Part shown: positions 1 through 64,000 of the stretch, piece by piece
How positions within the stretch are numbered: the first letter of the stretch is position 1
How the letters are laid out: the number at the start of each line of letters is the position of its first letter
From: Diplonema papillatum
Lineage: Eukaryota > Euglenozoa > Diplonemea > Diplonemida > Diplonemidae
DNA length: 64,000 nt
NCBI GenBank assembly: GCA_030068145.1
Contig: JAPJBO010000486.1
Location: 62,001 to 126,000 of the forward strand
Direction of reading: 5' to 3'
Position numbers and translations under genes: made by a program
Notes under the pieces: generated by a model
Database searches by the model: none
Seen by the model: only the letters and a program-made list of their open reading frames with translations
Told to the model about the DNA's origin: nothing

Positions 1-668
1 TATGCGCCCAAGATGCCGCCGGTGGAAGAGATCGGCAGGTTTGCACGGGGGACCCTCGAGCATCAGAGGAACCGCAGACTCCAAGAGCGACTAAACGCGC
101 CCCAGAGCAGCATCAAGACGCTGCACCAACTCCGGAGGTCCAGCGGAGCAATGCGCTAGTGAGGCAATCGATTCTACAAAACGGCACAACGGAGATGTGG
201 TTTAGGAGGGTGCAACGAAAAGGCCACCTCTCAACACATTCTGACAGCGGGCGACACAGCGCACCTTGGATGGTTTCAGCCGGAGGCGGACCAAAGGCCG
301 GTGTTCGGGCATCCACCCGAATGCAGGCCCTGGACGCCTATGCGAAGGGAACCACGCGGTAATCCGGAGTGGGGCTCTACGCGTGCCAGCTGCCCGGGAG
401 ACAAGTGCGCTGAAAGGGCAACATGGGCCCTACAAGCATAGGAAGAAGGTGAGAACGCAAGCACGGCAGCGGCAGCAACACCCCAAGAATCAACGACAAT
501 AAAATGAAGCAGAAGGCACACTGCGTTCGTTCCCAACACCCCGACCCGACCAAGCAACCACCAAACCCCAAGAAGTACTAATCTCACAGCAACAGCCCAA
601 ACAACTTCCCCTAGCACCCTCGTGTGACAAGAATTCTCCAGTCCTCGAAACCCCCCGTGGAGGAAAGG
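1..668. other. Left-edge region without a recognisable gene
   Basis: Open frames exist on both strands but none has a recognisable motif or convincing composition, and they overlap one another. The long minus-strand frame across 276-962 runs into the MITE at 770-979, so it is not a host gene. Confidence 0.5.
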
Positions 669-1010
669 AAATATGTTGGACCGAAAATATGTTGGACCGG
701 ACAAAAGTTGGACCGCGGACGACCAAGGCAACTGGACCATTTTGTCCGGTCCAACATATTTCCGTTTACCATGCAGGGTCAAAACCTTGTGTCTTTTTGG
801 AAATGGCCAAAAAAAAATTTCCGGAAAAAAATTGGGTTTTCTTGAATTTAAAAATTTTGGAACAAAAACTGCGGCAATTTTTGAGGAAGTTGAGCAATTT
901 TTTTTTTTCCAGAATTTTTTTTGGGGGCCACGGCTCCGCGGGAGCGTTTTAAAAAGACACAAGGTTTTGACCCTGCATGTTACGGTATTTGCCTTTCAGA
1001 GTTGACCGCC
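662..1010. repeat. Palindromic dispersed repeat, copy A (interrupted)
   Basis: The sequence ATATGTTGGACCGGACAAAA (about 685-705) recurs as its reverse complement at about 733-760, giving a short foldback. The outer part continues as TTTCCGTTTAC, then the inserted MITE (770-979), then GGTATTTGCCTTTCAGAGTTG. Copy B at about 1,990-2,100 has the same blocks without the insertion, so this is a small dispersed element split by a later insertion. Confidence 0.7.
770..979. mobile_element. 210-bp MITE with 29-bp perfect TIRs, nested in repeat copy A
   Basis: The ends are perfect 29-bp inverted repeats beginning CATGCAGGGTCAAAACCTTG (770-798 and 951-979). The flanks are TTAC at 766-769 and 980-983, which fits a 4-bp target-site duplication. 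The related locus at about 2,070-2,085 reads straight through CCGTTTACGGTATTT and preserves the empty site. The interior is AT-rich with no coding capacity, so it would depend on a transposase encoded elsewhere. The superfamily cannot be assigned from TIR and TSD alone. Confidence 0.85.
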
Positions 1011-1560
1011 AGGCGCGTATCCACTTAGGCGGGGTTGGGTCGATGGGCATGAGGTTTTATTTCCCTTCTCTGGGGAAGAGCTGCCGCGCCAAACCTCGCT
1101 TCTTTGTACCACATGCGGAGAAAAGAGAAAGAGAGACATAAATAGAGACAGAGAGGGTTTGGAGGAGGACGCTGGCGTGCGTCGGGGCCAGTGAGAAGCA
1201 CCGGCCACCTTGCTAGATACATCCTGCCGCGGAAAAGGAGCCCTTTCATTCGCTGGGGTCAGCACCCCTGCGGAGGCCCTCTTCCGTGTGCCTTCACGCG
1301 GAAGGAAACACGCGCCCGGCGGAGGTCAACTGACCGGAGCTACCGGGGAGAGTGTGCTTACGTTGTGTGGTAACCTGATACGTTCGTGTGGTATGCGTCG
1401 ATTGTCTAATGAGCTTGAAGCCCCGCATGGGCGCTTTGTTCCGTGCTGTGGGCGCCGCCCGATGCACGCGGTGATTCGTTTGCGACAATAAAACCTGAGG
1501 GAAAAAGACTGCGTGTTTATCCCTCTCAATAAAAAAATGTCCCTTGACAAATGGGTAGTC
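1000..1560 (+). repeat. Dispersed repeat containing an AATAAA signal, copy 1
   Basis: Blocks at about 1,350-1,535 recur in the same order at about 40,720-40,935: GTGTGGTAACCTGATACG, a GAGCTTGAxGC block, CGTTTGCGACAATAAAACCT and GACTGCGTGTTTATCCC. The ACAATAAAACC block resembles a polyadenylation signal, so these may be LTR or 3'-terminal fragments of a retroelement. No coding sequence is attached to either copy. Confidence 0.55.
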
Positions 1561-1989
1561 AGGCGCGAGAGATGCGTTGGGTTTCTTCTTGAGCGTACCA
1601 AGATCGTCGTTTATTGGCGGCTCATACTTTTTCCTTCAACCTCGAGCCACTTCGTTTGCACTCTGCATTTTTGCGTTTGCACTCTACCAAAGCAATGGGA
1701 CAGACGGTGGACGCATCTTGGTCCACCTTCGGCACTGACCAACCGCAACCGGTCGCGATCAAACATCCTTCCACGCAAGGAAGATCTTGTGATTCCACCA
1801 CAGGGCTATGGCGACCAATGGCTGGACCATGGCCAGGGTGCTTCGTTGCGAGTTGCTGGAGGGAACTCAGCGGGTTACGCAGCGCCGCGCACTGTTCGGG
1901 AACTCCTGGCGGCGGACCCATGCGCGACTACGGAGTGGAGCGAGTGCTGGTCAGCCGCAAAACTGCACGAAGTACACAGAACCCCCCGA

Positions 1990-2110
1990 AAAAAGTTGGC
2001 CGGACAAAAGCTGGACCACCAGAGCCCAAAATAGGAGAGTTGGACCATTTTGTCCGGTCCAACTTATTTCCGTTTACGGTATTTGCCTTTCAGAGTTGAC
2101 CGCACTGTTG
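1990..2110. repeat. Palindromic dispersed repeat, copy B (empty site)
   Basis: This copy shares GGCCGGACAAAAGCTGGACC, TTGGACCATTTTGTCCGG and TTTACGGTATTTGCCTTTCA with copy A. It lacks the 210-bp MITE and so shows the pre-insertion state. Confidence 0.7.
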
Positions 2111-4600
2111 CCCACGACTCAGTCCAAAAAATGGATGCCAAGCCTGTCCGGCATAAGACGCACGCAGGCAGAGATATTCGTAACCTCCTGGGCCAAACGC
2201 AAGATACCAGAGCGTCTTTTGCCGTGCAACTCTATTTCTGGTACCAGGACGTACCTGTGCACGACTCTGCTCTGAGAGGACAAGGACGCCTCCTCCCTCG
2301 CGGTCCGTCTCTTCCGATGTTATTGTCCTGTGTTCCCACCGCATCGAGCCACAGGGGGGTGTTGTCGGAGCATACACAGCGACGTCAGGAAGAACCCCAC
2401 CGACAATGCAGAAGAGAACAACAGATTCAGAAAGCCCCACTCGGCACGGCCGCCGATACAAGTAAACATGAGAACGTAGGCTGGAAGCCGCAGAAGACGA
2501 AGTGGTAGGCACAGAAGAGCGGAATCTGGTATCAGAAAACCTCAGCATCCACATGTGACGACACTCTGCATCATCAGCTTGTGGTTACCTATTTGCTCGT
2601 GTCAGATCGCCGACGAACGAAAGCGGTGAGCTTCAGCGACTGCTCTGCACAAACGAGACTGTGACGACACACAAGCAGGGTCCGAGCCAAGTCGAAGAAC
2701 AGCCCAGGAAGGGCCCTGAAGAGTCAAAGAGCCCGCTAGAAGACGGAGGAAGAGAAAGTGCCCGCTGGTAGATCAAAAGAAGAAGGTGATCCCGCCCTCT
2801 GAAAGGAGAGCCAAATTTTGGCTGGAAACGGACACCGGATGGACACACAGAAGGACCCGCGAAGTGGTATCCTATAGGACCCCTCAGCATGAGGAGCCTT
2901 CCGGCGTTTCTTTTAAAAGAAACGGAAACGTTTGCGTTTCCGTTTGCGTTTCCGTTTCCATATTTCGAAAAAACTAAAAGAAACGGCGTTTCCATCCAAC
3001 TTAGCCCTAAGTGGTAGGAACCCTTAACAAAATTTCGTGATTTCAGGTTTTTGGACTTTTTTCAACAAGGGAACACGCACCCGCCCTGTGCATCCCCAAG
3101 GATGGGCCCTCCACAGTGTTTCTCGCCCGGAAAAATGTTCAAAACGCTCTGCTGGCTGTTATTTTCGCGCCGAAATGCATTTTTGAGCATTTTTGGTCTG
3201 TGGTCATTCTATGGTCAAAATCCGCTGACTTTCCTCTGGAACCGGATTTTTTTTTTGGGACTGAATTTGCCCATCTAAAAAGTCACTATTGGGCTGTTTG
3301 CGTGTCAGAGTGCACCCATGAGCGATGGAACGTGGTAAAAATACACTTTACACGAGGCGAGCGTCGCAGAGTGGAGGGGTCGCATAATATTTTCCGGCGC
3401 CACCGGCTTGAAAAACGGAGTTTGAGAGAGTTTTGGTACCGAACATGATTTTCACACCCTCGGAGCTTCTTCGTGACCGAACCGACCGGGAAAATGACTT
3501 GGGTTGCACCAGGTTGTGACCTGCGGGCCAAAAACGCTGTTTAGACGCCGGTATTGATGGTGCAACGAGCGTGACGGTAGCGTGACGGTAGCGTTACGGT
3601 AGCGCGAAAATAGCATAGTGTGTGCAACAGCAAGCAAAAAAAATGTCAATCCACCAGCATTGCTCAGATTACCACGCAAAATTGACTTCTCTCACGTACA
3701 ATGATGCCGAGGCCCAATTTTTGCTGAATTACAAGAGGTGAAAGAGGGAGGAGGATGCACCAGGTCACGGTCGAACCGTGCAGAAGGCACGAGTAGATAC
3801 AATGAAGGACTTCAGGGCTCAACACAACGATTCCGAAAGGCCGGTGGGCGAAGAAAGTTTGTGAAAGCCTCCGCCATAGGACCAGGAAGACGCTCTGGTG
3901 AGGTGGAGTACAAACGAGCTGGAAAACCTTCTTCAGAAGTCTGTGCAGATGAGCAAGTTAAGTCGACCCCGTGGGTTGCTTGCACTGCAGTGCTGGTGTG
4001 GTCATGCCTGTGGGTAGCCGGGACGTGGCTTTGGACCAGCACGTTTGAACCCGGCTGTTTGGCTGCTGCCCTGGTCCCGACGTTGCGCACGCCAACACAG
4101 CAGCATCCCTGGAGGCCCCCACTCGTTTGCTGTTTCTGCGGCGGGGCTGGTGTTGTCGTGTTGGTCGGCGAGCAAACTTCAGTGGCACCACCGGACGATC
4201 ACTGCGGGTCCGTTGGCACTTGCTCTGCATCTGGAGCACTTCTTTTCCGACGGCGCAGTCGCAAATGCTGATCATACTGCTTGGGAATGAAGCAATTGGC
4301 TCATTTTCCTGGTAGTTTGGGCCTGTTTGAGTCCTGGGGCCGCTACTTATCTGAAATAGAAGCTGGTCCGGCATGCTTGTCGATTTGTAGAAATGGGCCA
4401 TGCCTGCGACACCCCATTTTAGGTCATTTTTGACCCGAAAAGTGCCATTTTATCCCATTTCCTCCTGCTTTGTGGCCAGCCAGCGCCCGAACGGGGCTCT
4501 ATTTTCAGTTTCCTGACCGTTTTGGGCCCACACCACTCCATTTTCACGACCTTCTTCACCAAATGACCAAAAACACGAAATTTTCACCCGGGTTCCTACC
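2111..4600. other. No convincing gene; low-complexity patches
   Basis: I see no recognisable protein in any frame. Low-complexity patches include alternating GAAACG/CGTTTC sequence at about 2,908-2,995 and a GCGTGACGGTA tandem at about 3,568-3,605. Confidence 0.4.
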
Positions 4601-4893
4601 CCCTACCCCCCAGGCATCTTGTTAAGAACCATCCATCCATCCGTCAGCCGGCTGACCCCCCCCCCTGGCTATTTTCACTGTGGAGGTGGGAGACGCTACC
4701 TGTCACTCTCTAAGGTGGTCACCACGGTGGGCGGTCAGAAAAAAAAAATTTTTTTTTTGGGCCCAAATACCCCAAATACCACACTTTGGAAAATTTTTGT
4801 GGGCCCACTTTTGGCAGGGAATTTTGACCATTTCACCTTAAAGGATTTGACCACCCAGCCTCCAAGGCAACTGCACTGTAGAGGGGGGAGGGG

Positions 4894-5051
4894 GGGGGAT
4901 TGCAAGAACGTGCTTGGAATGGGTATGTGCTCAACACCGCACTGGTCCCGTCTGCGCCGTGTTTCGGTCCTTTAAGCCACGGACACATAAGGCGGACCAT
5001 CATCAGCGTGGAACCTGAGTGTCTGCAGACAGGACTGCGGTGTGAGTCTGG
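4894..5051 (+). repeat. 157-bp dispersed repeat, copy 1
   Basis: The repeat begins GGGGATTGCAAGAACGTGCT and ends GGTGTGAGTCTGG. Copies lie at 4,894-5,051, 5,394-5,551, 9,865-10,020 and, more diverged, 21,139-21,294. The first three are nearly identical, so their spread is recent. There is no coding capacity and I did not find a Pol III promoter, so the mobilising machinery is unknown. Confidence 0.85.
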
Positions 5052-5393
5052 TTTGTCAGGCGGCTGTTCGTAGCTCGTCACAGCCAGGACCACCCGTGCT
5101 ACTAGAGCACAGGCGAATCCGTCACGGGGAGAAGGCCCCTACAACCGTGTCTGAGCAATCAGTTAAAAAACTCAGGGCACTCGCCCTGATTGTGACTGCG
5201 ACTCGCTAGGCAGCACTGACTTGTCTTCTTTTTACGGTGGCAATCTGCGAAGTAAACTCCGCAGAGCATAGTGGACATGGGGTTGCCGTGTGCAGCACCA
5301 ATGGTTGAAGTACCAAAAGGAAAAGAGTGCGAGGAAGTAATCCTGCGTGCTGAGGGCAGCAAGTCGCGTAACGCGAAGTACCCTACTGGAATG

Positions 5394-5605
5394 GGGGGAT
5401 TGCAAGAACGTGCTTGGAATGGGTATGTGCTCAACACCGCACTGGTCCCGTCTGCGCCGTGTTTCGGTCCTTTAAGCCACGGACACATAAGGCGGACCAT
5501 CATCAGCGTGGAACCTGAGTGTCTGCAGACAGGACTGCGGTGTGAGTCTGGTTTATCCGGCCATCCGGCCAAAGTGGCTGATCCTTAACAAGAGCGCTGC
5601 TACCC
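5394..5605 (+). repeat. 157-bp dispersed repeat, copy 2, with 54-bp extension
   Basis: This copy continues past the 157-bp core with TTTATCCGGCCATCCGGCCA and then GATCCTTAACAAGAGCGCTG before a poly-C tract. The same extension and poly-C recur at about 59,745-59,811 without the core, so the full repeat is longer than 157 bp and truncated variants exist. Confidence 0.8.
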
Positions 5606-6404
5606 CCCCCCCCCGTGGGAGTCTTTATTAGCGGAAAAAAGTCTTTATTAGCGGCCGCTAATAGAGACTTTTTGGCGCCAAAAAGTCTCTATTAGCGGCC
5701 GCTAATAAAGACTTTTTTGGGCGCGAATAAAGACTTTTTCGGCGCGAATAGAGACTTTTTTCCCGCGGATAGAGACTTTTTCCCGCGGAAAAAGTTGTGA
5801 AAGTTGGGTCGAAAATTTTTGGCCAAAATTTTATGGTCGAAATTTTTTGGTCAAAAATTTTGGTCAAAATTTTTGGTCGAAAAAATTTGGCCAAAATTTT
5901 CGTCGAAATTTTTTGGTCGAAATTTTCTGGTCAAAAAATTGCCCAAACCCAGAACGCAGACCAACCCCCATTGATAAACACACACCCTGATAACCACAGA
6001 TACGACCCAGATACGACCCTTGAATCCCGGATCCTCAAGCTGCTTTGATCAACGCAACTATTGTAAATCGCTTTGCTGTACACGTAAATTGCTTTGTACA
6101 CTATACTCTTTCATCACGACTAACCGATAGCGAGTTTCTACTTCCCAAGCTCGAGATCTTGCGGGAGGGGGTTCGCCACCATGCCACCTGCACCGCCACT
6201 TCCAAACCAGCTTCCCATCCCCCCGATCAACAACCTCCAAACCGTCAGGCTGCAGCCCTACACCCTGCGCCACTTCCACCAGAAGCCCCCAAGCTCCAGC
6301 GACCATCGTGCCCGATGACGATACGACACCCCGGCACAGTCGCGGAGTTAGGGCCGCCACAGCAGAGCGCCTCTTATCACTGGAGGCTGGCATACCCAGA
6401 CCCG

Positions 6405-6716
6405 CAAACCCGCATACCCTAACCCGCAAACCCCGCAAACCCGCATACCCGAACCCGCAATACCCGCGAACCCGCAAACCCGCATACCCTAACCCGCAAA
6501 CCCGCAAACCCGCAAACCCTAACCCGCAAACCCGCATACCCAAACCCGCAAACCCGCATACCCGCAAACCCGCATACCCTAACCCGCAAACCCCGCAAAC
6601 CCGCATACCCTAACCCGCCAACCCGCAAACCCGCACCCTACCCGCAAACCCGCAAACCCGCATACCCTAACCCGCAAACCCCGCAAACCCGCATACCCGC
6701 AAACCCGCAAACCCGC
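6405..6716. repeat. Degenerate telomere-like repeat array
   Basis: About 310 bp of mixed CCCGCAAA, CCCGCATA and CCCTAA units. CCCTAA/CCCTAAA are known telomere repeats, while the CCCGCAAA form looks like a mutated version. It could be an interstitial telomere relic or an independently expanded minisatellite. Confidence 0.7.
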
Positions 6717-6775
6717 CGTGCCGGAACTGTTTTGCAAATACACACAGCAGATCAAAGAAAGGGGGGTAAGGTGGA

Positions 6776-7160
6776 AAATGCAGATCAAACGGGAGTAGAA
6801 TGTGCACACGCTTATCCGACTCTTGACTTACTATGCCGTGTTCTGAAAGCTGTCGAGGGGCCCCTCCATAGGTTCTCGCATGATTCGTTCGCCTTTGTAA
6901 CACTATCCGTTTGTAGTACGCTTCGCAATTGTGTTCTTGCACTCTAGCCGAATGGCGGGTGGCGGATTTCCGCGCTCGGGCGCAAGACACAATTATGCTG
7001 CTTTTGCAGTGCAAGCCGAACCCGGTTCGCGACTTCGGTTGCGGTAAAGTGTTACGAAGTCTTCGGCTTTCAGATCCGGATACGCGTATGCAACAGATAG
7101 TTAGAGGTCACTTGAAGGATACCCGTGTGCAGCGTTCGAAAGAGTTTGCGTATCTGGTGT
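6776..7160 (+). repeat. About 385-bp direct repeat, left copy
   Basis: It runs from AAATGCAGATCAA to GTATCTGG and matches 7,728-8,116 with few differences, at an offset of about 952 bp. Two long direct repeats around a roughly 570-bp spacer could be a TRIM-like LTR pair or a segmental duplication. I see no TG..CA ends, primer-binding site or polypurine tract, so LTR identity is not established. Confidence 0.75.
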
Positions 7161-7727
7161 CTTTTTTTTCTGGGGGGGAATCCCTTTTGACCCATGTATT
7201 TTGTGTGAAGATTTTCGAAGCAGCCCGAGGATATTCGTCAGTCCTTTCTTTCTTCCGGCGTAATTGTCGTCCAGGTTACTGATCGTGAGAAGGGGTTCCA
7301 AGTACATGCTGTCAATTCTGTCTGAGTGCGCGATGCAGTTTACCGATAGCCACCGCGTGCCTTCTGTGCCAGGGGTCGGATACGTTTACTTGCTGACCGG
7401 TGCTAAGTTGTAGACGGCCCACCTATCAGCCTGAGTTCAGCTCCACAAGGTTCGTTTCGTTAAGGCAACTCATGATCACTTCGGTGTGAGGGATTAGTCC
7501 TGTTAGAAACTGCTTGTGGGCGCCTGCTCCGTTGCGTGGTCTTCTCTCCGTACAGTGTTCCACGTCTGGAAGGTCCTTGCGTTCAGTTCGCGCTTCCTGT
7601 GGGCACAAAGACAGCCGATGACTTCAGGAAGGAATCAGCCATTCTTGCGTGATGTAATGTGGAGAGCCTCAGACTCCGTCTGTGGCCATTTGGGTTGTTA
7701 GCCCACCGTCCTTCGCTTGCGTTCGGG
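7161..7727. other. Spacer between the 385-bp direct repeats
   Basis: There is no recognisable gene or structural RNA in this roughly 570-bp interval. It begins with a T/G-rich stretch and is otherwise ordinary in composition. Confidence 0.4.
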
Positions 7728-8116
7728 AAATGCAGATCAACCGGAAGTAGAATGTGCACACGCTTATCCGTATCGTGGCTCACTCTGCCGTGTTCTGAAA
7801 GCTGTCGAGGGGCCCCTCCATAGGTTCCCGCATGATTCGTTCGCCTTCGTAACACTATCCGTTTGCAGTACGCTTCGCAATTGTGTTCTTGCAATATCTA
7901 GCCGAATGGCGGGTGGCGGATTTCCGCGCTCGTGCGCAAGACACAATTATGCTGCTTTTGCAGTGCAAGCCGAACCCGGTTCGCGACCTCGGTTGCGGTA
8001 AAGTGTTACAAAGTCTTCGGCTTTCAGATCCGGATAACGCCTTATGCAACATGATAGTTAGAGGTCACTTGAAGGATACCCGTGTGCAGCGTTCGAAAGA
8101 GTTTGTGTATCTGGAG
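7728..8116 (+). repeat. About 385-bp direct repeat, right copy
   Basis: This is the direct partner of 6,776-7,160. Differences are scattered substitutions and 1-4 nt indels, so the duplication is not brand new. Confidence 0.75.
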
Positions 8117-8436
8117 TCGGTTGTCCATCTCGGGGTATTTGAGACCCAAAAATTTAGCCCAAAAATTTGACGAAATTTTTGACCGCCGTGCAAATTTTTC
8201 TGAAACTTCGGAAAAAGTCTCTATTAGCGAGCGCTAATAGAGACTTTTTTCCCGCGAAAAGAGCGCTTTTTCCGCGTAAAAAGCCACTTTTGCGCGAATA
8301 AAGACTTTTTGGGCGCGAATAAAGACTTTTTGGGCGCGAATAAAGACTTTTTGTGCGCGAATAAAGACTTTTCGGGCGCGAATAAAGACTTTTTTTCCGC
8401 GGATAAAGACCCTGGGCCGCTAATAAAGACCCTGTC

Positions 8437-9868
8437 CCCCCCCCCCCCCCCCCTTTGCACTAATAAATCTTTTTTGACGTCACCCCATACTGGCCCCGAA
8501 CCCCCATCTGTGTGGCCCAAAACGGGTCCCAAACGGTTTTTGACGGGCTGAGTCGAGGTAAAGGGGTCTCCGAAGGCCCACGAATGGGCCCAGGTGGGCC
8601 CAGGTGGGCCCCGGAGCGGGCACTCGGTGCGAGGGGGGGTGCCCCCAAAATGGGGTCATTTTCAAAGCCTCGCCACTACTCAAGATAGTCAAACACCTTC
8701 TGGCCTCCAGCGGGAAACCCAGACTACACAACGACAAGATCGGCTGTGTTCCGCTGTAGATAGCCACCAGCGGGTCCTCTTGAAGCCGAAGAATGTTCTC
8801 AGGGGTCACAGATAGCCACCCCGCCTGCAGCGCTGCGGTGGGCAGGCACACCTTGTAAATAGAGTGGGTGCAGCAGGTGCACCCTGCCTAGAATCCGGCT
8901 TTACCAGCAATACTAATTAAGAATACAGGTTGACCCAGGAAAATGGAAACTGAGAGAGGGGAAAATGCCAAAGATCACGGGTCTGGAGTTCGTGGAGTCA
9001 TCGGTGAGAGCAATGCAGAAGTTGTCGCCGTTTCATGAGGAAACGAGACGTGGTCAGGTCAGTCCATGCAGAGACGACTCGTAGCCAGCAGGACCTCTTG
9101 CGAAAAGGTCTCTGGTTCGCCCTAATGACAGAGGAGGAGAACGTTGACATCTGGAAGCGCCTTTCTGGTAGGCTTTCAGAAGCCTTCAACAGCCTTGACG
9201 ACGAGGCGAGCCGGCGACGCATCGTGAGCAGTTTGGACTGGGCATGTGCCCGGTACAGGGCTGTTGGAATGGTCGTGGGTGACAATCTCGAGTTCAGATG
9301 CAGCCCCTCCAAGCAAGCGTCAGAAAAAGTGAAGTCGCCATCTCCACCTCCTGGTTCTTTTGCATTTTTCCACCTTGTATTCTGCGTTTTTCTGGTAGAG
9401 CACTGTGTTCCCAAAAGCAGGTGAAGCCGGATTCTAGGCAGGGCGCACTTGCATACCACACATTCTAAGCGTGTGCCTGCCCACTGCACACATGGGGCTA
9501 ACTGTGACCCCCGAGAGCACTCTTCGGCTTCACGAGGACCCGCTGGTGGCTATCTACAGCGGAACACAGCCGATCTTGTCGTTTTGAAGTCTGGGTTTCC
9601 CGCTGGAGGCCAGAAAGTGTTTGACTAGCTTGAGTAGTGGCGAGGCTTTGAAAATGACTCCATTTTGGGGGCACCCCCCCTCGCACTGAGTGCCCGCTCC
9701 GGGGCCCACCTGGGCCCACCTGGGCCCATTCGTGGGCCTTCGGAGACCCCTTTACCTCGACTCAGCCCGTCAAAAACCGTTTGGGAACCGTTTTGGGCCA
9801 CACAGGTGGGGTTTCGGGGCCAGTATGGGGTGACATCAATTTTTTTTTATTAGTACAAAGGGGGGGGG
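8437..9868. mobile_element. Long-TIR element, about 1.43 kb
   Basis: The arm at 8,437-8,902 is the reverse complement of 9,421-9,868 with a few percent divergence. Both start at a homopolymer C tract followed by TTTGCACTAATAAA or TTTGTACTAATAAA and end inside at CCTGCCTAGAATCCGGCTT. A 518-bp spacer carries a broken reading frame. This is a non-autonomous inverted-repeat transposon or fold-back element. The right C/G-tract directly abuts copy 3 of the 157-bp repeat. No clean target duplication can be read because of the homopolymers. Confidence 0.75.
8965..9424 (+). pseudogene. Broken reading frame between the long TIRs
   Basis: A frame opens with ATG at 8,965 (MPKITGLEFVESS...) and closes at 9,084. 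A second frame, +1 relative to it, is open from about 9,035 to 9,424 (…QQDLLRKGLWFALMTEEE…DDEASRRRIVSSLDWACARY…). Both have plausible protein composition, and together they look like one coding segment of about 150 codons broken by a 1-nt shift near the duplicated GGTCAGGTCAG. I do not recognise the family. It may be a captured host exon or a transposon gene remnant. Confidence 0.4.
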
Positions 9869-10020
9869 ATTGCAAGAAAGTGCTTGGAATGGGTATGTGC
9901 TCAACACCGCACTGGTCCCGTCTGCGCCGTGTTTCGGTCCTTTAAGCCACGGACACATAAGGCGGACCATCATCAGCGTGGAACCTGAGTGTCTGCAGAC
10001 AGGACTGCGGTGTGAGTCTG
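9865..10020 (+). repeat. 157-bp dispersed repeat, copy 3
   Basis: Nearly identical to the copies at 4,894 and 5,394. It is bordered on both sides by G-tracts. The right one is followed by GGTTTTGGCATCG, a junction sequence that recurs at about 24,455-24,475. Confidence 0.85.
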
Positions 10021-10697
10021 GCAGAGGGGGGGGGGGGGGTTTTGGCATCGTACCATATATGTGTCTCCCGTCCGATAGGGGTTAATCCAATTACGGCATT
10101 CCAAAAGTTCAGCTCCGGATCCAGTAGGTTGCCCGTTTTGGAGTCGTGAAACTCTCGGGTTTGACCTGTAGTGCCCAGAAGGCTTTCTGCGCGCTGGACA
10201 ACCCTCCCCCTATAACCGTTTCCCGCATACGGAGAGTTTGATAGAAGTTGCGCAGACTCTTCGGGAAACAGAAATCGCATGCCCAACGTATCAGGGAAGA
10301 GATGCACTCTTGTCCTGACATTGTCACAAGTGCGACGTCTCGGGACTGTTCAGTGTCCCCAGGGGGGATCTGAACCCCTGAACACTTCAGGATAACTCGC
10401 ATTTTGCATGCCTGTCATCGCGTAAAAAGCCAGGAATGCTGCAAAACTTGAGAAACTGTGTCTGTTTGTGAATGTTAGGAGCATCACCACAGCAGCGGAG
10501 AGTGATTTGAAGCTAGGGGAACAGCTTGAGAAAAGCCGAATGACTCCTGGGGACGCATCTGCAACTCGCGTACCTAAAGAACAACGCATGTCCTTGCGGC
10601 ACATCATGCCAAGCTCCCACAGCTGAACCGCGCCACGAACTCACGACCTTTATATTGTTAGAGCAACGAGTTGTGCAAGCTCAGTCAACAATTGGTG

Positions 10698-11516
10698 CTA
10701 CGATGGTGGTTCCCTTCTTGCTATCGCGGCGACATATCGTTCGTATGGAAGGGATTGGTCAGCGAGAGTGTTGATCACGCCTTCCAAGCAATTTTCATCA
10801 ACATGGGTGTCCCACCCAATGAACAAGTCTCTAAGCTCTGATGGAGGAAGATGATGAGGAGGCCCCCGTGCTATATTAGGTACTTTAACCCATGGCGCAT
10901 ACTCAAGGTTGGAAGGGGGCAAGTGCCCTCGGGGGGGACCTGAGTACACTGGCGATCGCATTACACCTTCGACAAAGCCGAAAGAACCCGGTTTCGTGAC
11001 GGAGCTCAATATCCTCACATATTCTTGTCGCCGAGCTGGGTCAATTGCTGTGACGCTAAACCGATCATACACAAAATCGAAAGCACGATTACCGCTGAAG
11101 GGAATTGTCCACGCAGGCTGGAAGAAATCTGCCTCCACAACTTCGACACGCTCCTGAACTGATTCCGCTTCGTTCGCAAGCTTTGTTCGAAGCTGTCTTA
11201 CAGCTTCTGGGCTCGCCTCTATACCGGTTACATGCATACCCCACGTTTTTGCCAAATAGACTAGAACATCGCTGTTGCCGCACAGAGGTACAACAGCTCG
11301 TTTGCCAATGATTTGAGCTTCTGTCATACCCAGCAAGTCACTGCAGGACTTTGCCATGTTGTTGGCAAAAGGTCCGTTTTCTTCCCCTTTCTGCCATCCC
11401 GTTTGCTTCAGGCTCCACTTCTCGTCCCACCAGCCTGGGCTCAATCTTGTTTCAGTCTCTGGACCTTCGAAAACCTTGCTGCGCTCTGATTTACCGCCGC
11501 CATAGCTCCAGATCGC
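10698..11516 (-). CDS. TPMT: Thiopurine S-methyltransferase-like protein
   Basis: A SAM-dependent methyltransferase of the TPMT family. Known members methylate thiopurines or related selenium/sulfur compounds in the cytosol, and the native substrate here is unknown. Family marks are the N-terminal WWDEKWSLKQTGWQ, the SAM-binding block VVPLCGNSDVLVYLAKTWGM with GIEAS after it, FDFVYDRFSVTAIDP (family: a D-R motif followed by A-L/I-x-P), a YV..LSSVTKPG strand, and SGPPRG followed by LPPSELRDLF. The recognisable part is about 248 residues, the normal family length. No ATG precedes the conserved N-terminus: codon 1 of that stretch is TTG at 11,444, and the frame stays open to a good acceptor (TTCCACAG) at 11,517, so a short 5' exon probably lies upstream. 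It stands alone between repeats. Confidence 0.85.
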   Translation of the reverse strand, partial: AIWSYGGGKSERSKVFEGPETETRLSPGWWDEKWSLKQTGWQKGEENGPFANNMAKSCSDLLGMTEAQIIGKRAVVPLCGNSDVLVYLAKTWGMHVTGIEASPEAVRQLRTKLANEAESVQERVEVVEADFFQPAWTIPFSGNRAFDFVYDRFSVTAIDPARRQEYVRILSSVTKPGSFGFVEGVMRSPVYSGPPRGHLPPSNLEYAPWVKVPNIARGPPHHLPPSELRDLFIGWDTHVDENCLEGVINTLADQSLPYERYVAAIARREPPS

Positions 11517-12099
11517 CTGTGGAAAGCAATTGTTCTAGTGACCATTTCGACCGTTCAAGTCGGCTGATAACACAACTGCAGCACAAACAAACAAAATAAA
11601 GAGAGAGTGGTGTTCCCACAACGGTGAATATAGAAGTTTGATAGAAGTTGTATGGAGTAGTGGGTGTCGTCACTTTTTATTCTTATGATGATGGTGCACA
11701 AGGCCGATATCTTCTTGAACCGAACATCCTTTTCCTGCACGCAAGCCCAACTGCGGTTGTGATTCTCGCTACACCCCCGCGGACCCGTTTCAGACGTGGT
11801 AAAAGACACCGACCTTGCCAACCCTTCCAGTACCTTCTGCCCACCTGTGCGAGCGATTGTGCCATCAGCAGGCTTGTCCTACAGCGACCTTGCGTTTCTT
11901 GGGCTGAGGCACTGGATAGCTCGCTTCGGCCTTTCCCTGACGCGCAGCTCGCATGGGTATCGTCTTAGCCGGCTGGCTGGTCGGCTGTCTGGGCGGCTTG
12001 GCTTTGCTTTGCTGTTCTGAGCCCTTTCTGTCTGGGGGTCGTCCTTTCCGCGAAGCACAGTGTCGCGTGGCGGATAAACAAGTCCGGCAACGTGATCAT

Positions 12100-13305
12100 T
12101 CCCTGTTGTGCAGCACTTTTTCTTGCAGGGCCAGGCAAAGACCCCAGCAGCACTTGAAATGCTCCACAATTTGGTTGGCACTCGCATGAAGGCGACAACG
12201 CTGACTCAGCAGCGTTGTCGTCGATGCTGCGACTTAAACGGAGTACCTGAAAGCAGGCGACTGCTGATGGAGTTCGCCGCCCAGGGGGATACCCTCGCCA
12301 TGATGAAGGACAAAGTGCAGGACCAGCTGACCACGCAGTCTTTTTCGTCGCCATCCGCTACATCGTCGCGGTAACTCAAGCCGGTCCGTATTGCTACGCA
12401 GCCGGATGTGCGGCTGCAGGTGATGGAGGCGGGAAACGCGGAGATCTGTCGACAGGCAGGATGCCACAGAGGAGTCGCGCGTGGAGGGGGCGAGATCCGG
12501 GGCTTTTTCCAGGGCCAACGCGCATGGAGGTGCTCAGGGTTACTGAAAACCGGTTCGAGCGAGTGCTGTGCACGGGGGCGAAGCCAGGAGTCCGGGAGCA
12601 GGCAAAAGGGCAGCTAGCAGGACCTGCCCGGGCCACTAGCGGAGGCGTGGAAGGAGGCTGGGCGGCAGCGGGCGAGAAGCAAGGGGACAAAGTCGCAGAG
12701 CTCGGGGCAATGGAACAAAAGCACGTATGTGCAGCCGGTGACCGGGGGGAAAATCGGGTACGGGAAACAAGAGGGGTGAACGCGGCGGTGGCGGAGAGGC
12801 TAAGGTTAGACGGGCGCCATCCGGGACTGGCGGGGATTCATGCAGGGGAAAGGGCCTACAGGAGGGTGATGGAGGCCTTGGCGGAGCTTGGCCTGGGGGC
12901 AGGGAACTGCATCGTCACGAGGCAACAACGGGAGCGCGCGCAGTGGCTGCGACCACGATGGTCAGATGGGCGCAGCGGCTGGAAAAGCTGGCCGGGGTGA
13001 ACAAGAGGTTTCCTGGGGCGGGGTTGCATGCGTATCTGGCGGAGTCGGCAGGAGTGAGCCTTCGACGCAGAGGGACTACGCCCTGTGCCTTCGGTCGGTG
13101 TTCCAGAGATGGGCGCCGCTATGCCGACGATGCAGGCGGCGCCAGTGGAACCGAAGCACTGGGAGCTGTTGCAGAGGGCGCTGAGTCCGGAGCAGATGGC
13201 GTTCCGCTGCATTCAGCACTTGCTGGGGCTTCGCTGGGAAGGCGTGTGGCTTAACTGCAAAGATCCAAAATTATCGGTCGGCATATCGACATTACTGAGC
13301 TAATT
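12100..13305 (+). pseudogene. Degraded coding region of unknown, possibly mobile, origin
   Basis: Several overlapping plus-strand frames each look protein-like in part. They include an ATG at 12,524 (MEVLRVTENRFER…), a stretch around 12,955-13,060 (MVRWAQRLEKLAGVNKRFPG…LHAYLAESAG) and one around 13,150-13,255 (PKHWELLQRALSPEQMAFRC…LLGLRWEGVWLN). They switch frame several times, so this is either a decayed gene or exons I cannot join. The LLGLRWEGV segment faintly resembles the first catalytic box of tyrosine recombinases, but no R-H-R-Y set can be shown. It lies just 5' of the LINE block. Confidence 0.25.
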
Positions 13306-13324
13306 CACCTACCCCTGAGAGCGA

Positions 13325-13370
13325 CTTCAGCTCGATTACACTCGATTACGCGTCGATTACACTCGAATAC
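13325..13370 (+). repeat. CGATTAC microsatellite 5' of LINE copy 1
   Basis: Four imperfect units of CTCGATTACA/GTCGATTACA lie immediately before the 5'-truncated LINE fragment. Related CGATTAC units also follow the 3' ends of both LINE copies (about 13,980-13,997 and 18,490-18,515). They are either the preferred target or the element's own 3' tail. Confidence 0.7.
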
Positions 13371-13997
13371 ACCGGGTGTGCCACGAGCACCAAAAGGTGA
13401 AGTGCGACGCCTGCAAGCGCCGGGGCAAGTCGGTGGCGTGGTGCTGTAAGGCCCACCACAAGGAAGACGACGGCCTTGCGGTGAAGTTCTGCGCGCAGCA
13501 CCGCCTGACGCAATGCGCGACGTGCAAGACGATAGCGGAGTGCTGCCGCAACGGACACCACCAGTGCCTTGAAGCGTGAGAACGTGGTGTTCGTTCTGCA
13601 GGAAGCAGCAGAAGGCGAGCGAAGGCCTGCAACACCCACTTCAACTTGAGCAGCGAAGGTCAAAAAGACGGCACCAACGCCAGCGAAGAAGCGGCAATCG
13701 GACTCCGCGGCGGAGCCGGCAACGAAAAGGCGCAAAGGAAGCATCGATGTGCAATCGAAGGCGACGCGACCATCGCCCAAGCGCCGAGAGGAAGCAGAAG
13801 TCGACGCGCAACCGATGAACCTGGACGAGCAATCGAACAAGAAGCGAAGCACCAAACGCGCGCCTGAGCGCGACGATCAAGACGAGCTAAAGAGGCGAAA
13901 GCATGACATCACGTGCGAAGAGATAACCGCGCCGTCGGCGATGCAGATTATCGCCACAGATTCTTTGCATTCTAACCCAAACGATTACGCTCGATTA
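13370..13997 (+). mobile_element. LINE copy 1: 5'-truncated 3' end
   Basis: This segment matches 17,735-18,510 at high identity. It holds the Cys/His repeat frame (13,376-13,579: CxxH…CxxC…CCxxxHH), lacks about 170 bp present in copy 2 just after GGACACCAC, and then follows the Lys/Glu-rich tail, the GCATTCTAACCCAAAC motif and CGATTAC units. It is fused directly to LINE copy 2, which begins inside its endonuclease domain. It is a dead 5'-truncated copy. Confidence 0.75.
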
Positions 13998-14005
13998 TTG
14001 CGGAG

Positions 14006-14210
14006 GTGCACCGAGAAGCAGCAAGTCTCGGACGAGTACCGATCGTTGTGGCCGGCGATTTTAATGCGTCGGCGGCGATGTCGTGCATGCTGCGTTCGGG
14101 ATGGTCCGACGCCGCAGAGATCTGCTCCGCTGGCGGTGCCCCGAAGACGTACGAGAGGACAGGGACGCGAGGCACACGCATCTATCACGTCTTACTGACG
14201 ACGTCGCGAT
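14006..14210 (+). pseudogene. LINE apurinic endonuclease domain, C-terminal fragment
   Basis: VPIVVAGDFNA carries the GDFN motif of the exonuclease-endonuclease-phosphatase fold, and GTRIYHVLLT matches the R-I-D/x-x-V-L strand near the domain's end. In active LINE endonucleases this domain nicks target DNA. Only about the last 80 residues remain. A frameshift near 14,196 separates it from the reverse transcriptase frame (…VVVDAEGQRVPSHKMVTVELD). Confidence 0.7.
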
Positions 14211-14219
14211 ACACTCAGT

Positions 14220-16028
14220 GAGACCACCGTCGTCGTAGACGCGGAAGGGCAGCGGGTGCCCAGCCACAAGATGGTGACGGTAGAGCTGGACATCACCGCG
14301 TTTGCAGACACATGTGAGAGGTACCGCATGCCAAGGTCCCTGAGCAAAGCAGCCGTGACGCACGAAGGACGGGCAACAGCGCGGGCGGAAGAGTTGTTAG
14401 TGAAGCACCGGTTCGAAGATGCAGCACCAGAAGACGTGGAAGCACTCTGGGTGTCGGCAACTAAGGCGTGCGAGGGGTATCTGGTCGAGCTGGCGGAGAA
14501 ACAGGGGTTGCTCGACGGGCCCGTTGCCGCCTATCAAGGACGGGGTGAGACAAGAAAGCCTAAGAGAGAACATTTTGCGTCCGTGACAGACACCGGGACG
14601 GGCGCGGGTACGTATGCCTCAAGCAGATTCCGGAAGATATTGAACGGCCTCGACGCCTACATCCGAGGGCTGCAAACACTGAGTGGGGAAGGACCCGGGT
14701 GCATGCCGAGATCGCTGGAGAAGACGTGGGAGAACGTAGTATCGGGACTGGAATCAATGGCCGGACGAGTACCAAAGGTGCGCGATTTGCCGCGACGCCC
14801 GCCGGACTTGAGCGTCGCCCAGACCTTGAGGCAGAAGCTGGAAGCGAGGAGCCGGTCACTGACAGCACAGGCGCGAAAGGGGAGAATAGCTCAGCTGGAG
14901 AGCAAGATGCAGAACTTCCACTGTGCAAACAGGGCGCAACTGCTTCCGTGGTGCAGAAGGAAGAAGGCGGACGGTCTGGTGGCGCTGAAAGTGGATGGCC
15001 GCTACACGGCAAATCTACGGGAGATCGACGCGACGTTGCAGAAAGAATGGGCGCCCATCAACCGGATGTACGCGAGTAGACCGGAACCGTGCTATGAAGC
15101 CTTCAAGGCGGAGTATGCGGAATACATCCGATGTCGACCGATGGTGTGCCGAGATTTGACGGGCGATGATCTGAGGAGCGTTCTTGGAAAGAAGCAGCGT
15201 GCCGGAGTCCCGGGCGTGGACGGATGGAGCACAGCAGAGTTAAAGAAGCTGCCACTGCCGTTGCTGAACGCCCTGGCGAAGGTGTTCAACGCGATAGAAG
15301 CGACCGGAACGTGGCCGAACGCGTTGTTGGAAGCCGCGGTCACGCTGATCCCGAAAGACGAAACCCTCGACCCGCTGGCATTGCGGCCCATCACCGTCAC
15401 AAGCGCGGTCTATCGCTTGTGGGCGAGCACGAGGCTCAGGGACGTCGTCCAGTGGCAAGAAGGCTGGATAGCAGATAGCCAGCACGGGTTCAGGCCCAAA
15501 CACGGAACCGTGGACGTGGTGTTTGAAATCGCCTCGCAGATTGAAGAGGCTCTCTTGACGGGAAAGGAGCTGTACGGCGTGGCCCTAGACTTTGCCAAGT
15601 GCTTCGACAAAGTGCCACGAGACGTCGTGCTGAAGCTGGTGGGGGATCTTGGCCTCCATGAGAGAATTCTCGGGCGCGATGTTTACGCGCGACTACGAAG
15701 GCGGTACAAGTTGCGCATGCGGCTGGGAGACATCTTTTACACCACCAACGGGATACTGCAGGGCTGCCCCCAGAGCGTGATCCTCATCAACGCGCTGCTG
15801 TCCATCGTGGTGCGCAGAGTGGACGACGTGGGGGGGGTGACGAGCGAGTCCTTCGCGGACGACCTCACCCTCCTGACGCGTCTCAGGGAAGCATGCTTGC
15901 AGGACTTGGTGGAAGTCGATAGATTTTGTGCGAACACCGGCATGTCGATCGGGATACCGAAGAAGTTCGCTTTTGGGACGCCGAAGGGGTACGAAGCGAA
16001 GTTGAAAATGGTGGCACCGACATCGTGA
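14220..16028 (+). CDS. LINE reverse transcriptase fragment
   Basis: The open frame covers the RT fingers and palm. Visible motifs: GVPGVDGWSTAELK, VTLIPKD with LRPITVTSAVYRL, GFRPKHGTVDVVF, VALDFAKCFDKVP (catalytic D) and NGILQGCPQS, then SFADDLTLL, where FADD replaces the usual YADD. RT copies the element RNA at a nicked genomic target. There is no ATG at the start of the frame: it continues from the endonuclease in another frame, so this is a fragment of one ORF2 and not an independent gene. It ends at a frameshift shortly after the palm. Confidence 0.85.
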   Translation, partial: ETTVVVDAEGQRVPSHKMVTVELDITAFADTCERYRMPRSLSKAAVTHEGRATARAEELLVKHRFEDAAPEDVEALWVSATKACEGYLVELAEKQGLLDGPVAAYQGRGETRKPKREHFASVTDTGTGAGTYASSRFRKILNGLDAYIRGLQTLSGEGPGCMPRSLEKTWENVVSGLESMAGRVPKVRDLPRRPPDLSVAQTLRQKLEARSRSLTAQARKGRIAQLESKMQNFHCANRAQLLPWCRRKKADGLVALKVDGRYTANLREIDATLQKEWAPINRMYASRPEPCYEAFKAEYAEYIRCRPMVCRDLTGDDLRSVLGKKQRAGVPGVDGWSTAELKKLPLPLLNALAKVFNAIEATGTWPNALLEAAVTLIPKDETLDPLALRPITVTSAVYRLWASTRLRDVVQWQEGWIADSQHGFRPKHGTVDVVFEIASQIEEALLTGKELYGVALDFAKCFDKVPRDVVLKLVGDLGLHERILGRDVYARLRRRYKLRMRLGDIFYTTNGILQGCPQSVILINALLSIVVRRVDDVGGVTSESFADDLTLLTRLREACLQDLVEVDRFCANTGMSIGIPKKFAFGTPKGYEAKLKMVAPTS

Positions 16029-16083
16029 CGATCTGGTCGGCACGAAGCGGACACGCAGAACCGACCTGCGCTACGACCAGCGT

Positions 16084-17525
16084 GCAGAGGAGGCCGAACG
16101 GTTGGGTGCCTTACCGATCTCGAGGGCGCAGAGGTCGGGGCTAGCCACGATGGCGGTTCTACCGGCGGCGACGTACGGCTCCGAGTTCGTGCTCCCGACG
16201 GTGCGGGGGCTGGGGAAGTTCACCGCAGCACTACTCAGAGGAGTCTGGGACCCGGTGAGACTGCATAGGGAGAGGCCGTGTTGGGCATTCTCAACAAGGC
16301 CCACTTACTCGACCCATACGCAGTGCTGCCGTATCGGTCACTCGGCATGATCGCAGAAGTGTGCCGAAAAAGGCCGGCGTGGAGGGCCCGCGTCGCAACA
16401 GTTCGACGGGCGTATGGCAGCAGAATCCGCGCATGGGGACCGGTCGGTATTGCGGCCGAGCATGCAAAAAAGCTCGGTATACGATGGACGGAAGATTTCG
16501 ACAACGCCGAGGACGAGGCAGGGAATGTGCTGAGGCTGGTGCGACAAAGCAAGGGGGAGCGAGGGCACACCCTGAGAAAGCTGATTCGCGGCTGGCGACT
16601 AGGGGAGCTTGAGAAGAGGCGGGTAGACTTCGATGGGGTACGGGCAGGTGTAGAGTACGTCGCGACGAATGCCTACGGGCTGAAGGCGTCGACAACGCTG
16701 ACGGCTGCACGGGACGTTGCCGAGGTCGTGGCTGGGTCGGTGATGACGGAGTCACATGCTGCCAAGCTGTGGGGAGGTGACGGGCTGTGCAGACGCTGTG
16801 TCGAGCCGACGGAGGAAACCCTGGGCCACATTTGGTGGCAATGCCGGGCGTACGAACGGATCCGAGCGCAACACCAGTATGCCGAAATTGTTGGCGCGGA
16901 TCGCTCGACTTGGCCCCCGTGCCTGCAAGAACACGGGATTCTGCCGAAGGGAAGTCGAGTCAGCATCGAAGTGCTGCACACGTTCATGGCGGAGGTCATG
17001 CACGAGAGACGACGGCTGGAGAGGGAAGGAAGAGACCGGGCGGTCGGCCACCCCTGGAGACAACTGCACCCCGACGACTGCCCCCCGCGCCGACTGAATT
17101 TCGAAGCGATCGCTGGACCGGGGACCTTCGCGGCGGTCGGAGGAGAGAGGTGGTTCCGGGCGCTGCAACATTGGCTGGATGGGATGTGCTGGTCGGTAGC
17201 GGGTGACGTTTCGACAGCGGAGCTCGCCATCGACTTTGAAGTGTACACCGGGCTCGATCTGCCGGGCAGTGTCGTAGCAACGACGGACGGGACACCGTTG
17301 AGCATGCGTGCGAGGGTACTCGCAAGGCTTTTGAAAACCGTCGGGGATGCGCTGGAGCGAAACGGCGACGAACCGCCTCTGCCGGGAAGGAAACTGGGGA
17401 CGATAGGGTCGCTGAGAACGGTGGGAGCCCCGCCGTTGCCTCACGGGGTACGAGATGAGGCCAATCTTCCGTGGCAATCTTCCGTGGTGGTACGGAGACG
17501 ATGGAAGTGCTCGAGACGCAGCTGA
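16084..17525 (+). pseudogene. LINE ORF2 C-terminal region with zinc finger
   Basis: A plus-strand frame at about 16,084-16,278 (…RSGLATMAVLPAATYGSEFV…LLRGVWDP) shifts into one running to 17,525 (LGILNKAHLLDPYAVLPYRSL…). The second part contains CRRCVEPTEETLGHIWWQC, the C-x2-C-x8-H-x4-C finger typical of LINE ORF2 C-termini (zf-RVT). No RNase H motif was recognised. The two frameshifts make it non-functional here. The 3' end overlaps the following Cys/His ORF by a few codons. Confidence 0.7.
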
Positions 17526-18427
17526 CGACGGCTCGGCACGAATTCAACGGCGAGGCGTGGGGGATGGATCTTTTCCCGACGTACGGAGGTGGAAGGGCGG
17601 AGCGTGCGGCGAGATGGGCGGTGTTCAACGACGCTACGGAGAAGAAGAAAGGCAAGAAGTCGGCAGTCGTCGGAGGGGATCCGTGGTACGTGCCGGAAGG
17701 GGTTCCCCGACACGAAAAGTGGGGTGAGCGGGTGTGCCACGAGCACCAAAAGGTGAAGTGCGACGTCTGCAAGCGCCGGGGCAAGTCGGTGGCGTGGTGC
17801 TGTAAGGCCCACCACAAGGAAGACGACGGCCTTGCGGTGAAGTTCTGCGCGCAGCACCGCCTGACGCAATGCGCGACGTGCAAGACGATCGCGGAGTGCT
17901 GCCGCAACGGACACCACCGGTGCCTTGATCATGGCATGCCGACGTGTGCGCACTGCAGTCGGCTCGCGGACTTGCGGAGTCGAAGGCCCAAACTGTGCTG
18001 TCGGAAGGGGCACCACCGGGCGGCCGTGGCGAGAGGTGAAGAATCAACAACGAAGAAGAGGAAGGCGGAGCCGGAGGGCCCCGCGCCAGCGCCGAGACAG
18101 GCGAAGCGAGAGAACGTGGTGCTCGTTCTGCCGGAAGCAGCGGAAGGCGAGCGAGAGCCCGCAACATCAACACCGACGTCAGCAGCGAAGGTCGGGAAGA
18201 CGGCACCAACGCCAGCGAAGAAGCGGCAATCGGACTCCGCGGCGGAGCCGGTACCGAAAAGGCGGAAAGGACGCGTCGATGTGCCACGACCATCGCCCAG
18301 GCGCCGACAACCGATGAACCTCGACGAGCAATCGAAGAATAAGCGAAGCACCAAACGCGCGCCTGAGCGCGACGATCAAGACGAGCTAAAGAGGCAAAAG
18401 CATGACACTTCACGTGCGAAGAAATAA
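17501..18427 (+). CDS. LINE 3'-terminal ORF with three Cys/His repeats
   Basis: The first ATG of the frame is at 17,501. About 75-90 residues in come three consecutive repeats of the form C/D-x2-H-x4-C-x2-C-(7-13)-C-C-x3-H-H: CHEHQKVKCDVCKRRG…WCCKAHH, CAQHRLTQCATCKTIAECC…HH and DHGMPTCAHCSRL…LCCRKGHH. A Lys/Arg/Pro-rich tail with KKRK-type nuclear signals follows. The layout suggests zinc binding and nucleic-acid contact, as in LINE ORF1 proteins or nucleocapsid knuckles, but I do not recognise the repeat. It is open throughout in this copy. Its place after the RT, where most LINEs have no ORF, is unusual. Confidence 0.6.
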   Translation: MEVLETQLTTARHEFNGEAWGMDLFPTYGGGRAERAARWAVFNDATEKKKGKKSAVVGGDPWYVPEGVPRHEKWGERVCHEHQKVKCDVCKRRGKSVAWCCKAHHKEDDGLAVKFCAQHRLTQCATCKTIAECCRNGHHRCLDHGMPTCAHCSRLADLRSRRPKLCCRKGHHRAAVARGEESTTKKRKAEPEGPAPAPRQAKRENVVLVLPEAAEGEREPATSTPTSAAKVGKTAPTPAKKRQSDSAAEPVPKRRKGRVDVPRPSPRRRQPMNLDEQSKNKRSTKRAPERDDQDELKRQKHDTSRAKK

Positions 18428-18515
18428 CCGCGCCGTCGGCGATGCAGATATATCGCCACAGATTCTTTGCATTCTAACCCAAACTAACCCAAACGATTAC
18501 GCTCGATTACGATCG

Positions 18516-21050
18516 ATCAACTTTGGTGAATTGGTGGGGTACTGTAACAATTGATTAAACACACAGCACTCAGCCAATCCTGATTAGCTGATGCAACGTG
18601 CCAATTATCGAGCCTTCTTCCGGGGCTAAAGATGCTGATAGCAGGATGATCAAATATCGAACGAAAAGAAGCATATTCGTCTGAAAAAAAGATGTAGCCA
18701 GGCAGTGCAGCAGGGGACAAGGAAGTTCGGACTGACTTGTGGAAGCAGGTTGTCGAGTGCATAGGGGCTCGGGTACCATTATCCCGTATTAGCTACCTTT
18801 GCAATATAGCGCAGCTAATACTCGAGCCTTTGGCATTCCCTGCGGGGCAGTTCCAGGCGATAGGGCAATTCGACAAGCGCTTGGCAGACACCCTGTCCTC
18901 GATGATGTCAAGTTTCTGTTTGTGGGTTCGATCTCCCTGGCAGTTGAAGACGGAGGCTAAGCTCACCTGTAGGCACTGCAATGTCACGCATGCCATTGTC
19001 AGACGCTACCGTCTGGCATTGCGCTATTCGTGCCATAGTCGTTGGGGGTATCCGTTCTTGAACTTTTTCTTGGCTTCGTGCGGTTCCATCGTCCCGGCCT
19101 GCCCCTGGTACACGACTCGTCTCGTCTCCGTAGCTCGTCTATCCTGCTTCACTTCGTGCTTCCATCGAGCCTACTTGCAGCACTGCCACATTCCGATGGG
19201 TAGTGCGTCTGCGGGAGAAACCTGCCGTTAGGGTGGCTGAGTCACCCTTTCCCTGCGGTCTTCCTCGCTGTCTGCTCTCGTGCGGCGACTGTGGGGCATG
19301 ATTCCGCCTCGGATCCTCGGTTGTGCTCCTTAGCTGGATTGCTAGCTCGAGAAGAAGAGCTGTGTGTGGGCACGAGCGAATGTGGTTGCGGTTGGGAACC
19401 CGTCGGCGCGACCACGAGCAGACAGGCTGCATGCGCGTGGGCCCAATCCGGCCTACAGCTTGCGGCCGGACCAGCGTCGCACCTCGGTCTCTTCCCTTAC
19501 AGCCGGAGCTCGTGGCTCTCCCCAAGCCTCTGGGAAGGGGGGGGAGCTGGGAAGACGCAAGAGAAACCCAAAGAAACGGCGGCCAACCTCTGTCCGCAAG
19601 CACGTCTCAGTCGGCACCAAACGGAGCACAGTACCTCTTCCAAAGTCGGCCGAAGCGGAGCACAGTCAATGGTCAGTCAGTACAAAGCGGGCTTTGACTT
19701 GTTTTGCTGCACTCCCTTTGACTTCGGACTGGTGCTCGTCATCTTCCGGTACTCATGCATCGCAATACTAGAGCTCTCACGGCGTCCTGGTTCGTCTCGC
19801 CACTGTTGCTTGCTTGTTCTTTGTTGCCAACATCTTCACCCCGAGATCTTCCGGTCTCGTATGCACATCGCCCACTTGCCTGCAGTTCCCGTCCCTCGTA
19901 TGCTTGTGTGGCACTTCTTGGGCCAGACAGTGGTCAACATGGTCGCCCATGCGCAAGCCAGGGGTCCACCAGTGGTCGAACCCAAAATACTAGTGTCAAT
20001 TACAAGGACAACTATTCGCCCCCCCTTTAAAACTCTAAGAAAAAATATGAACGCATACAACTCCGGCTAACGTCGACCCCATAGCTAGTGGAAAAGCCTT
20101 GTTCAACTGCATTCTGCCGACCCTCCCTGCGAAACACTCCTGGATAGACAGCCATTTCGTTCGAAGTAAGGTAGGGTTGGTAGGTGTTCGTCATCCTAGT
20201 CCGCTCTTCGGTATAAGTTCGTCCAGAACTTTTCTCACTTCGTACGAAGTTCTTGATCCCTTTCTCTCTAAGTTCGTGGTAATTTAATGTTGGCAAACTA
20301 GGATTCGCTGGGCTGGGACATCTTTTTTCCCATCCAGCCAGTCTGGTGGAGTGGCCTCCCGGGATAGCTGTTCTCTCACATACGGCTAATCCCGTATGTT
20401 CCATGTTCCTTGTGCTCGCTTCGTGCTAAAGTTAAGGATCGGGGCTAGGGACTGCGTGGTGGTCCTTCCGGCTTGGTAGTGGTAGATCGGTTGGTAGAGT
20501 AGCTCGAGAGGTCGGTTGGGGTTGTCGCCAATGTCGGGGGGGGGGTCGAACTTGTCTATTACGATCAGTTGCCGGGTCTGTGCCGGGTATTATTGAGTGT
20601 GGATCGAGCCGTGAGCCTTAACAAGATCGGGTCAGATGACCCAATTTAAGCCAAGCTCCACCCCTGGTCGTGAGAGAAACTAACACAAGGGGTCTCCGCG
20701 GGGGCATTTCAGAGAAGCACTTGCGATCGGAGAAAAAGAGAGTGGAAGACGAACGCATTGTAATTCTCGATCCCGCGAGGGCGCACAATATTAACGGACC
20801 ACATGAACAAAACTTAGAAGCCACAGTGCTTGCGAAGACGTTCTGAAAAAAACGGGACGCAGTACAAAGCACGCAAAGCAACGTCAGCATCATGATGCTG
20901 CAACGTGATGAATAACAGTGTAAACCATTAGTCTCTCGTGACACCAAGTCTTACAAGCGTTCAACAACAGAGAGAGCCGCGAAGCTGCGTTCACTTTGCA
21001 GTGACGTACCTGTGTTAATTTGCGTAAGTTTGAGGCAGTCAGGACCTAGA
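18516..21050. other. No convincing gene; one dispersed repeat
   Basis: No frame shows recognisable motifs. About 19,314-19,460 (GGATCCTCGGTTGTG…GAGCAGACAGGCTGCATGCGCG) recurs, diverged, at about 22,498-22,630. The sequence GAGCCTTAACAAGATC near 20,611 resembles the end of the repeat at 5,583-5,600. Confidence 0.4.
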
Positions 21051-22235
21051 TTACAAACACAAGTTGTTGCCGGTTGATGATTGGCACCGGGGGTGACGGT
21101 TACATACTAAGGGGTTTTGGGGGGATGACATGTTCACAGGGGCATTGCAAGAACGTGCTTGGAATGGATATGTGCTCAACACCGCACGGTCGCGTCTGCG
21201 CCGTGTTTCGGTCCTTTTAGCCACGGACACACAAGGCGGACCATCATCAGCGCGGAACCTGAGTGCCTGGAGACGGACTGCTGTGTGAGTTTGGTTGAGA
21301 ACCAAAGTAACATAAGCTGGATCATACTGTGGTTTTCTGTACTGACGCCTGTTCTCCGTATTGAAGTCTGCAGCGTCGTAGCCGAGAACCATATTGGTTC
21401 GCCTCAACCTGATAGAAGCTTGCTTTGCCTCCCGCAATGCAGCCACTGCCTGTTGGGAGGAGTGCGGGATGTTAGGATTGTTTGTTATGTTAGTCGCGGC
21501 ACTGTATTCGACGCCGTTGTGATAGGTCCCCGTCGTCGAACCTGTCGAACCTGCTGAGCGACGGCCGCTGGCAAGAGGAACTGACGAATGCGCGGCAATA
21601 CTTACAGAGCTGGCCCCCTGCCACGTTTCTGGGGGTGACTTGTAATCCGCTCGACAAGTTGAAAGCCACTCTGATGCGCCAACATCCATGTTGACATTTG
21701 AACTTCGCATTTGCTTGACATTATGTTTGCTTTCCTCGCTATTTGCTCCAAGCTTTGCGTCGTTGTTCCCTCTGTAGTCAGCACGTGAAGTGCTCATCAT
21801 CGTTTGCTGCCACTTAGTTTGGTCCTGATTGCTGATGAAAAGCGAGCTTGCCCCTTTATCATTAGGACCTCCGATCGGACGAACTACTCTGGATAAGAGG
21901 ACCTCCTTTGTTGGTGGCAACAGAGTGCCTCGGACTTCGGACAAAAGCGTTGCTGGCTCATGACCAAAGATAAAATGTTTGGTGTTCATGTCAGTGACTC
22001 GCATGCGTTGCAAATCGCGATCCTTCGCGTCTTCAACAGGATCGCGTTGCTTTGTGTTGTAGTCGTTTCCCTTCAGTGTCGTAAATCGGGACGTATCGTC
22101 ACAGGTTCCCCCTAGCACCACGCTGTGCACTTCCACCGTTGTCTTCTTGTTGCGGATGGGGAACTCAGCAACAGGCTCCGAGCTCTCGTGCATTACAGGC
22201 TGCACCCGTCTCGCCTTCGTGCAGAAGGTAGTCAT
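21051..22235 (-). CDS. Candidate ciliary/axonemal microtubule-associated protein
   Basis: The first ATG is at 22,235 and the frame gives about 394 residues. The protein is hydrophilic, without signal peptide or membrane segment. It shows scattered short motifs of the kind seen in axonemal microtubule inner or outer proteins: KHFIFGHEPATLLSEVRGTL and NMVLGYDAADF…RRQYRKP (F/V-x-L-G-x-D pattern), plus SRADYRG, CRADYKSP and RRQYRKP (R-x-x-Y). The resemblance is of style only, and no single family is matched. The last 70 or so codons lie in the 157-bp dispersed repeat (21,139-21,294) read in reverse. The native C-terminus therefore probably ends or splices before about 21,310, near PQYDPAYV, and the tail shown is a repeat-derived extension or an artefact. 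Confidence 0.45.
   Translation of the reverse strand: MTTFCTKARRVQPVMHESSEPVAEFPIRNKKTTVEVHSVVLGGTCDDTSRFTTLKGNDYNTKQRDPVEDAKDRDLQRMRVTDMNTKHFIFGHEPATLLSEVRGTLLPPTKEVLLSRVVRPIGGPNDKGASSLFISNQDQTKWQQTMMSTSRADYRGNNDAKLGANSEESKHNVKQMRSSNVNMDVGASEWLSTCRADYKSPPETWQGASSVSIAAHSSVPLASGRRSAGSTGSTTGTYHNGVEYSAATNITNNPNIPHSSQQAVAALREAKQASIRLRRTNMVLGYDAADFNTENRRQYRKPQYDPAYVTLVLNQTHTAVRLQALRFRADDGPPCVSVAKRTETRRRRDRAVLSTYPFQARSCNAPVNMSSPQNPLVCNRHPRCQSSTGNNLCL
21139..21294 (+). repeat. 157-bp dispersed repeat, copy 4 (diverged)
   Basis: Most diverged of the four copies (for example CGGTCGCGTC for TGGTCCCGTC, and GAGTTTGG for GAGTCTGG). It lies antisense within the 3' part of the ciliary-like frame. Confidence 0.85.
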
Positions 22236-22299
22236 TTTATCTCTCTTTTTCCCTGACAATACCTTTCTATAGTTTTTTTGCGGTTTCAAGGTTCGGTGT

Positions 22300-23137
22300 T
22301 TTCCTCAAATTGTAATTGTGTCCTCAGAGTTGAAAACGGCGAGGTTCCATTCTTGATCTATCGTTTAATTCTCCATCGGGGCGGTTGCCTTCGGAGCCGT
22401 AGGCGCCGACCCGGTGTGCGAAATAAACTCATGTTTAATGCGCTGGTCTACCAAACGGACCTCGGCTACGTTCCGTGGCCGGACTGCTGACGCTACTGGA
22501 TCCTCGGTTGTGTCCTTAGCTAGATTGCTAGCTCGATGGGAAGAGCTGCCGGCAGCGTGGGCACGGATGTGGCCGCCATGGCGGCTGCTGTTGCGGGCCG
22601 CGAGCAGACAGGCTGCATGCGCGACCGTTAGCTACGGCACGGGCTTGCGCTGCCGTGGGCCGCCAGTGCCGAGCAATGTCAAACGTTTTTTCCCCGACGT
22701 GATTTACGGCGCGTTTCGGGTCGCCGTTTCGCCACGGCGGAAAAACGGGGGGAACGTTCCGGCATCGGATGAGATGCTGGAGCACATCCTATGGGGCCGC
22801 GGAGTGGGGCGGGGTGTTCCTTGTTGCAATACCGCAAGCCGCCGAAATTCGGCTGCTCCTGCCTGCTGGGCGATGTCGGTTGCTGCCCCTTCGCCGTTGG
22901 TCGGTTGGTTGTCGCAAGTGCGAGGACCAGCGGGCCTGGCGCCTCGTGCATCAGGTGAGGCTCACGAGAAAGGTTGACAACGCCCGTTCACGCGGTGTCC
23001 CAATGGCTCCTATCCCAATGGTCCTTTGCCAGCAGAGAAGAAGGCCGGGCCTGGCCGGCACCTACGGGCTGCGGGCCGGCACCACCAGATACCACATCCG
23101 GCGCAGCGACGCTGCACCGGCCGTCAGTAGTAGTTGT
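22300..23137. other. GC-rich region without a recognised gene
   Basis: About 22,498-22,630 is the second copy of the 19,314-19,460 repeat. The remaining plus-strand frame (about 22,414-22,977) has skewed Ala/Arg/Gly composition and no motif. Confidence 0.4.
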
Positions 23138-23413
23138 AAATTTGTTGCATTAGTGTGATTGTCAGGCCTCCGACTACCCTGAGCAACGCACTATTCAGTA
23201 GTAGTAAATTGTTGCATTAGTGTGTGGGCCTTTGAAGCGTGGATGATGCCTCTCGCGCTGCTCCCCTTGAGGTTCCTGGCTCATGCCAAAGCGCCGCCGC
23301 CCGGGTTAAGGGGTTGCGGCATCAGGCGTGGGCCAGGGCCAGGGAGAAATTTGTTGCATTAGTGTGATTGTCAGGCCTTCGACTACCCTGAGCAACGCAC
23401 TATTCAGTAGTAC
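23138..23413 (+). repeat. Duplicated 68-bp block
   Basis: AATTTGTTGCATTAGTGTG…GACTACCCTGAGCAACGCAC…ATTCAGTAGTA occurs at about 23,138-23,205 and 23,346-23,413 with one or two differences. A partial third start is at about 23,206. Function is unknown. Confidence 0.7.
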
Positions 23414-23485
23414 TTTGTCTATTTGAGCCGGTCCACCCCCTCCTGATGAACTGTAATAGACTCCCCACTAACGCAACAAGAAGAC

Positions 23486-24490
23486 GATAGACTGTGATAT
23501 ACGGGTCGATGCCAACCCCCCCCCCCCCTTTGCACTTCTTCAGCTCAAAAAATTCTAAGTCAACCCCGGGTATTTCTGGGGCCAGGATCACGCCAAAAAC
23601 AACTTCTGGGTGTTATTTCCTACCAGATTGGCCCCGTGCCATGCACAGGAGCTCACAAACCCACACAGATGGGGGGTATGGTACCCCCACCGCCCCCTCC
23701 CGCATGATCCAAAATAGGGCCAAAAACAGGCATTTTTTTCAGATTTTCCACTGTGGTCTGGGAATGGGCGGCAAGGGTCAGCACCTGGAGAAAGAAATGT
23801 GTATTCCGCTCCGGGTAACCATGCGCGCACCAAATTAGCCTCGGAGACTCCTGTTTTTACGTGCAGATTCCTCATTGCCAGCCCCCAAGACTCCTGCCTG
23901 TTCACCGCACCAGCCACTGTCTGTCCGGTGTGCTATTAAGGGGGTTTGGGACGCATTTGGGGGCTTGGCCACTAGTTTATGGCGTTTATTTTCGGAATTT
24001 CTGGGCCAAAATACAAGCTGCAGAAATAAACGACACATACCGCCATGTGATCAAGCCTCTATAAGCGTCTCAAACCCACTTATTATCACACCGGACAGAC
24101 AGTGGCTGGTGCGGTGAACAGGCAGGAGTCTTGGGGGCTGGCAATGAGGAATCTGCACGTAAAAACAGGAGTCTCCGAGGCTAATTTGGTGCGCGCATGG
24201 TTACCCGGAGCGGAATACACATTTCTTTCTCCAGGTGCTGACCCTTGCCGCCCATTCCCAGACCACAGTGGAAAATCTGAAAAAATGCCGGGGAGGCATA
24301 CCCCCCATCTGTGTGGGTTTGTGAGCTCCTGTGCATGACACGGGGCCCATCTGGTAGGAAATATCACCCAGAAGTTGTTTTTGGGGTGATCCTGGGCCCA
24401 GAAATACCCGGGGTTGACTTAGAATTTTTTTGAGCTGAAGAAGTGCAAAGGGGGGGGTTTTGGCATCGACCCATACTGTGATAGACTGTG
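23486..24490. mobile_element. Long-TIR element, about 1.0 kb
   Basis: The left arm (about 23,486-23,948) pairs with the right arm (about 24,067-24,490). Both outer ends read GGGTCGATGCCAA, a C-tract, CCTTTGCACTTCTTCAGCTC. The inner ends share CACCAGCCACTGTCTGTCCG. The left arm holds about 60 bp that the right arm lacks. The 120-bp centre has no coding capacity. It shares the poly-C/TTTGCACT boundary with the element at 8,437-9,868, which suggests a common family or mechanism. The repeat (TGTGATGTAC)n borders it at 24,475-24,535. Confidence 0.75.
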
Positions 24491-24574
24491 ATGTACTGTG
24501 ATGTACCGTGGTGTACCGTGGTGTACTCTGATGTATGTATAGCCTGTGGTAGCCTGCACACGGCTCACATTCTT

Positions 24575-24612
24575 CAATATCATCCTCTGACACGCGTCAG
24601 AGGATGATATTG
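24575..24612. repeat. Perfect 17-bp hairpin, 4-nt loop
   Basis: CAATATCATCCTCTGAC (24,575-24,591), loop ACGC, exact inverse at 24,596-24,612. It could be a small palindrome or an RNA hairpin. No U-run follows. Confidence 0.8.
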
Positions 24613-24866
24613 TATCACAATCATGCACTCATCGACAGGTAACATGAAGTCTCTCATAGCAGCAACAACTTGTTGCCATCGCTCGCTGTTTTTTGAGCAG
24701 GGTGCATGTTGTCAACGAACAACTCTACCGATGCCACGCATTTTCATAGTGAAGCGGTTAGAATCAAGGCATTTCATTTAAAAAAATTCGGTTAGAGTCG
24801 CAAGGAGTTTTCCATGTGCGACTTTAACCTAAGACCTGCCCGAGGGACTGGGGTTTGGAATTCGGG

Positions 24867-24910
24867 CAACAGCCGTATTCGTGGCATTTGGGGCCCGAAT
24901 ACGGCTGTTG
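24867..24910. repeat. Perfect 15-bp inverted repeat, 14-nt loop
   Basis: CAACAGCCGTATTCG at 24,867-24,881 and its exact inverse at 24,896-24,910. No gene is near enough to assign a role. Confidence 0.75.
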
Positions 24911-25356
24911 TGGACCCCGTCGCGGTCTCCCTTGAGCTCCAAGTGCTACCCTCTGAATCGAACCTAAACACCCGCCTCCTTCCTTTAAAGCGAAAAGCGC
25001 TAGTCTTGCGGCGGGCGATAGGTCTCGAGTAGAAAAACGTGTGAAAGCAGAAGAGACTGTTTCTTTGAGTTTCGGAAAGGCGTTGGATAGCACGAGAACC
25101 TGCTTCCCGTCGGCAGGTGGTGCGACTGTCGCGGACACTTATGTTCTTCAACCCAGGTACGAAGTGAACAGTTGTGGCGAGCTCGCCGGCGAACCCTGGC
25201 AAACCTTCACTGCGAGCCACGACCAGGAAAACCCCAACGGAAATCCCGCCTGACGTACTTTTTTTCCGACTCGGTCCGAGCCAGACGGCCGTCTGACCCT
25301 TTTAAAGTAGTACGAAAAACGTCAGACAGGCGGCGGATCCCGGAAATGTCGTCGAG

Positions 25357-25638
25357 TCAGACCGAAGTATGAAAGATCTGACCCCTGGCCGTTCTCCTTT
25401 CAGCACTGTGCTCTTCGCAATGCTCAAGCTCCGGGCACTGCGATCCTGAACTCCATCTCAAGCCGTAGTTGAATTCGTCCTCGCTTTTTGAAATGAGATA
25501 GTGACAATTTTCTATGCGCGACATGTTGCCGAGACCCTGAAGCGCTGCGTCGATACCCTTCGTACCGACCTTTTTGCTGAACACGTTGTCCGTTTTAACG
25601 GATTTCAGGTTGTCCGCAGAGACCCAAGAAACGTTGAT
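25357..25638 (-). CDS. Possible exon of an unrecognised gene
   Basis: An acceptor-like CTTATTAG at 25,639-25,646 (minus strand) is followed by an open frame with good protein composition: INVSWVSADNLKSVKTD…NVFSKKVGTKGIDAALQG…NCHYLISKSEDEFNYGLRW. It has no ATG at its start, so it would be an internal or last exon. It lies 170 bp downstream of the RPB7 stop on the same strand, and no partner exon was identified. The family is not recognised. Confidence 0.3.
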   Translation of the reverse strand: MNVSWVSADNLKSVKTDNVFSKKVGTKGIDAALQGLGNMSRIENCHYLISKSEDEFNYGLRWSSGSQCPELEHCEEHSAERRTARGQIFHTSV

Positions 25639-25810
25639 CTAATAAGGCTCAGGTGCGATCAGGTCTAGTAGGAATGGGGATCAGAATGTCGTCTACAGGG
25701 GCCACCTTTTCCCCAGCCACATAAAACAAAGCCGACTCCCCATGCCGGACAAGTCCAACTGACGCGTAGCCAAAACCCGGTGCGCATAAGCAGGCAACAT
25801 CGAACAGCAA

Positions 25811-26591
25811 TCATCCAGCAGACATCTTGCCCATGTAGTTTTCGCACATGTCACCGACGGCTTTAACTTCAGTGTTTGTAATTTGTACTCCTTTTACAAG
25901 TAGCCGCACTTGATCGTCTACCGTGATGGTGTCTTCCCCTTCGGCCACATACTTTGGCTTCTGTGGATTCGAGTCATTGAAAACATAGTCAGATGGCATC
26001 GATGATTTGCTGGAGACGAATATCTGTAATTAGTTGTCGGGAGATATCAACGAAACCGTTTCTGACTGTTCTCGCGAGCATGCGAACACGTGGGCTTAGC
26101 AATGGCATTGGGACTTATTGTGTCCTTCCGATTTTCGATCTGACAGTTGAGACTTCCTTCCTGTTTCACTCATTTCTACGGCCTGTGGCGAGCGTTTATC
26201 GAGTTTTCTGAGCGTTTGCATGCTTTTAGCTTCCGTCGAAATAGGAGAAATGTGCCTCGAAGAAACAAACCTCAAGCGGGCCGAGCGAGCAAAAAAGACC
26301 GATGCTGGCGACCTTAGTCACTATGGCGGTGACGACTTCATCTTTGAACGGGCGCAAAACAATGGCCCAATAGTTGACCCGAAATGAACTCGGGCCAACA
26401 TCGAGAAGAATACCCGGCCCGATGTCAATGGCTCCCTCACTTGTATCAACCGCGACAATGAAACCGTGTTCTTCGTCAATCGTCCCTTCGACTTCTTTGC
26501 AGAGCTGATACATTACTATCTTCGTAAGCTCTTCATGGAAATGACACGGATCGACATGGACGTAGTGCGTGAGCCGCGTCCGAAAAAACAT
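25811..26591 (-). CDS. RPB7: RNA polymerase II subunit RPB7 (two exons)
   Basis: RPB7 pairs with RPB4 to form the stalk of nuclear RNA polymerase II, which binds nascent RNA and helps initiation. Exon 1 is 26,271-26,591 (ATG at 26,591, MFFRTRLTHYVHV…). Exon 2 is 25,811-26,023. The intron, 26,024-26,270 (247 bp), has GT…TTACAG ends and falls at phase 0 after GPLE. The spliced product is 177 residues, close to the usual 170-175. Visible marks are VEGTIDEEHGFIVAV, the RPFKDEVVTAIVT block of the N-terminal tip domain, GPLE|IFVSS joining the tip to the OB fold, and DDQVRLLVKGVQ near the end. The splice restores the conserved GPL-x-x-F-V-S segment, which supports the exon choice. Expression is presumably constitutive. 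The 433-aa gene ends 190 bp upstream on the same strand. Confidence 0.92.
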
Positions 26592-26780
26592 TTTGACTTC
26601 TGTGGGGGGTGAGGTCGCCCCACCTACCTGTCGTGAGGTGCTGACCCCGCAAAACAGGCACAGAAAAGCGGCCAAGCTGCTGCGGATGGCAGGAATTTTT
26701 TTGACTTTCCGATGCGTTTCGTTCGGTGCAATGCAAGGGGTCGAGTATCTCAACAACACGGAGTTTCGTGCGAAGTGCCT

Positions 26781-28082
26781 CTAGCATGCGAATGCGGGAC
26801 GAGCTCCAACAAAGAACCTCTTCGGCAACCAGGTAAGCGTGCCTATGGGACACATGAGCCGAAAAGATTTCCGAAACTCCGATGTGTGTCGCCCCGTAAA
26901 TTTAGCGAAGCGCTGAACACGCAACTCGACAAGCTTCAGGAACTCGCCAGCAGGTATGAACGTTGCCAAACACAAGCCCGTCGCGTAGTTGGCCACTCCC
27001 TTGTGTGTGACCATATTGCACATTTCGTGTTCAGTTCTGTAGAGGGGCGGGTGCTGGTTTTTAATACAGCAATCGAGAAGGGACACAGTATGATCGTGTA
27101 CCGCTGCGACAAAGTCTCGATCACTTCGCCAAGACGCTGCGAGTAAATCCAAAAGACTGCCGACAGGCGATCCTTCGTCATCGAGCACTTTGTAAAAAGA
27201 GTAGTCTGAAGGGTTCATGGACGGCACGTCTTCTGAACCGGTCCCGGCAGATTTCTTCATGCCTTTAAATGCAGCCAATCGGGGATGCCCGACACAAACC
27301 ATTAGCTCCTCCGGGTGATCAGTGCTATCGGCTTCTGACATGTGGACTGACCATTCGAGTGAGCCGCTGGCGTACACAATGAGTTGAAACCAAACCGACA
27401 CTGAGTTGCCGCACGATGTATGGTGCATCCACATCACGACTTCTTCTTTGCTACGTTTGCACGTGCCGTGTCCAAGCCACCAAGCCTCGCTGCCGCTACT
27501 CGACTTTTTCCATGCCCAACTGTAAAGCAGATTATTTGGCCGAATCGTCAGATCTGACACCGACCAATCCTCGGGAAGACAAACCTTGCTATCCTTTTTG
27601 CATTTCTCCTCCAACTCTCGCGAGCCGCAGTACAACGTGAGGAAGGCGTTGCGAATGTCATTGTTGACAGGTAGCGGAAGACCCACCAAGTTAACGCTTG
27701 GAGTGGTTGCATCTGTGTCGTGCGGATTTTTGTCATTCAGGATCTGTTCGCAGGGACTTTTTAAATCGGAATCAGGAGGCAGCAACTTCCGCACCCGCAG
27801 ATTGGCCAGAGGACGCCACTTTTCGTAGTGCTGCTTGCTGAGTGCAGGCAGGAGGAGGAGCCCCTGCGTTTCTATGTACTGCGCAATGCCGAGGACAACA
27901 AAGTCCCATGCGAGGATGTCGGACTCCCACTCCTTACAACCCAAAGTGGCAGGCATCGAGTTTCGACTCGCGGAGGCGGCCGCCGCACCCCGCCGTTGTC
28001 GCGACGCAATATTTTCACACCCGAATATTGGTATCCTGGTGCTTGACGATGCAGTTTTCGAACAACGGTACGAATACGCCAT
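26781..28082 (-). CDS. Unrecognised 433-residue protein
   Basis: A single uninterrupted frame from ATG at 28,082. Composition is that of a globular soluble protein, with many Trp and Cys residues and no signal peptide or membrane span. Notable stretches are LAWDFVVLGIAQYIETQGLLLLPALSKQHYEKWRPL near residue 57, a Trp-rich segment (LLYSWAWKKSSSGSEAWWLG), VVMWMHHTSCGNSVSVWFQLIVYASGSLEWSVHMS in the middle, and VHDHTVSLLDCC with HPPLYRTEHEMCN later. I do not recognise a domain. The middle strands could belong to a beta-sandwich. It starts 70 bp after the stop of the gamma-CA-like gene and ends 190 bp before RPB7, all on the minus strand. The last 20 or so residues may be intron read-through. Confidence 0.7.
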   Translation of the reverse strand: MAYSYRCSKTASSSTRIPIFGCENIASRQRRGAAAASASRNSMPATLGCKEWESDILAWDFVVLGIAQYIETQGLLLLPALSKQHYEKWRPLANLRVRKLLPPDSDLKSPCEQILNDKNPHDTDATTPSVNLVGLPLPVNNDIRNAFLTLYCGSRELEEKCKKDSKVCLPEDWSVSDLTIRPNNLLYSWAWKKSSSGSEAWWLGHGTCKRSKEEVVMWMHHTSCGNSVSVWFQLIVYASGSLEWSVHMSEADSTDHPEELMVCVGHPRLAAFKGMKKSAGTGSEDVPSMNPSDYSFYKVLDDEGSPVGSLLDLLAASWRSDRDFVAAVHDHTVSLLDCCIKNQHPPLYRTEHEMCNMVTHKGVANYATGLCLATFIPAGEFLKLVELRVQRFAKFTGRHTSEFRKSFRLMCPIGTLTWLPKRFFVGARPAFAC

Positions 28083-28152
28083 GTTTCATAGAGAGCCACC
28101 TCGGTGGAACAAACAGAGAATTTCTGAGCGAAAACTGTCAGGTACGTATGAA

Positions 28153-29001
28153 CTACTCGGGCGTATTGTCATGAGTCGAGCCGTACACGTAAGAAGTGTC
28201 AGGAATTCTCGAACGATGGGCTTGGCTGAGCTCTAAATTCTGCCTTGCCAAGAGACGATGCGACATGATGTCAGCATCGCTCACTATTCCGTCTTCTTGC
28301 CAAATAGTCCGTGCAGGAATGACAGTTTGCCGCGGCACGACAGAGCCGCTCGGGATGCGGCATCCGTCGTGGACAACACATTCTTCCTCCACAACAACGT
28401 TCGAGCCAACAAAGCAATCATCACCGATGTTGCACGAGCAAAGGCAGCTGTGTGATGAGATCGTTGTATCTTTACCGATTGAGAGCGGCTTTCCTCGCGA
28501 GACTGTAAGAATGGAGCCGTCGCCCACCGACGCTCGCGCGTTAAGTGTCACCGACGAAACGTCTGCGCGAATCACAACATTATACCATGCTGATGACCCA
28601 GCGTGCATTGTAACATCACCAACAACTTGAGCTCCACCGAGGACAGTTGCCGAAAAGTCTATTCGAGGCGGCGTAGGCAGAACGGATGAAGAGAGCCTCT
28701 CCTTCAACAGAGCTTCGTCCTCACTCGATCTTGCAGAAGACCGGGCTTCTTGAGCTGCAGCTCGGAATTCCAGCTCCTGAAGCTTCGCTGTCAAAGTGCC
28801 ACTACTTTGCTCAGCAAGTCGTACCTTCTTTGTTTGTTTTTTGGAGATCTGCGGTTCGGCCTGATCTGAGACCCAAGCCAGGGTTCGAAGTTGTGCGCGC
28901 AACTTCATCCCAAATAATTGGGTGGCAATGATTCGTTTCATTTGTGACGTGTTTGAGGTCCCCGACAATCCTTTACCGTGTTGCTGTGGTTGCTGCGGCA
29001 T
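28153..29001 (-). CDS. Gamma-class carbonic anhydrase-like protein
   Basis: ATG at 29,001, 282 residues. A left-handed beta-helix of hexapeptide repeats fills roughly residues 115-255: VVGDVTMHAGSSAWYNVVIRAD matches the gamma-CA start (G-D-V…S-x-W-x-x-V-x-R-x-D), and IGKDTTISSHSCLCSCNIGD and SGSVVPRQTVIPARTIWQ match later turns. The N-terminal part (MKRIIATQLFGMKLRAQLRTL from residue 21) is basic and amphipathic, like the leader or N-terminal helix of mitochondrial gamma-CA proteins of complex I. In active enzymes three His bind zinc. Here the first (normally before the IG turn) and the one in L-H-G-C are replaced (SILTVSRG, CLCSC), leaving one (SSHS). It is therefore probably a non-catalytic structural subunit, possibly of respiratory complex I. 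A coiled, Glu/Ala-rich linker covers about residues 60-105. Confidence 0.8.
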   Translation of the reverse strand: MPQQPQQHGKGLSGTSNTSQMKRIIATQLFGMKLRAQLRTLAWVSDQAEPQISKKQTKKVRLAEQSSGTLTAKLQELEFRAAAQEARSSARSSEDEALLKERLSSSVLPTPPRIDFSATVLGGAQVVGDVTMHAGSSAWYNVVIRADVSSVTLNARASVGDGSILTVSRGKPLSIGKDTTISSHSCLCSCNIGDDCFVGSNVVVEEECVVHDGCRIPSGSVVPRQTVIPARTIWQEDGIVSDADIMSHRLLARQNLELSQAHRSRIPDTSYVYGSTHDNTPE

Positions 29002-29614
29002 CCGTTGACGACAAGCCTCGCGCTATAACCTAGTCCTGGAAGGACTGGCCCGGTAGCTGGACCAGTGCGAGACAAAAGGGGATAACGAAGTGGTCGCTGA
29101 GAATCGGAGGCGGGTGCATGCAGACACTTTCCTATGGAACCTCTCTTCCTTTGTTTGCACATGTTGACAGTTCCCCAAACGCTTCGATCGGTCTTTTTGA
29201 CCTGACAACACGTTGTTAGGGTTTAAAAAAAAGAGAACTGAAGAAAGCGCCAATGAACGAAGATCAACTTGAAGAGCGCTTTATCGTTGCAGGAAAAAAG
29301 AAAATATAGAGCAAAACCTCCAGGAGCACCTTTTTTCCGGTGCCCGTTGGTTGCTGGGATGGAGCATGCTGCGTGGGTAGTCAGTTGTCCGAGTCTGGCG
29401 GCCGACGAACTCGGCTAGCTGAAGTTTACTCTATGGGGGCCAAACTCAGGGCATCGACAGGAACCAAGTAGCCGCTTCGTCTGGCGGCTTGTGCCGGGGG
29501 GCTTCGCAACACGCGCATTGAAACGCAACAAACCTCCGGCAATCGAGGGACCAGGCTGCATACACAACCTGAAGCGGCTGAGGTGCAAACTTCGAACCAA
29601 CAAAATATGCTGGC

Positions 29615-31671
29615 CTAATGAAATCCCATGTTGTTGCAGAATTTCACAGTGTACTCGACTCCTAGAAAGCAAGCAGCGTTGGCTGGGAAGGCTCTGAGCA
29701 TAACAGCGCTGAAACCCCTGTGTGTGTTTTGTGACAACTGGTTTCACACTCGTGTGGTCTGAGCTTCGCAAACTGCCACGAGACCCACTTGATAGGGTCC
29801 AACTGTATTTGCTGACCTGCGGAATCTTTTCGCTGATACAAGTGCATTGTTCGTAGTCAGTTCCTCACATCCGAGCTCAGAAGGATTGCACCTAAGCTGT
29901 CACGTTGAGGAGCTCCGTTTTCAGCAGCTTCAGGCGTAGTGACCTTCAGTTTCTTGAAGGTCTTCGTTCAAAAAGACAGACGTGTGTTGTTTTGCGGCAC
30001 GTCGCAGACATACATGCTAACGTCCCCAGTTGTGTGCTGTACGCGGTGAATAATATAATTGTGTTTCCGGCAAATTCACTCGGCCAATTGCATGTCGGAG
30101 GCGAGATTTGATGCGGGGGTTATGATCGTGGCGGGGTCGTGGGGTAGCTTGCGTTCTCAACTTCAGTTTTGTTGTCGGTTTGGCGTCTTCGTTCTGCCGA
30201 TGTTGTACAGTACCTAGCTAGCTTAGCTAGCCCATTCGGTGCACTGGTCAGGATCTCTGTTTGCGCACGTGCAGGGCAACTTCCGATGACCGCTCGAGTG
30301 CCCTGCTCCCGTACGCGTACGCGTCCAGGACCTCAGTCCTTCACGGTTCCCGCTGCCTCCGAATGCTGGTCGGAGGTCTGCCTGCTCCGAGTTCCAGTAC
30401 AGGTGCGCTTGTGCACAGCACATGCAGAATTGGTGGCGGTTGGATGTCTACTCGAAGCTCAACCCGCGCCTCACCCCGTACCTCCGGAACTCCTCGAATG
30501 CTGGGGGGTGTCCCGGGTACGGACCCGAACTTGCCATACACAGAACTTAGCATCAGGAATTGGCGACCACGGACTGGCGCCGGATGAAGCAAAACGTTGG
30601 GGTCGCACAAACAACACCGGCCTGAGCTCCTCTAGACTCGCAAGAGGTGTCCGAACAGCCCTGGCGAGCCTATAGGGCCGCGTGTCTTTTTTAGGAAGTT
30701 TTGGGCCTAAATCACCCCCCGCGAACCTTGACCGGGATTTGCTTCCTAGCGCAGGGTTGTGTTTTCTCCATAAAAACATCCGTTTCTAAAAATCGGACGA
30801 GCCCTGATTAGTTCATTCATTGAAAAATCGACTCATACCTGTACATGGCTGTAAGCGCCCCCATGCCGTGTTGCGCGTACATCTCTGCTGCCACTGACCG
30901 CATCCCGTTCGGGTATCTCTTGAACGTATCCGGGTCAGTTTGGATCTTCGATTTCAGATTGTCGAACGGGATGGCGAATGCCCAATTGAAGATACCCGCT
31001 ATCCCTCCGCAGAAGACAGTAGACAGTGCTGAGGGGCCGTCTGCACCCTCCGGGGTGCTCATCTTTTTTAAGTACTCGTACGTGGAGAAATAGAATGCCG
31101 ACGCCACAGAGTCACGTGTCAATGTGGCCCCGAAGCCTCGATTGACGGTACGAAGTCCTGCCATGCCACCGCCAGCCTCTTTCCACAGGTGCTTGCCCAG
31201 ATCGACAGGTCCTTTGAACTTCTGCTGGTCTCCACTCTGAATCTGGAGCATGCACTTCAAACGCTCGCCGGGTGCCAATATGGGTGTTGTAAACAGGGCA
31301 GAGGTTGCACCTGCAGCTGCGATCTGGTGAAGCTTCAACTTGTCGAACGCATCTTCCTCGCAGAAGACCTTCTTCCCAATACCGTAACCAAAAAAACACA
31401 GGGCGTACATGGGCGTCACACCCCAAATCGGAGCAGCCATACCCCTGTAGAGGCCCTTGAAACCGTCGGTTGCGATAGTCTTCGACAAGCAGTCAAAGGT
31501 CCCCTTGTATTGAGTGCCCGTCTGCAGCTTCACCTTCACCGTGTCCAGAGGGTGGCCCGTGAAGACAAGGCACATTCCGCCAACTCCTCCAGATACGAAG
31601 CTCTGCGCAAGACTTTGCGACTTCGGTTTCGGCGCCGCACGAGCATCTGACGCGATTTCCGGTGCAGACAT
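29615..31671 (-). CDS. Mitochondrial carnitine/acylcarnitine-type carrier (two exons)
   Basis: A six-helix inner-membrane solute carrier. The best match is the carnitine/acylcarnitine group, which exchanges acylcarnitines for free carnitine to feed mitochondrial fatty-acid oxidation. Exon 1 is 30,839-31,671 (ATG at 31,671), exon 2 is 29,615-29,717. The 1,121-bp intron has GT(ATGAG)…CACACAG ends at phase 2. The product is about 311 residues. The three carrier signatures are [11 protein letters not shown] (residue 41), [16 protein letters not shown] (130, of the CAC-specific type) and [11 protein letters not shown] (235). [17 protein letters not shown] in helix 2 also fits CAC. Exon 2 supplies the expected last helix [19 protein letters not shown] and the VEYTVKF end. 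There is no cleavable presequence, as usual. Substrate assignment is by family resemblance. Confidence 0.92.
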
Positions 31672-32138
31672 TTTATTCGGTGCCTGTGTCTACCTTTGTC
31701 AGAACCTGCAGAAGTAAGGGTGATGTTGTCTGATGGTGTGGTCCACCTTGGGAGTTTTTCCGGGTTGTGCGAAGTTACCGGCATCACAGACTAGCAGTGT
31801 CTCGATGATTGTGGGATGGGCATCACAGAGTGGGGTTAGGGCCCCGCCTGAGCTGGACAAAAACATGTTTCACCCATATCTCACAGAGGATGACTGCGCC
31901 GATAGTGGCGCAATTGGAGGCGTTCTGGCTGGCGGGCTGACGGCTGGTGCAATCAAACCCGAAATTAGACTCTGAGAAAAAGCCGTAGTTTGGTGTTCGG
32001 GGCATATTATTGCCTCTGCGCTGCGGTTGGACGAGCGGTGCTTGTACTGCGGTGGAACTGCATGGTCAGCTCCCGTGGAAACAATCTCGGCCTGGATTGA
32101 CACAAAGGTAGACTTGCCGAAACCAAAGAGTCACACTG

Positions 32139-32794
32139 TTACTGAAGCAGAGCAGTGTGAGACGTTCCGGTGTCGGATATGCTGCAGACATTCCTTGATG
32201 GAAGAGCAGACGCCCTCGGAAACTCCACAGTTGACATTGTGCGGAAGTATTTTTGCAACACGTCTTCGGGGAAGCTCGCGTACTCCTGAATCTCTTTCAT
32301 GACATACATGAGTCCTCGCATCCCCATTTGCTTGCATAAACCAACGTCCGCCATCCTCGTGATGTCAGGTACTTTTAATTCGAGGGGACGAGGTGCAGCA
32401 TTGCTGTGTTCATCCTTCTTTGGCCTGCCAACCTTCGGGAGGTACTCTTTATATACCTCCCCGTGATACTTTTTGGGAATAGCTGCCAGGGACACTTTTT
32501 CGTCAACCCAGGTGAGGCTACGCTCACCTGCGCTGCAAAAAACTTTTGCAGCGCAGGCACAGACTTACCTCGTGCGCCACTGACAGCAATCCACGACAAA
32601 GTCCATTCAAACACGCGCTTGTCCCCAACGGCCGGCACTTCAAGAGAGGGAGGGATCGTACACTGTCGGCTGGCCACAGAATCAGCAAAGTTGCAAAGAA
32701 GTAGTGGAATCAGAGACCCTTTCTCCCCGTCGCTGCACCAAATCAAATGATCATCTCTTCGCACGCCCGTTTTCACCTGTCCGCCTTCGAGCAC
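32139..32794 (-). CDS. Unrecognised spliced gene with a 41-bp intron
   Basis: Exon A (32,569 to about 32,794) encodes DDHLIWCSDGEKGSLIPLLL…DKRVFEWTLSWIAVSGARG and ends at a strong donor, GGTAAGTC. Exon B (32,139-32,527) resumes after GCGCAG in the matching phase: ERSLTWVDEKVSLAAIPKKYHGEVYK…VGRPKKDE…GLMYVMKEIQEYASFP. The intron is only 41 bp (32,528-32,568). Exon A has no ATG and probably has a 5' partner. GRPKKD resembles an AT-hook-like basic patch, but no domain was identified. The last 20 residues of exon B may be read-through of another donor. Confidence 0.5.
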
Positions 32795-33049
32795 TCACCC
32801 CCCGTCTTTTGCTACTGTCCAATGCTGGCTGGTCCCAGGTTTCGCGGTGGCATCTGTTCGTCACACGGGCAACAGTTTTGTCAGATGAAGGGCGCATTTG
32901 AAAGATCTGTGACGTTTCTTTCCAAAGAAGCAAACGTCGGCCACTTTAGTTGGATAAGCACTGGCTGGGGGGTGGTCTCAGACGCTCCCCGAAAACCCAA
33001 CGAACCCAGTCCAAGGCACAACCTAAATTATAGAGATAAAGGGGAATGA

Positions 33050-33730
33050 CCACAATTTTGTGAGACGAAGGTCGAGGTTTCTTCATCTGCGTTCATGCGT
33101 CTCAGACCCGTGAACATAAGGATTCCGTCGACTCCTCTGCCAGTGCCGGCGCCTCGCTTGCAAGGCCAGTGCCGGCGCCTCGCTTGCTTGCCAGATGAAA
33201 CTGGCGACGTATGGACGGCACTTCCCCCATGTGCAAACGCTGCACGAGCTCTACTCGGTTACAACCGTTGAGGCGGAGTCGACGCTTGCACTGCTGGAAA
33301 TCGAATTGCAAACAGTGCAAAGACCTCAACACTCTCCCCAAAACCTGTCGAACGTGACCAGTCAAAAGAAGCGACATGCTTCCAATTCGAGTATGCCATC
33401 GTGGAAAAACTTAAGCTGCTGCGGCCTGCCGCAAAACCTCTTCCGCTACAAGACTTTGCTCACAACTTCAGAAGAAGGAGTACGCTTACAAGTGCTTGGG
33501 CATAGCGCGCCGTGAAATCAGTACCCATCTTCCTGACAACAGTGAGTGCTGCGGCCAAATGCTAGTTTGCTTGTCCTGGGCATACGTGGATCATTGTGTC
33601 AGTCTTTTTGACCGTCGTTTGCTTCTTTGGAAAGCGATGTGTCCAATCCTTCTGTTTAAGCCATTTAGAACTTTTTTCTTACCCCCCTCTTTTGTTTTCC
33701 CCAGAATGTAAAATCGGGAAATTCTCAGAT
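33050..33730. other. Region with weak coding signal and a 26-bp tandem duplication
   Basis: GCCAGTGCCGGCGCCTCGCTTGC is present twice in tandem at about 33,139-33,190. The plus-strand frame from an ATG at 33,195 (…LHELYSVTTVEAESTLALLEIELQTVQ…) looks partly protein-like but has no recognisable motif, and no splice partner was found. Confidence 0.3.
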
Positions 33731-33989
33731 CTGGCGACTGAAAGCAAGAGGTGCATCCTCAGGTCCAAAGAACGGCGGCAATGGAAAGATCGAGCGCCAA
33801 ATTGCCCATTTCCTACCTCAGAATTTTCCTGACATGAGGGTCACCTACCAGGGCCGTCCTAGAGGTGACCTCAAAATGGTCGCGTCTTAGATTTCACTGA
33901 TATGTCTCCCGTCCGTAAGGGGTTAACACTCTCTAAAAAAAACTGCCCACAGGTAAACCGCTAAAACAGGTACTACAGCACCTGTCTGC

Positions 33990-34275
33990 TGACGACCTCA
34001 CAGAAAATCGTTCTAGATTACAGAAAATCAGTAAAAATCACAAAAAAATCGTTCTAAATCACAAAAAATCAAAAAAAATCACAAGAAATCACACGGAATC
34101 ACAACAGATCACATGACAGCCCATGATAATTTGTGATCCTCCCCGTCGACCCGATGTCCATGGCCACCCCACCCACAGGGAAAAAACGACTTTTGCCGGG
34201 GAAAATTTTTTTTTCCCCGGGCCACTTTTTGTTTTTTTTTTTTTTTTTGGGGAAAAAAAATTTTCCCCTGTGTAG
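33990..34275. repeat. AT-rich simple repeats
   Basis: AAAATCAC-type units at about 34,005-34,120, followed by a near-palindrome of G4A/T-runs/C4 (about 34,195-34,275). No gene. Confidence 0.6.
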
Positions 34276-35070
34276 GAAAATCCCTGGTTGACAGCAGGGC
34301 ATTAGCTTGGTCTCCGGCACATTTTCCAAATTTGGACCGCAAACGGCTTTTCGCGTCCTCACTCAGGGATGGGCTCAACACAGCGCGACGCGACGTATCT
34401 TCACGACAATGCTGGGCCCTGAGTGCCTCGGATTGCACGTTGGCCACCTTTGCCGTTCTTTTTTGTATAAGCACCTGCTTTTGCAGGAAATACTTGAGGA
34501 GGCTGCCAGCTGCAAAAGTTCAAAGGAGGGAGGTAAAATTGCTGTAGCCACACGAAACATAGGTAAATCTGGGTTCAGTGGCAGGCGTAAACGTTCAACA
34601 AATTCCTCGCTTTCTGAAACCAGGGTTTCCTGGGAGGGGCAGTGTAGTAACGCGGGAATAGAGTGTGCCTGTTGACAGTGATTCCAATGGGCCACCTCGG
34701 CGAGATCCCCTTCCATCCACCCGATGGAAAAAAATGCTCGCTCGCTCGTCTGGTTGTGTTCGTCGGCTCTCGTCCACTGGTCGTGTCTGGTTGCCGCGCG
34801 CTGTTTTTGGAGGTAAAGTTCGCTTGAAATTCCGGGGGTTTAGGGTCTCCGTGTGACCGTTCATGACTGGGTTCTCTTAGAGCAAGAAAGGGCTATATGG
34901 TTACGGGTTGTATATTTGGTGCACGCTCTCGTTATAGGTTATGGCTAGCCATGAATTGGTTTATCGGTTCTTTCGCCGGTCAGAACTTCGGCAGTACAAG
35001 CCCCCCCAATTCGACATCAGGGGATGGTCGCGTATAGCGTTTTTTGGCGTTGCTTCGGCAAGATGGCCCC
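34276..35070. other. Contains copy 1 of a 145-bp duplicated block; no gene
   Basis: 34,455-34,600 (TTTTTTGTATAAGCACCTGC…GGTAAATCTGGGTTCAGTG…ACGTTCAACA) matches 35,765-35,905 with about 80-85% similarity by eye. No frame in the interval is convincing. Confidence 0.4.
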
Positions 35071-35073
35071 TAA

Positions 35074-35131
35074 AGACCGTGAAGTGGGGGACACTGGCCT
35101 CGGGAGGCCAGTGTCCCCCACTTCACGGTCT
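35074..35131. repeat. Perfect 27-bp hairpin with CGGG loop
   Basis: 35,074-35,100 (AGACCGTGAAGTGGGGGACA…) is the exact inverse of 35,105-35,131, separated by 4 nt. At the RNA level it would form a very stable stem of miRNA-precursor size or smaller. Confidence 0.85.
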
Positions 35132-36190
35132 GGGAGGAATAGCTACAATGGGAACGGGTCGTTCGTGGACGCGTGTAAAGTCGGATGTCCATTTGTTGGC
35201 ACAGTTCGACGCCGGGTATGCAGAGACTATCTAACTGGCTAGATCCTGAGCGCACAGAAGGGGTAAGAAGGGCCAAAAAGAATATCTTCCGAGATCTTTT
35301 TTTTTTCTCGTTTTTTTTTTCCAGCTTTATTTTGCTTGAACCAATAACAGTAACAGAATAAAGGGGAAGAACCAAGACTCCAGGGGCTCAGAAGCAGCCC
35401 CTGTTTTCTTCGCAAATTCTCTGAGTGGACATCCGTGCCTTGTTCCGTGTGATCACCCTGATCTTCCTGAGGTCGGCTCGTGCCAGCGATTTACCAACAC
35501 GCAGTGGACGGCCGAGTGGGATTGAAATGGGTCGTTGCCTTCAGGAATGTGTCGGAATGCGCTGGCCCGATGGGCTCGCTCCATCAGTAGGGTAAAACCA
35601 ACCTGGTCTAACAACACTCATTCCACAAAAAAGTGCCACACTTCGACTTTTTTCGGATTTCTGCCGATTTTTTCCATCTGTTGGTCAGTGCTCCCGCTTA
35701 CCTCCGAAATGCCGGAGAAACGCCTACATGAGGAAAAGTCCTCTTTTTTTGGTGCTGTCGCGATGTCGCGCTTTTTTTGTACAAGCACGCGCTTTGTAAA
35801 AATATTTGGCTGACAGCTGCAAAAGATCAAAGGAGGTAAATGTGCTGTAGACCACACGAAATACAGGTAAATCTGGGTTCAGTGTCGGACGTTCAACGAA
35901 AAAGACCCACTTTGTAGTTGTGTTGTTTCTCCCCCCCTAGCCTCCTTCGAAGTAAGCACAAAGCACCTGTCGAGTATTTTTAGCAGTGTCTGTCAGTGTG
36001 CTCCCACGGTGAGGTCCAACCTCGAGCTGGAGGTAAGAGGTGCAGTGATATTCCAGGTGCCACGAGATCCTGCTTTTCAGGATTTCTAGTGCCCCAGCAT
36101 CTTGGGGCTGACACTGCAGGCACGACTGTCTAATAGCTAATGCGCTGCACGAACAGCAGGAAATTACTGGTGTTTGCTTCATCCTCAGAG
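35132..36190. other. Contains copy 2 of the 145-bp duplicated block; no gene
   Basis: 35,765-35,905 is the partner of 34,455-34,600. The rest shows no recognisable coding sequence. Confidence 0.4.
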
Positions 36191-36191
36191 G

Positions 36192-36717
36192 TTAGTGGCG
36201 GTGGGATCCAACTTCCTGCCAGTCATCACAGCACACTTTACAACTTGGATACGACTCCTCGTTGCCTGCCACACACTGGACACTTGGAACAAATGAGCAA
36301 ATGATGTGATAGCCCCGGTATGGAAACAATACAGAGTCAAGAATACCTGCGCCACAGGCGCAGAAAACAATTGGAGGCGTTTCGTGCCAAAGGCGACCAA
36401 AAACTGGCATGCTGTCCAAGCGGTCTGTCCAGTCCAAAGAGTGTTTGAGAAGCATCGAGGATAGCACTGCCCTCCTCGCTTCACAGTTTTGTGTTGTCTC
36501 AGTCAGTTTTGACGCCAAATGTGACAAGAAGCTTTCTCAGTGCATCAGCACGTTTCGGACCAAATACCAGTGCCGCAGGCGCTAATTCTTTCAAGCCGGT
36601 GCCAAAAGCGAGGTGGAAAGGTTCTGCAATCATGACCAGTACTAGTCGTGAACTACAGCCACACGGGTACGTTCCTACAGCCAGGTACCTCAGGCCGGAG
36701 GAATTCCTCCGGGGCAT
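36192..36717 (-). pseudogene. Cys-rich coding fragment, frame-shifted
   Basis: Two adjoining minus-strand frames look like one protein. 36,499-36,717 gives AEPFHLAFGTGLKELAPAALVFGPKRADALRKLL, and 36,192-36,527 gives CEARRAVLSSMLLKHSLDWT…FGRLWHETPPIVFCACGAG…YHIICSFVPSVQC…SCKVCCDDWQE. The CxC, C and CxxCC pattern could bind zinc. They overlap at the join in different frames, so either a short intron or a frameshift separates them. The family is not recognised. Confidence 0.3.
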
Positions 36718-37511
36718 TTTTCAGCACTTTTAGAGAGAGAGACTGTTTGGAGTGATCCACCTTGGAGTTTTTCCGGGTTTGTGCCGGGTTTGTACCGGGG
36801 GGGGGGTCCGGGTTTTTTATTTTTGTCTCCCCAGCACCCGCTAGCACCCTTGGTCGTGGAGATTTCAGGATTCGCGGTGGATTTTGCCACGTTTCATGAT
36901 TGTCTGGTGCTTGTGGGGGTTTGTCCCGCTCTTTGCGGTCCCTCGCACTTCTGTCATTTCAGCCTACGGGCTTCTGCATCGTGTACATTTGGTCGGTTTG
37001 AGGCCCCTTCCGTAGCTTGGAAAACGGAAAGAGAAGCAATCATCTCCATCGAATCAGAACGAGGGACAGAAGTTCCAAGGCTCAACCCGCTCGGCTGTGC
37101 CATCGGAACAGAAGTCTGCAACAAGCGGATTCGGACGAGCGGGTTCCCCTCCCATCAAGTACAACCGGTTTACCCTCGCCTAGAAGGTGCTGTCGGATGG
37201 CTTAAGATGTGGCCTGAGCAGACTGCTACCTTTGGTTCCTCATCCTTTCAAACTGTGGCTGACCAAGCCGCTGTTTGAGCTCTGCAAGGGTTTCGATGCA
37301 CTCCAAAATGCGGGTAGTGTGGCAGCTGCGGAGGAATGCCTACCGAACATGGGTGCGTGACGTTCGCGGACGCGCAACTGCGTGCAAATAAGCGTCACAC
37401 AATTAGCAGAGATCACCACTCGTTCTGGTCGTCAGTTAGCATCAGCTCAATGTGTCGGGAGCAGTAGTTGTCGACTGAAAAGTAAGCACGCACCGCGGAT
37501 GCAGAACATCG

Positions 37512-37853
37512 ATGAAGACGATGATGCCGCAAATGCAGGCATTCGAGGCCGTTCTGCGAGCGTACGAGACAGGCAAGACGGCAGAAAGCAGGCGAGAGAG
37601 CGTGCCGTACCTCAGGCAGGTCGCTCGAAAACGGCGACTCGAAATGGAAGATTCATCACCCCAGGAACAAAACCCAGCGGACTGGAAGCGCAGGCAGGCC
37701 CGGATGGATGAAGCATGCCCGGACGTTGGGGCTACACACAACTCGAAGAAGAAGTCTAAAGACGAGGAAACACCGATGTCGGACATACCAGCCGAGAACA
37801 GCCAATCATGGAGCCCAGGGCACAGGGGAGGCTACGGCGCGGTGGTGAAGTAA
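37512..37853 (+). CDS. Small basic ORF of unknown function
   Basis: ATG at 37,512, 113 residues, rich in Lys, Arg, Glu and Ser (…ETGKTAESRRESVPYLRQVARKRRLEME…NSKKKSKDEETPMSD…), ending SPGHRGGYGAVVK. It has no membrane segment or recognised domain. The charged low-complexity make-up could be a real disordered protein, a terminal exon or chance. No homologue is suggested. Confidence 0.3.
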   Translation: MKTMMPQMQAFEAVLRAYETGKTAESRRESVPYLRQVARKRRLEMEDSSPQEQNPADWKRRQARMDEACPDVGATHNSKKKSKDEETPMSDIPAENSQSWSPGHRGGYGAVVK

Positions 37854-37859
37854 CGAAGA

Positions 37860-40700
37860 TCGTTCGAATGTCATCCCTCTAGCTAGCATCCCAAGGCAAG
37901 AGCCAGCATGACACAGCCGTATCAGAAGAAAGCTCACTCAAAACCACATACGAGGACATGAATTTGGAATCCAAATGATGCTCCATTTGGAAAGTGCGAG
38001 GGCAGAGGGTTAATCTGCTTGTACTAGGCTCCTCGGTTCCCGTAGTATCGGGGGAGGTTGAGGCAATTGCTGGCGGCCGGGTCGGTTGTAGTCCGTTGCG
38101 TCAAGCACAACCGGGCTTGCACTCTGGAGGCTTTGGAAAATAGTGGTTCCTGTCTGTCAGAGGTGTGCATTCAGCGCTGCAATAGCAAAGCATTCCGGGT
38201 ACCTTCTGCAGTGAACCTACACTTTCAGTGCCGCCATACATATCTATTGGTGCTGGTTTTTACTCGACAGGACCCTGGTGCAGTCGGTATAGCTTGATTG
38301 CAGACCTGCCATAACCTGAAGGGGTGGTGCAAAATAAAAAATCGGACCCCCTTGTGCCGGGTTTGCACCGGGCATATGGATCACGCCAGTGACTGTTTCT
38401 TTTTTTTTTTCGAGGAATTCCTCCGTGTTGTCCGAAATGGGTCGGTGGAGGACACGATTTGATCCATAATAAGACAGGAAAGGAAGCTAAAAAGGTGAAA
38501 TGCATACGCTCTCTGTGAGCAGTAGGTGAAGAACTCTTCCTAAAAGCATGACCAGTGAACTTAATCGGACAGTACACGTAACACGTAATGCGCCGTACAT
38601 AGTTGCTGCCTACGACGCCCAGCTGAAAGGCACTTCAACCAGATAAGTTCAAGATCCAATCGGGAATGGGCGAAGAAGCGGGTGCGAGCCAGAATCCACG
38701 CCCTACCGAAGACGACATCTTCTTGAGGCATCTCCAACAAGAGCCCTTGCGTCAGATCATGCGAGTCAACCCTCTCTATCTCTGTTCTTGACGCTGTAAC
38801 TTTCATGCGAATGCACCTGGATAGCCCACGAGTGCACCTGGACTGCCCGCGGATGCGCCTGAAAACCAAAGCTGCGATGTATATGCAAGAACAGTAGTTA
38901 TGCGTGTAAGAAAAGTAGCTTTCATGGATGTAGAAAAGTTAGCCACCCACTCGTCACGGTACGAAATTCTTCAGAAGTGAAAAGCTTCCATCCGTTCTTC
39001 TGTTATTTCACGGATGACTTGTGACATGTGGCTTCTTTATTGTTGCAGGTATCGGGCACACAACCCCGGCTGAGCACAAAACAGGGGGGGCGCAACTGGC
39101 TGGGATCAGGCATTCTGTGGTGGTGCAGAAGCATTCGTCAGGTTTATACTCTCCTTCATCTTTACCAACACGATTCTACCTCTAATTTTTGGCCCCTCAT
39201 CGTCGCCCTTGCAAATATCTTTTCTTTGCGGTGGCGACGCTTCTGTGTATCCTGTTCGGCTTCCACGAGTGCCTACCGGCCAGGCATAATTTATATATTT
39301 CGACAGATGAAAAAGAGAACAGAAGAACAAATTGGCTTGTTTTTGCTGGTAATAGTAGTATGGTTCGTTCTAGTTCGGGAGCAAGTCTGGAACAAGAACG
39401 AGAAAGTCTTTACAAACAAGAAATGTGACGTTAGCGGTCGCCTGGCGGTGCGGAACCGAGCACCGGCAATAGCGGACTGTCGGCAGTATTTGCACGTCAG
39501 GATGGGGCTGCGACGCTGTACGGACCAAGAAATGCATCATCGCTTGCGTGAGGATAGCGGCCAAAGAGCTTGACTGAAAAATGAACAGCCTCTCCTCGGT
39601 CGACGAATCATGGGTCGACACAAGACACATGTGCGCACACTTGCAAATATGCGTACGGTTGGGTTGATAAGTGTCTACGCTGCAGTCGCACACCACGCAA
39701 GCTATGGTCTCGTGCGGAACCGAGACTTTCACACACTTTTTTTGTGTTCTTCCGCATTCACGCGCTCACTGTAGAAGCAGACCGTGGATCGTTTGTTCAA
39801 CGCTATTGGTCTGATTGGATAATTGGTGAGAAAAACGGGAAAGAAATGTGCTGACTTGATACACAGCGGAGGATTGTGGACAGAAACGAGAAAATGGAAT
39901 GAGACGTTTGCGCTGCAGTTTGTGAGCAGCAAAGAATGAGCTGTGAGAATACTTCTCGGGTGTGTTTTTGATTCTGCGCCTGTGGCACAGTTGTCGCATT
40001 GTGACATTATTGAAAATAAAGCCGCGTTTCCAAGCGGGAAGTCAGCATCCGTCTTATTAGGTCTGATGGTTCGCTGCCACACCATTGCGGATTTATTGTG
40101 TTTCCGGCATTTTTCAGCCCTTCTGAGCTCTTCAGATCTGATGCGTCGCGGCTCGAACCAACCACTGGTATCACTTACTACACAATAGTTGAAAGGGTTT
40201 CAGTAGATTAGTCTGTGCGTATCATACCACTGATGTTTGGCAAAAATCGGCATTGTTCGGAGACGTGTTTTTTTCTTTTCGGCTTCTGAGTAACATGAGG
40301 CAAGCTGCTATGACACGCTTTTTTGCTGAGGAGGATTTTGGTACGGCACGAGTGACAACTTGCAGGTGCAAGCGCCCTTTCAAAAGGACAACAGTGGCTT
40401 GGGGCAGCATTGGCATGTTCCGTCGTAATGAAAAAGTTCGGGTTCAAAACGATTCAAAAACGCCCTCGGGCCAAAAAGAACTGACGCAGGGGTAGCCTCC
40501 ACGTGGTTCTTCCTCATTTGAACGATTGTCAGGACGTCCATTTGTGACATGCCTCGTCGGTCATTAAACGTCATTAGCAGCCCAAACTCAACAGCTTCGT
40601 CAAACTATACCTGAAGCACTTTGGCTCAAGCCTCTCCATCCGCCATCAACTCTCAGACTTCGTAAGTCGTCGTGTTTTATTTCCCTTCACTGGGATGGCT
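37860..40700. other. No secure gene
   Basis: Cys-rich minus-strand stretches (about 39,600-39,732: CVVCDCSVDTYQPNRTHICKCAHMC, and 40,400-40,574: HYDGTCQCCPKP) might be exons of a Cys-rich protein but cannot be joined. A 21-bp unit (GCACCTGGA…) repeats about three times near 38,810-38,865. Confidence 0.3.
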
Positions 40701-40719
40701 TCCGTGACGAACCTAGCTT

Positions 40720-40950
40720 CTTCGTTGTGTGGTAACCTGATACGTGTGTGTGTGTGTGTGTGCGATGATGTGGGTTTGCGAGGCAGCCTGATACGTGTGC
40801 GCTGGCTGTTACACGAGCTTGATGCTCCGCATGGATGCTTGGTGCCGTGTGCCGGGCACCGCCCGCTGCACACGGGGATTCGTTTGCGACAATAAAACCT
40901 CGGAGGGAAAAAAGACTGCGTGTTTATCCCACTCAAGAAAAATACGTTTT
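40720..40950 (+). repeat. Dispersed repeat containing an AATAAA signal, copy 2
   Basis: Matches 1,350-1,535 block by block. It contains a (GT)n tract at about 40,745-40,762 that copy 1 lacks. Confidence 0.55.
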
Positions 40951-41235
40951 TGTGGGGAAATAGTTGGGTCTCCAAAAAGTCGTTGGGTGATGGGCAGGTT
41001 CTCTACCATTCTGGATATTGCTTGGTCTTCATTCTCATTTTTTGTGTTTCCGACGATCCTTTTTTTCCTTTGCCCATATGAAGTCAACGAGCTCGTTGTT
41101 TTTCTTTCTTGTCGACCTGCTGAGGCGAGGACGACGCAAAAAAAGTCAGGTGATGCGGCACTGGCTATATTCTCGAGAGAAAAATGGTTTTCTGGCACGA
41201 GTAGTTTTCCGGTGTGCCACGAGCGGCCGTAGAGT

Positions 41236-41318
41236 CGTTTTCTTGCACTCGGTTTTGTAGATTGCCACTCGAGCCCAACGGGCTCGAGTGGCAATCTGGA
41301 AAACGAGTGCAAGAAAGC
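41236..41318. repeat. Long hairpin, about 40-bp arms
   Basis: The inner 18 bp (AGATTGCCACTCGAGCCC, 41,259-41,276) are exactly inverted at 41,280-41,297 around a 3-nt loop. Outer arms (TTTCTTGCACTCG… with …CGAGTGCAAGAAA) extend the stem to about 40 bp with a few mismatches. Confidence 0.8.
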
Positions 41319-41319
41319 G

Positions 41320-42655
41320 GCTTTTCTCTCGGGGAATAAATAGCTCTTAGAAAGATTTCCTGCTTCGAGAGGGTACAAAGGAGGAGGAGGAAAGGTTGGA
41401 GAAGATGTCGGAAGAGTTTTAGCTGTGCAATTGCATCCCTAAAGCCATTGTTCAAGTGTGAGACTTGCCATTTTTCCAGAAATGGGCGATCTCCCGCTCT
41501 CACTAGTTGGACCTTTTCCGCGAGTGGAGTCGGCCCTAATCTTCAGATTATTTGTTTGTGCGTACGTGTGGGATCCCTGTTGTAAGTGATTTAGCACAGC
41601 ATGCCATCCGACGCTTTTTGATACAGACAAGCAAGCTTGTTACCATAAGAAATCTAGAGGTCTCTTATCTCCGACTTCTCCTCAGATGGCTCGGCACGAG
41701 GACTGGATTGAGTAAACGGCGTTTGAAACATGAGGCGAGATCTACGGCACAAATAAAATCCATGCGGAATGCCGGAATGCCTTGAAGAACGACGTCATTT
41801 TGGAACCGAGGTTTCTCCAGTACACACGACGCAGCTCGGCTGCGATGACACTTGCCCCGTGTAGTACCTGTTGTTTGGAGTTCCCATACAGGGGCGCACT
41901 CTCTTAGCAGGCAGGCTAAGAGTACTTGTCCTAATCTGGGTGAGCTGGAGGCTGTAGCCAAGTACGGTCAAGCGGCTACACAGATAGTGGAAAGTGGCGG
42001 CTCACGTAAAACGTGGGACTATTCCAGGACGTAAAATCGGCGGTTAAGCAGATACCGGCAACTAGACTTGATTCCGGGTAGTATCCGGGAGAAGTCCTCG
42101 GGTGCGGTTTTCGCGGTTTGCCCGAAACAACAACGGAGCCGTGTCAAAGGCTGTGCGACCAAAACAGTGTATGAGAGTGACGTGATCCTGCACGTATGGT
42201 AACAACAGGAGTGAAAACGGAGTAACCCGTTGTTGGGAAAGAAGAGGGGGAACCTGAAAGACTGCATCACAACGCAGAACAGACAGTTCACCGGCGGTTA
42301 TTTTGAGGGATTTTGCTTGCATTATTAACGATGGCACGAACGTGACGCAGCGACTGCAACGTGACGTGAACGACTCGTTGTACGGTCGGATAGTGCAGAG
42401 CAGGACACGTTTCCGTTGCCAGACAAGAGCAATGCGAACGATCCGTGATTGACACAGCCGTTGCCTTCCGACATCAAGACCCACACAAACGTTTCGGTTG
42501 AGTCAGATCTGTTGAAAAATGAACGGAGAAAAACCCGATTCACGCGCTATGTACACTTGTGAGAAGTCCGTCCTATGCACGCACTGAGCTCAAAAGATGG
42601 ACTTCGAACTCTGGGTGGAACCTCGAGACCAAGTGTTGAATCGTGTCGAACTCAG
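41320..42655. other. No recognisable gene
   Basis: Downstream flank of the cyclin gene. Frames on both strands lack motifs. Confidence 0.4.
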
Positions 42656-42659
42656 TACA

Positions 42660-44249
<1,590 letters not shown>

Positions 44250-44618
44250 CGAGCACGTGGCGCGTTCCCCTGTATGCGTCACAAGGTTTACAGTTTTGCG
44301 GCCTGCCGATCTTGTTTGCGGATTCCTTTTCCTTTTCTCCGCTCTCGCCTCTTCTCGCTCCCCTCCTGTTAGTGTTTTTCGAATACCGGAATTTTTGAGA
44401 TTACGCAGGCCAGTAAAGCACCGGGTCGACCGTCGAGGCGGGCGGTTTGAAGTGTTCGGGCTGAGAGCACGTAATGCGAAATGTGAAGTGTTCTCCTCGA
44501 TGGTGCGTTTGGTTTTGGGTTCTGGCGGGACAAACCTGATCCAAATGGGGGAAATTTTGAAAAATCTGGTGGCGCTCGGGAGTTCTACCAGGAAAATGTA
44601 CAACTCCAGGACACAGGC

Positions 44619-45010
44619 TTGTACCTACCTGTGACAAGGTGTGTACCTGTACCGGTGAGTGTACCTACAGGGAAACGGCAACGAACTTCGAGAGCTGAAC
44701 GCGACGATCAAGAGAGAATGACACTTCACGTGCGTCGTCCTGCTGTGCACGAGGGCGATGGCTTTGGCAAAAAGTGGCAAGCGCCAGCTCCGACCCCATC
44801 TGTGACTGAACCGACGCCAGGAAAACGATGACGAAGGATGACGACCCCTGCAACGAAAGAAGTACCCAACGCCACGCGTAAAACGGAAGGGAGTATCCAC
44901 ACCAGCAGGGAAGGGACGCAAAGCTGGTGCAAAAATGAGTGTACGCAGAAAACCCCGACTAGACCATCGCCCTAGATTATCTGCATTCTATCCTCAAACG
45001 TTCACGGTAT
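44619..45010 (+). mobile_element. Diverged fragment related to the LINE 3' end
   Basis: GAACGCGACGATCAAGAGAG and ATGACACTTCACGTGCG match the C-terminal part of the LINE Cys/His ORF at about 18,365-18,420. ACCATCGCCC and TATCTGCATTCTATCC at about 44,965-44,995 resemble its tail (GATGCAGATAT…GCATTCTAACCC). The middle differs, so this is an old or rearranged relative lying upstream of the cyclin gene. Confidence 0.4.
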
Positions 45011-45340
45011 ATTCGAGGAGCGTTACAGCCGTATGTAGATCATCGCAAACGGGTTGTATGTGAGAAGATACAACAGTGTCATTCTTTGAAACCGGCTAAT
45101 GATGATGACAAGCACCGTGCACGCTTTAAAGGGCTATTGACCTGAAGCCTGAGTCGGTCGTAAGCACATCGCGATTGTCGCCAAACGGTGATACCAGGGC
45201 TAGAAATGGGCCTGCGACGCGTCAACGTTGACACTACGATTTTACACTATACCTCCTGTGCGGATTTGCGGAATTTCAGTGAACTGGATCGCCTGCGCGA
45301 AGTTCCAGTGAATACGTAACATACGCTACTACTAGGGCAA

Positions 45341-48300
45341 CTAGGGCAACAAAAACAGAATATCGGCCCATTGCTCCGATGTCAGACTGGTTGGCAAGCA
45401 CTCAAGGCACGACAACCAAAGAGACTCGGTTGCATGGGACGGAAGCAAGCTGAAGACTTGCACAGCTGCAGTATTCGCTAGCAGGGCGCCGACCTTGAGG
45501 CGGTACACAGATGAGAATGCGAGAACTCTCGAGTCGCTCAGTCCGAGAGATGCCAGCACTTCAGCCACCGTTTGAGCCTCGATAACAAGCCGCTTCCCGA
45601 ATACGTCCAGAAACGCCGCAAATTCATTGGAGGCGGTTTCATCTTGCGACGAGTCGACCCACTGCTTTATGCGACGCAGTTCCCGCACAGCCAGCTGCAC
45701 CGTCATCAGGTCTTCGGCGTAGAAATTATGATTTTCAACTTCAAACACTACGTTCATGTTGCCAGCGAGCAGTGACGGCGCATACGCGAGAGCAGGAGGC
45801 GTAACTGACTTAAAGGTGTCACCTTCGTAAAACACAGATGAGCACCCCGCGGTGACAGGGTGCAGAATGACTGAGGACAAGTGCGCGCATGCATTGAGAA
45901 GACCCGCTCGCGAAACGGTGGCCAGGTGGCCGATCCAAGAGAAGCACATGTCGGTCGCATGGTCGACCTGTGCAATTCCGGCTGCTCGTGTGAGGTGAGA
46001 AGTGAAGGTTTGTCTAATAGCTGACGCTGGTCCTTCAGGTGGGTTGGCTACGAGTTTTGCAGCTGCTTCGCGGACATCGTCACTTTCATCATTTAGGAGG
46101 GCTGCCATCACACGTTGGAGATTCACCAGCAGTCCCGCCACAGATTCCCGCAATTCACCCGAAAGCGCCCCAAACACTTCGTCGTAAAGAGTATGCGGTG
46201 CTAGTCTCTGCAACGCAATGACACACCCGAGCCGCACCTCAACCGCTTGATCCGGGTGACTTGCCGTGTAGAGCTCCTCGCTGAGCTTCACTAGACTCTG
46301 ATGCGTCGTCGCCTGCGGCTCCCGCAGCTCGGCACTGATGAAGCCGGCCTGAACGTGGATGATGGGCTCGATGACGCTTTGATTGAACACGCAGGCGCGC
46401 ACGCTCCACAAGTCGGCAACCAGCGAGTTCGGCCGGGTAGTTGTAGCGGCAATCGCGTGCGATGCTTGTAAGTCGCTGTGCATGAGGGCTACTAAATCTT
46501 TCGGCGACATTGTTGCCGTGCTGACGCCGACGGCTTCTACCAGGCTTTTGAAGTTCTCGGCAACTTGGATATCGCAGACCAGTGCAGGATCACTGATGAT
46601 GGCGGCTGACATCCTTTGCAGTGTAACAAGCAGCATCCGCCGTACGTCAGAAAACGAAAGGAGAGACGCATGCCGCGCACCCACCGCAAACAGGGTCTCC
46701 GAAAACAAATTCGTTGTCGCAGGTAAGCACTGCGCGGCGAGGAAAGCCGCAGCGTCGTGCTGCCTCTCCGTGGCCTCGCAGCTGGCAATGTACAAACAGG
46801 CAGACCGCCACCTCATTTCGTCCGCCCCAATCTCATTAGAATCGACCGGTGTACAACTAGCTCGCTCGGCATGCGGTAAGCAATCGGCCGCAAAGGACGA
46901 AGCCCCTTCCCCCGCTCCCCGCAGCACGGTATCGCAGACCTTCCAGAACAGCGCCTTCACAAACGGGCACAGCCACATGGGCACTCCGTCGCCTTCGAGC
47001 CAGCCCAATGACCGAATACCCGAGGCAGCCGCGCCAAACACGGCAGTCCGCTCGCCGGGCGTAAAGGCTTCGGTCGACACGAGGAAGTGCTCCACCTGTA
47101 GCAGTCTGCCATGCGCCGCATTGTTTGCTGGCTGCTTGGAAGATTCCAGCTGGATGTTTCGGAACGCGAAGAGCACGGCGTCAGGCAGAGACGGCACATT
47201 GACCAAGGGCACTAATGCACGAGCGGCCATTATGCGGGCCATGCAGTTCTTCAGTGCGTGACACTTGTCAACAAGGGACAAGACAATCATGGCAGGCGAT
47301 CCAAGCAACTGAGAAGGGTCAACAGCCGCCGTGTGGGAGTTGTACCACATTAATTGTTGGTGAGTTGTCTCCGCATCGGTTCCCGGGGCCAGAAGCGAAA
47401 AGAGAAGCAGCAAAGGAAACAGGCAGGGGTGCAGCTCTCGATCCTGTCCTGAGGCTGTTGCTTTCGACAAGTGACCCAGGAGCAGAGGAAGAGCTGATTG
47501 GTACTTCGTCAGGAAGTCTCGGAACGACGTGGACCCGGCAGTTGTGCGAGATCCGCCGACAACGCGCTGGAGGAGAGCAGAATACAAGATTAAGCTGCTG
47601 TTCCTAACAGCCCACACCTCGTGGTTGAATCCTTCCAGTGTCACCACCAAGCACCGCGATGCGTACACAAGCACAGCATCTCGGAGAAACGTGTCTTCCA
47701 CAACGTACTTCAACACGTTTAAGGCATTGACCTTCTGAAGGTACCCGGGGTCCGATTCTGTCGACGGTGCTTCATCTGATTCAACGATGGAGAGCAAAGC
47801 AGAGATGGTGAAATGAGCGAGTATTGGAGGGCCAGCAGAGTGATCTTCTGCGTCTAGGATTGCTGTCAACACGTGTGGGAGACCTGCTGACCGGCGGAGG
47901 ATGCGCGACGCGTTTTTACTTTGCACCCCTCCCGTGGCAAGCAAGTCCCCCAACCATTGCGAGGGCAGTCCACGAAGCGTCGGGATGCGACAGCGCAACG
48001 TACGGTGGCTGATGACACCCAATGAACTACAAGCTTTTGCGATGGCCCCATTGTGCTTCGAAAGCAGAGCCATCTGAACTAGAGTCTGCCCCGCTGATGC
48101 GACAGATGCAGCCGGGAGAACTTCGCAAGGTGATCCTTCTTCAGCTAAAGGGACTGTGGAGATGATCTCGCTTATGAGCCCGCAGCCTTCCTTGACGGCG
48201 AGCCATGAGTTCACGACGACGAGCCTGTCGCCTTCGTCGTCGTGACGGTCCGCAAAAAATGCGTGTCCTCTGCAATCGACGCCGGCCGGTGCGAATTCTT

Positions 48301-51300
48301 CGACTTCGCCCGTCGTCGCCCCCGCAACATTCTTCATCGCGTCCGAGCAAATCTGCTCCACCGCGCGAAGAAGGTTGACGAGCGTGTCTCTCCACTCGTG
48401 CCGCACAATGCCGGCCTGCAGCGATGCGCTGCCGCAGGCGCGGTTGACGGTCACCATTGACTTCAGGTCGGCGTCCGCCAAGATGTTCTTCACCGCCGCC
48501 AGCACGCCGTGCGTCGGCAAGAACTCGCCTGGCTTCCGCAAATGCTGCAGGTGCAGCAGCCTCAACAAAAGTGCGTCCAACGCGCTGCGGTGTCTCTGCC
48601 ACTCGCCGAGATCTGTACCCGCGTCCGACGGCTTCGCAGGTTGTCTCACGACAAGTTCGCCGTCTGGGGCCAGCTGGACGTCCCAACGCAGGTGGACAGC
48701 GTATTTGCGGTGTAAAAGCCTGTAAATCAGCGCGCCTGAGTCGGCATCTTTGATCTTGCAGCTCTTCATCTCGTTCGCGGCTTTTTGGGCCAACCGCGAG
48801 ACTTCCTCCACCGTTTCAAAGCCTGGCAAGGGGGACGGGTACAGTCGCAGGAGATCCCACGTGGCGGCACGCACCTTGTCCCAGCTTTCCGAGAGGGACC
48901 CCATTAGTACTGCGACAAACTCCTTCGGCACGCAAGTCGCGGCGACGCGCTTATAAACCGCGACTGCTTCGTCGGCGTAGGTGCAGCCAGCGGACTTGCT
49001 CGCGACGTCGCAGAAAAACGAGGCAACGTGGTGCAGCAGATCCATTGCAACGCACCGCCTCTCCAGCGGAGACGTGCTGTAGCTGCTCTTGACGAGGAAC
49101 CGGGCGAGCCACAGAAGGTACGCTTCTGTGGCTGCTGCTCGTTGGTGGGTGGTCGTGTCGATCTGGTCGAACTTCTCACGCTTCCGCGAGTCTGTGCAGT
49201 CCTTGTGATACCTGTGGAGTGACTCCTTGCATCGCACGAGCCACTTCCGGAGCAGTTCGCTGTGTTGCGAGCGGAATGCGGAATCGTCGGTTTTGAGGTT
49301 GCGGACGGTGAACTGCTTCAGCACGTCTATCTCTTCGAGTGACGGCAAATCCGACGGCCTCGACCCGAGACTGAGCAGCTGGGCGGCGTGGATGCGCACT
49401 GCGGGGTTCGCCGACGTGACCGCTACCCGCACGAAGTCAGTCGGTTGCCCCTTAGCCAACTTGATGATGTAAACATGCGCTGCCACGAGCTGGTGGCACA
49501 ATGCGGTCTCGGCTTCGGCATCCGCTTGTTGCCGGAATTGTTTGACTTTCTCTTCCGCTATCGATGTGGCGTCGGCCAGCACAGCTGTCGCAACCCAGTC
49601 GTAGGCGGCCAGTAGAGGCTGGAGCGCGTAATTCGCTACATTGTGTCTGAGCAGAGACGTCTTCGTCTCAGTTCCAGGCCGCAACAAAGCCTCCGCCGTC
49701 GGCTTGACGACCTCTCGGACCCACACCTCGCGAGGAACTTCACTCAGCAGCGCCTTTCCGTAAGCAGCGAATAGGCCGCCAGCAGCATGTGCCAGTGCCT
49801 TCAAGTGCATGACGTCCAGGATCCTCTCAACGATGCTCGGACATTCCCGTCGGAGGCAGGCTGCGCCTACAGTGGGCAGCAGCAGCGTCAGCGACGGGTA
49901 CTTGCCGCGGCGCTGCCAGTGGCCTGCCAACAGCTTCTTGCAGATGTTCCGGTGGTCCATCGCAGCGCGTGCCGACGGATCGCAGAGCAGCACCCCGGGA
50001 AGACTGCTGGACGCCACGCTTTCTTCGAACTCTGCAGCGTCTTTGTGCGTTTCGAGGACCAAGTGGAACACGTCAGTGAGCAGATGCCCAATGGCCGCTG
50101 TTGGCTCGTCCCACACAAGCCACAACACGTCGAGAATCCGCGTGAGCACCTGCGTGGTGATGTGTGTACTGGGTCCGGGTCAGGGTCAGGGTCAGGGTCA
50201 GGGTCAGGCAGGGTCAGGGTCAGGCAGGGTCAGGGTCAGGCAGGGTCAGGGTCAGGGTCAGGGTCAGGCAGGGTCAGGGTCAGGGTCAGGGTCAGTCAGG
50301 GTCGGTCGTTTCAATGCATCTCACACTACAAAATATGCCTCCGCCCTTTCGCTATCCTTATCAAAAAACTGTTGCGTTGACACACCCTCAGGTGAACAAG
50401 GAAAATAACTACACTACTGAAGAGGGCCCATGCTTCGACTCCGGATGGAAGGGGGGAAATATAGAGGTAAGGGCCAAATACAATACAAACACAATCTGAT
50501 TTGTTCTTCGCTTACACCACCGTGTGTTGTTTTCTCACTCAAGATTTTTTGACCTGTTGTGTTTGTGTGTTTTTTGTCGTGTAGGGGTAGACCCGCATGA
50601 CCTCACGTCCGTTCAACACGTGGTTCGGTAGTTACAGCACTTGGGATCCCTTCTGTTCTTTGTCGGGCAGCATCGTCGAGCATTTCCTTTCAAGCTGGCG
50701 CTTATGTAAAAAGGAAATGTTAATCAGGAGAAAAGAACTGATGCGTGCGCATCGAGACTTTTCGAGGAGGACCAGCAGAAACGAGTACTCGGTATACTCT
50801 CCTTCTGCCGGCAATACTACATTTAGGGAAGTTGCAGGAGCTTCGCTTGTAAACGGCAGCATTTGTTTTTGCCGTGCTGACGGCATTGCTGGGTGCGGCC
50901 TGTATCGAAAAAGATGACAAGTAGAGCACACCTCTTGAAGTTTGTCGTCGTAGCGCACCAAAAACCTTGGAACTTCGTCACTTGCCTGCGACTCCAAACG
51001 CGCAGCCAGACACACGGCTTGCTGCTTGACGCAGTCTTTAATTTTGCGGACGACGAGTTCAAAGGTTTGCAACGAGAGGTACCGTAAAGACGGATCGGAC
51101 GAAGTGCACAGCGGCTCGATAGCCGGGATGAGGACATCGTAAAGTAAGCATTTGCCTGCTGCGCTGTTGTTGAGGTAGACTTCCTCGTCGCCACAATTGG
51201 CGACGCCTTTGAGCATCGCGACCCGGCTGAAGGTGGGAAGACTGGAAAAAAAGTGCGCGATCGGGTCTGGCTTGGAATCAGGCGACAGGATGCACTGCGA

Positions 51301-52431
51301 CAGTTCGGATCCTGTTGCTGGACTGCTGACAGCAGGTGTAGGCACTGGGAAACACGCCACAAGCCATCTGCTCATGTGGGTGGGTTGTGTATCAGCCGGG
51401 AAAATGCTCCGAAAGAGGAGCGCAGTGATGAGGCCGGCCGCCGTCAGGCTCTCTTTTGGCAGCGACGTGGAAGCCAGGAGCTCCTGGCACAGATTGCAGA
51501 GGTCTCTGAGGGTCGTCGCCAGCTCTGCAGGTGCACCGCCAGCTTTTGCCTGCAACACGATGGCACGAAGCTCGTCTTTATGCCTTTGCAAAAGGTACAG
51601 AGCTATTCGCGAGAAGTACTTCAAGTCCTCCATGCCGTACCCAGCGCTGGTTGCAACTGCGGGCGATATGTCATCGGGTGACAACGGGGTATCGGCCATG
51701 CGGGCGTCAGCGGTAGCCGGATCTTCCGGGGATGGCGCGTCTCGATTGTCGCCAATCACGGACGCGGTTGCGTCCTTCATCAACATGATGACGCAGTGTG
51801 TCATAAGTGGCAACAACCTTGGGAAGGCAGCTGCGATGCAATCCGTAAAGACGGGTTTCGGGTGGTCCAGAAGGCAGTCAACGTCGCACACAATGTGGAA
51901 AGCCCGTCGAGCCAGGGCAACACTGTGCTCGCTGCTTGTTGTCTTGCCGGCGTGCGGCTGTTTGAGCAGAAACCATTGCTTCTCAGCCCACGCGTCGCAT
52001 TGCTTTGCGAACAACTCTTTCACGCAAACCATCGTTTCCGGCTTCGCCGACGAGGCGAAGACGCTGATGGCTGCTTTTTGAAGGTGCGTTAACCGGTGGT
52101 CGAACAAAAACGAAACCATCAGCGCGGCGACGTGGTGCCACATCGAAGATTCGTCTGCGCATCTGTCGTTGATGGCGGAGCGCGTGAAGATGGCCAGGCC
52201 CCACCCAGCGATGATTCCAGTCTGCTCTTCGACTCGCTTGGCCGCCAGCAATTTCTTAACGTCCGCGACGACCCTGTCCCGCATATCTTCATCGACATCC
52301 CCGCCGCCAGTCGCAGCAGCAGCCCGCTGCACGATCTCGTCACAGCACGCTCGCGTCTCGTCTGCGAAGGCGGTTCCTATGTCGTGCCGCTTCTTCTTCC
52401 GCGGCTGACCTCCCCTCGCCTTCCCAGCCAT
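45341..52431 (-). CDS. THADA/Trm732-family protein (two exons, about 2,100 aa)
   Basis: Yeast Trm732 and human THADA are large HEAT-like proteins that bind the FTSJ1/Trm7 methyltransferase for 2'-O-methylation of tRNA position 32. Exon 1 is 50,932-52,431 (ATG at 52,431, Lys-rich start), exon 2 is 45,341-50,149. The 782-bp intron (50,150-50,931, GT…ACGCAG) is phase 0 and joins KLQE to VLTRILDVLWLVWDEP, the conserved W-x-x-P segment of the family. The DUF2428 core lies at about residues 1,010-1,355: RRSAGLPHVLTAIL, VNALNVLKYVVED, LVVTLEGFNHEVWAVRNSSLILYSALL. The rest is helical repeat. Length (2,102) slightly exceeds human THADA. No catalytic residues are expected, as it is a scaffold. Confidence 0.9.
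50172..50312. repeat. (GGGTCA)n repeat inside the THADA intron
   Basis: About 140 bp of GGGTCA hexamers with periodic GGCA variants, close to the intron's 3' splice site. It is G-rich on the plus strand, so C-rich in the transcript. It resembles a telomere-type minisatellite but is not a known telomere unit. Confidence 0.9.
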
Positions 52432-52439
52432 CGACTTAC

Positions 52440-53861
52440 GCTTAATTGTGTAGCGTCAACCCCCTTTCGTTGTCCCGTCCCGCCTCTCCTACAACTGCAA
52501 CAATTCAGAATACCCTTTTCGAAAGCAGGCAACAACGTGCAGGGAACGATTCGACAGTTTGAGCTCTTAGTTCCAGTTCCCTCAGGTACCACCAATCAAA
52601 TCTACACGGATTACGCTTAGGTGCCAGTCGGTTTTGCGGTCCGTTCTTCCTCAGTCGGGGACCTCTGATGAAAGAGCCTCGCACTTGCAACGCATTGCCC
52701 GCTCGTAATGAATTTTCATTACGAGCGGGCAATGCCTACTACTCCAATTCATCTGGCGCATCCACACTACTTTGATGAGCACGCGCCGAATTGATTGGCT
52801 CGTCGCTCCTTTCAAAGAATACCGTCAGCGCCGTGTCATTTTTCACTCATGATTGTTCTCTGGATGTGACAGCTCTGCAGGCATCGGACAAAGCCAACAA
52901 TGAATCTTCACTATTCCAACTTTGCGACGCTGCTTCAAAACGGAAAAAACACAGGTTATTCCAAGGAAAGAAGAGGGGCAACGCTGTTGCTGTCTGGTTT
53001 ATCGTAAACAACTTTCTTTTCGAGAAAGACGTGCTTGCCGCTGCTCCGAGCAATCAAAGCCTTGTTCACTGGCAAGACTTTTTGCGGAGTGTTGCTTGAA
53101 ATGCGTGTGAAACAAGCAACGCCTTTATCTCGAGGAAACCACCTGGAGTGCTTTGGGACGCTCGTTTGAAAGGGGCAAGCAACCCCACGCAAAGGGTAGG
53201 AAAAGACGCATCAGCGTTGTATCCCGACATGTCAAGTAACAAACCGCAAAGGGCGGTCAAAGGTATGTGATCCCTGACACGGTAAGCGCGAGACGTGCAT
53301 CTCTTCTTCCTTAGCTGTCTCCAGGTGGCAAACAAGTTGTGCCGTGTGCTGATATCACATGCTGATGAGCAGTGCCGCCATTGCACAGCGCGCAGCTGAA
53401 AAATGTGTACACGAGGGCTTTGTAGCATCCGTGCCAATCTCACTCGACAGAGCGGCTGTCTGAGGTTCATGAAACGATTGCACGACTCGGCGCGCAAAGT
53501 ACATGTCGTTCAGCAAAAGGGCTGCCCTGTTCTGCGGGTGGGTGTGTGTGTCGTGTGAAAGCGGGTGTCTGTGCGCCAACTCTGCGGGACGTTGTTCTGG
53601 AAGAGCGAAAAACTTCAGATAAGGGGGCGTAGTTTTGTTGAATATATTGAGCCGAAGCAAAGAGCGGAAAATGTATAATAGGTGCTGCAGGACGAAAGCA
53701 CCCTGCCAGCAGCTCCCCTCCGGCGATGTGCCCGCCAAATAGGAGCAAACAGAAGGTGCATGCCAAGCGACGACGCGAGGATGGATCGCAGGTTTGTGTC
53801 ATCCTAGAACACTGGGAGCAGTACAGACCTGCTATTGGCTCGCTCTACCGCGCGCAATCCC
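52440..53861. other. Intergenic region; no recognisable gene
   Basis: Upstream flank of the THADA gene. It contains the 20-bp hairpin at 52,692-52,735 but no recognisable coding sequence up to the TTA that precedes the 6-kb element. Confidence 0.4.
52692..52735. repeat. Perfect 20-bp hairpin, 4-nt loop
   Basis: GCATTGCCCGCTCGTAATGA (52,692-52,711), loop ATTT, exact inverse at 52,716-52,735. It lies 260 bp upstream of the THADA start codon. Confidence 0.85.
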
Positions 53862-53864
53862 TTA

Positions 53865-53902
53865 GGGAAGCCACAATTAACATTTTGGTAGACATTTTCC
53901 AC
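53865..53902 (+). repeat. Left terminal inverted repeat of the 6-kb element
   Basis: Perfect 38-bp match to the inverse of 59,826-59,863. Preceded by TTA and followed after a few bases by a C-tract (53,912-53,920). Confidence 0.9.
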
Positions 53903-53934
53903 GAAAACCGACCCCCCCCCTAATTTCCGAGATT

Positions 53935-54058
53935 TTCGGAGTCGATTCCTGCCCTTGGCATTTTTTCGCAAAACGCCACGGTTCGATTCCTGCTCTTGGC
54001 ATTTTTTTCGCAAAAATCCCGCGGTTCGATTCCTGCTCCGAGCATTTTTTTCCATTTT
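53935..54058 (+). repeat. Three tandem tRNA T-arm-like units with T-runs
   Basis: Three units of about 40 bp each read GGTTCGATTCCTGCTC/CCTTGGCA followed by six or more T. The first has GAGTCGATTCC. GGTTCGATTCC equals the B-box/T-loop consensus and the T-run resembles a Pol III terminator. No D-arm or anticodon arm is present, so these are 3'-half tRNA-like sequences, not tRNA genes. Confidence 0.6.
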
Positions 54059-54059
54059 A

Positions 54060-55745
54060 GTCAGGTGGATGCACAAGCGTGTTCTGGCCGAGATCACGCG
54101 TGTGCACCTCTCAGAGTGACAGAACTTTGACGTCTCCGTCCAAATTGTGGCTGAACACGCGTGTTCTTGCCGAGAACACGCTTGTGCCGCCGGGTGCGAA
54201 CTAGTTGCACAAGCGTATTCTGGCCGGTCCGCTCGCAATTTTGTTGGATGCAATTTGGTGCCGTAGACGCGGGTTCAATCCCGGCAGCTGGACGTTTTTC
54301 CAGTTTAGTCAGGTGGATGCACAAGCGTGTTCTGGCCGAGATCACGCGTGTGCACCTCGCAAAAAGACAGAACTTGGATGTCTCCGTCCAAATTGTGGCT
54401 GCACAAGCGGGTTCTTCCCGAGAACACGCTTGTGCCGCCGGTTGCGAACTGGTTGCACAAGCGTATTCTGGCCGGTCGCAATTTTGTTAGATGCAATTTG
54501 GTGCTGTAGACACGGGTTCAATCCCGGCAGCTGGACGTTTTTCCAGTTTAGTCAGGTGGATGCACAAGCGTGTTCTGGCCGAGATCACGCGTGTGCACCT
54601 CTCAAAGTGACAGAACTTTGACGTCTCCGTCCAAATTGTGGCTGCACAAGCGGGTTCTTGCCGAGAACACGCTTGTGCCGCCGGTTGTGAACTGGCAGGG
54701 CAGAATGTGTTGACCGAGGTGCCGGCCCGGCGGCACAAGCGTGTTCTCGGCAAGAACCCGCTTGTGCAGCCACAATTTGGACGGAGACGTCAAAGTTCTG
54801 TCACTTTGAGCACCTCTCGTGCACACGCGTGATCTCGGCCAGAACACGCTTGTGCATCCACCTGACTAAACCGGAAAACGTCCAGCTGCCGGGATTGAAC
54901 CCGCGTCTACAGCACCAAATTGCATCCAACAAAATTGCGACCGGCCAGAATACGCTTGTGCAACCAGTTCGCAACCGGCGGCACAAGCGTGTTCTCGGCA
55001 AGAACCCGCTTGTGCAGCCACGATTTGGACGGAGACGTCAAAGTTCTGTCACTTTGCGAGGTGCACACGCGCGATCTCGGCCAGAACACGCTTGTGCATC
55101 CACCTGACTAAACTGGAAAAACGTCCAGCTGCCGGGATTGAACCCGCGTCTACAGCACCAAATTGCATCCATCCAACAAAACTGCGACCGGCCAGAATAC
55201 GCTTGTGCAACCAGTTCGCACCCGGCGGCACAAGCATGTTCTCGGCAAGAACCCGCTTGTGCAGCCACAATTTGGACGGAGACGTCAAAGTTCTGTCACT
55301 TTGAGAGGTGCACACGCATGATCTCGGCCAGAACACGCTTGTGCATCCACCTGACTAAAATGGAAAAACGTCCAGGTGCCGGGGATTGAACCCGCGTCTA
55401 CGGCACCAAATTGCATCCAACAAAATTGCGACCGGCCAGAATACGCTTGTGCAACCAGTTCGCAACCGGCGGCACACGCATGTTCTGGCCGAGAACATGC
55501 TTGTGCAGCCACAATTTGGACGGAGACGTCAAAGTTCTGTCACTTTGAGAGGTCCACACGCGTGATCTCGGCCAGAACACGCTTGTGCATCCACCTGACT
55601 AAACTGGAAAACGTCCAGCTGCCGGGGATTGAACCCGCGTCTACGGAACCAAATTGCATCCAACAAAATTGCGACCGGCCAGAATACTTGTGCATCCACC
55701 TGACTAAAATTGAGAAAACGTCCAGCTGCCGGGGATTGAACCCGG
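54060..55745. repeat. Inverted array of about 235-bp units containing T-arm-like sequence
   Basis: About three units in one orientation (54,060-54,700) and about four to five in the other (54,730-55,745) meet near 54,715. Each holds GGATGCACAAGCGTGTTCTG, ACGTCTCCGTCCAAATTGTG and GCACAAGCGTATTCTGGCCG, plus GGGTTCAATCCCGGCAGCTG followed by a GACGTTTTTCC run. The last resembles the 3' part of a tRNA plus terminator. All apparent reading frames here are translations of the repeat. The origin could be a tRNA-derived SINE amplified in tandem. Confidence 0.8.
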
Positions 55746-55795
55746 GTCAATGGCTCCGGAGTCGCCAACCTTGCGACTCAGCCACACTGCTACGT
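55727..55795 (-). ncRNA. tRNA-like sequence (SINE head or tRNA pseudogene)
   Basis: On the minus strand: GTGGCTGAGTCGCAAGG (A-box/D-arm-like), a possible TGGC…GCCA anticodon stem with an irregular loop, then CCGGGTTCAATCCCCGG, a perfect 5-bp T-stem with a B-box. The expected 7-bp acceptor stem does not pair, so it is unlikely to be a functional tRNA. The other array units keep only the T-arm portion, so this may be the fullest version of the ancestral unit. Confidence 0.4.
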
Positions 55796-56061
55796 ATCGG
55801 CAGGAAAAAAAAAAAATGCATCACCGCATGGTCTTCAGACGGATTTTCGAAGATTACGCGGTTTCATACTTCGTGAGCGTAATTCTCGCACACCCCTGGA
55901 CGTTCTTGCGCCATGTGGACTATGAAATGGTGTCAGGCACGTTACTAAGCACATACCAGCCTTGTGGGAGATCATCAGGTTGTGTGCAGCCTAAACATCA
56001 GGTTGTCGTTCGTTGTCGTTGGAACGAAATCCAAACGTGATTTTTCAGGTGGAAAAACAGG

Positions 56062-56112
56062 GGTCGACACAAGGGTCCGCGGTTCGAACCCCACGAAGGA
56101 CTTTTTTTTGGG
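56062..56112 (+). repeat. T-arm-like sequence with T8 run
   Basis: GTCCGCGGTTCGAACCCCAC followed by GAAGGAC and eight T. This is a canonical T-loop (TTCGAAC) with an adjacent Pol III-type terminator, again without the 5' half of a tRNA. A second poly-C tract follows at about 56,140-56,157. Confidence 0.5.
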
Positions 56113-56177
56113 TCGATTCCCACAGGTGACATTTTTACCCCCCCCCCCCCCCCCCCAGGCATCTTGCACGACGCACT

Positions 56178-56340
56178 AGTAAGGTACATAACTTGTGAAA
56201 ATAACTAGTTATTTTATAACTAGTTATATTTGATAACTTGTGACTAGCTCGTGCTAGTTATATAACTAGCTTGTGCTAGTTATATAACTAGCTTGTGCTA
56301 GTTATATAACTAGCTCTGCTAGTTATATAACTAGCTCCTA
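56178..56340. repeat. AT-rich tandem repeat (ACTAGTTATATA type)
   Basis: Roughly 20-bp units of CTAGTTATATAACTAGCTTG, each itself nearly palindromic, repeated about five to six times just left of the deletion derivative. Confidence 0.85.
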
Positions 56341-56342
56341 GG

Positions 56343-56725
56343 GTATTTTACGGGTGAAATGCATTGAAATACACCATCACTAAACAGCTACCACAGCTCG
56401 AAAGACACAAAATAACAAGAAAACAGCAGCCTCGCAGGGAATGTGCCAGCAGGACCAAGAAGGGAAGTGTGTTGTTACAAACTGAGGCCGTGGAAAATCA
56501 GAATGTTCCACACGATACTTCGTCTGATGCACTCCTATGAATGTGTGGACGCAGAAACTCTGCGGGCACATGGGAACTAACTGCCGAGAACCGGGCGCGA
56601 CTGGGACTATCACTCAACGCATGCGCAGAGCGGATACGGATCGTGAAGGAAGAAACTGGGTTGCTATGCGCCGAGGCTGCCGCATCGTGGCTCCTATTAT
56701 GCAAATTCTCTCACTTGTAACTTGC
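56343..56725 (+). pseudogene. Internal-deletion derivative of the gene A/gene B cassette
   Basis: Its left part (GGTATTTTACGG…GAAATGCATTGAAATAC, 56,350-56,400) matches the leader of gene A at 56,733-56,790. Its right part (GACGCAGAAACTCTGCGGGC … CACTCAACGCATGCGCAGAG … GTGAAGGAAGAAACTGGG, 56,541-56,670) matches the start of gene B at 58,163-58,280. Gene A is missing in between, and a 1-nt deletion breaks the gene B frame. This tandem, internally deleted copy is characteristic of mobile DNA. Confidence 0.75.
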
Positions 56726-56807
56726 TCCTCATGGTATTTTACGGAGAAATGCACTGAAATACTGCCCACTGAACGGCGACCACAGCTGATATACACGAAT
56801 AATCAAA

Positions 56808-57839
56808 ATGAGCAAGCGCGCACGTGAGACAAAGGCGAAGACACCCGAGAAGAAGAAGCAGAAGTCCGGCGACTTGGAGCCGGACGCGAATGCCAAGACG
56901 GACGCGAACATCGTGGAAGACTTCGTGGAGTTGTTTTTGATGGTAAAGGAGGGAGAGGAGGTCCAACACGTGCCTTTGAAGGCACTGGTGGGACAGCTTT
57001 TTGGTCTCTCGTTGTCAACGAAGAATGGCATCCTCGGCAAGGCTATTGCCGCAAAGTTTCCTGCGCTCAAGGCGCTGAAAAACCAGACCCAAACAATTGG
57101 CTCAAAACTCTATTCGCTGCGGGTGAAAATGAACACCGACTTGGTGTTCCGCGGTGTCGGGCTCCGCAAAAAGCTGACGGCCACGGCGAAGGACTCGGAG
57201 GCGTACCACCGATTGAAGGCGGCTACGGTAGGCGATGTCAACCTGGAAACGGTTGACTTGCCGTCCTTATACAAGTGCAAGACGGCATCGGGGGCTATTA
57301 CTCCCGCTGCTGCTGTCACAGGGACTCGCAGAAACAAGTGGCCGGACATCACTGTCCTGGGGAGGAAACAGGTGCGCGAAGAGGGTGTGGACGTCACCTA
57401 CTTCTGCATCGTTATCGAAAGTGGGTGCAGTGTCGTGTCGACTGTGCACCCACCGACGCTGACAGGCAACCGGCTGGATTTCACGTTTCTTCGTGAACGT
57501 CCGTCGGAGCACTGTGAGGCTGGTTTGTACACCGGAAGCTACACCCTCCCTCCAGACGTCATGATCGACAGTGTCCGGCCCCTGCAGGTCCGGGGGGCTA
57601 GCGGGGGATTTGCAACCTTTGTGAACTTTCCCCTGTCGAGGAAGAAACATAGCGTGAGCCTGCAGCCCGGTGACTGGCGCAGCAATCCAGATGTCGTGGG
57701 GCTTTTCTCCGACTCGGGGGACGACGCTGATGGCATCGAGGATGAGGACGACGACGACAAAGACTCTCAAATCAAAGCCGACGTGGAGGATGATCCTGAT
57801 GCCAGCGACAATGAGAGCGTGACGTTTGTTCCCAACTGA
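56808..57839 (+). CDS. Element gene A: 343-aa protein, basic start and acidic tail
   Basis: ATG at 56,808 in a good context (CAAAATGA), uninterrupted to 57,839. Residues 1-20 are Lys/Arg-rich (KRARETKAKTPEKKKQK, a likely nuclear signal). A helical segment follows (VEDFVELFLMVKEG … VPLKALVGQLFGLSLSTKNG), then a K/R-rich stretch (GSKLYSLRVKMNTDLVFRG). The middle holds predicted strands around TYFCIVIESGCSVVS. The end is strongly acidic (DSGDDADGIEDEDDDDKDS). I recognise no domain. Its position before gene B inside the same TIRs suggests an accessory DNA-binding or capsid-like protein. A promoter should lie in the duplicated GGTATTTTACGG leader. Confidence 0.7.
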   Translation: MSKRARETKAKTPEKKKQKSGDLEPDANAKTDANIVEDFVELFLMVKEGEEVQHVPLKALVGQLFGLSLSTKNGILGKAIAAKFPALKALKNQTQTIGSKLYSLRVKMNTDLVFRGVGLRKKLTATAKDSEAYHRLKAATVGDVNLETVDLPSLYKCKTASGAITPAAAVTGTRRNKWPDITVLGRKQVREEGVDVTYFCIVIESGCSVVSTVHPPTLTGNRLDFTFLRERPSEHCEAGLYTGSYTLPPDVMIDSVRPLQVRGASGGFATFVNFPLSRKKHSVSLQPGDWRSNPDVVGLFSDSGDDADGIEDEDDDDKDSQIKADVEDDPDASDNESVTFVPN

Positions 57840-58160
57840 AAACCTTTTTGTTTTTGCAGCACCAAAATCAGATCATCCTTTTTATTTTGTACTCCGTTTT
57901 TTGAGCAAACCAAGGTACAGGCACATCACATACCGGTAAGCAACATTGACACTTTGCGGGTTACGTAAGCAACTTTTAAAACTTCGCTGGTCACAACAGT
58001 TTTTGATGAGTAGGATGCGGTCTTCCAGGTTCCTCGTAGGGAAGTGTCGAACGAGGAAGGAAATTTATTGTTAGAACCAGACCATGGATACCACTTGAAA
58101 TCTTCCGCAGGACAAAAAAAATACTCCATTCTTTCCTGGCCAGCTTACACTCTTAAGAAG

Positions 58161-59105
58161 ATGGACGCAGAAACTGTGCGGGCAATTGGGAAGATAATAG
58201 CCGAGAACCGGACGCGATTGGGACTATCACTCAACGCTTGCGCAGAACTTGGACGGATAGTGAAGGAAGAAACTGGGATTGCGATGGGGCTGTCGCAATC
58301 GGTCGTGGCCAAGGCCGGCGAAGACTTCAAGCTGATGGCAGGTAGGGCCCTGGGGAATATCGCGGAATCCCTCCAGTTTTTATTGCGCAAATTTCCGTTC
58401 AAGACGTGTAGGGAGGCTCCCTCCGTGATTATATTCATGGACGCGTACAACACGGGGAATGCCTTTCGCTCTCGGAGCTCCAGGCAGCGGCTGGCCATCT
58501 CCCTCTCGGCTGGGAGGACTGCGACACGCTTTCTTACAGTTTGTGACAAGCGAAAGCCGCAGTTCCACGAATGGTGGATATTCAACGCCTTGCCGCAGCT
58601 GACGCAGATTCAGACGGGCAGTTTCAGCAAAGGGAAGCACGCAGCCTCTGTACAGCTGTTTCGCTTCGGCGGGGATCATGCGGAGCTGTGGTCGCTGTTC
58701 AGTGGTGTTGGCGGTTCTGGCCATCGTAGTGCGTTTTGTACGACGGCTGCCGGTGACTGGCTAGAGCAACTGCACGCCTGCGAGAGGCTCAGCCTGCAAG
58801 AGATGCATGCAGCCGGCTATACATGCCACATCGCGCAACGGTTCCTGCAACCGTGCTTCACGATGACCCCGGCCCTGCACGACGTGAAAGGGATGATACG
58901 CCTCATTCAGCACCGCCCTGCCGTGACATGTGAGTGCAAGGAAGACTGTCCCGCCTGTGCGAAGTCTGTACTAAAACGTGGCTTGAGCCAACATATCTTG
59001 TACAACCATGCAAGTCTACTGACAAAGACGAAGTTTCCTCTGTGTCTTGAGAGCTTTTCCTCCGCAAGACTAAGAGACTCGCACATGAAGAAACGCCATC
59101 TGTGA
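58161..59105 (+). CDS. Element gene B: candidate transposase with C-terminal zinc finger
   Basis: The ATG at 58,161 is chosen because the tandem derivative conserves sequence from this point. The product is 314 residues. The N-terminal 60 residues (MDAETVRAIGKIIAENR…GLSQSVVAKAGEDFK) look helical, like a DNA-binding module. The core has VIIFMDAYNTGNAFRSRSSR and LFRFGGDHAELWSLFSGVGG, a D…G-G-D spacing and context reminiscent of the first two acidic positions of RNase-H-fold (DDE/D) transposases. The third acid is not identified. The C-terminus carries CECKEDCPACAKS … LSQHILYNH and LRDSHMKKRH, C2H2-like finger remnants. No family name can be given. Transposase identity is an inference from context and motif spacing. 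Confidence 0.6.
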   Translation: MDAETVRAIGKIIAENRTRLGLSLNACAELGRIVKEETGIAMGLSQSVVAKAGEDFKLMAGRALGNIAESLQFLLRKFPFKTCREAPSVIIFMDAYNTGNAFRSRSSRQRLAISLSAGRTATRFLTVCDKRKPQFHEWWIFNALPQLTQIQTGSFSKGKHAASVQLFRFGGDHAELWSLFSGVGGSGHRSAFCTTAAGDWLEQLHACERLSLQEMHAAGYTCHIAQRFLQPCFTMTPALHDVKGMIRLIQHRPAVTCECKEDCPACAKSVLKRGLSQHILYNHASLLTKTKFPLCLESFSSARLRDSHMKKRHL

Positions 59106-59109
59106 GGGG

Positions 59110-59744
59110 AGAGAGCGGTGTTAGCTTTGTTCTCCGACCATCTGTCTCCTTCTACAGCTCTGTAAAGCATTTCTGTTCAGATCGATTACCTCAAGACGCT
59201 TCTTGCTTCACCGTTCCGCTAAGGTGAACACAACGAAGAGACAACCGAGACAGCCGAGCAGATAGCAGAAAAAGCGGGCCAGGACACCTAGTCCGAGTGA
59301 TATACACGTCCTTTTTGACTCAACTCAATGCAGTTTCACTGTATTTCACTGGTTATTCTGCTGCGAAAGCACATGGTAAATCGGCCAAATTTGCTCGAAT
59401 TTTCACTTTTTGGGCCAATTTTCCAGATTTTGGCTGATTTTTGAGTGCACTGCAGGAATCTTGGTTTTCGGGGAAACTGACTTTGCTCAAAAGTTGCTAA
59501 GTACATTTCCCTGCCAAAAAAGTGCAGGAAAACATTTTGGTGGGGATTGACCTTTTTTCCGCAAAAGTGTGTTTCGATTTCGAAAACGAGGAGAACGGAT
59601 TCATCTGGAGGAAACGGAGTACCCACTCGGCACCGGGGGGTCTGGCAAACACCCCAAAAACAGCCCCCAAAACGACCCCCCCCCAAAAGGGGGGTGCAAC
59701 GGGGGCAACGTCCCTTAGTGCGCACCCTGGGGGGAGGGGGGGGG
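59110..59744. other. Right flank of the gene A/B cassette
   Basis: About 59,322-59,350 (reverse complement CCAGTGAAATACAGTGAAAC) weakly resembles the gene A leader (GGAGAAATGCACTGAAATAC at 56,742). It could be the inner element's opposite terminal repeat. No further gene. Confidence 0.35.
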
Positions 59745-59811
59745 TCTGGTTTATCCGGCCATCCGGCCAAAGTGGCTGATCCTTAACAAGAGCGCTGCCC
59801 CCCCCCCCCTA
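59745..59811 (+). repeat. 54-bp repeat extension and poly-C, second copy
   Basis: Nearly identical to 5,548-5,617: GTCTGGTTTATCCGGCCATC, then GATCCTTAACAAGAGCGCTG and a C-tract. It lies just inside the right TIR of the 6-kb element. Confidence 0.85.
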
Positions 59812-59825
59812 TTTTCGGAAATTTG

Positions 59826-59863
59826 GTGGAAAATGTCTACCAAAATGTTAATTGTGGCTTCCC
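59826..59863 (-). repeat. Right terminal inverted repeat of the 6-kb element
   Basis: Perfect inverse of 53,865-53,902, followed by TTA at 59,864-59,866. Confidence 0.9.
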
Positions 59864-59866
59864 TTA

Positions 59867-60405
59867 AAAGGAACGACAGCTTCGGCAGAGCGAGTGCCTG
59901 TGTGCTCATGTGCGGAGACGTCTACGGGCAACCCGACGCACGACTCCTCATTTGCATCTTTTCCCAGCGAGTGCAGCTTGATAAGATCCCACAGACGGAT
60001 ACGGTCCTTAGGGGCCAACCCTTTTTCGGAAGTTGCGGATCCAGGTTACCGACTCCTATAAACTGCATTCGGTCGGTCAAACCTTTTGCGGTAAGGTTCC
60101 GATGCAAAACGCCACCTTCATCCACGCAGTCCCCTGCTGCGCGAAGAAAATGTGATAGAAAGGTGAGCAAACGAGCTCCTCCAGCCAGGTCGACGGCAGT
60201 CGCTTCTTTGCGGCAAGTGGATTTGAAAGTCATAGACATGAGAGGCGGTTGAGAATGGCAGTGCTTTGCTGTGCGCGCACAATTACGTTGCTCTGATCTT
60301 CTTTCTCTTGCCAACTGCATCCACCTCAAAGGGTGTTGGAGTCGCCGTTGGGCGCTTGACAAACGGGTCGAGAACGAGTTGCTGGACTCGCGAATCGAGC
60401 TGCAG
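59867..60405. other. No recognisable gene
   Basis: Right flank of the element. Frames lack motifs. Confidence 0.4.
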
Positions 60406-60816
60406 CAGGCTAGTTTACGTCGTTGCGAATGGAGTCTTGTTTGAATAAAAGAGTGTCATCCAGGTCATTCCGGCTGTCGTCGAACTGCTGCGATGGGTGC
60501 AGCGAATTCGCCGCGACGTCAACCGGACTCGGGCGCCCCGAAGAAGGCGGCGTCCTGTCCAATGGCTCGAGCTTCGGCGAGTGCCTGACGTACCTGCGAC
60601 GCGGTGGATTTTTATTATCAGCCGTCAAGGCGGATGAGAACGCCATCAGACAACCGTAGTGTAGATGGGTATCACGCCCCTCCGCGATACTGTTTCGCGA
60701 AAACTGTCGGAGGCCTCCCGGTGCTGATTCCGACGGAGCTAGAGAGGAAGAAATGCGCGGTTTTGTTCTGATGTACTTGTTTGCGTTTTCGACAACAATA
60801 TTTGAAAGCTGTGCCC

Positions 60817-62406
60817 CTACACTTGGGGGTTTGCTTCTGTTGTGTTCTTTTTTGTTGGGGCCGCCTGCCGCGGCAGGCGTCCGTTCAGCAGACACGAGAG
60901 AGCATACTGAGCGAAGACACTGAACGAGTCTTCCCGATTCATGGACGACGGTGGCGGTGCGTTGTCGCCGGGAGAGGCGGCAGTGATGCTCAGGACGGGG
61001 ATGCCGTTGGTCTGCCTTCGCTTCTTCCTCTTACCCTCTTCCCGGCCTGCAGCGGCTTCTTTCTCCAGCCACTTCGGCATGTCGTCGTCGCCGAGCGACC
61101 CGGACGACAGCAACGGAAGCTTTTCACGCGCGAGATCCGAATACGCAACAGCGAGTTCGTTCATAATATTGTGCATGGTCCGAGCCGCCTCTTCACTCGC
61201 CAAGTCGACCTGCATTTTAGCGTGTGTCACAATCGTGCCTGCCAGGGCCCCATCAATCTAAATGACCACGTGCACAACATTGTTGCCACTGCGGCCCATA
61301 GTCGAACATTTCCGGAGTTGGGGCTTGAAGTGATAAGCGAAGTAGTTGACCAATGATGATGAAAAAAACACTTCGCACAGGTGGACTTCTGCGCTGCAGA
61401 GACGCAGACTTGCAAGCTTGATGAAAAGCATACCCTGTTTATCATGTATCCTCTTTCCTTCACCCACTTGGCATATTTTGAGATGTGGCCGTGCTTCGTG
61501 ATGTGGCCTTTCATGAATTCGGCGTACACCTAAAAAGGGTGGTTTCCGCTTTTTTAAAAGGTCGAGCGCTGGCGTGTTGTGGCTCTCTGTTGGTGTGTAG
61601 ACCGGACGATAAATAGGAGTTTGTGCTGCAGGGATCATTGGTGTCGAGATTGCCTCGTCTGTCGCAACAGTACTCGGTCGCTTGACCGCTTTGAAGAAAA
61701 TAGAAGGCTCCCCCGCCGACGAAGGCTTTCGCTTAAAAAAAAAGACTAGACACACCATCGCCTTCCGACGATTCGATATGCGCCGCCACCGGTTCTGTTT
61801 GGGCCACGGCTTGCCGAGATCGGTGGAGAAGGCCTCTTGAGAAGGGTCCATTTGGCACAAGAGGCAGTCGAGCGACGCTTTGACGACCTCGACGCGGTCG
61901 CTGGAGATGCCTTCCTCCGACCGCACCCATTCGTTCAGTTGCGCGGCACGTTCAGCGGCGTCTGTGCCCTTGAGCACGCTGGTGGTCGATTTGACTACCT
62001 TGGCGGTGATCCGCGCTCGCTGGTGCACGTTCATGCGCTTCCACTCATTCGGGCCCGGCCACATGTCTTCGTGAGGTTGGTAATGCGAGACCGCATGCGC
62101 CTGCTCCCCATCGAGGAGGGAAGGGGTGTCCGATGCGGTGGCCAGGTCGTCCTTGCGTGAAGAACGCTTCCCGCGGACTACAAGACACACCCCGGCCACG
62201 ACGCAGAGCACCAGCCCGCACAGAGTCGACATCCTGCAAATCGCATTGTGCGTGCACTTGTCGACGACGTCGCTAGAGCCGGAGCTTTTGTCCTGCGGCG
62301 GGCCCGCCTCGGACGGCGCCGCGTTCCCGCTACCGTCTTCCCAGCCCGAAACCACGTCACTACCGAGCGTAAGGAGAAGGCACAGGGACGCCCATGCTGT
62401 CAGCAT
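60817..62406 (-). CDS. Putative secreted or single-pass membrane protein (at least two exons)
   Basis: Exon 1 is 61,756-62,406. ATG at 62,406 begins a signal peptide (MLTAWASLCLLLTLGSDVVSG). A short Ser/Gly/Pro-rich lumenal part with a few Cys follows, then a membrane span (STLCGLVLCVVAGVCLVV) and a basic RGKRSSRK stop-transfer. The cytoplasmic part contains NEWKRMNVHQRARITAKVVKS. The donor is ATG|GTGTGTC, and exon 2 resumes after CATTTAG at 61,257 in phase 0: IDGALAGTIVTHAKMQVDLA…EAARTMHNIMNELAVAYSDLAREKL, helical, then EGKRKKRRQ and a low-complexity end. The intron is 498 bp. The 3' end is uncertain, as a further frame (60,410-60,895) might be an extra exon. No family was recognised. Confidence 0.5.
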
Positions 62407-62409
62407 GGG

Positions 62410-63150
62410 CGTTCCCCGGTCCGGTGCCCCCCACACCACCCCTTGTATCCGCGCTTTTCCCGCCCTTTGGTAGCCAGAGATAATTTTATGGGAGACGTGT
62501 TCATTCGAGTGACAGATGATTCACACATAGTGCGCTTGGGGACACTCAATTGAGCTCGTTGCAACTGAATGAAACCTGACTTCTTCCTCGCCGCTGACGT
62601 CGGGCTGATCAGCTCTTCGTGTGGCTTGCCTGCGCTCTTGGCTTCTTGCACCTCATGGCACTTTTCCTCCGCTTCTGGCATTTTCCCTGCCCCGCTTCTT
62701 GTCCTTGACACTGACAATCAGTACGACGGGAAAGAAAGATAGTAACGGCACCAAAGCAACCCTTCCCGAAAGACAAACCAATGAGTGGCTAGGTTTACTT
62801 CACGCTCCTTCTTTAGGAGCCTGTTGTCAACAGTTGTTCATACTGAGTTCGCTGCCAGCAACGTAGAAGCTGTAGCGAAGGGGAGGAGAGAATTTTGACA
62901 CATTTGAAAACACAGGAGGGAAGAGATCTCTACAATCACGAAGACGGTCTTTCTTTCTTGGCGATGCAAGCGCAGATGGTACGCACGAATGAAAAAAAAG
63001 TGCTTGCATGCCTAAAAAGAAATGCGTTTGATTGATTTTGTGAAAAGAACGGTTTAAACAATACAATAGTCACTAAAAACTCGGGACAGGAGTTGTTAGT
63101 GGATTGCCAGAGGTAGATGGCTTTCATCGTCTTCGGTTTCGATCCCCCTT
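62410..63150. other. Intergenic region
   Basis: Separates two minus-strand genes. A Lys/Glu/Ser-rich minus-strand frame (62,400-62,717) might be a 5' exon but has no support. Confidence 0.4.
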
Positions 63151-63153
63151 CAC

Positions 63154-64000
63154 TCATTCCCTGGCAGCAATCTCTGTGAGAAATTCGATGTAATTCAGGC
63201 TCCCATCGTTGTCTCGGTCGGCTGCGTGGAAGAAGTCAAGGATGGTATCGATCTCTGAGATTGGAACTCCCGCTTTGCCGCCGCGGAGGCCCTCTGTGAT
63301 CTCTTCGAGAGATAAAATGCCATCACCGCTGGTGTCCAACTCATGGAACAACGTGCTTAGCTCTTGCAGCATTTCCTGTGACAGCCGTGAGCGCGTTGCC
63401 CGCCTTTCACCGCGGATGCGTTGGCTTGACGACGAGAATACATCATCACTCGCGGCCTTGTCAACTATCATCATCGGCACACTCTCTTGGTTGCCCGGTT
63501 CTGTTTTGTTACCGTCGCTCTCATTCCCGAAGTCATTGGCCATCCCGAGCTCATTGGCCATCCCGAGCTCATTGGCTATCCCGAGGGAGCGCTCGAACTC
63601 AAGAAATTCGTCCATGCTGATGTACCCGTCGCTGTTCCTGTCCGTCACGGCGATAGCAACACGCACGTAGTTGTCGGCTTCGTCCGGCTCGCAACCCGAG
63701 TTGATCAGCCAATTGCGGACCTCCTCCGGAGAGAGGCGGCCATCGTGGTCAAAGTCAATTTGGTGGAACAACCCCTCCACCGAGCGGAACACGTCCTCGC
63801 TGAGTTTCGGGTATGCGGAAGCTTCCTCGTATGAAAGTTCGGGTTGGTCGCCGCCGGGCGGCAACTGCGCTTCCTCGTCTGCGGGGTCATGCTCGAGAGC
63901 TGGCATTTGGGCAGGACTGGCTAGCATCTCATTGGGACTGCCCGGCACGCTGCCAGGGCTGCCGGGTTCATTGGCTGGACTCCCAGCTATGTCGTCGGGT
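63154..64000 (-). CDS. EF-hand calcium-binding protein, 5' end beyond the window
   Basis: The frame is open from the right edge to the stop at 63,154, so the N-terminus is missing. It begins with a Gly/Ser/Pro/Asn-rich repeat (GSPANEPGSPGS, PGSPNEM). Four canonical EF-hand loops follow in two pairs: DFDHDGRLSPEE, DRNSDGYISMDE, DTSGDGILSLEE and DRDNDGSLNYIE. All keep the Asp-x-[DNS]-x-[DN]-Gly and final Glu of a calcium-binding loop. The two pairs are separated by an unusual linker with three copies of ANELGM/ANDFGN. It resembles calmodulin-like sensors or the calcium-binding half of a CDPK, but no kinase part is visible. The stop is certain, and partner and role are unknown. Confidence 0.85.
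   Translation of the reverse strand, partial: PDDIAGSPANEPGSPGSVPGSPNEMLASPAQMPALEHDPADEEAQLPPGGDQPELSYEEASAYPKLSEDVFRSVEGLFHQIDFDHDGRLSPEEVRNWLINSGCEPDEADNYVRVAIAVTDRNSDGYISMDEFLEFERSLGIANELGMANELGMANDFGNESDGNKTEPGNQESVPMMIVDKAASDDVFSSSSQRIRGERRATRSRLSQEMLQELSTLFHELDTSGDGILSLEEITEGLRGGKAGVPISEIDTILDFFHAADRDNDGSLNYIEFLTEIAARE

Follow-up and report, generated by a model that had tools for sequence, protein, structure and literature searches.

The interval at positions 53865-59863 of the window, the whole 64,000-nucleotide stretch of Diplonema papillatum DNA analysed here, is enclosed by two identical, inverted 38-bp sequences and holds two open plus-strand genes, A and B, all of which the original prediction took for a single 6-kb two-gene transposon. 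Comparison with other copies in the 271-Mb assembly leads to a different reading, to which we assign a probability of about 0.85: two unrelated cut-and-paste DNA transposons, one nested in the other, namely a non-autonomous outer copy with 38-bp terminal inverted repeats (TIRs) and an inserted inner copy bearing the two genes, with the driver and the division of labour proposed below. The nesting itself, both sets of ends and both types of target-site duplication (TSD) are directly visible in the copies compared. An Rfam scan of the window gave no match at the gathering score. The features of the interval are as follows.

53862-53864, no strand: outer TSD, left, TTA (3 bp)
53865-53902, plus: outer TIR, left, a 38-mer (L-type, then GAAAACCGACCCC)
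53865-56151, plus: main body of the outer element together with its native left part, holding two opposed arrays of 245-bp tandem units, with a poly-C tract (56138-56156) at its end
56157-59797, no strand: insert in the outer poly-C tract; in undisturbed copies poly-C runs directly into TATTTTCGG
56167-59363, plus: inner A+B transposon, lacking its right end; intact copies are about 200 bp longer, to ...CTAGTGCGTCGTG
56167-56180, plus: inner left terminus CACGACGCACTAGT; a sister family has a near-identical start
56235-56337, no strand: subterminal array of the palindrome GCTAGTTATATAACTAGC, which intact copies also have, inverted, at their right end
56546-56668, plus: second, degenerate copy (about 86%) of B's 5' coding part, lying upstream of A
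56808-57839, plus: gene A, an open frame of 343 aa with basic N-terminus and acidic tail
58161-59105, plus: gene B, deletion form, 314 aa (frame 58044-59105, ATG at 58161)
58907-58908, no strand: deletion junction in B, where 894 internal bp are missing in frame, from comparison with longer copies
59364-59797, no strand: foreign piece, with a match between 59365-59744 and a repeat that lies close to the inner-element copy on contig C120
59798-59863, plus: native right end of the outer element (R-type), from comparison with other copies
59826-59863, minus: outer TIR, right, the identical inverted copy of the left 38-mer
59864-59866, no strand: outer TSD, right, TTA (3 bp)

Ends and copies of the two transposons

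The 38-mer matches the window twice and 100 shuffles not at all. A search of the assembly that tolerated three mismatches returned 93 occurrences (47 forward, 46 reverse), against none for a backward control, and these form 25 candidate same-contig plus/minus pairs, of which 18 were read at their flanks (all except C189, C320, C577, C647, C689, C1226 and C1352). Identical 3-bp flanks, varied in sequence, border 15 of these 18 pairs, or 14 of 17 when C633 and C1702, two contigs carrying one and the same insertion, enter as a single pair; because the assembly holds some insertions twice, copy numbers here denote places, not certainly independent loci. Flanks fail to match in C113, C201 and C312. 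Seventeen of the 18 pairs combine one L and one R end, the exception being C312, which has two L ends and was rejected as an element. The 38-mers are true transposon ends, and in this the genome-wide search upholds the original prediction. The window's inverted 38-mers with TTA outside each are confirmed as well. The TTA duplication is real in the window copy, although it is only one of many 3-bp flanks in a family with no fixed site (TTT, TTG, TGT, GGA, TAT and CTA occur besides TTA/TAA).

The outer copy in the window is non-autonomous and rich in 245-bp repeats, and its body recurs, whole or in large part, in the majority of the 17 further pairs fetched, less so in C127 and C312. Long frames in the repeat arrays were rejected as genes, since they read through the 245-bp units. 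Among 12 outer copies compared from these 17 pairs, the poly-C tract is unbroken in 11; in C201 this tract holds another insert.

The inner transposon has ends of its own, CACGACG...CGTCGTG, with palindromic subterminal arrays and 2-bp duplications, often TA. At the right ends, sequences diverge directly past GTGCGTCGTG. The 2-bp flanks match in 10 of the 11 inner copies read at both ends (five are TA), or in nine of ten if C107 and C114, with their shared flanks, are taken as one; C1188, at a contig end, has flanks without a match, and C120, C127 and C640 fall outside the count, their left end not having been found in the stretch fetched. A sister family of the inner element has a like terminus and a palindrome array of its own (CACTTGTTATATAACAAGTG, against GCTAGTTATATAACTAGC in the window family), a difference that offers a clean test of co-evolution between transposase partner and site. 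A and B are adjacent in sister families as well.

These observations bear on whether the interval could after all be one 6-kb transposon in which the products of genes A and B act on the 38-mer ends. Perfect 38-bp TIRs and a TTA duplication do enclose both genes, and of 21 copies of A from sister families one, in C189, has a 38-mer within 13 kb, so that such nesting may have happened twice. Against this, only the window's copy among 24 full-length identical copies of A has a 38-mer within 13 kb, the other 23 having none, in a search whose three-mismatch tolerance could miss older 38-mer ends near A/B copies. A, window B and full-length B, sought in the 17 other fetched 38-mer pairs, gave no match; A/B copies elsewhere come with their own ends and 2-bp duplications; and another gene, described below, stands at recurrent distances from the 38-mers. 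A single two-gene transposon is thus exceedingly improbable, and that part of the original prediction falls, by an outcome that the prediction had itself named as a refutation: copies of A and B elsewhere that lack the 38-mer at their flanks. On the nested reading, the outer non-autonomous copy was in place first, and a 3.6-kb piece later entered its poly-C tract, bringing with it a copy of the two-gene inner transposon that is truncated on the right. A transposon stranded inside another in this way can pass for a single new two-gene element.

Genes A and B and the deletion form of B

Both genes are under constraint, codon positions 1 and 2 being conserved above position 3 (0.65 versus 0.38 in A, 0.76 versus 0.46 in B). 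Full-length B has 612 aa, with a DDE-like core and C2H2 fingers at the C-terminus. Its candidate catalytic triad is D94, D172 and E382, a choice among acidic residues, since D129, E175 and D241 are invariant too. Although both genes had been called intact, and both are indeed open, B is not, because 894 bp present in copies whose frame has 661 aa are missing from it; it retains D94 and D172 together with some of the C2H2 region, without the candidate catalytic Glu. The proteins proved as unfamiliar as expected: A matched no Pfam family above its cut-off, the B core had no Pfam or PDB relative, Pfam and PDB searches with A, B, alignment A1 and parts of a 1907-aa protein described below yielded only zinc fingers and weak HTH, SAP and OTU-like matches, and scans of viral and prokaryote contigs for B found no relatives.

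In intact inner copies, B would be the DDE transposase acting at the CACGACG...CGTCGTG ends with 2-bp duplications. A is proposed as the subterminal-repeat-binding partner, which would bind the palindromic arrays in a TnpA-like role, the two proteins dividing the labour much as TnpA and TnpD of CACTA elements do.

The 894-bp deletion is shared by the window copy and six others, all with the same 363-aa frame and 99-100% identity, and is present at several insertion sites; except for C120, the seven also belong to the set of 24 full-length A copies. Internally deleted B would have spread before the window copy was stranded, with enzyme presumably supplied in trans. Drosophila KP elements set a precedent for deletion derivatives that act as repressors, and the B deletion form might likewise be a selected repressor rather than a passive passenger: the 363-aa frame is kept in all seven copies found, and a similar middle part of B is also missing in copies of other families. 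Of three such other-family copies read, however, two (L096 and L097) have frame shifts close to the junction, and the seven copies, at 99-100% identity in B, are too young for selection on the deletion form to show yet. We consider a selected repressor rather unlikely; the near-identical deletion forms lend themselves to a test of self-repression.

A 1907-aa gene associated with the 38-mers

The 38-mers are associated with a different gene, which encodes a DDE-like protein of 1907 aa and is probably the driver of their family. All 14 full identical copies of a 1001-bp probe from this gene have a 38-mer no more than 8 kb away, while the 13-kb neighbourhoods of the 38-mers cover no more than 0.9% of the genome, and seven of the 14, C1226 and C647 among them, stand 3198-3199 bp from a terminus, strand considered. 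The gene was read end to end in C1518; for the other copies the distance to the terminus is what was established. A further 81 matches include 20 that lie in open frames 1749-1929 aa long.

The protein carries the motifs SCDAK (D1166), SDNATDYN (D1283) and NPVER (E1327) in DD43E spacing, with an HTH_32-like segment ahead of the DDE region. Pfam and PDB searches with parts of the protein gave weak HTH, SAP and OTU-like matches. The DDE region had no match in these libraries beyond the weak HTH, and viral contigs scanned with it held no relatives. The OTU-like part matched PDB 4bou (E 0.0014) over 29 residues, and Pfam OTU gave no match up to E 10. The OTU protease motif consists of DGNC plus a late His, and the protein has DGNC from 1749 and HYDFV at 1859. 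This protein would be the catalyst, and the outer copy in the window would have been moved by it in trans, from larger relatives such as the 12.4-kb C1518.

The gene might instead be a third independent element, often lodged inside 38-mer elements and not their driver. A and B prove that nesting occurs here, and C1518 also has other sequence, found besides in C818 alone, that contains an RNase H-like frame. The constant company of the 38-mers and the recurrent 3198-3199 bp spacing tell against it, as do the absence of any full copy of the 1907-aa gene away from 38-mers and the borders of the gene-bearing block in C1518, which hold no common 12-mers, direct or inverted. A third element therefore appears quite improbable, and we retain the 1907-aa gene as the probable driver. 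The interval uncovers two transposon families, both recently active, with enzymes that the protein libraries searched do not recognise.

Comparison with known systems

Neither family was found described in the literature searched. PIF/Harbinger elements have two genes and a 3-bp target site of TWA type, which the TTA duplication of the window copy and the two genes of the interval recall. The original prediction had noted no Harbinger hallmarks in either protein. These elements were rejected for the outer element because its 3-bp target site is free in sequence across the family, and the two-gene likeness fails since A and B belong to another element.

The outer family was also compared with Zator and ISAzo13. 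In an ISAzo13 motif, 42 residues separate the second D from the E, compared with 43 in the 1907-aa protein, and the HTH_32-like segment before the DDE region is a further likeness. The protein differs in its length of 1907 aa and its SAP- and OTU-like parts. It gave no Pfam match to PF07592 up to E 10, and its DDE region, in the weak test that a single-sequence query allows, did not outscore shuffled sequences against an ISAzo13 profile of 47 proteins (from 80 listed loci): it scored 15.1 in hhalign, compared with a median of 14.3 and a top score of 25.0 for 60 shuffles and 18.7 for the reversed sequence. Zator and ISAzo13 both make 3-bp duplications (PMC10045372), as does the outer family in 15 of 18 pairs. 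In Ginger1, a DDE transposase with a C-terminal OTU or Ulp1 protease, ends are TGTNR and duplications are 4-bp CCGG/CCGT (PMC2836005). An OTU-like stretch C-terminal to a DDE-like region is common to Ginger1 and the outer protein; Ginger1 was rejected for the outer family, whose ends are GGGGAGCC and whose duplications are 3 bp.

The anatomy of the inner element points to the CACTA/EnSpm-like (CMCT) group, as a candidate superfamily placement. CA..TG termini are common to CMCT (CACTA/EnSpm, ESTA) and the inner CACGACG...CGTCGTG ends; CMCT duplications of 2-5 bp span the 2 bp found here; and subterminal repeat arrays and two genes occur in both CACTA/EnSpm and the inner element. ESTA is an EnSpm-like group with TA duplications in the wider CMCT clade (PMC12730594). 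The distance between the two D residues is 78 in inner B, against 80 reported for CACTA, and an LH-x3-G motif past the second D resembles one reported in the same source (PMC1636069). The CMCT H(3-4)H before the catalytic Glu has its counterpart in an H(3)H, HS[ML][SE]HW, in all six A1 members, out of seven, that span it. In contrast, the C(2)C of CMCT between second D and Glu is absent from inner B, in which C193, C207 and C222 are invariant without a conserved CxxC. B also differs from CACTA/EnSpm in its C-terminal C2H2 fingers, and the element in having two separate open frames in place of spliced forms. Transposase_21 (PF02992) matched none of the seven members of alignment A1 and nothing in the genome itself, where the control was silent too, and TET/JBP had no match in A or B.

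It is a tentative possibility, held at less than even odds, that both enzymes are new superfamily-level lineages, B belonging to none of the described CMCT groups and the 1907-aa protein representing a lineage of giant DD43E/SAP/OTU-like transposases that comprises several families in one genome, and that the frame-keeping, spreading B deletion forms are built-in repressors. Should the inner family prove to be a CMCT branch that lacks C(2)C, it would help to show what RAG1-like transposases can do without in their zinc-binding region.

Ends and target sites of the outer family

The original prediction placed a single two-gene transposon between perfect 38-bp inverted repeats. Here we show that the transposon ends are real but the unit is a different one: two recently active families are nested, an inner element carrying genes A and B lying within the element that the 38-mers bound. 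The features concerned, and others in the window, are as follows (forward-strand coordinates).

14199-17522: two retroelement frames of 609 and 418 aa, which we take to be reverse-transcriptase-like
42663-44624: frame of 654 aa containing a very long run of glutamines and, presumably, a cyclin-like stretch
53865-53902 and 59826-59863: identical, inverted 38-mers, the outer ends
53865-56151 and 59798-59863: native outer sequence, from comparison with other fetched pairs
54023-55700: two opposed arrays of 245-bp units, with inverted arms of up to 302 nt at 96%
56167: left terminus of the inner element, CACGACGCACTAGT, from aligned A/B copies

Both 38-mers (two matches in the window, none in 100 shuffles) have TTA immediately outside, as first described. 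A search of the assembly (271 Mb, 2910 contigs; up to 3 mismatches allowed) returned 93 copies, 47 forward and 46 reverse, against none for the backward control, which together with paired 3-bp duplications confirms the 38-mer as a transposon end. Of the 25 candidate pairs, 18 were read for their flanks, that of the window among them, and in 15 the flanks were identical over 3 bp (TTA, TTT, TTA, TAA, TTG, TGT, TTA, GGA, TAA, TAT, CTA, TAA, TAA, TTT, CTA), the exceptions being the pairs on contigs C113, C201, and C312. C633 and C1702, whose 60-bp flanks are identical, represent a single insertion present on two contigs, leaving 14 of 17 distinct sites with matching flanks; C101 and C113 have the left flank in common and not the right. 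Because the matching flanks vary in sequence, the predicted TTA duplication holds for the window copy but is not a fixed site of the family, the duplication being 3 bp long and not TTA-specific.

Two kinds of end occur, L (GAAAACC after the terminal repeat) and R (CAAATTTCCGAAAATAGG), with one of each in 17 of 18 pairs and two L ends in C312. Most termini start with GGGGAG; three start with GGGAAG, all on the window's own contig, C486 (contig positions 42222, 115865, and 121826). Both ends of the window element carry this variant, suggesting that it either transposed locally or underwent end-to-end conversion.

Genes A and B as a nested element

Two frames, A and B, do lie between the 38-mers, as predicted, but they are foreign to the element. 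Neither is encoded in any of the 17 other fetched pairs, and 56152-59797 has no DNA-level match in them. Of 95 matches to A in the genome (131 for B), 24 are full-length at 100%, and the window's is the only one of these within 13 kb of a 38-mer; among 21 A copies of sister families (diverged relatives in the same genome), one, on C189, lies that close. A poly-C tract directly followed by TATTTTCGG was found in 11 of 12 other outer copies read at this point, and in the window copy 3.6 kb is inserted at this tract. C201 has a different 1.4-kb piece at the same place, in which TTCGAGAATGGGCAAAAAGTTA-like units form arrays in the two orientations; with an insert there in a second copy, the tract may be a hotspot of insertion or recombination.

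In intact inner copies the right terminus is ...CTAGTGCGTCGTG, beyond which sequences diverge, and the palindrome GCTAGTTATATAACTAGC forms inverted subterminal arrays at both ends. Both ends were read in 11 copies, and 10 of these have 2-bp flank duplications (TA five times, TG twice, CA, TT, and AA once each); the two TG copies have identical flanks, and C1188, at a contig end, has no matching pair. Long aligned pieces are 97.9-100% identical to the window, which marks the activity as recent. The window's own copy is stranded through loss of its right end: homology stops at ~59363, ~200 bp before that end, giving way to part of a different repeat.

Gene B in the window is not intact, contrary to the original prediction. 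An open frame of 661 aa is found in at least 16 copies that are identical to it across residues 1-250 (13 of these were read); relative to this frame, the window's B lacks 894 bp (298 codons), removed in frame at 58907/58908. The resulting 363-aa frame recurs in six other copies (C27, C220, C438, C618, C708, and C120), and the five left flanks read among them all differ, so the deleted form has transposed as such, presumably by means of an enzyme acting in trans. A similar middle part of B is missing from C14, C948, and C1582, copies of other families.

Proteins of the two families

Neither family's enzyme was placed by the libraries searched. Counted from its ATG, full-length B has 612 aa. 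After an N-terminal part comes a core in which D94 and D172 are invariant; an H(3)H motif stands ahead of NGERK, and the C-terminus carries C2H2 fingers (Pfam zf-Di19, 2.3e-6). E382, within NGERK, is present in six of seven aligned sequences, the six that span the site; D129, E175, and D241 are also invariant, and D94/D172/E382 is thus a candidate choice of catalytic triad among several. The core matched nothing in Pfam or PDB, no relatives of B were found in the viral or prokaryote contigs searched, and the 343-aa A reached no Pfam cut-off. The two genes co-occur in sister families (A at 47% with B at 66%; 37% with 56%), and both encode constrained proteins, since conservation is higher at codon positions 1+2 than at position 3 (0.65 v 0.38 for A, 0.76 v 0.46 for B); dN/dS is about 0.21 and 0.12, respectively, with dS saturated. 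Two copies of one sister family begin with TA-CACGACGCACTTGTTAG and carry, at the left end read, an array of a different palindrome, CACTTGTTATATAACAAGTG, as would be expected if A or B binds the array.

For the outer family, the likely driver is a DDE-like gene of 1907 aa, an open frame held by a 12,383-bp element on C1518 (flanks CTA/CTA). A 1001-bp probe from it has 21 genomic matches, 14 of them full identical copies. Each of these 14 has a 38-mer within 8 kb, although regions up to 13 kb from a 38-mer make up no more than 0.9% of the genome. Probe and terminus are 3198-3199 bp apart in seven copies, including C1226 and C647 with strand considered. Frames at the 14 copies span 1213 to 1940 aa (1907 aa in seven); C883, the sole short relative read, proved to be fragmentary and broken. 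The DDE region has 81 further matches in the genome, 20 in open frames of 1749-1929 aa, making this a lineage of giant, transposase-like genes that comprises several families. The protein has the motifs SCDAK (D1166), SDNATDYN (D1283), and NPVER (E1327), a candidate triad of DD43E spacing, together with weak HTH and SAP matches and an OTU-like stretch (PDB 4bou, E 0.0014, over 29 residues).

Elsewhere on the contig (C486:33000-42600), another outer-family end is followed by frames of 599 and 965 aa, which we take to be a Penelope-like retroelement, the first with a GIY-YIG-like start and the second presumably combining a reverse transcriptase with a stretch of USP-type deubiquitinase. Deubiquitinase-like parts thus appear to occur here in two unrelated mobile elements, this one and the 1907-aa protein. 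The 245-bp units contain GGGATTGAACCCGCGTC, in our view resembling a tRNA-gene B box; an Rfam search of the window gave no hits at the gathering score. Across the assembly, 5.8S rRNA genes (40 places scored) are scattered over many contigs and not in one array, in pairs ~7.63 kb apart on four.

Comparison with known systems

The outer family resembles Zator/ISAzo13 in its 3-bp duplications (PMC10045372); the DDE region of its likely driver, compared as a single sequence with a profile of 47 ISAzo13 proteins, gave no signal above shuffles. An OTU domain is known on the DDE transposase of Ginger1 (PMC2836005), which differs in ends and duplications.

Maize Spm/En requires two proteins, TnpA, which binds subterminal repeats, and the transposase TnpD (PMC2613891). 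By analogy, A may take the TnpA role, binding the subterminal repeats, and B the TnpD role of transposase. With the CMCT group, as PMC12730594 defines it, the inner element shares its CA..TG termini, duplications of 2 bp, and H(3)H; C(2)C and Transposase_21, looked for in inner B, were not found. The inner element is CACTA-like in its working and a candidate member of the group.
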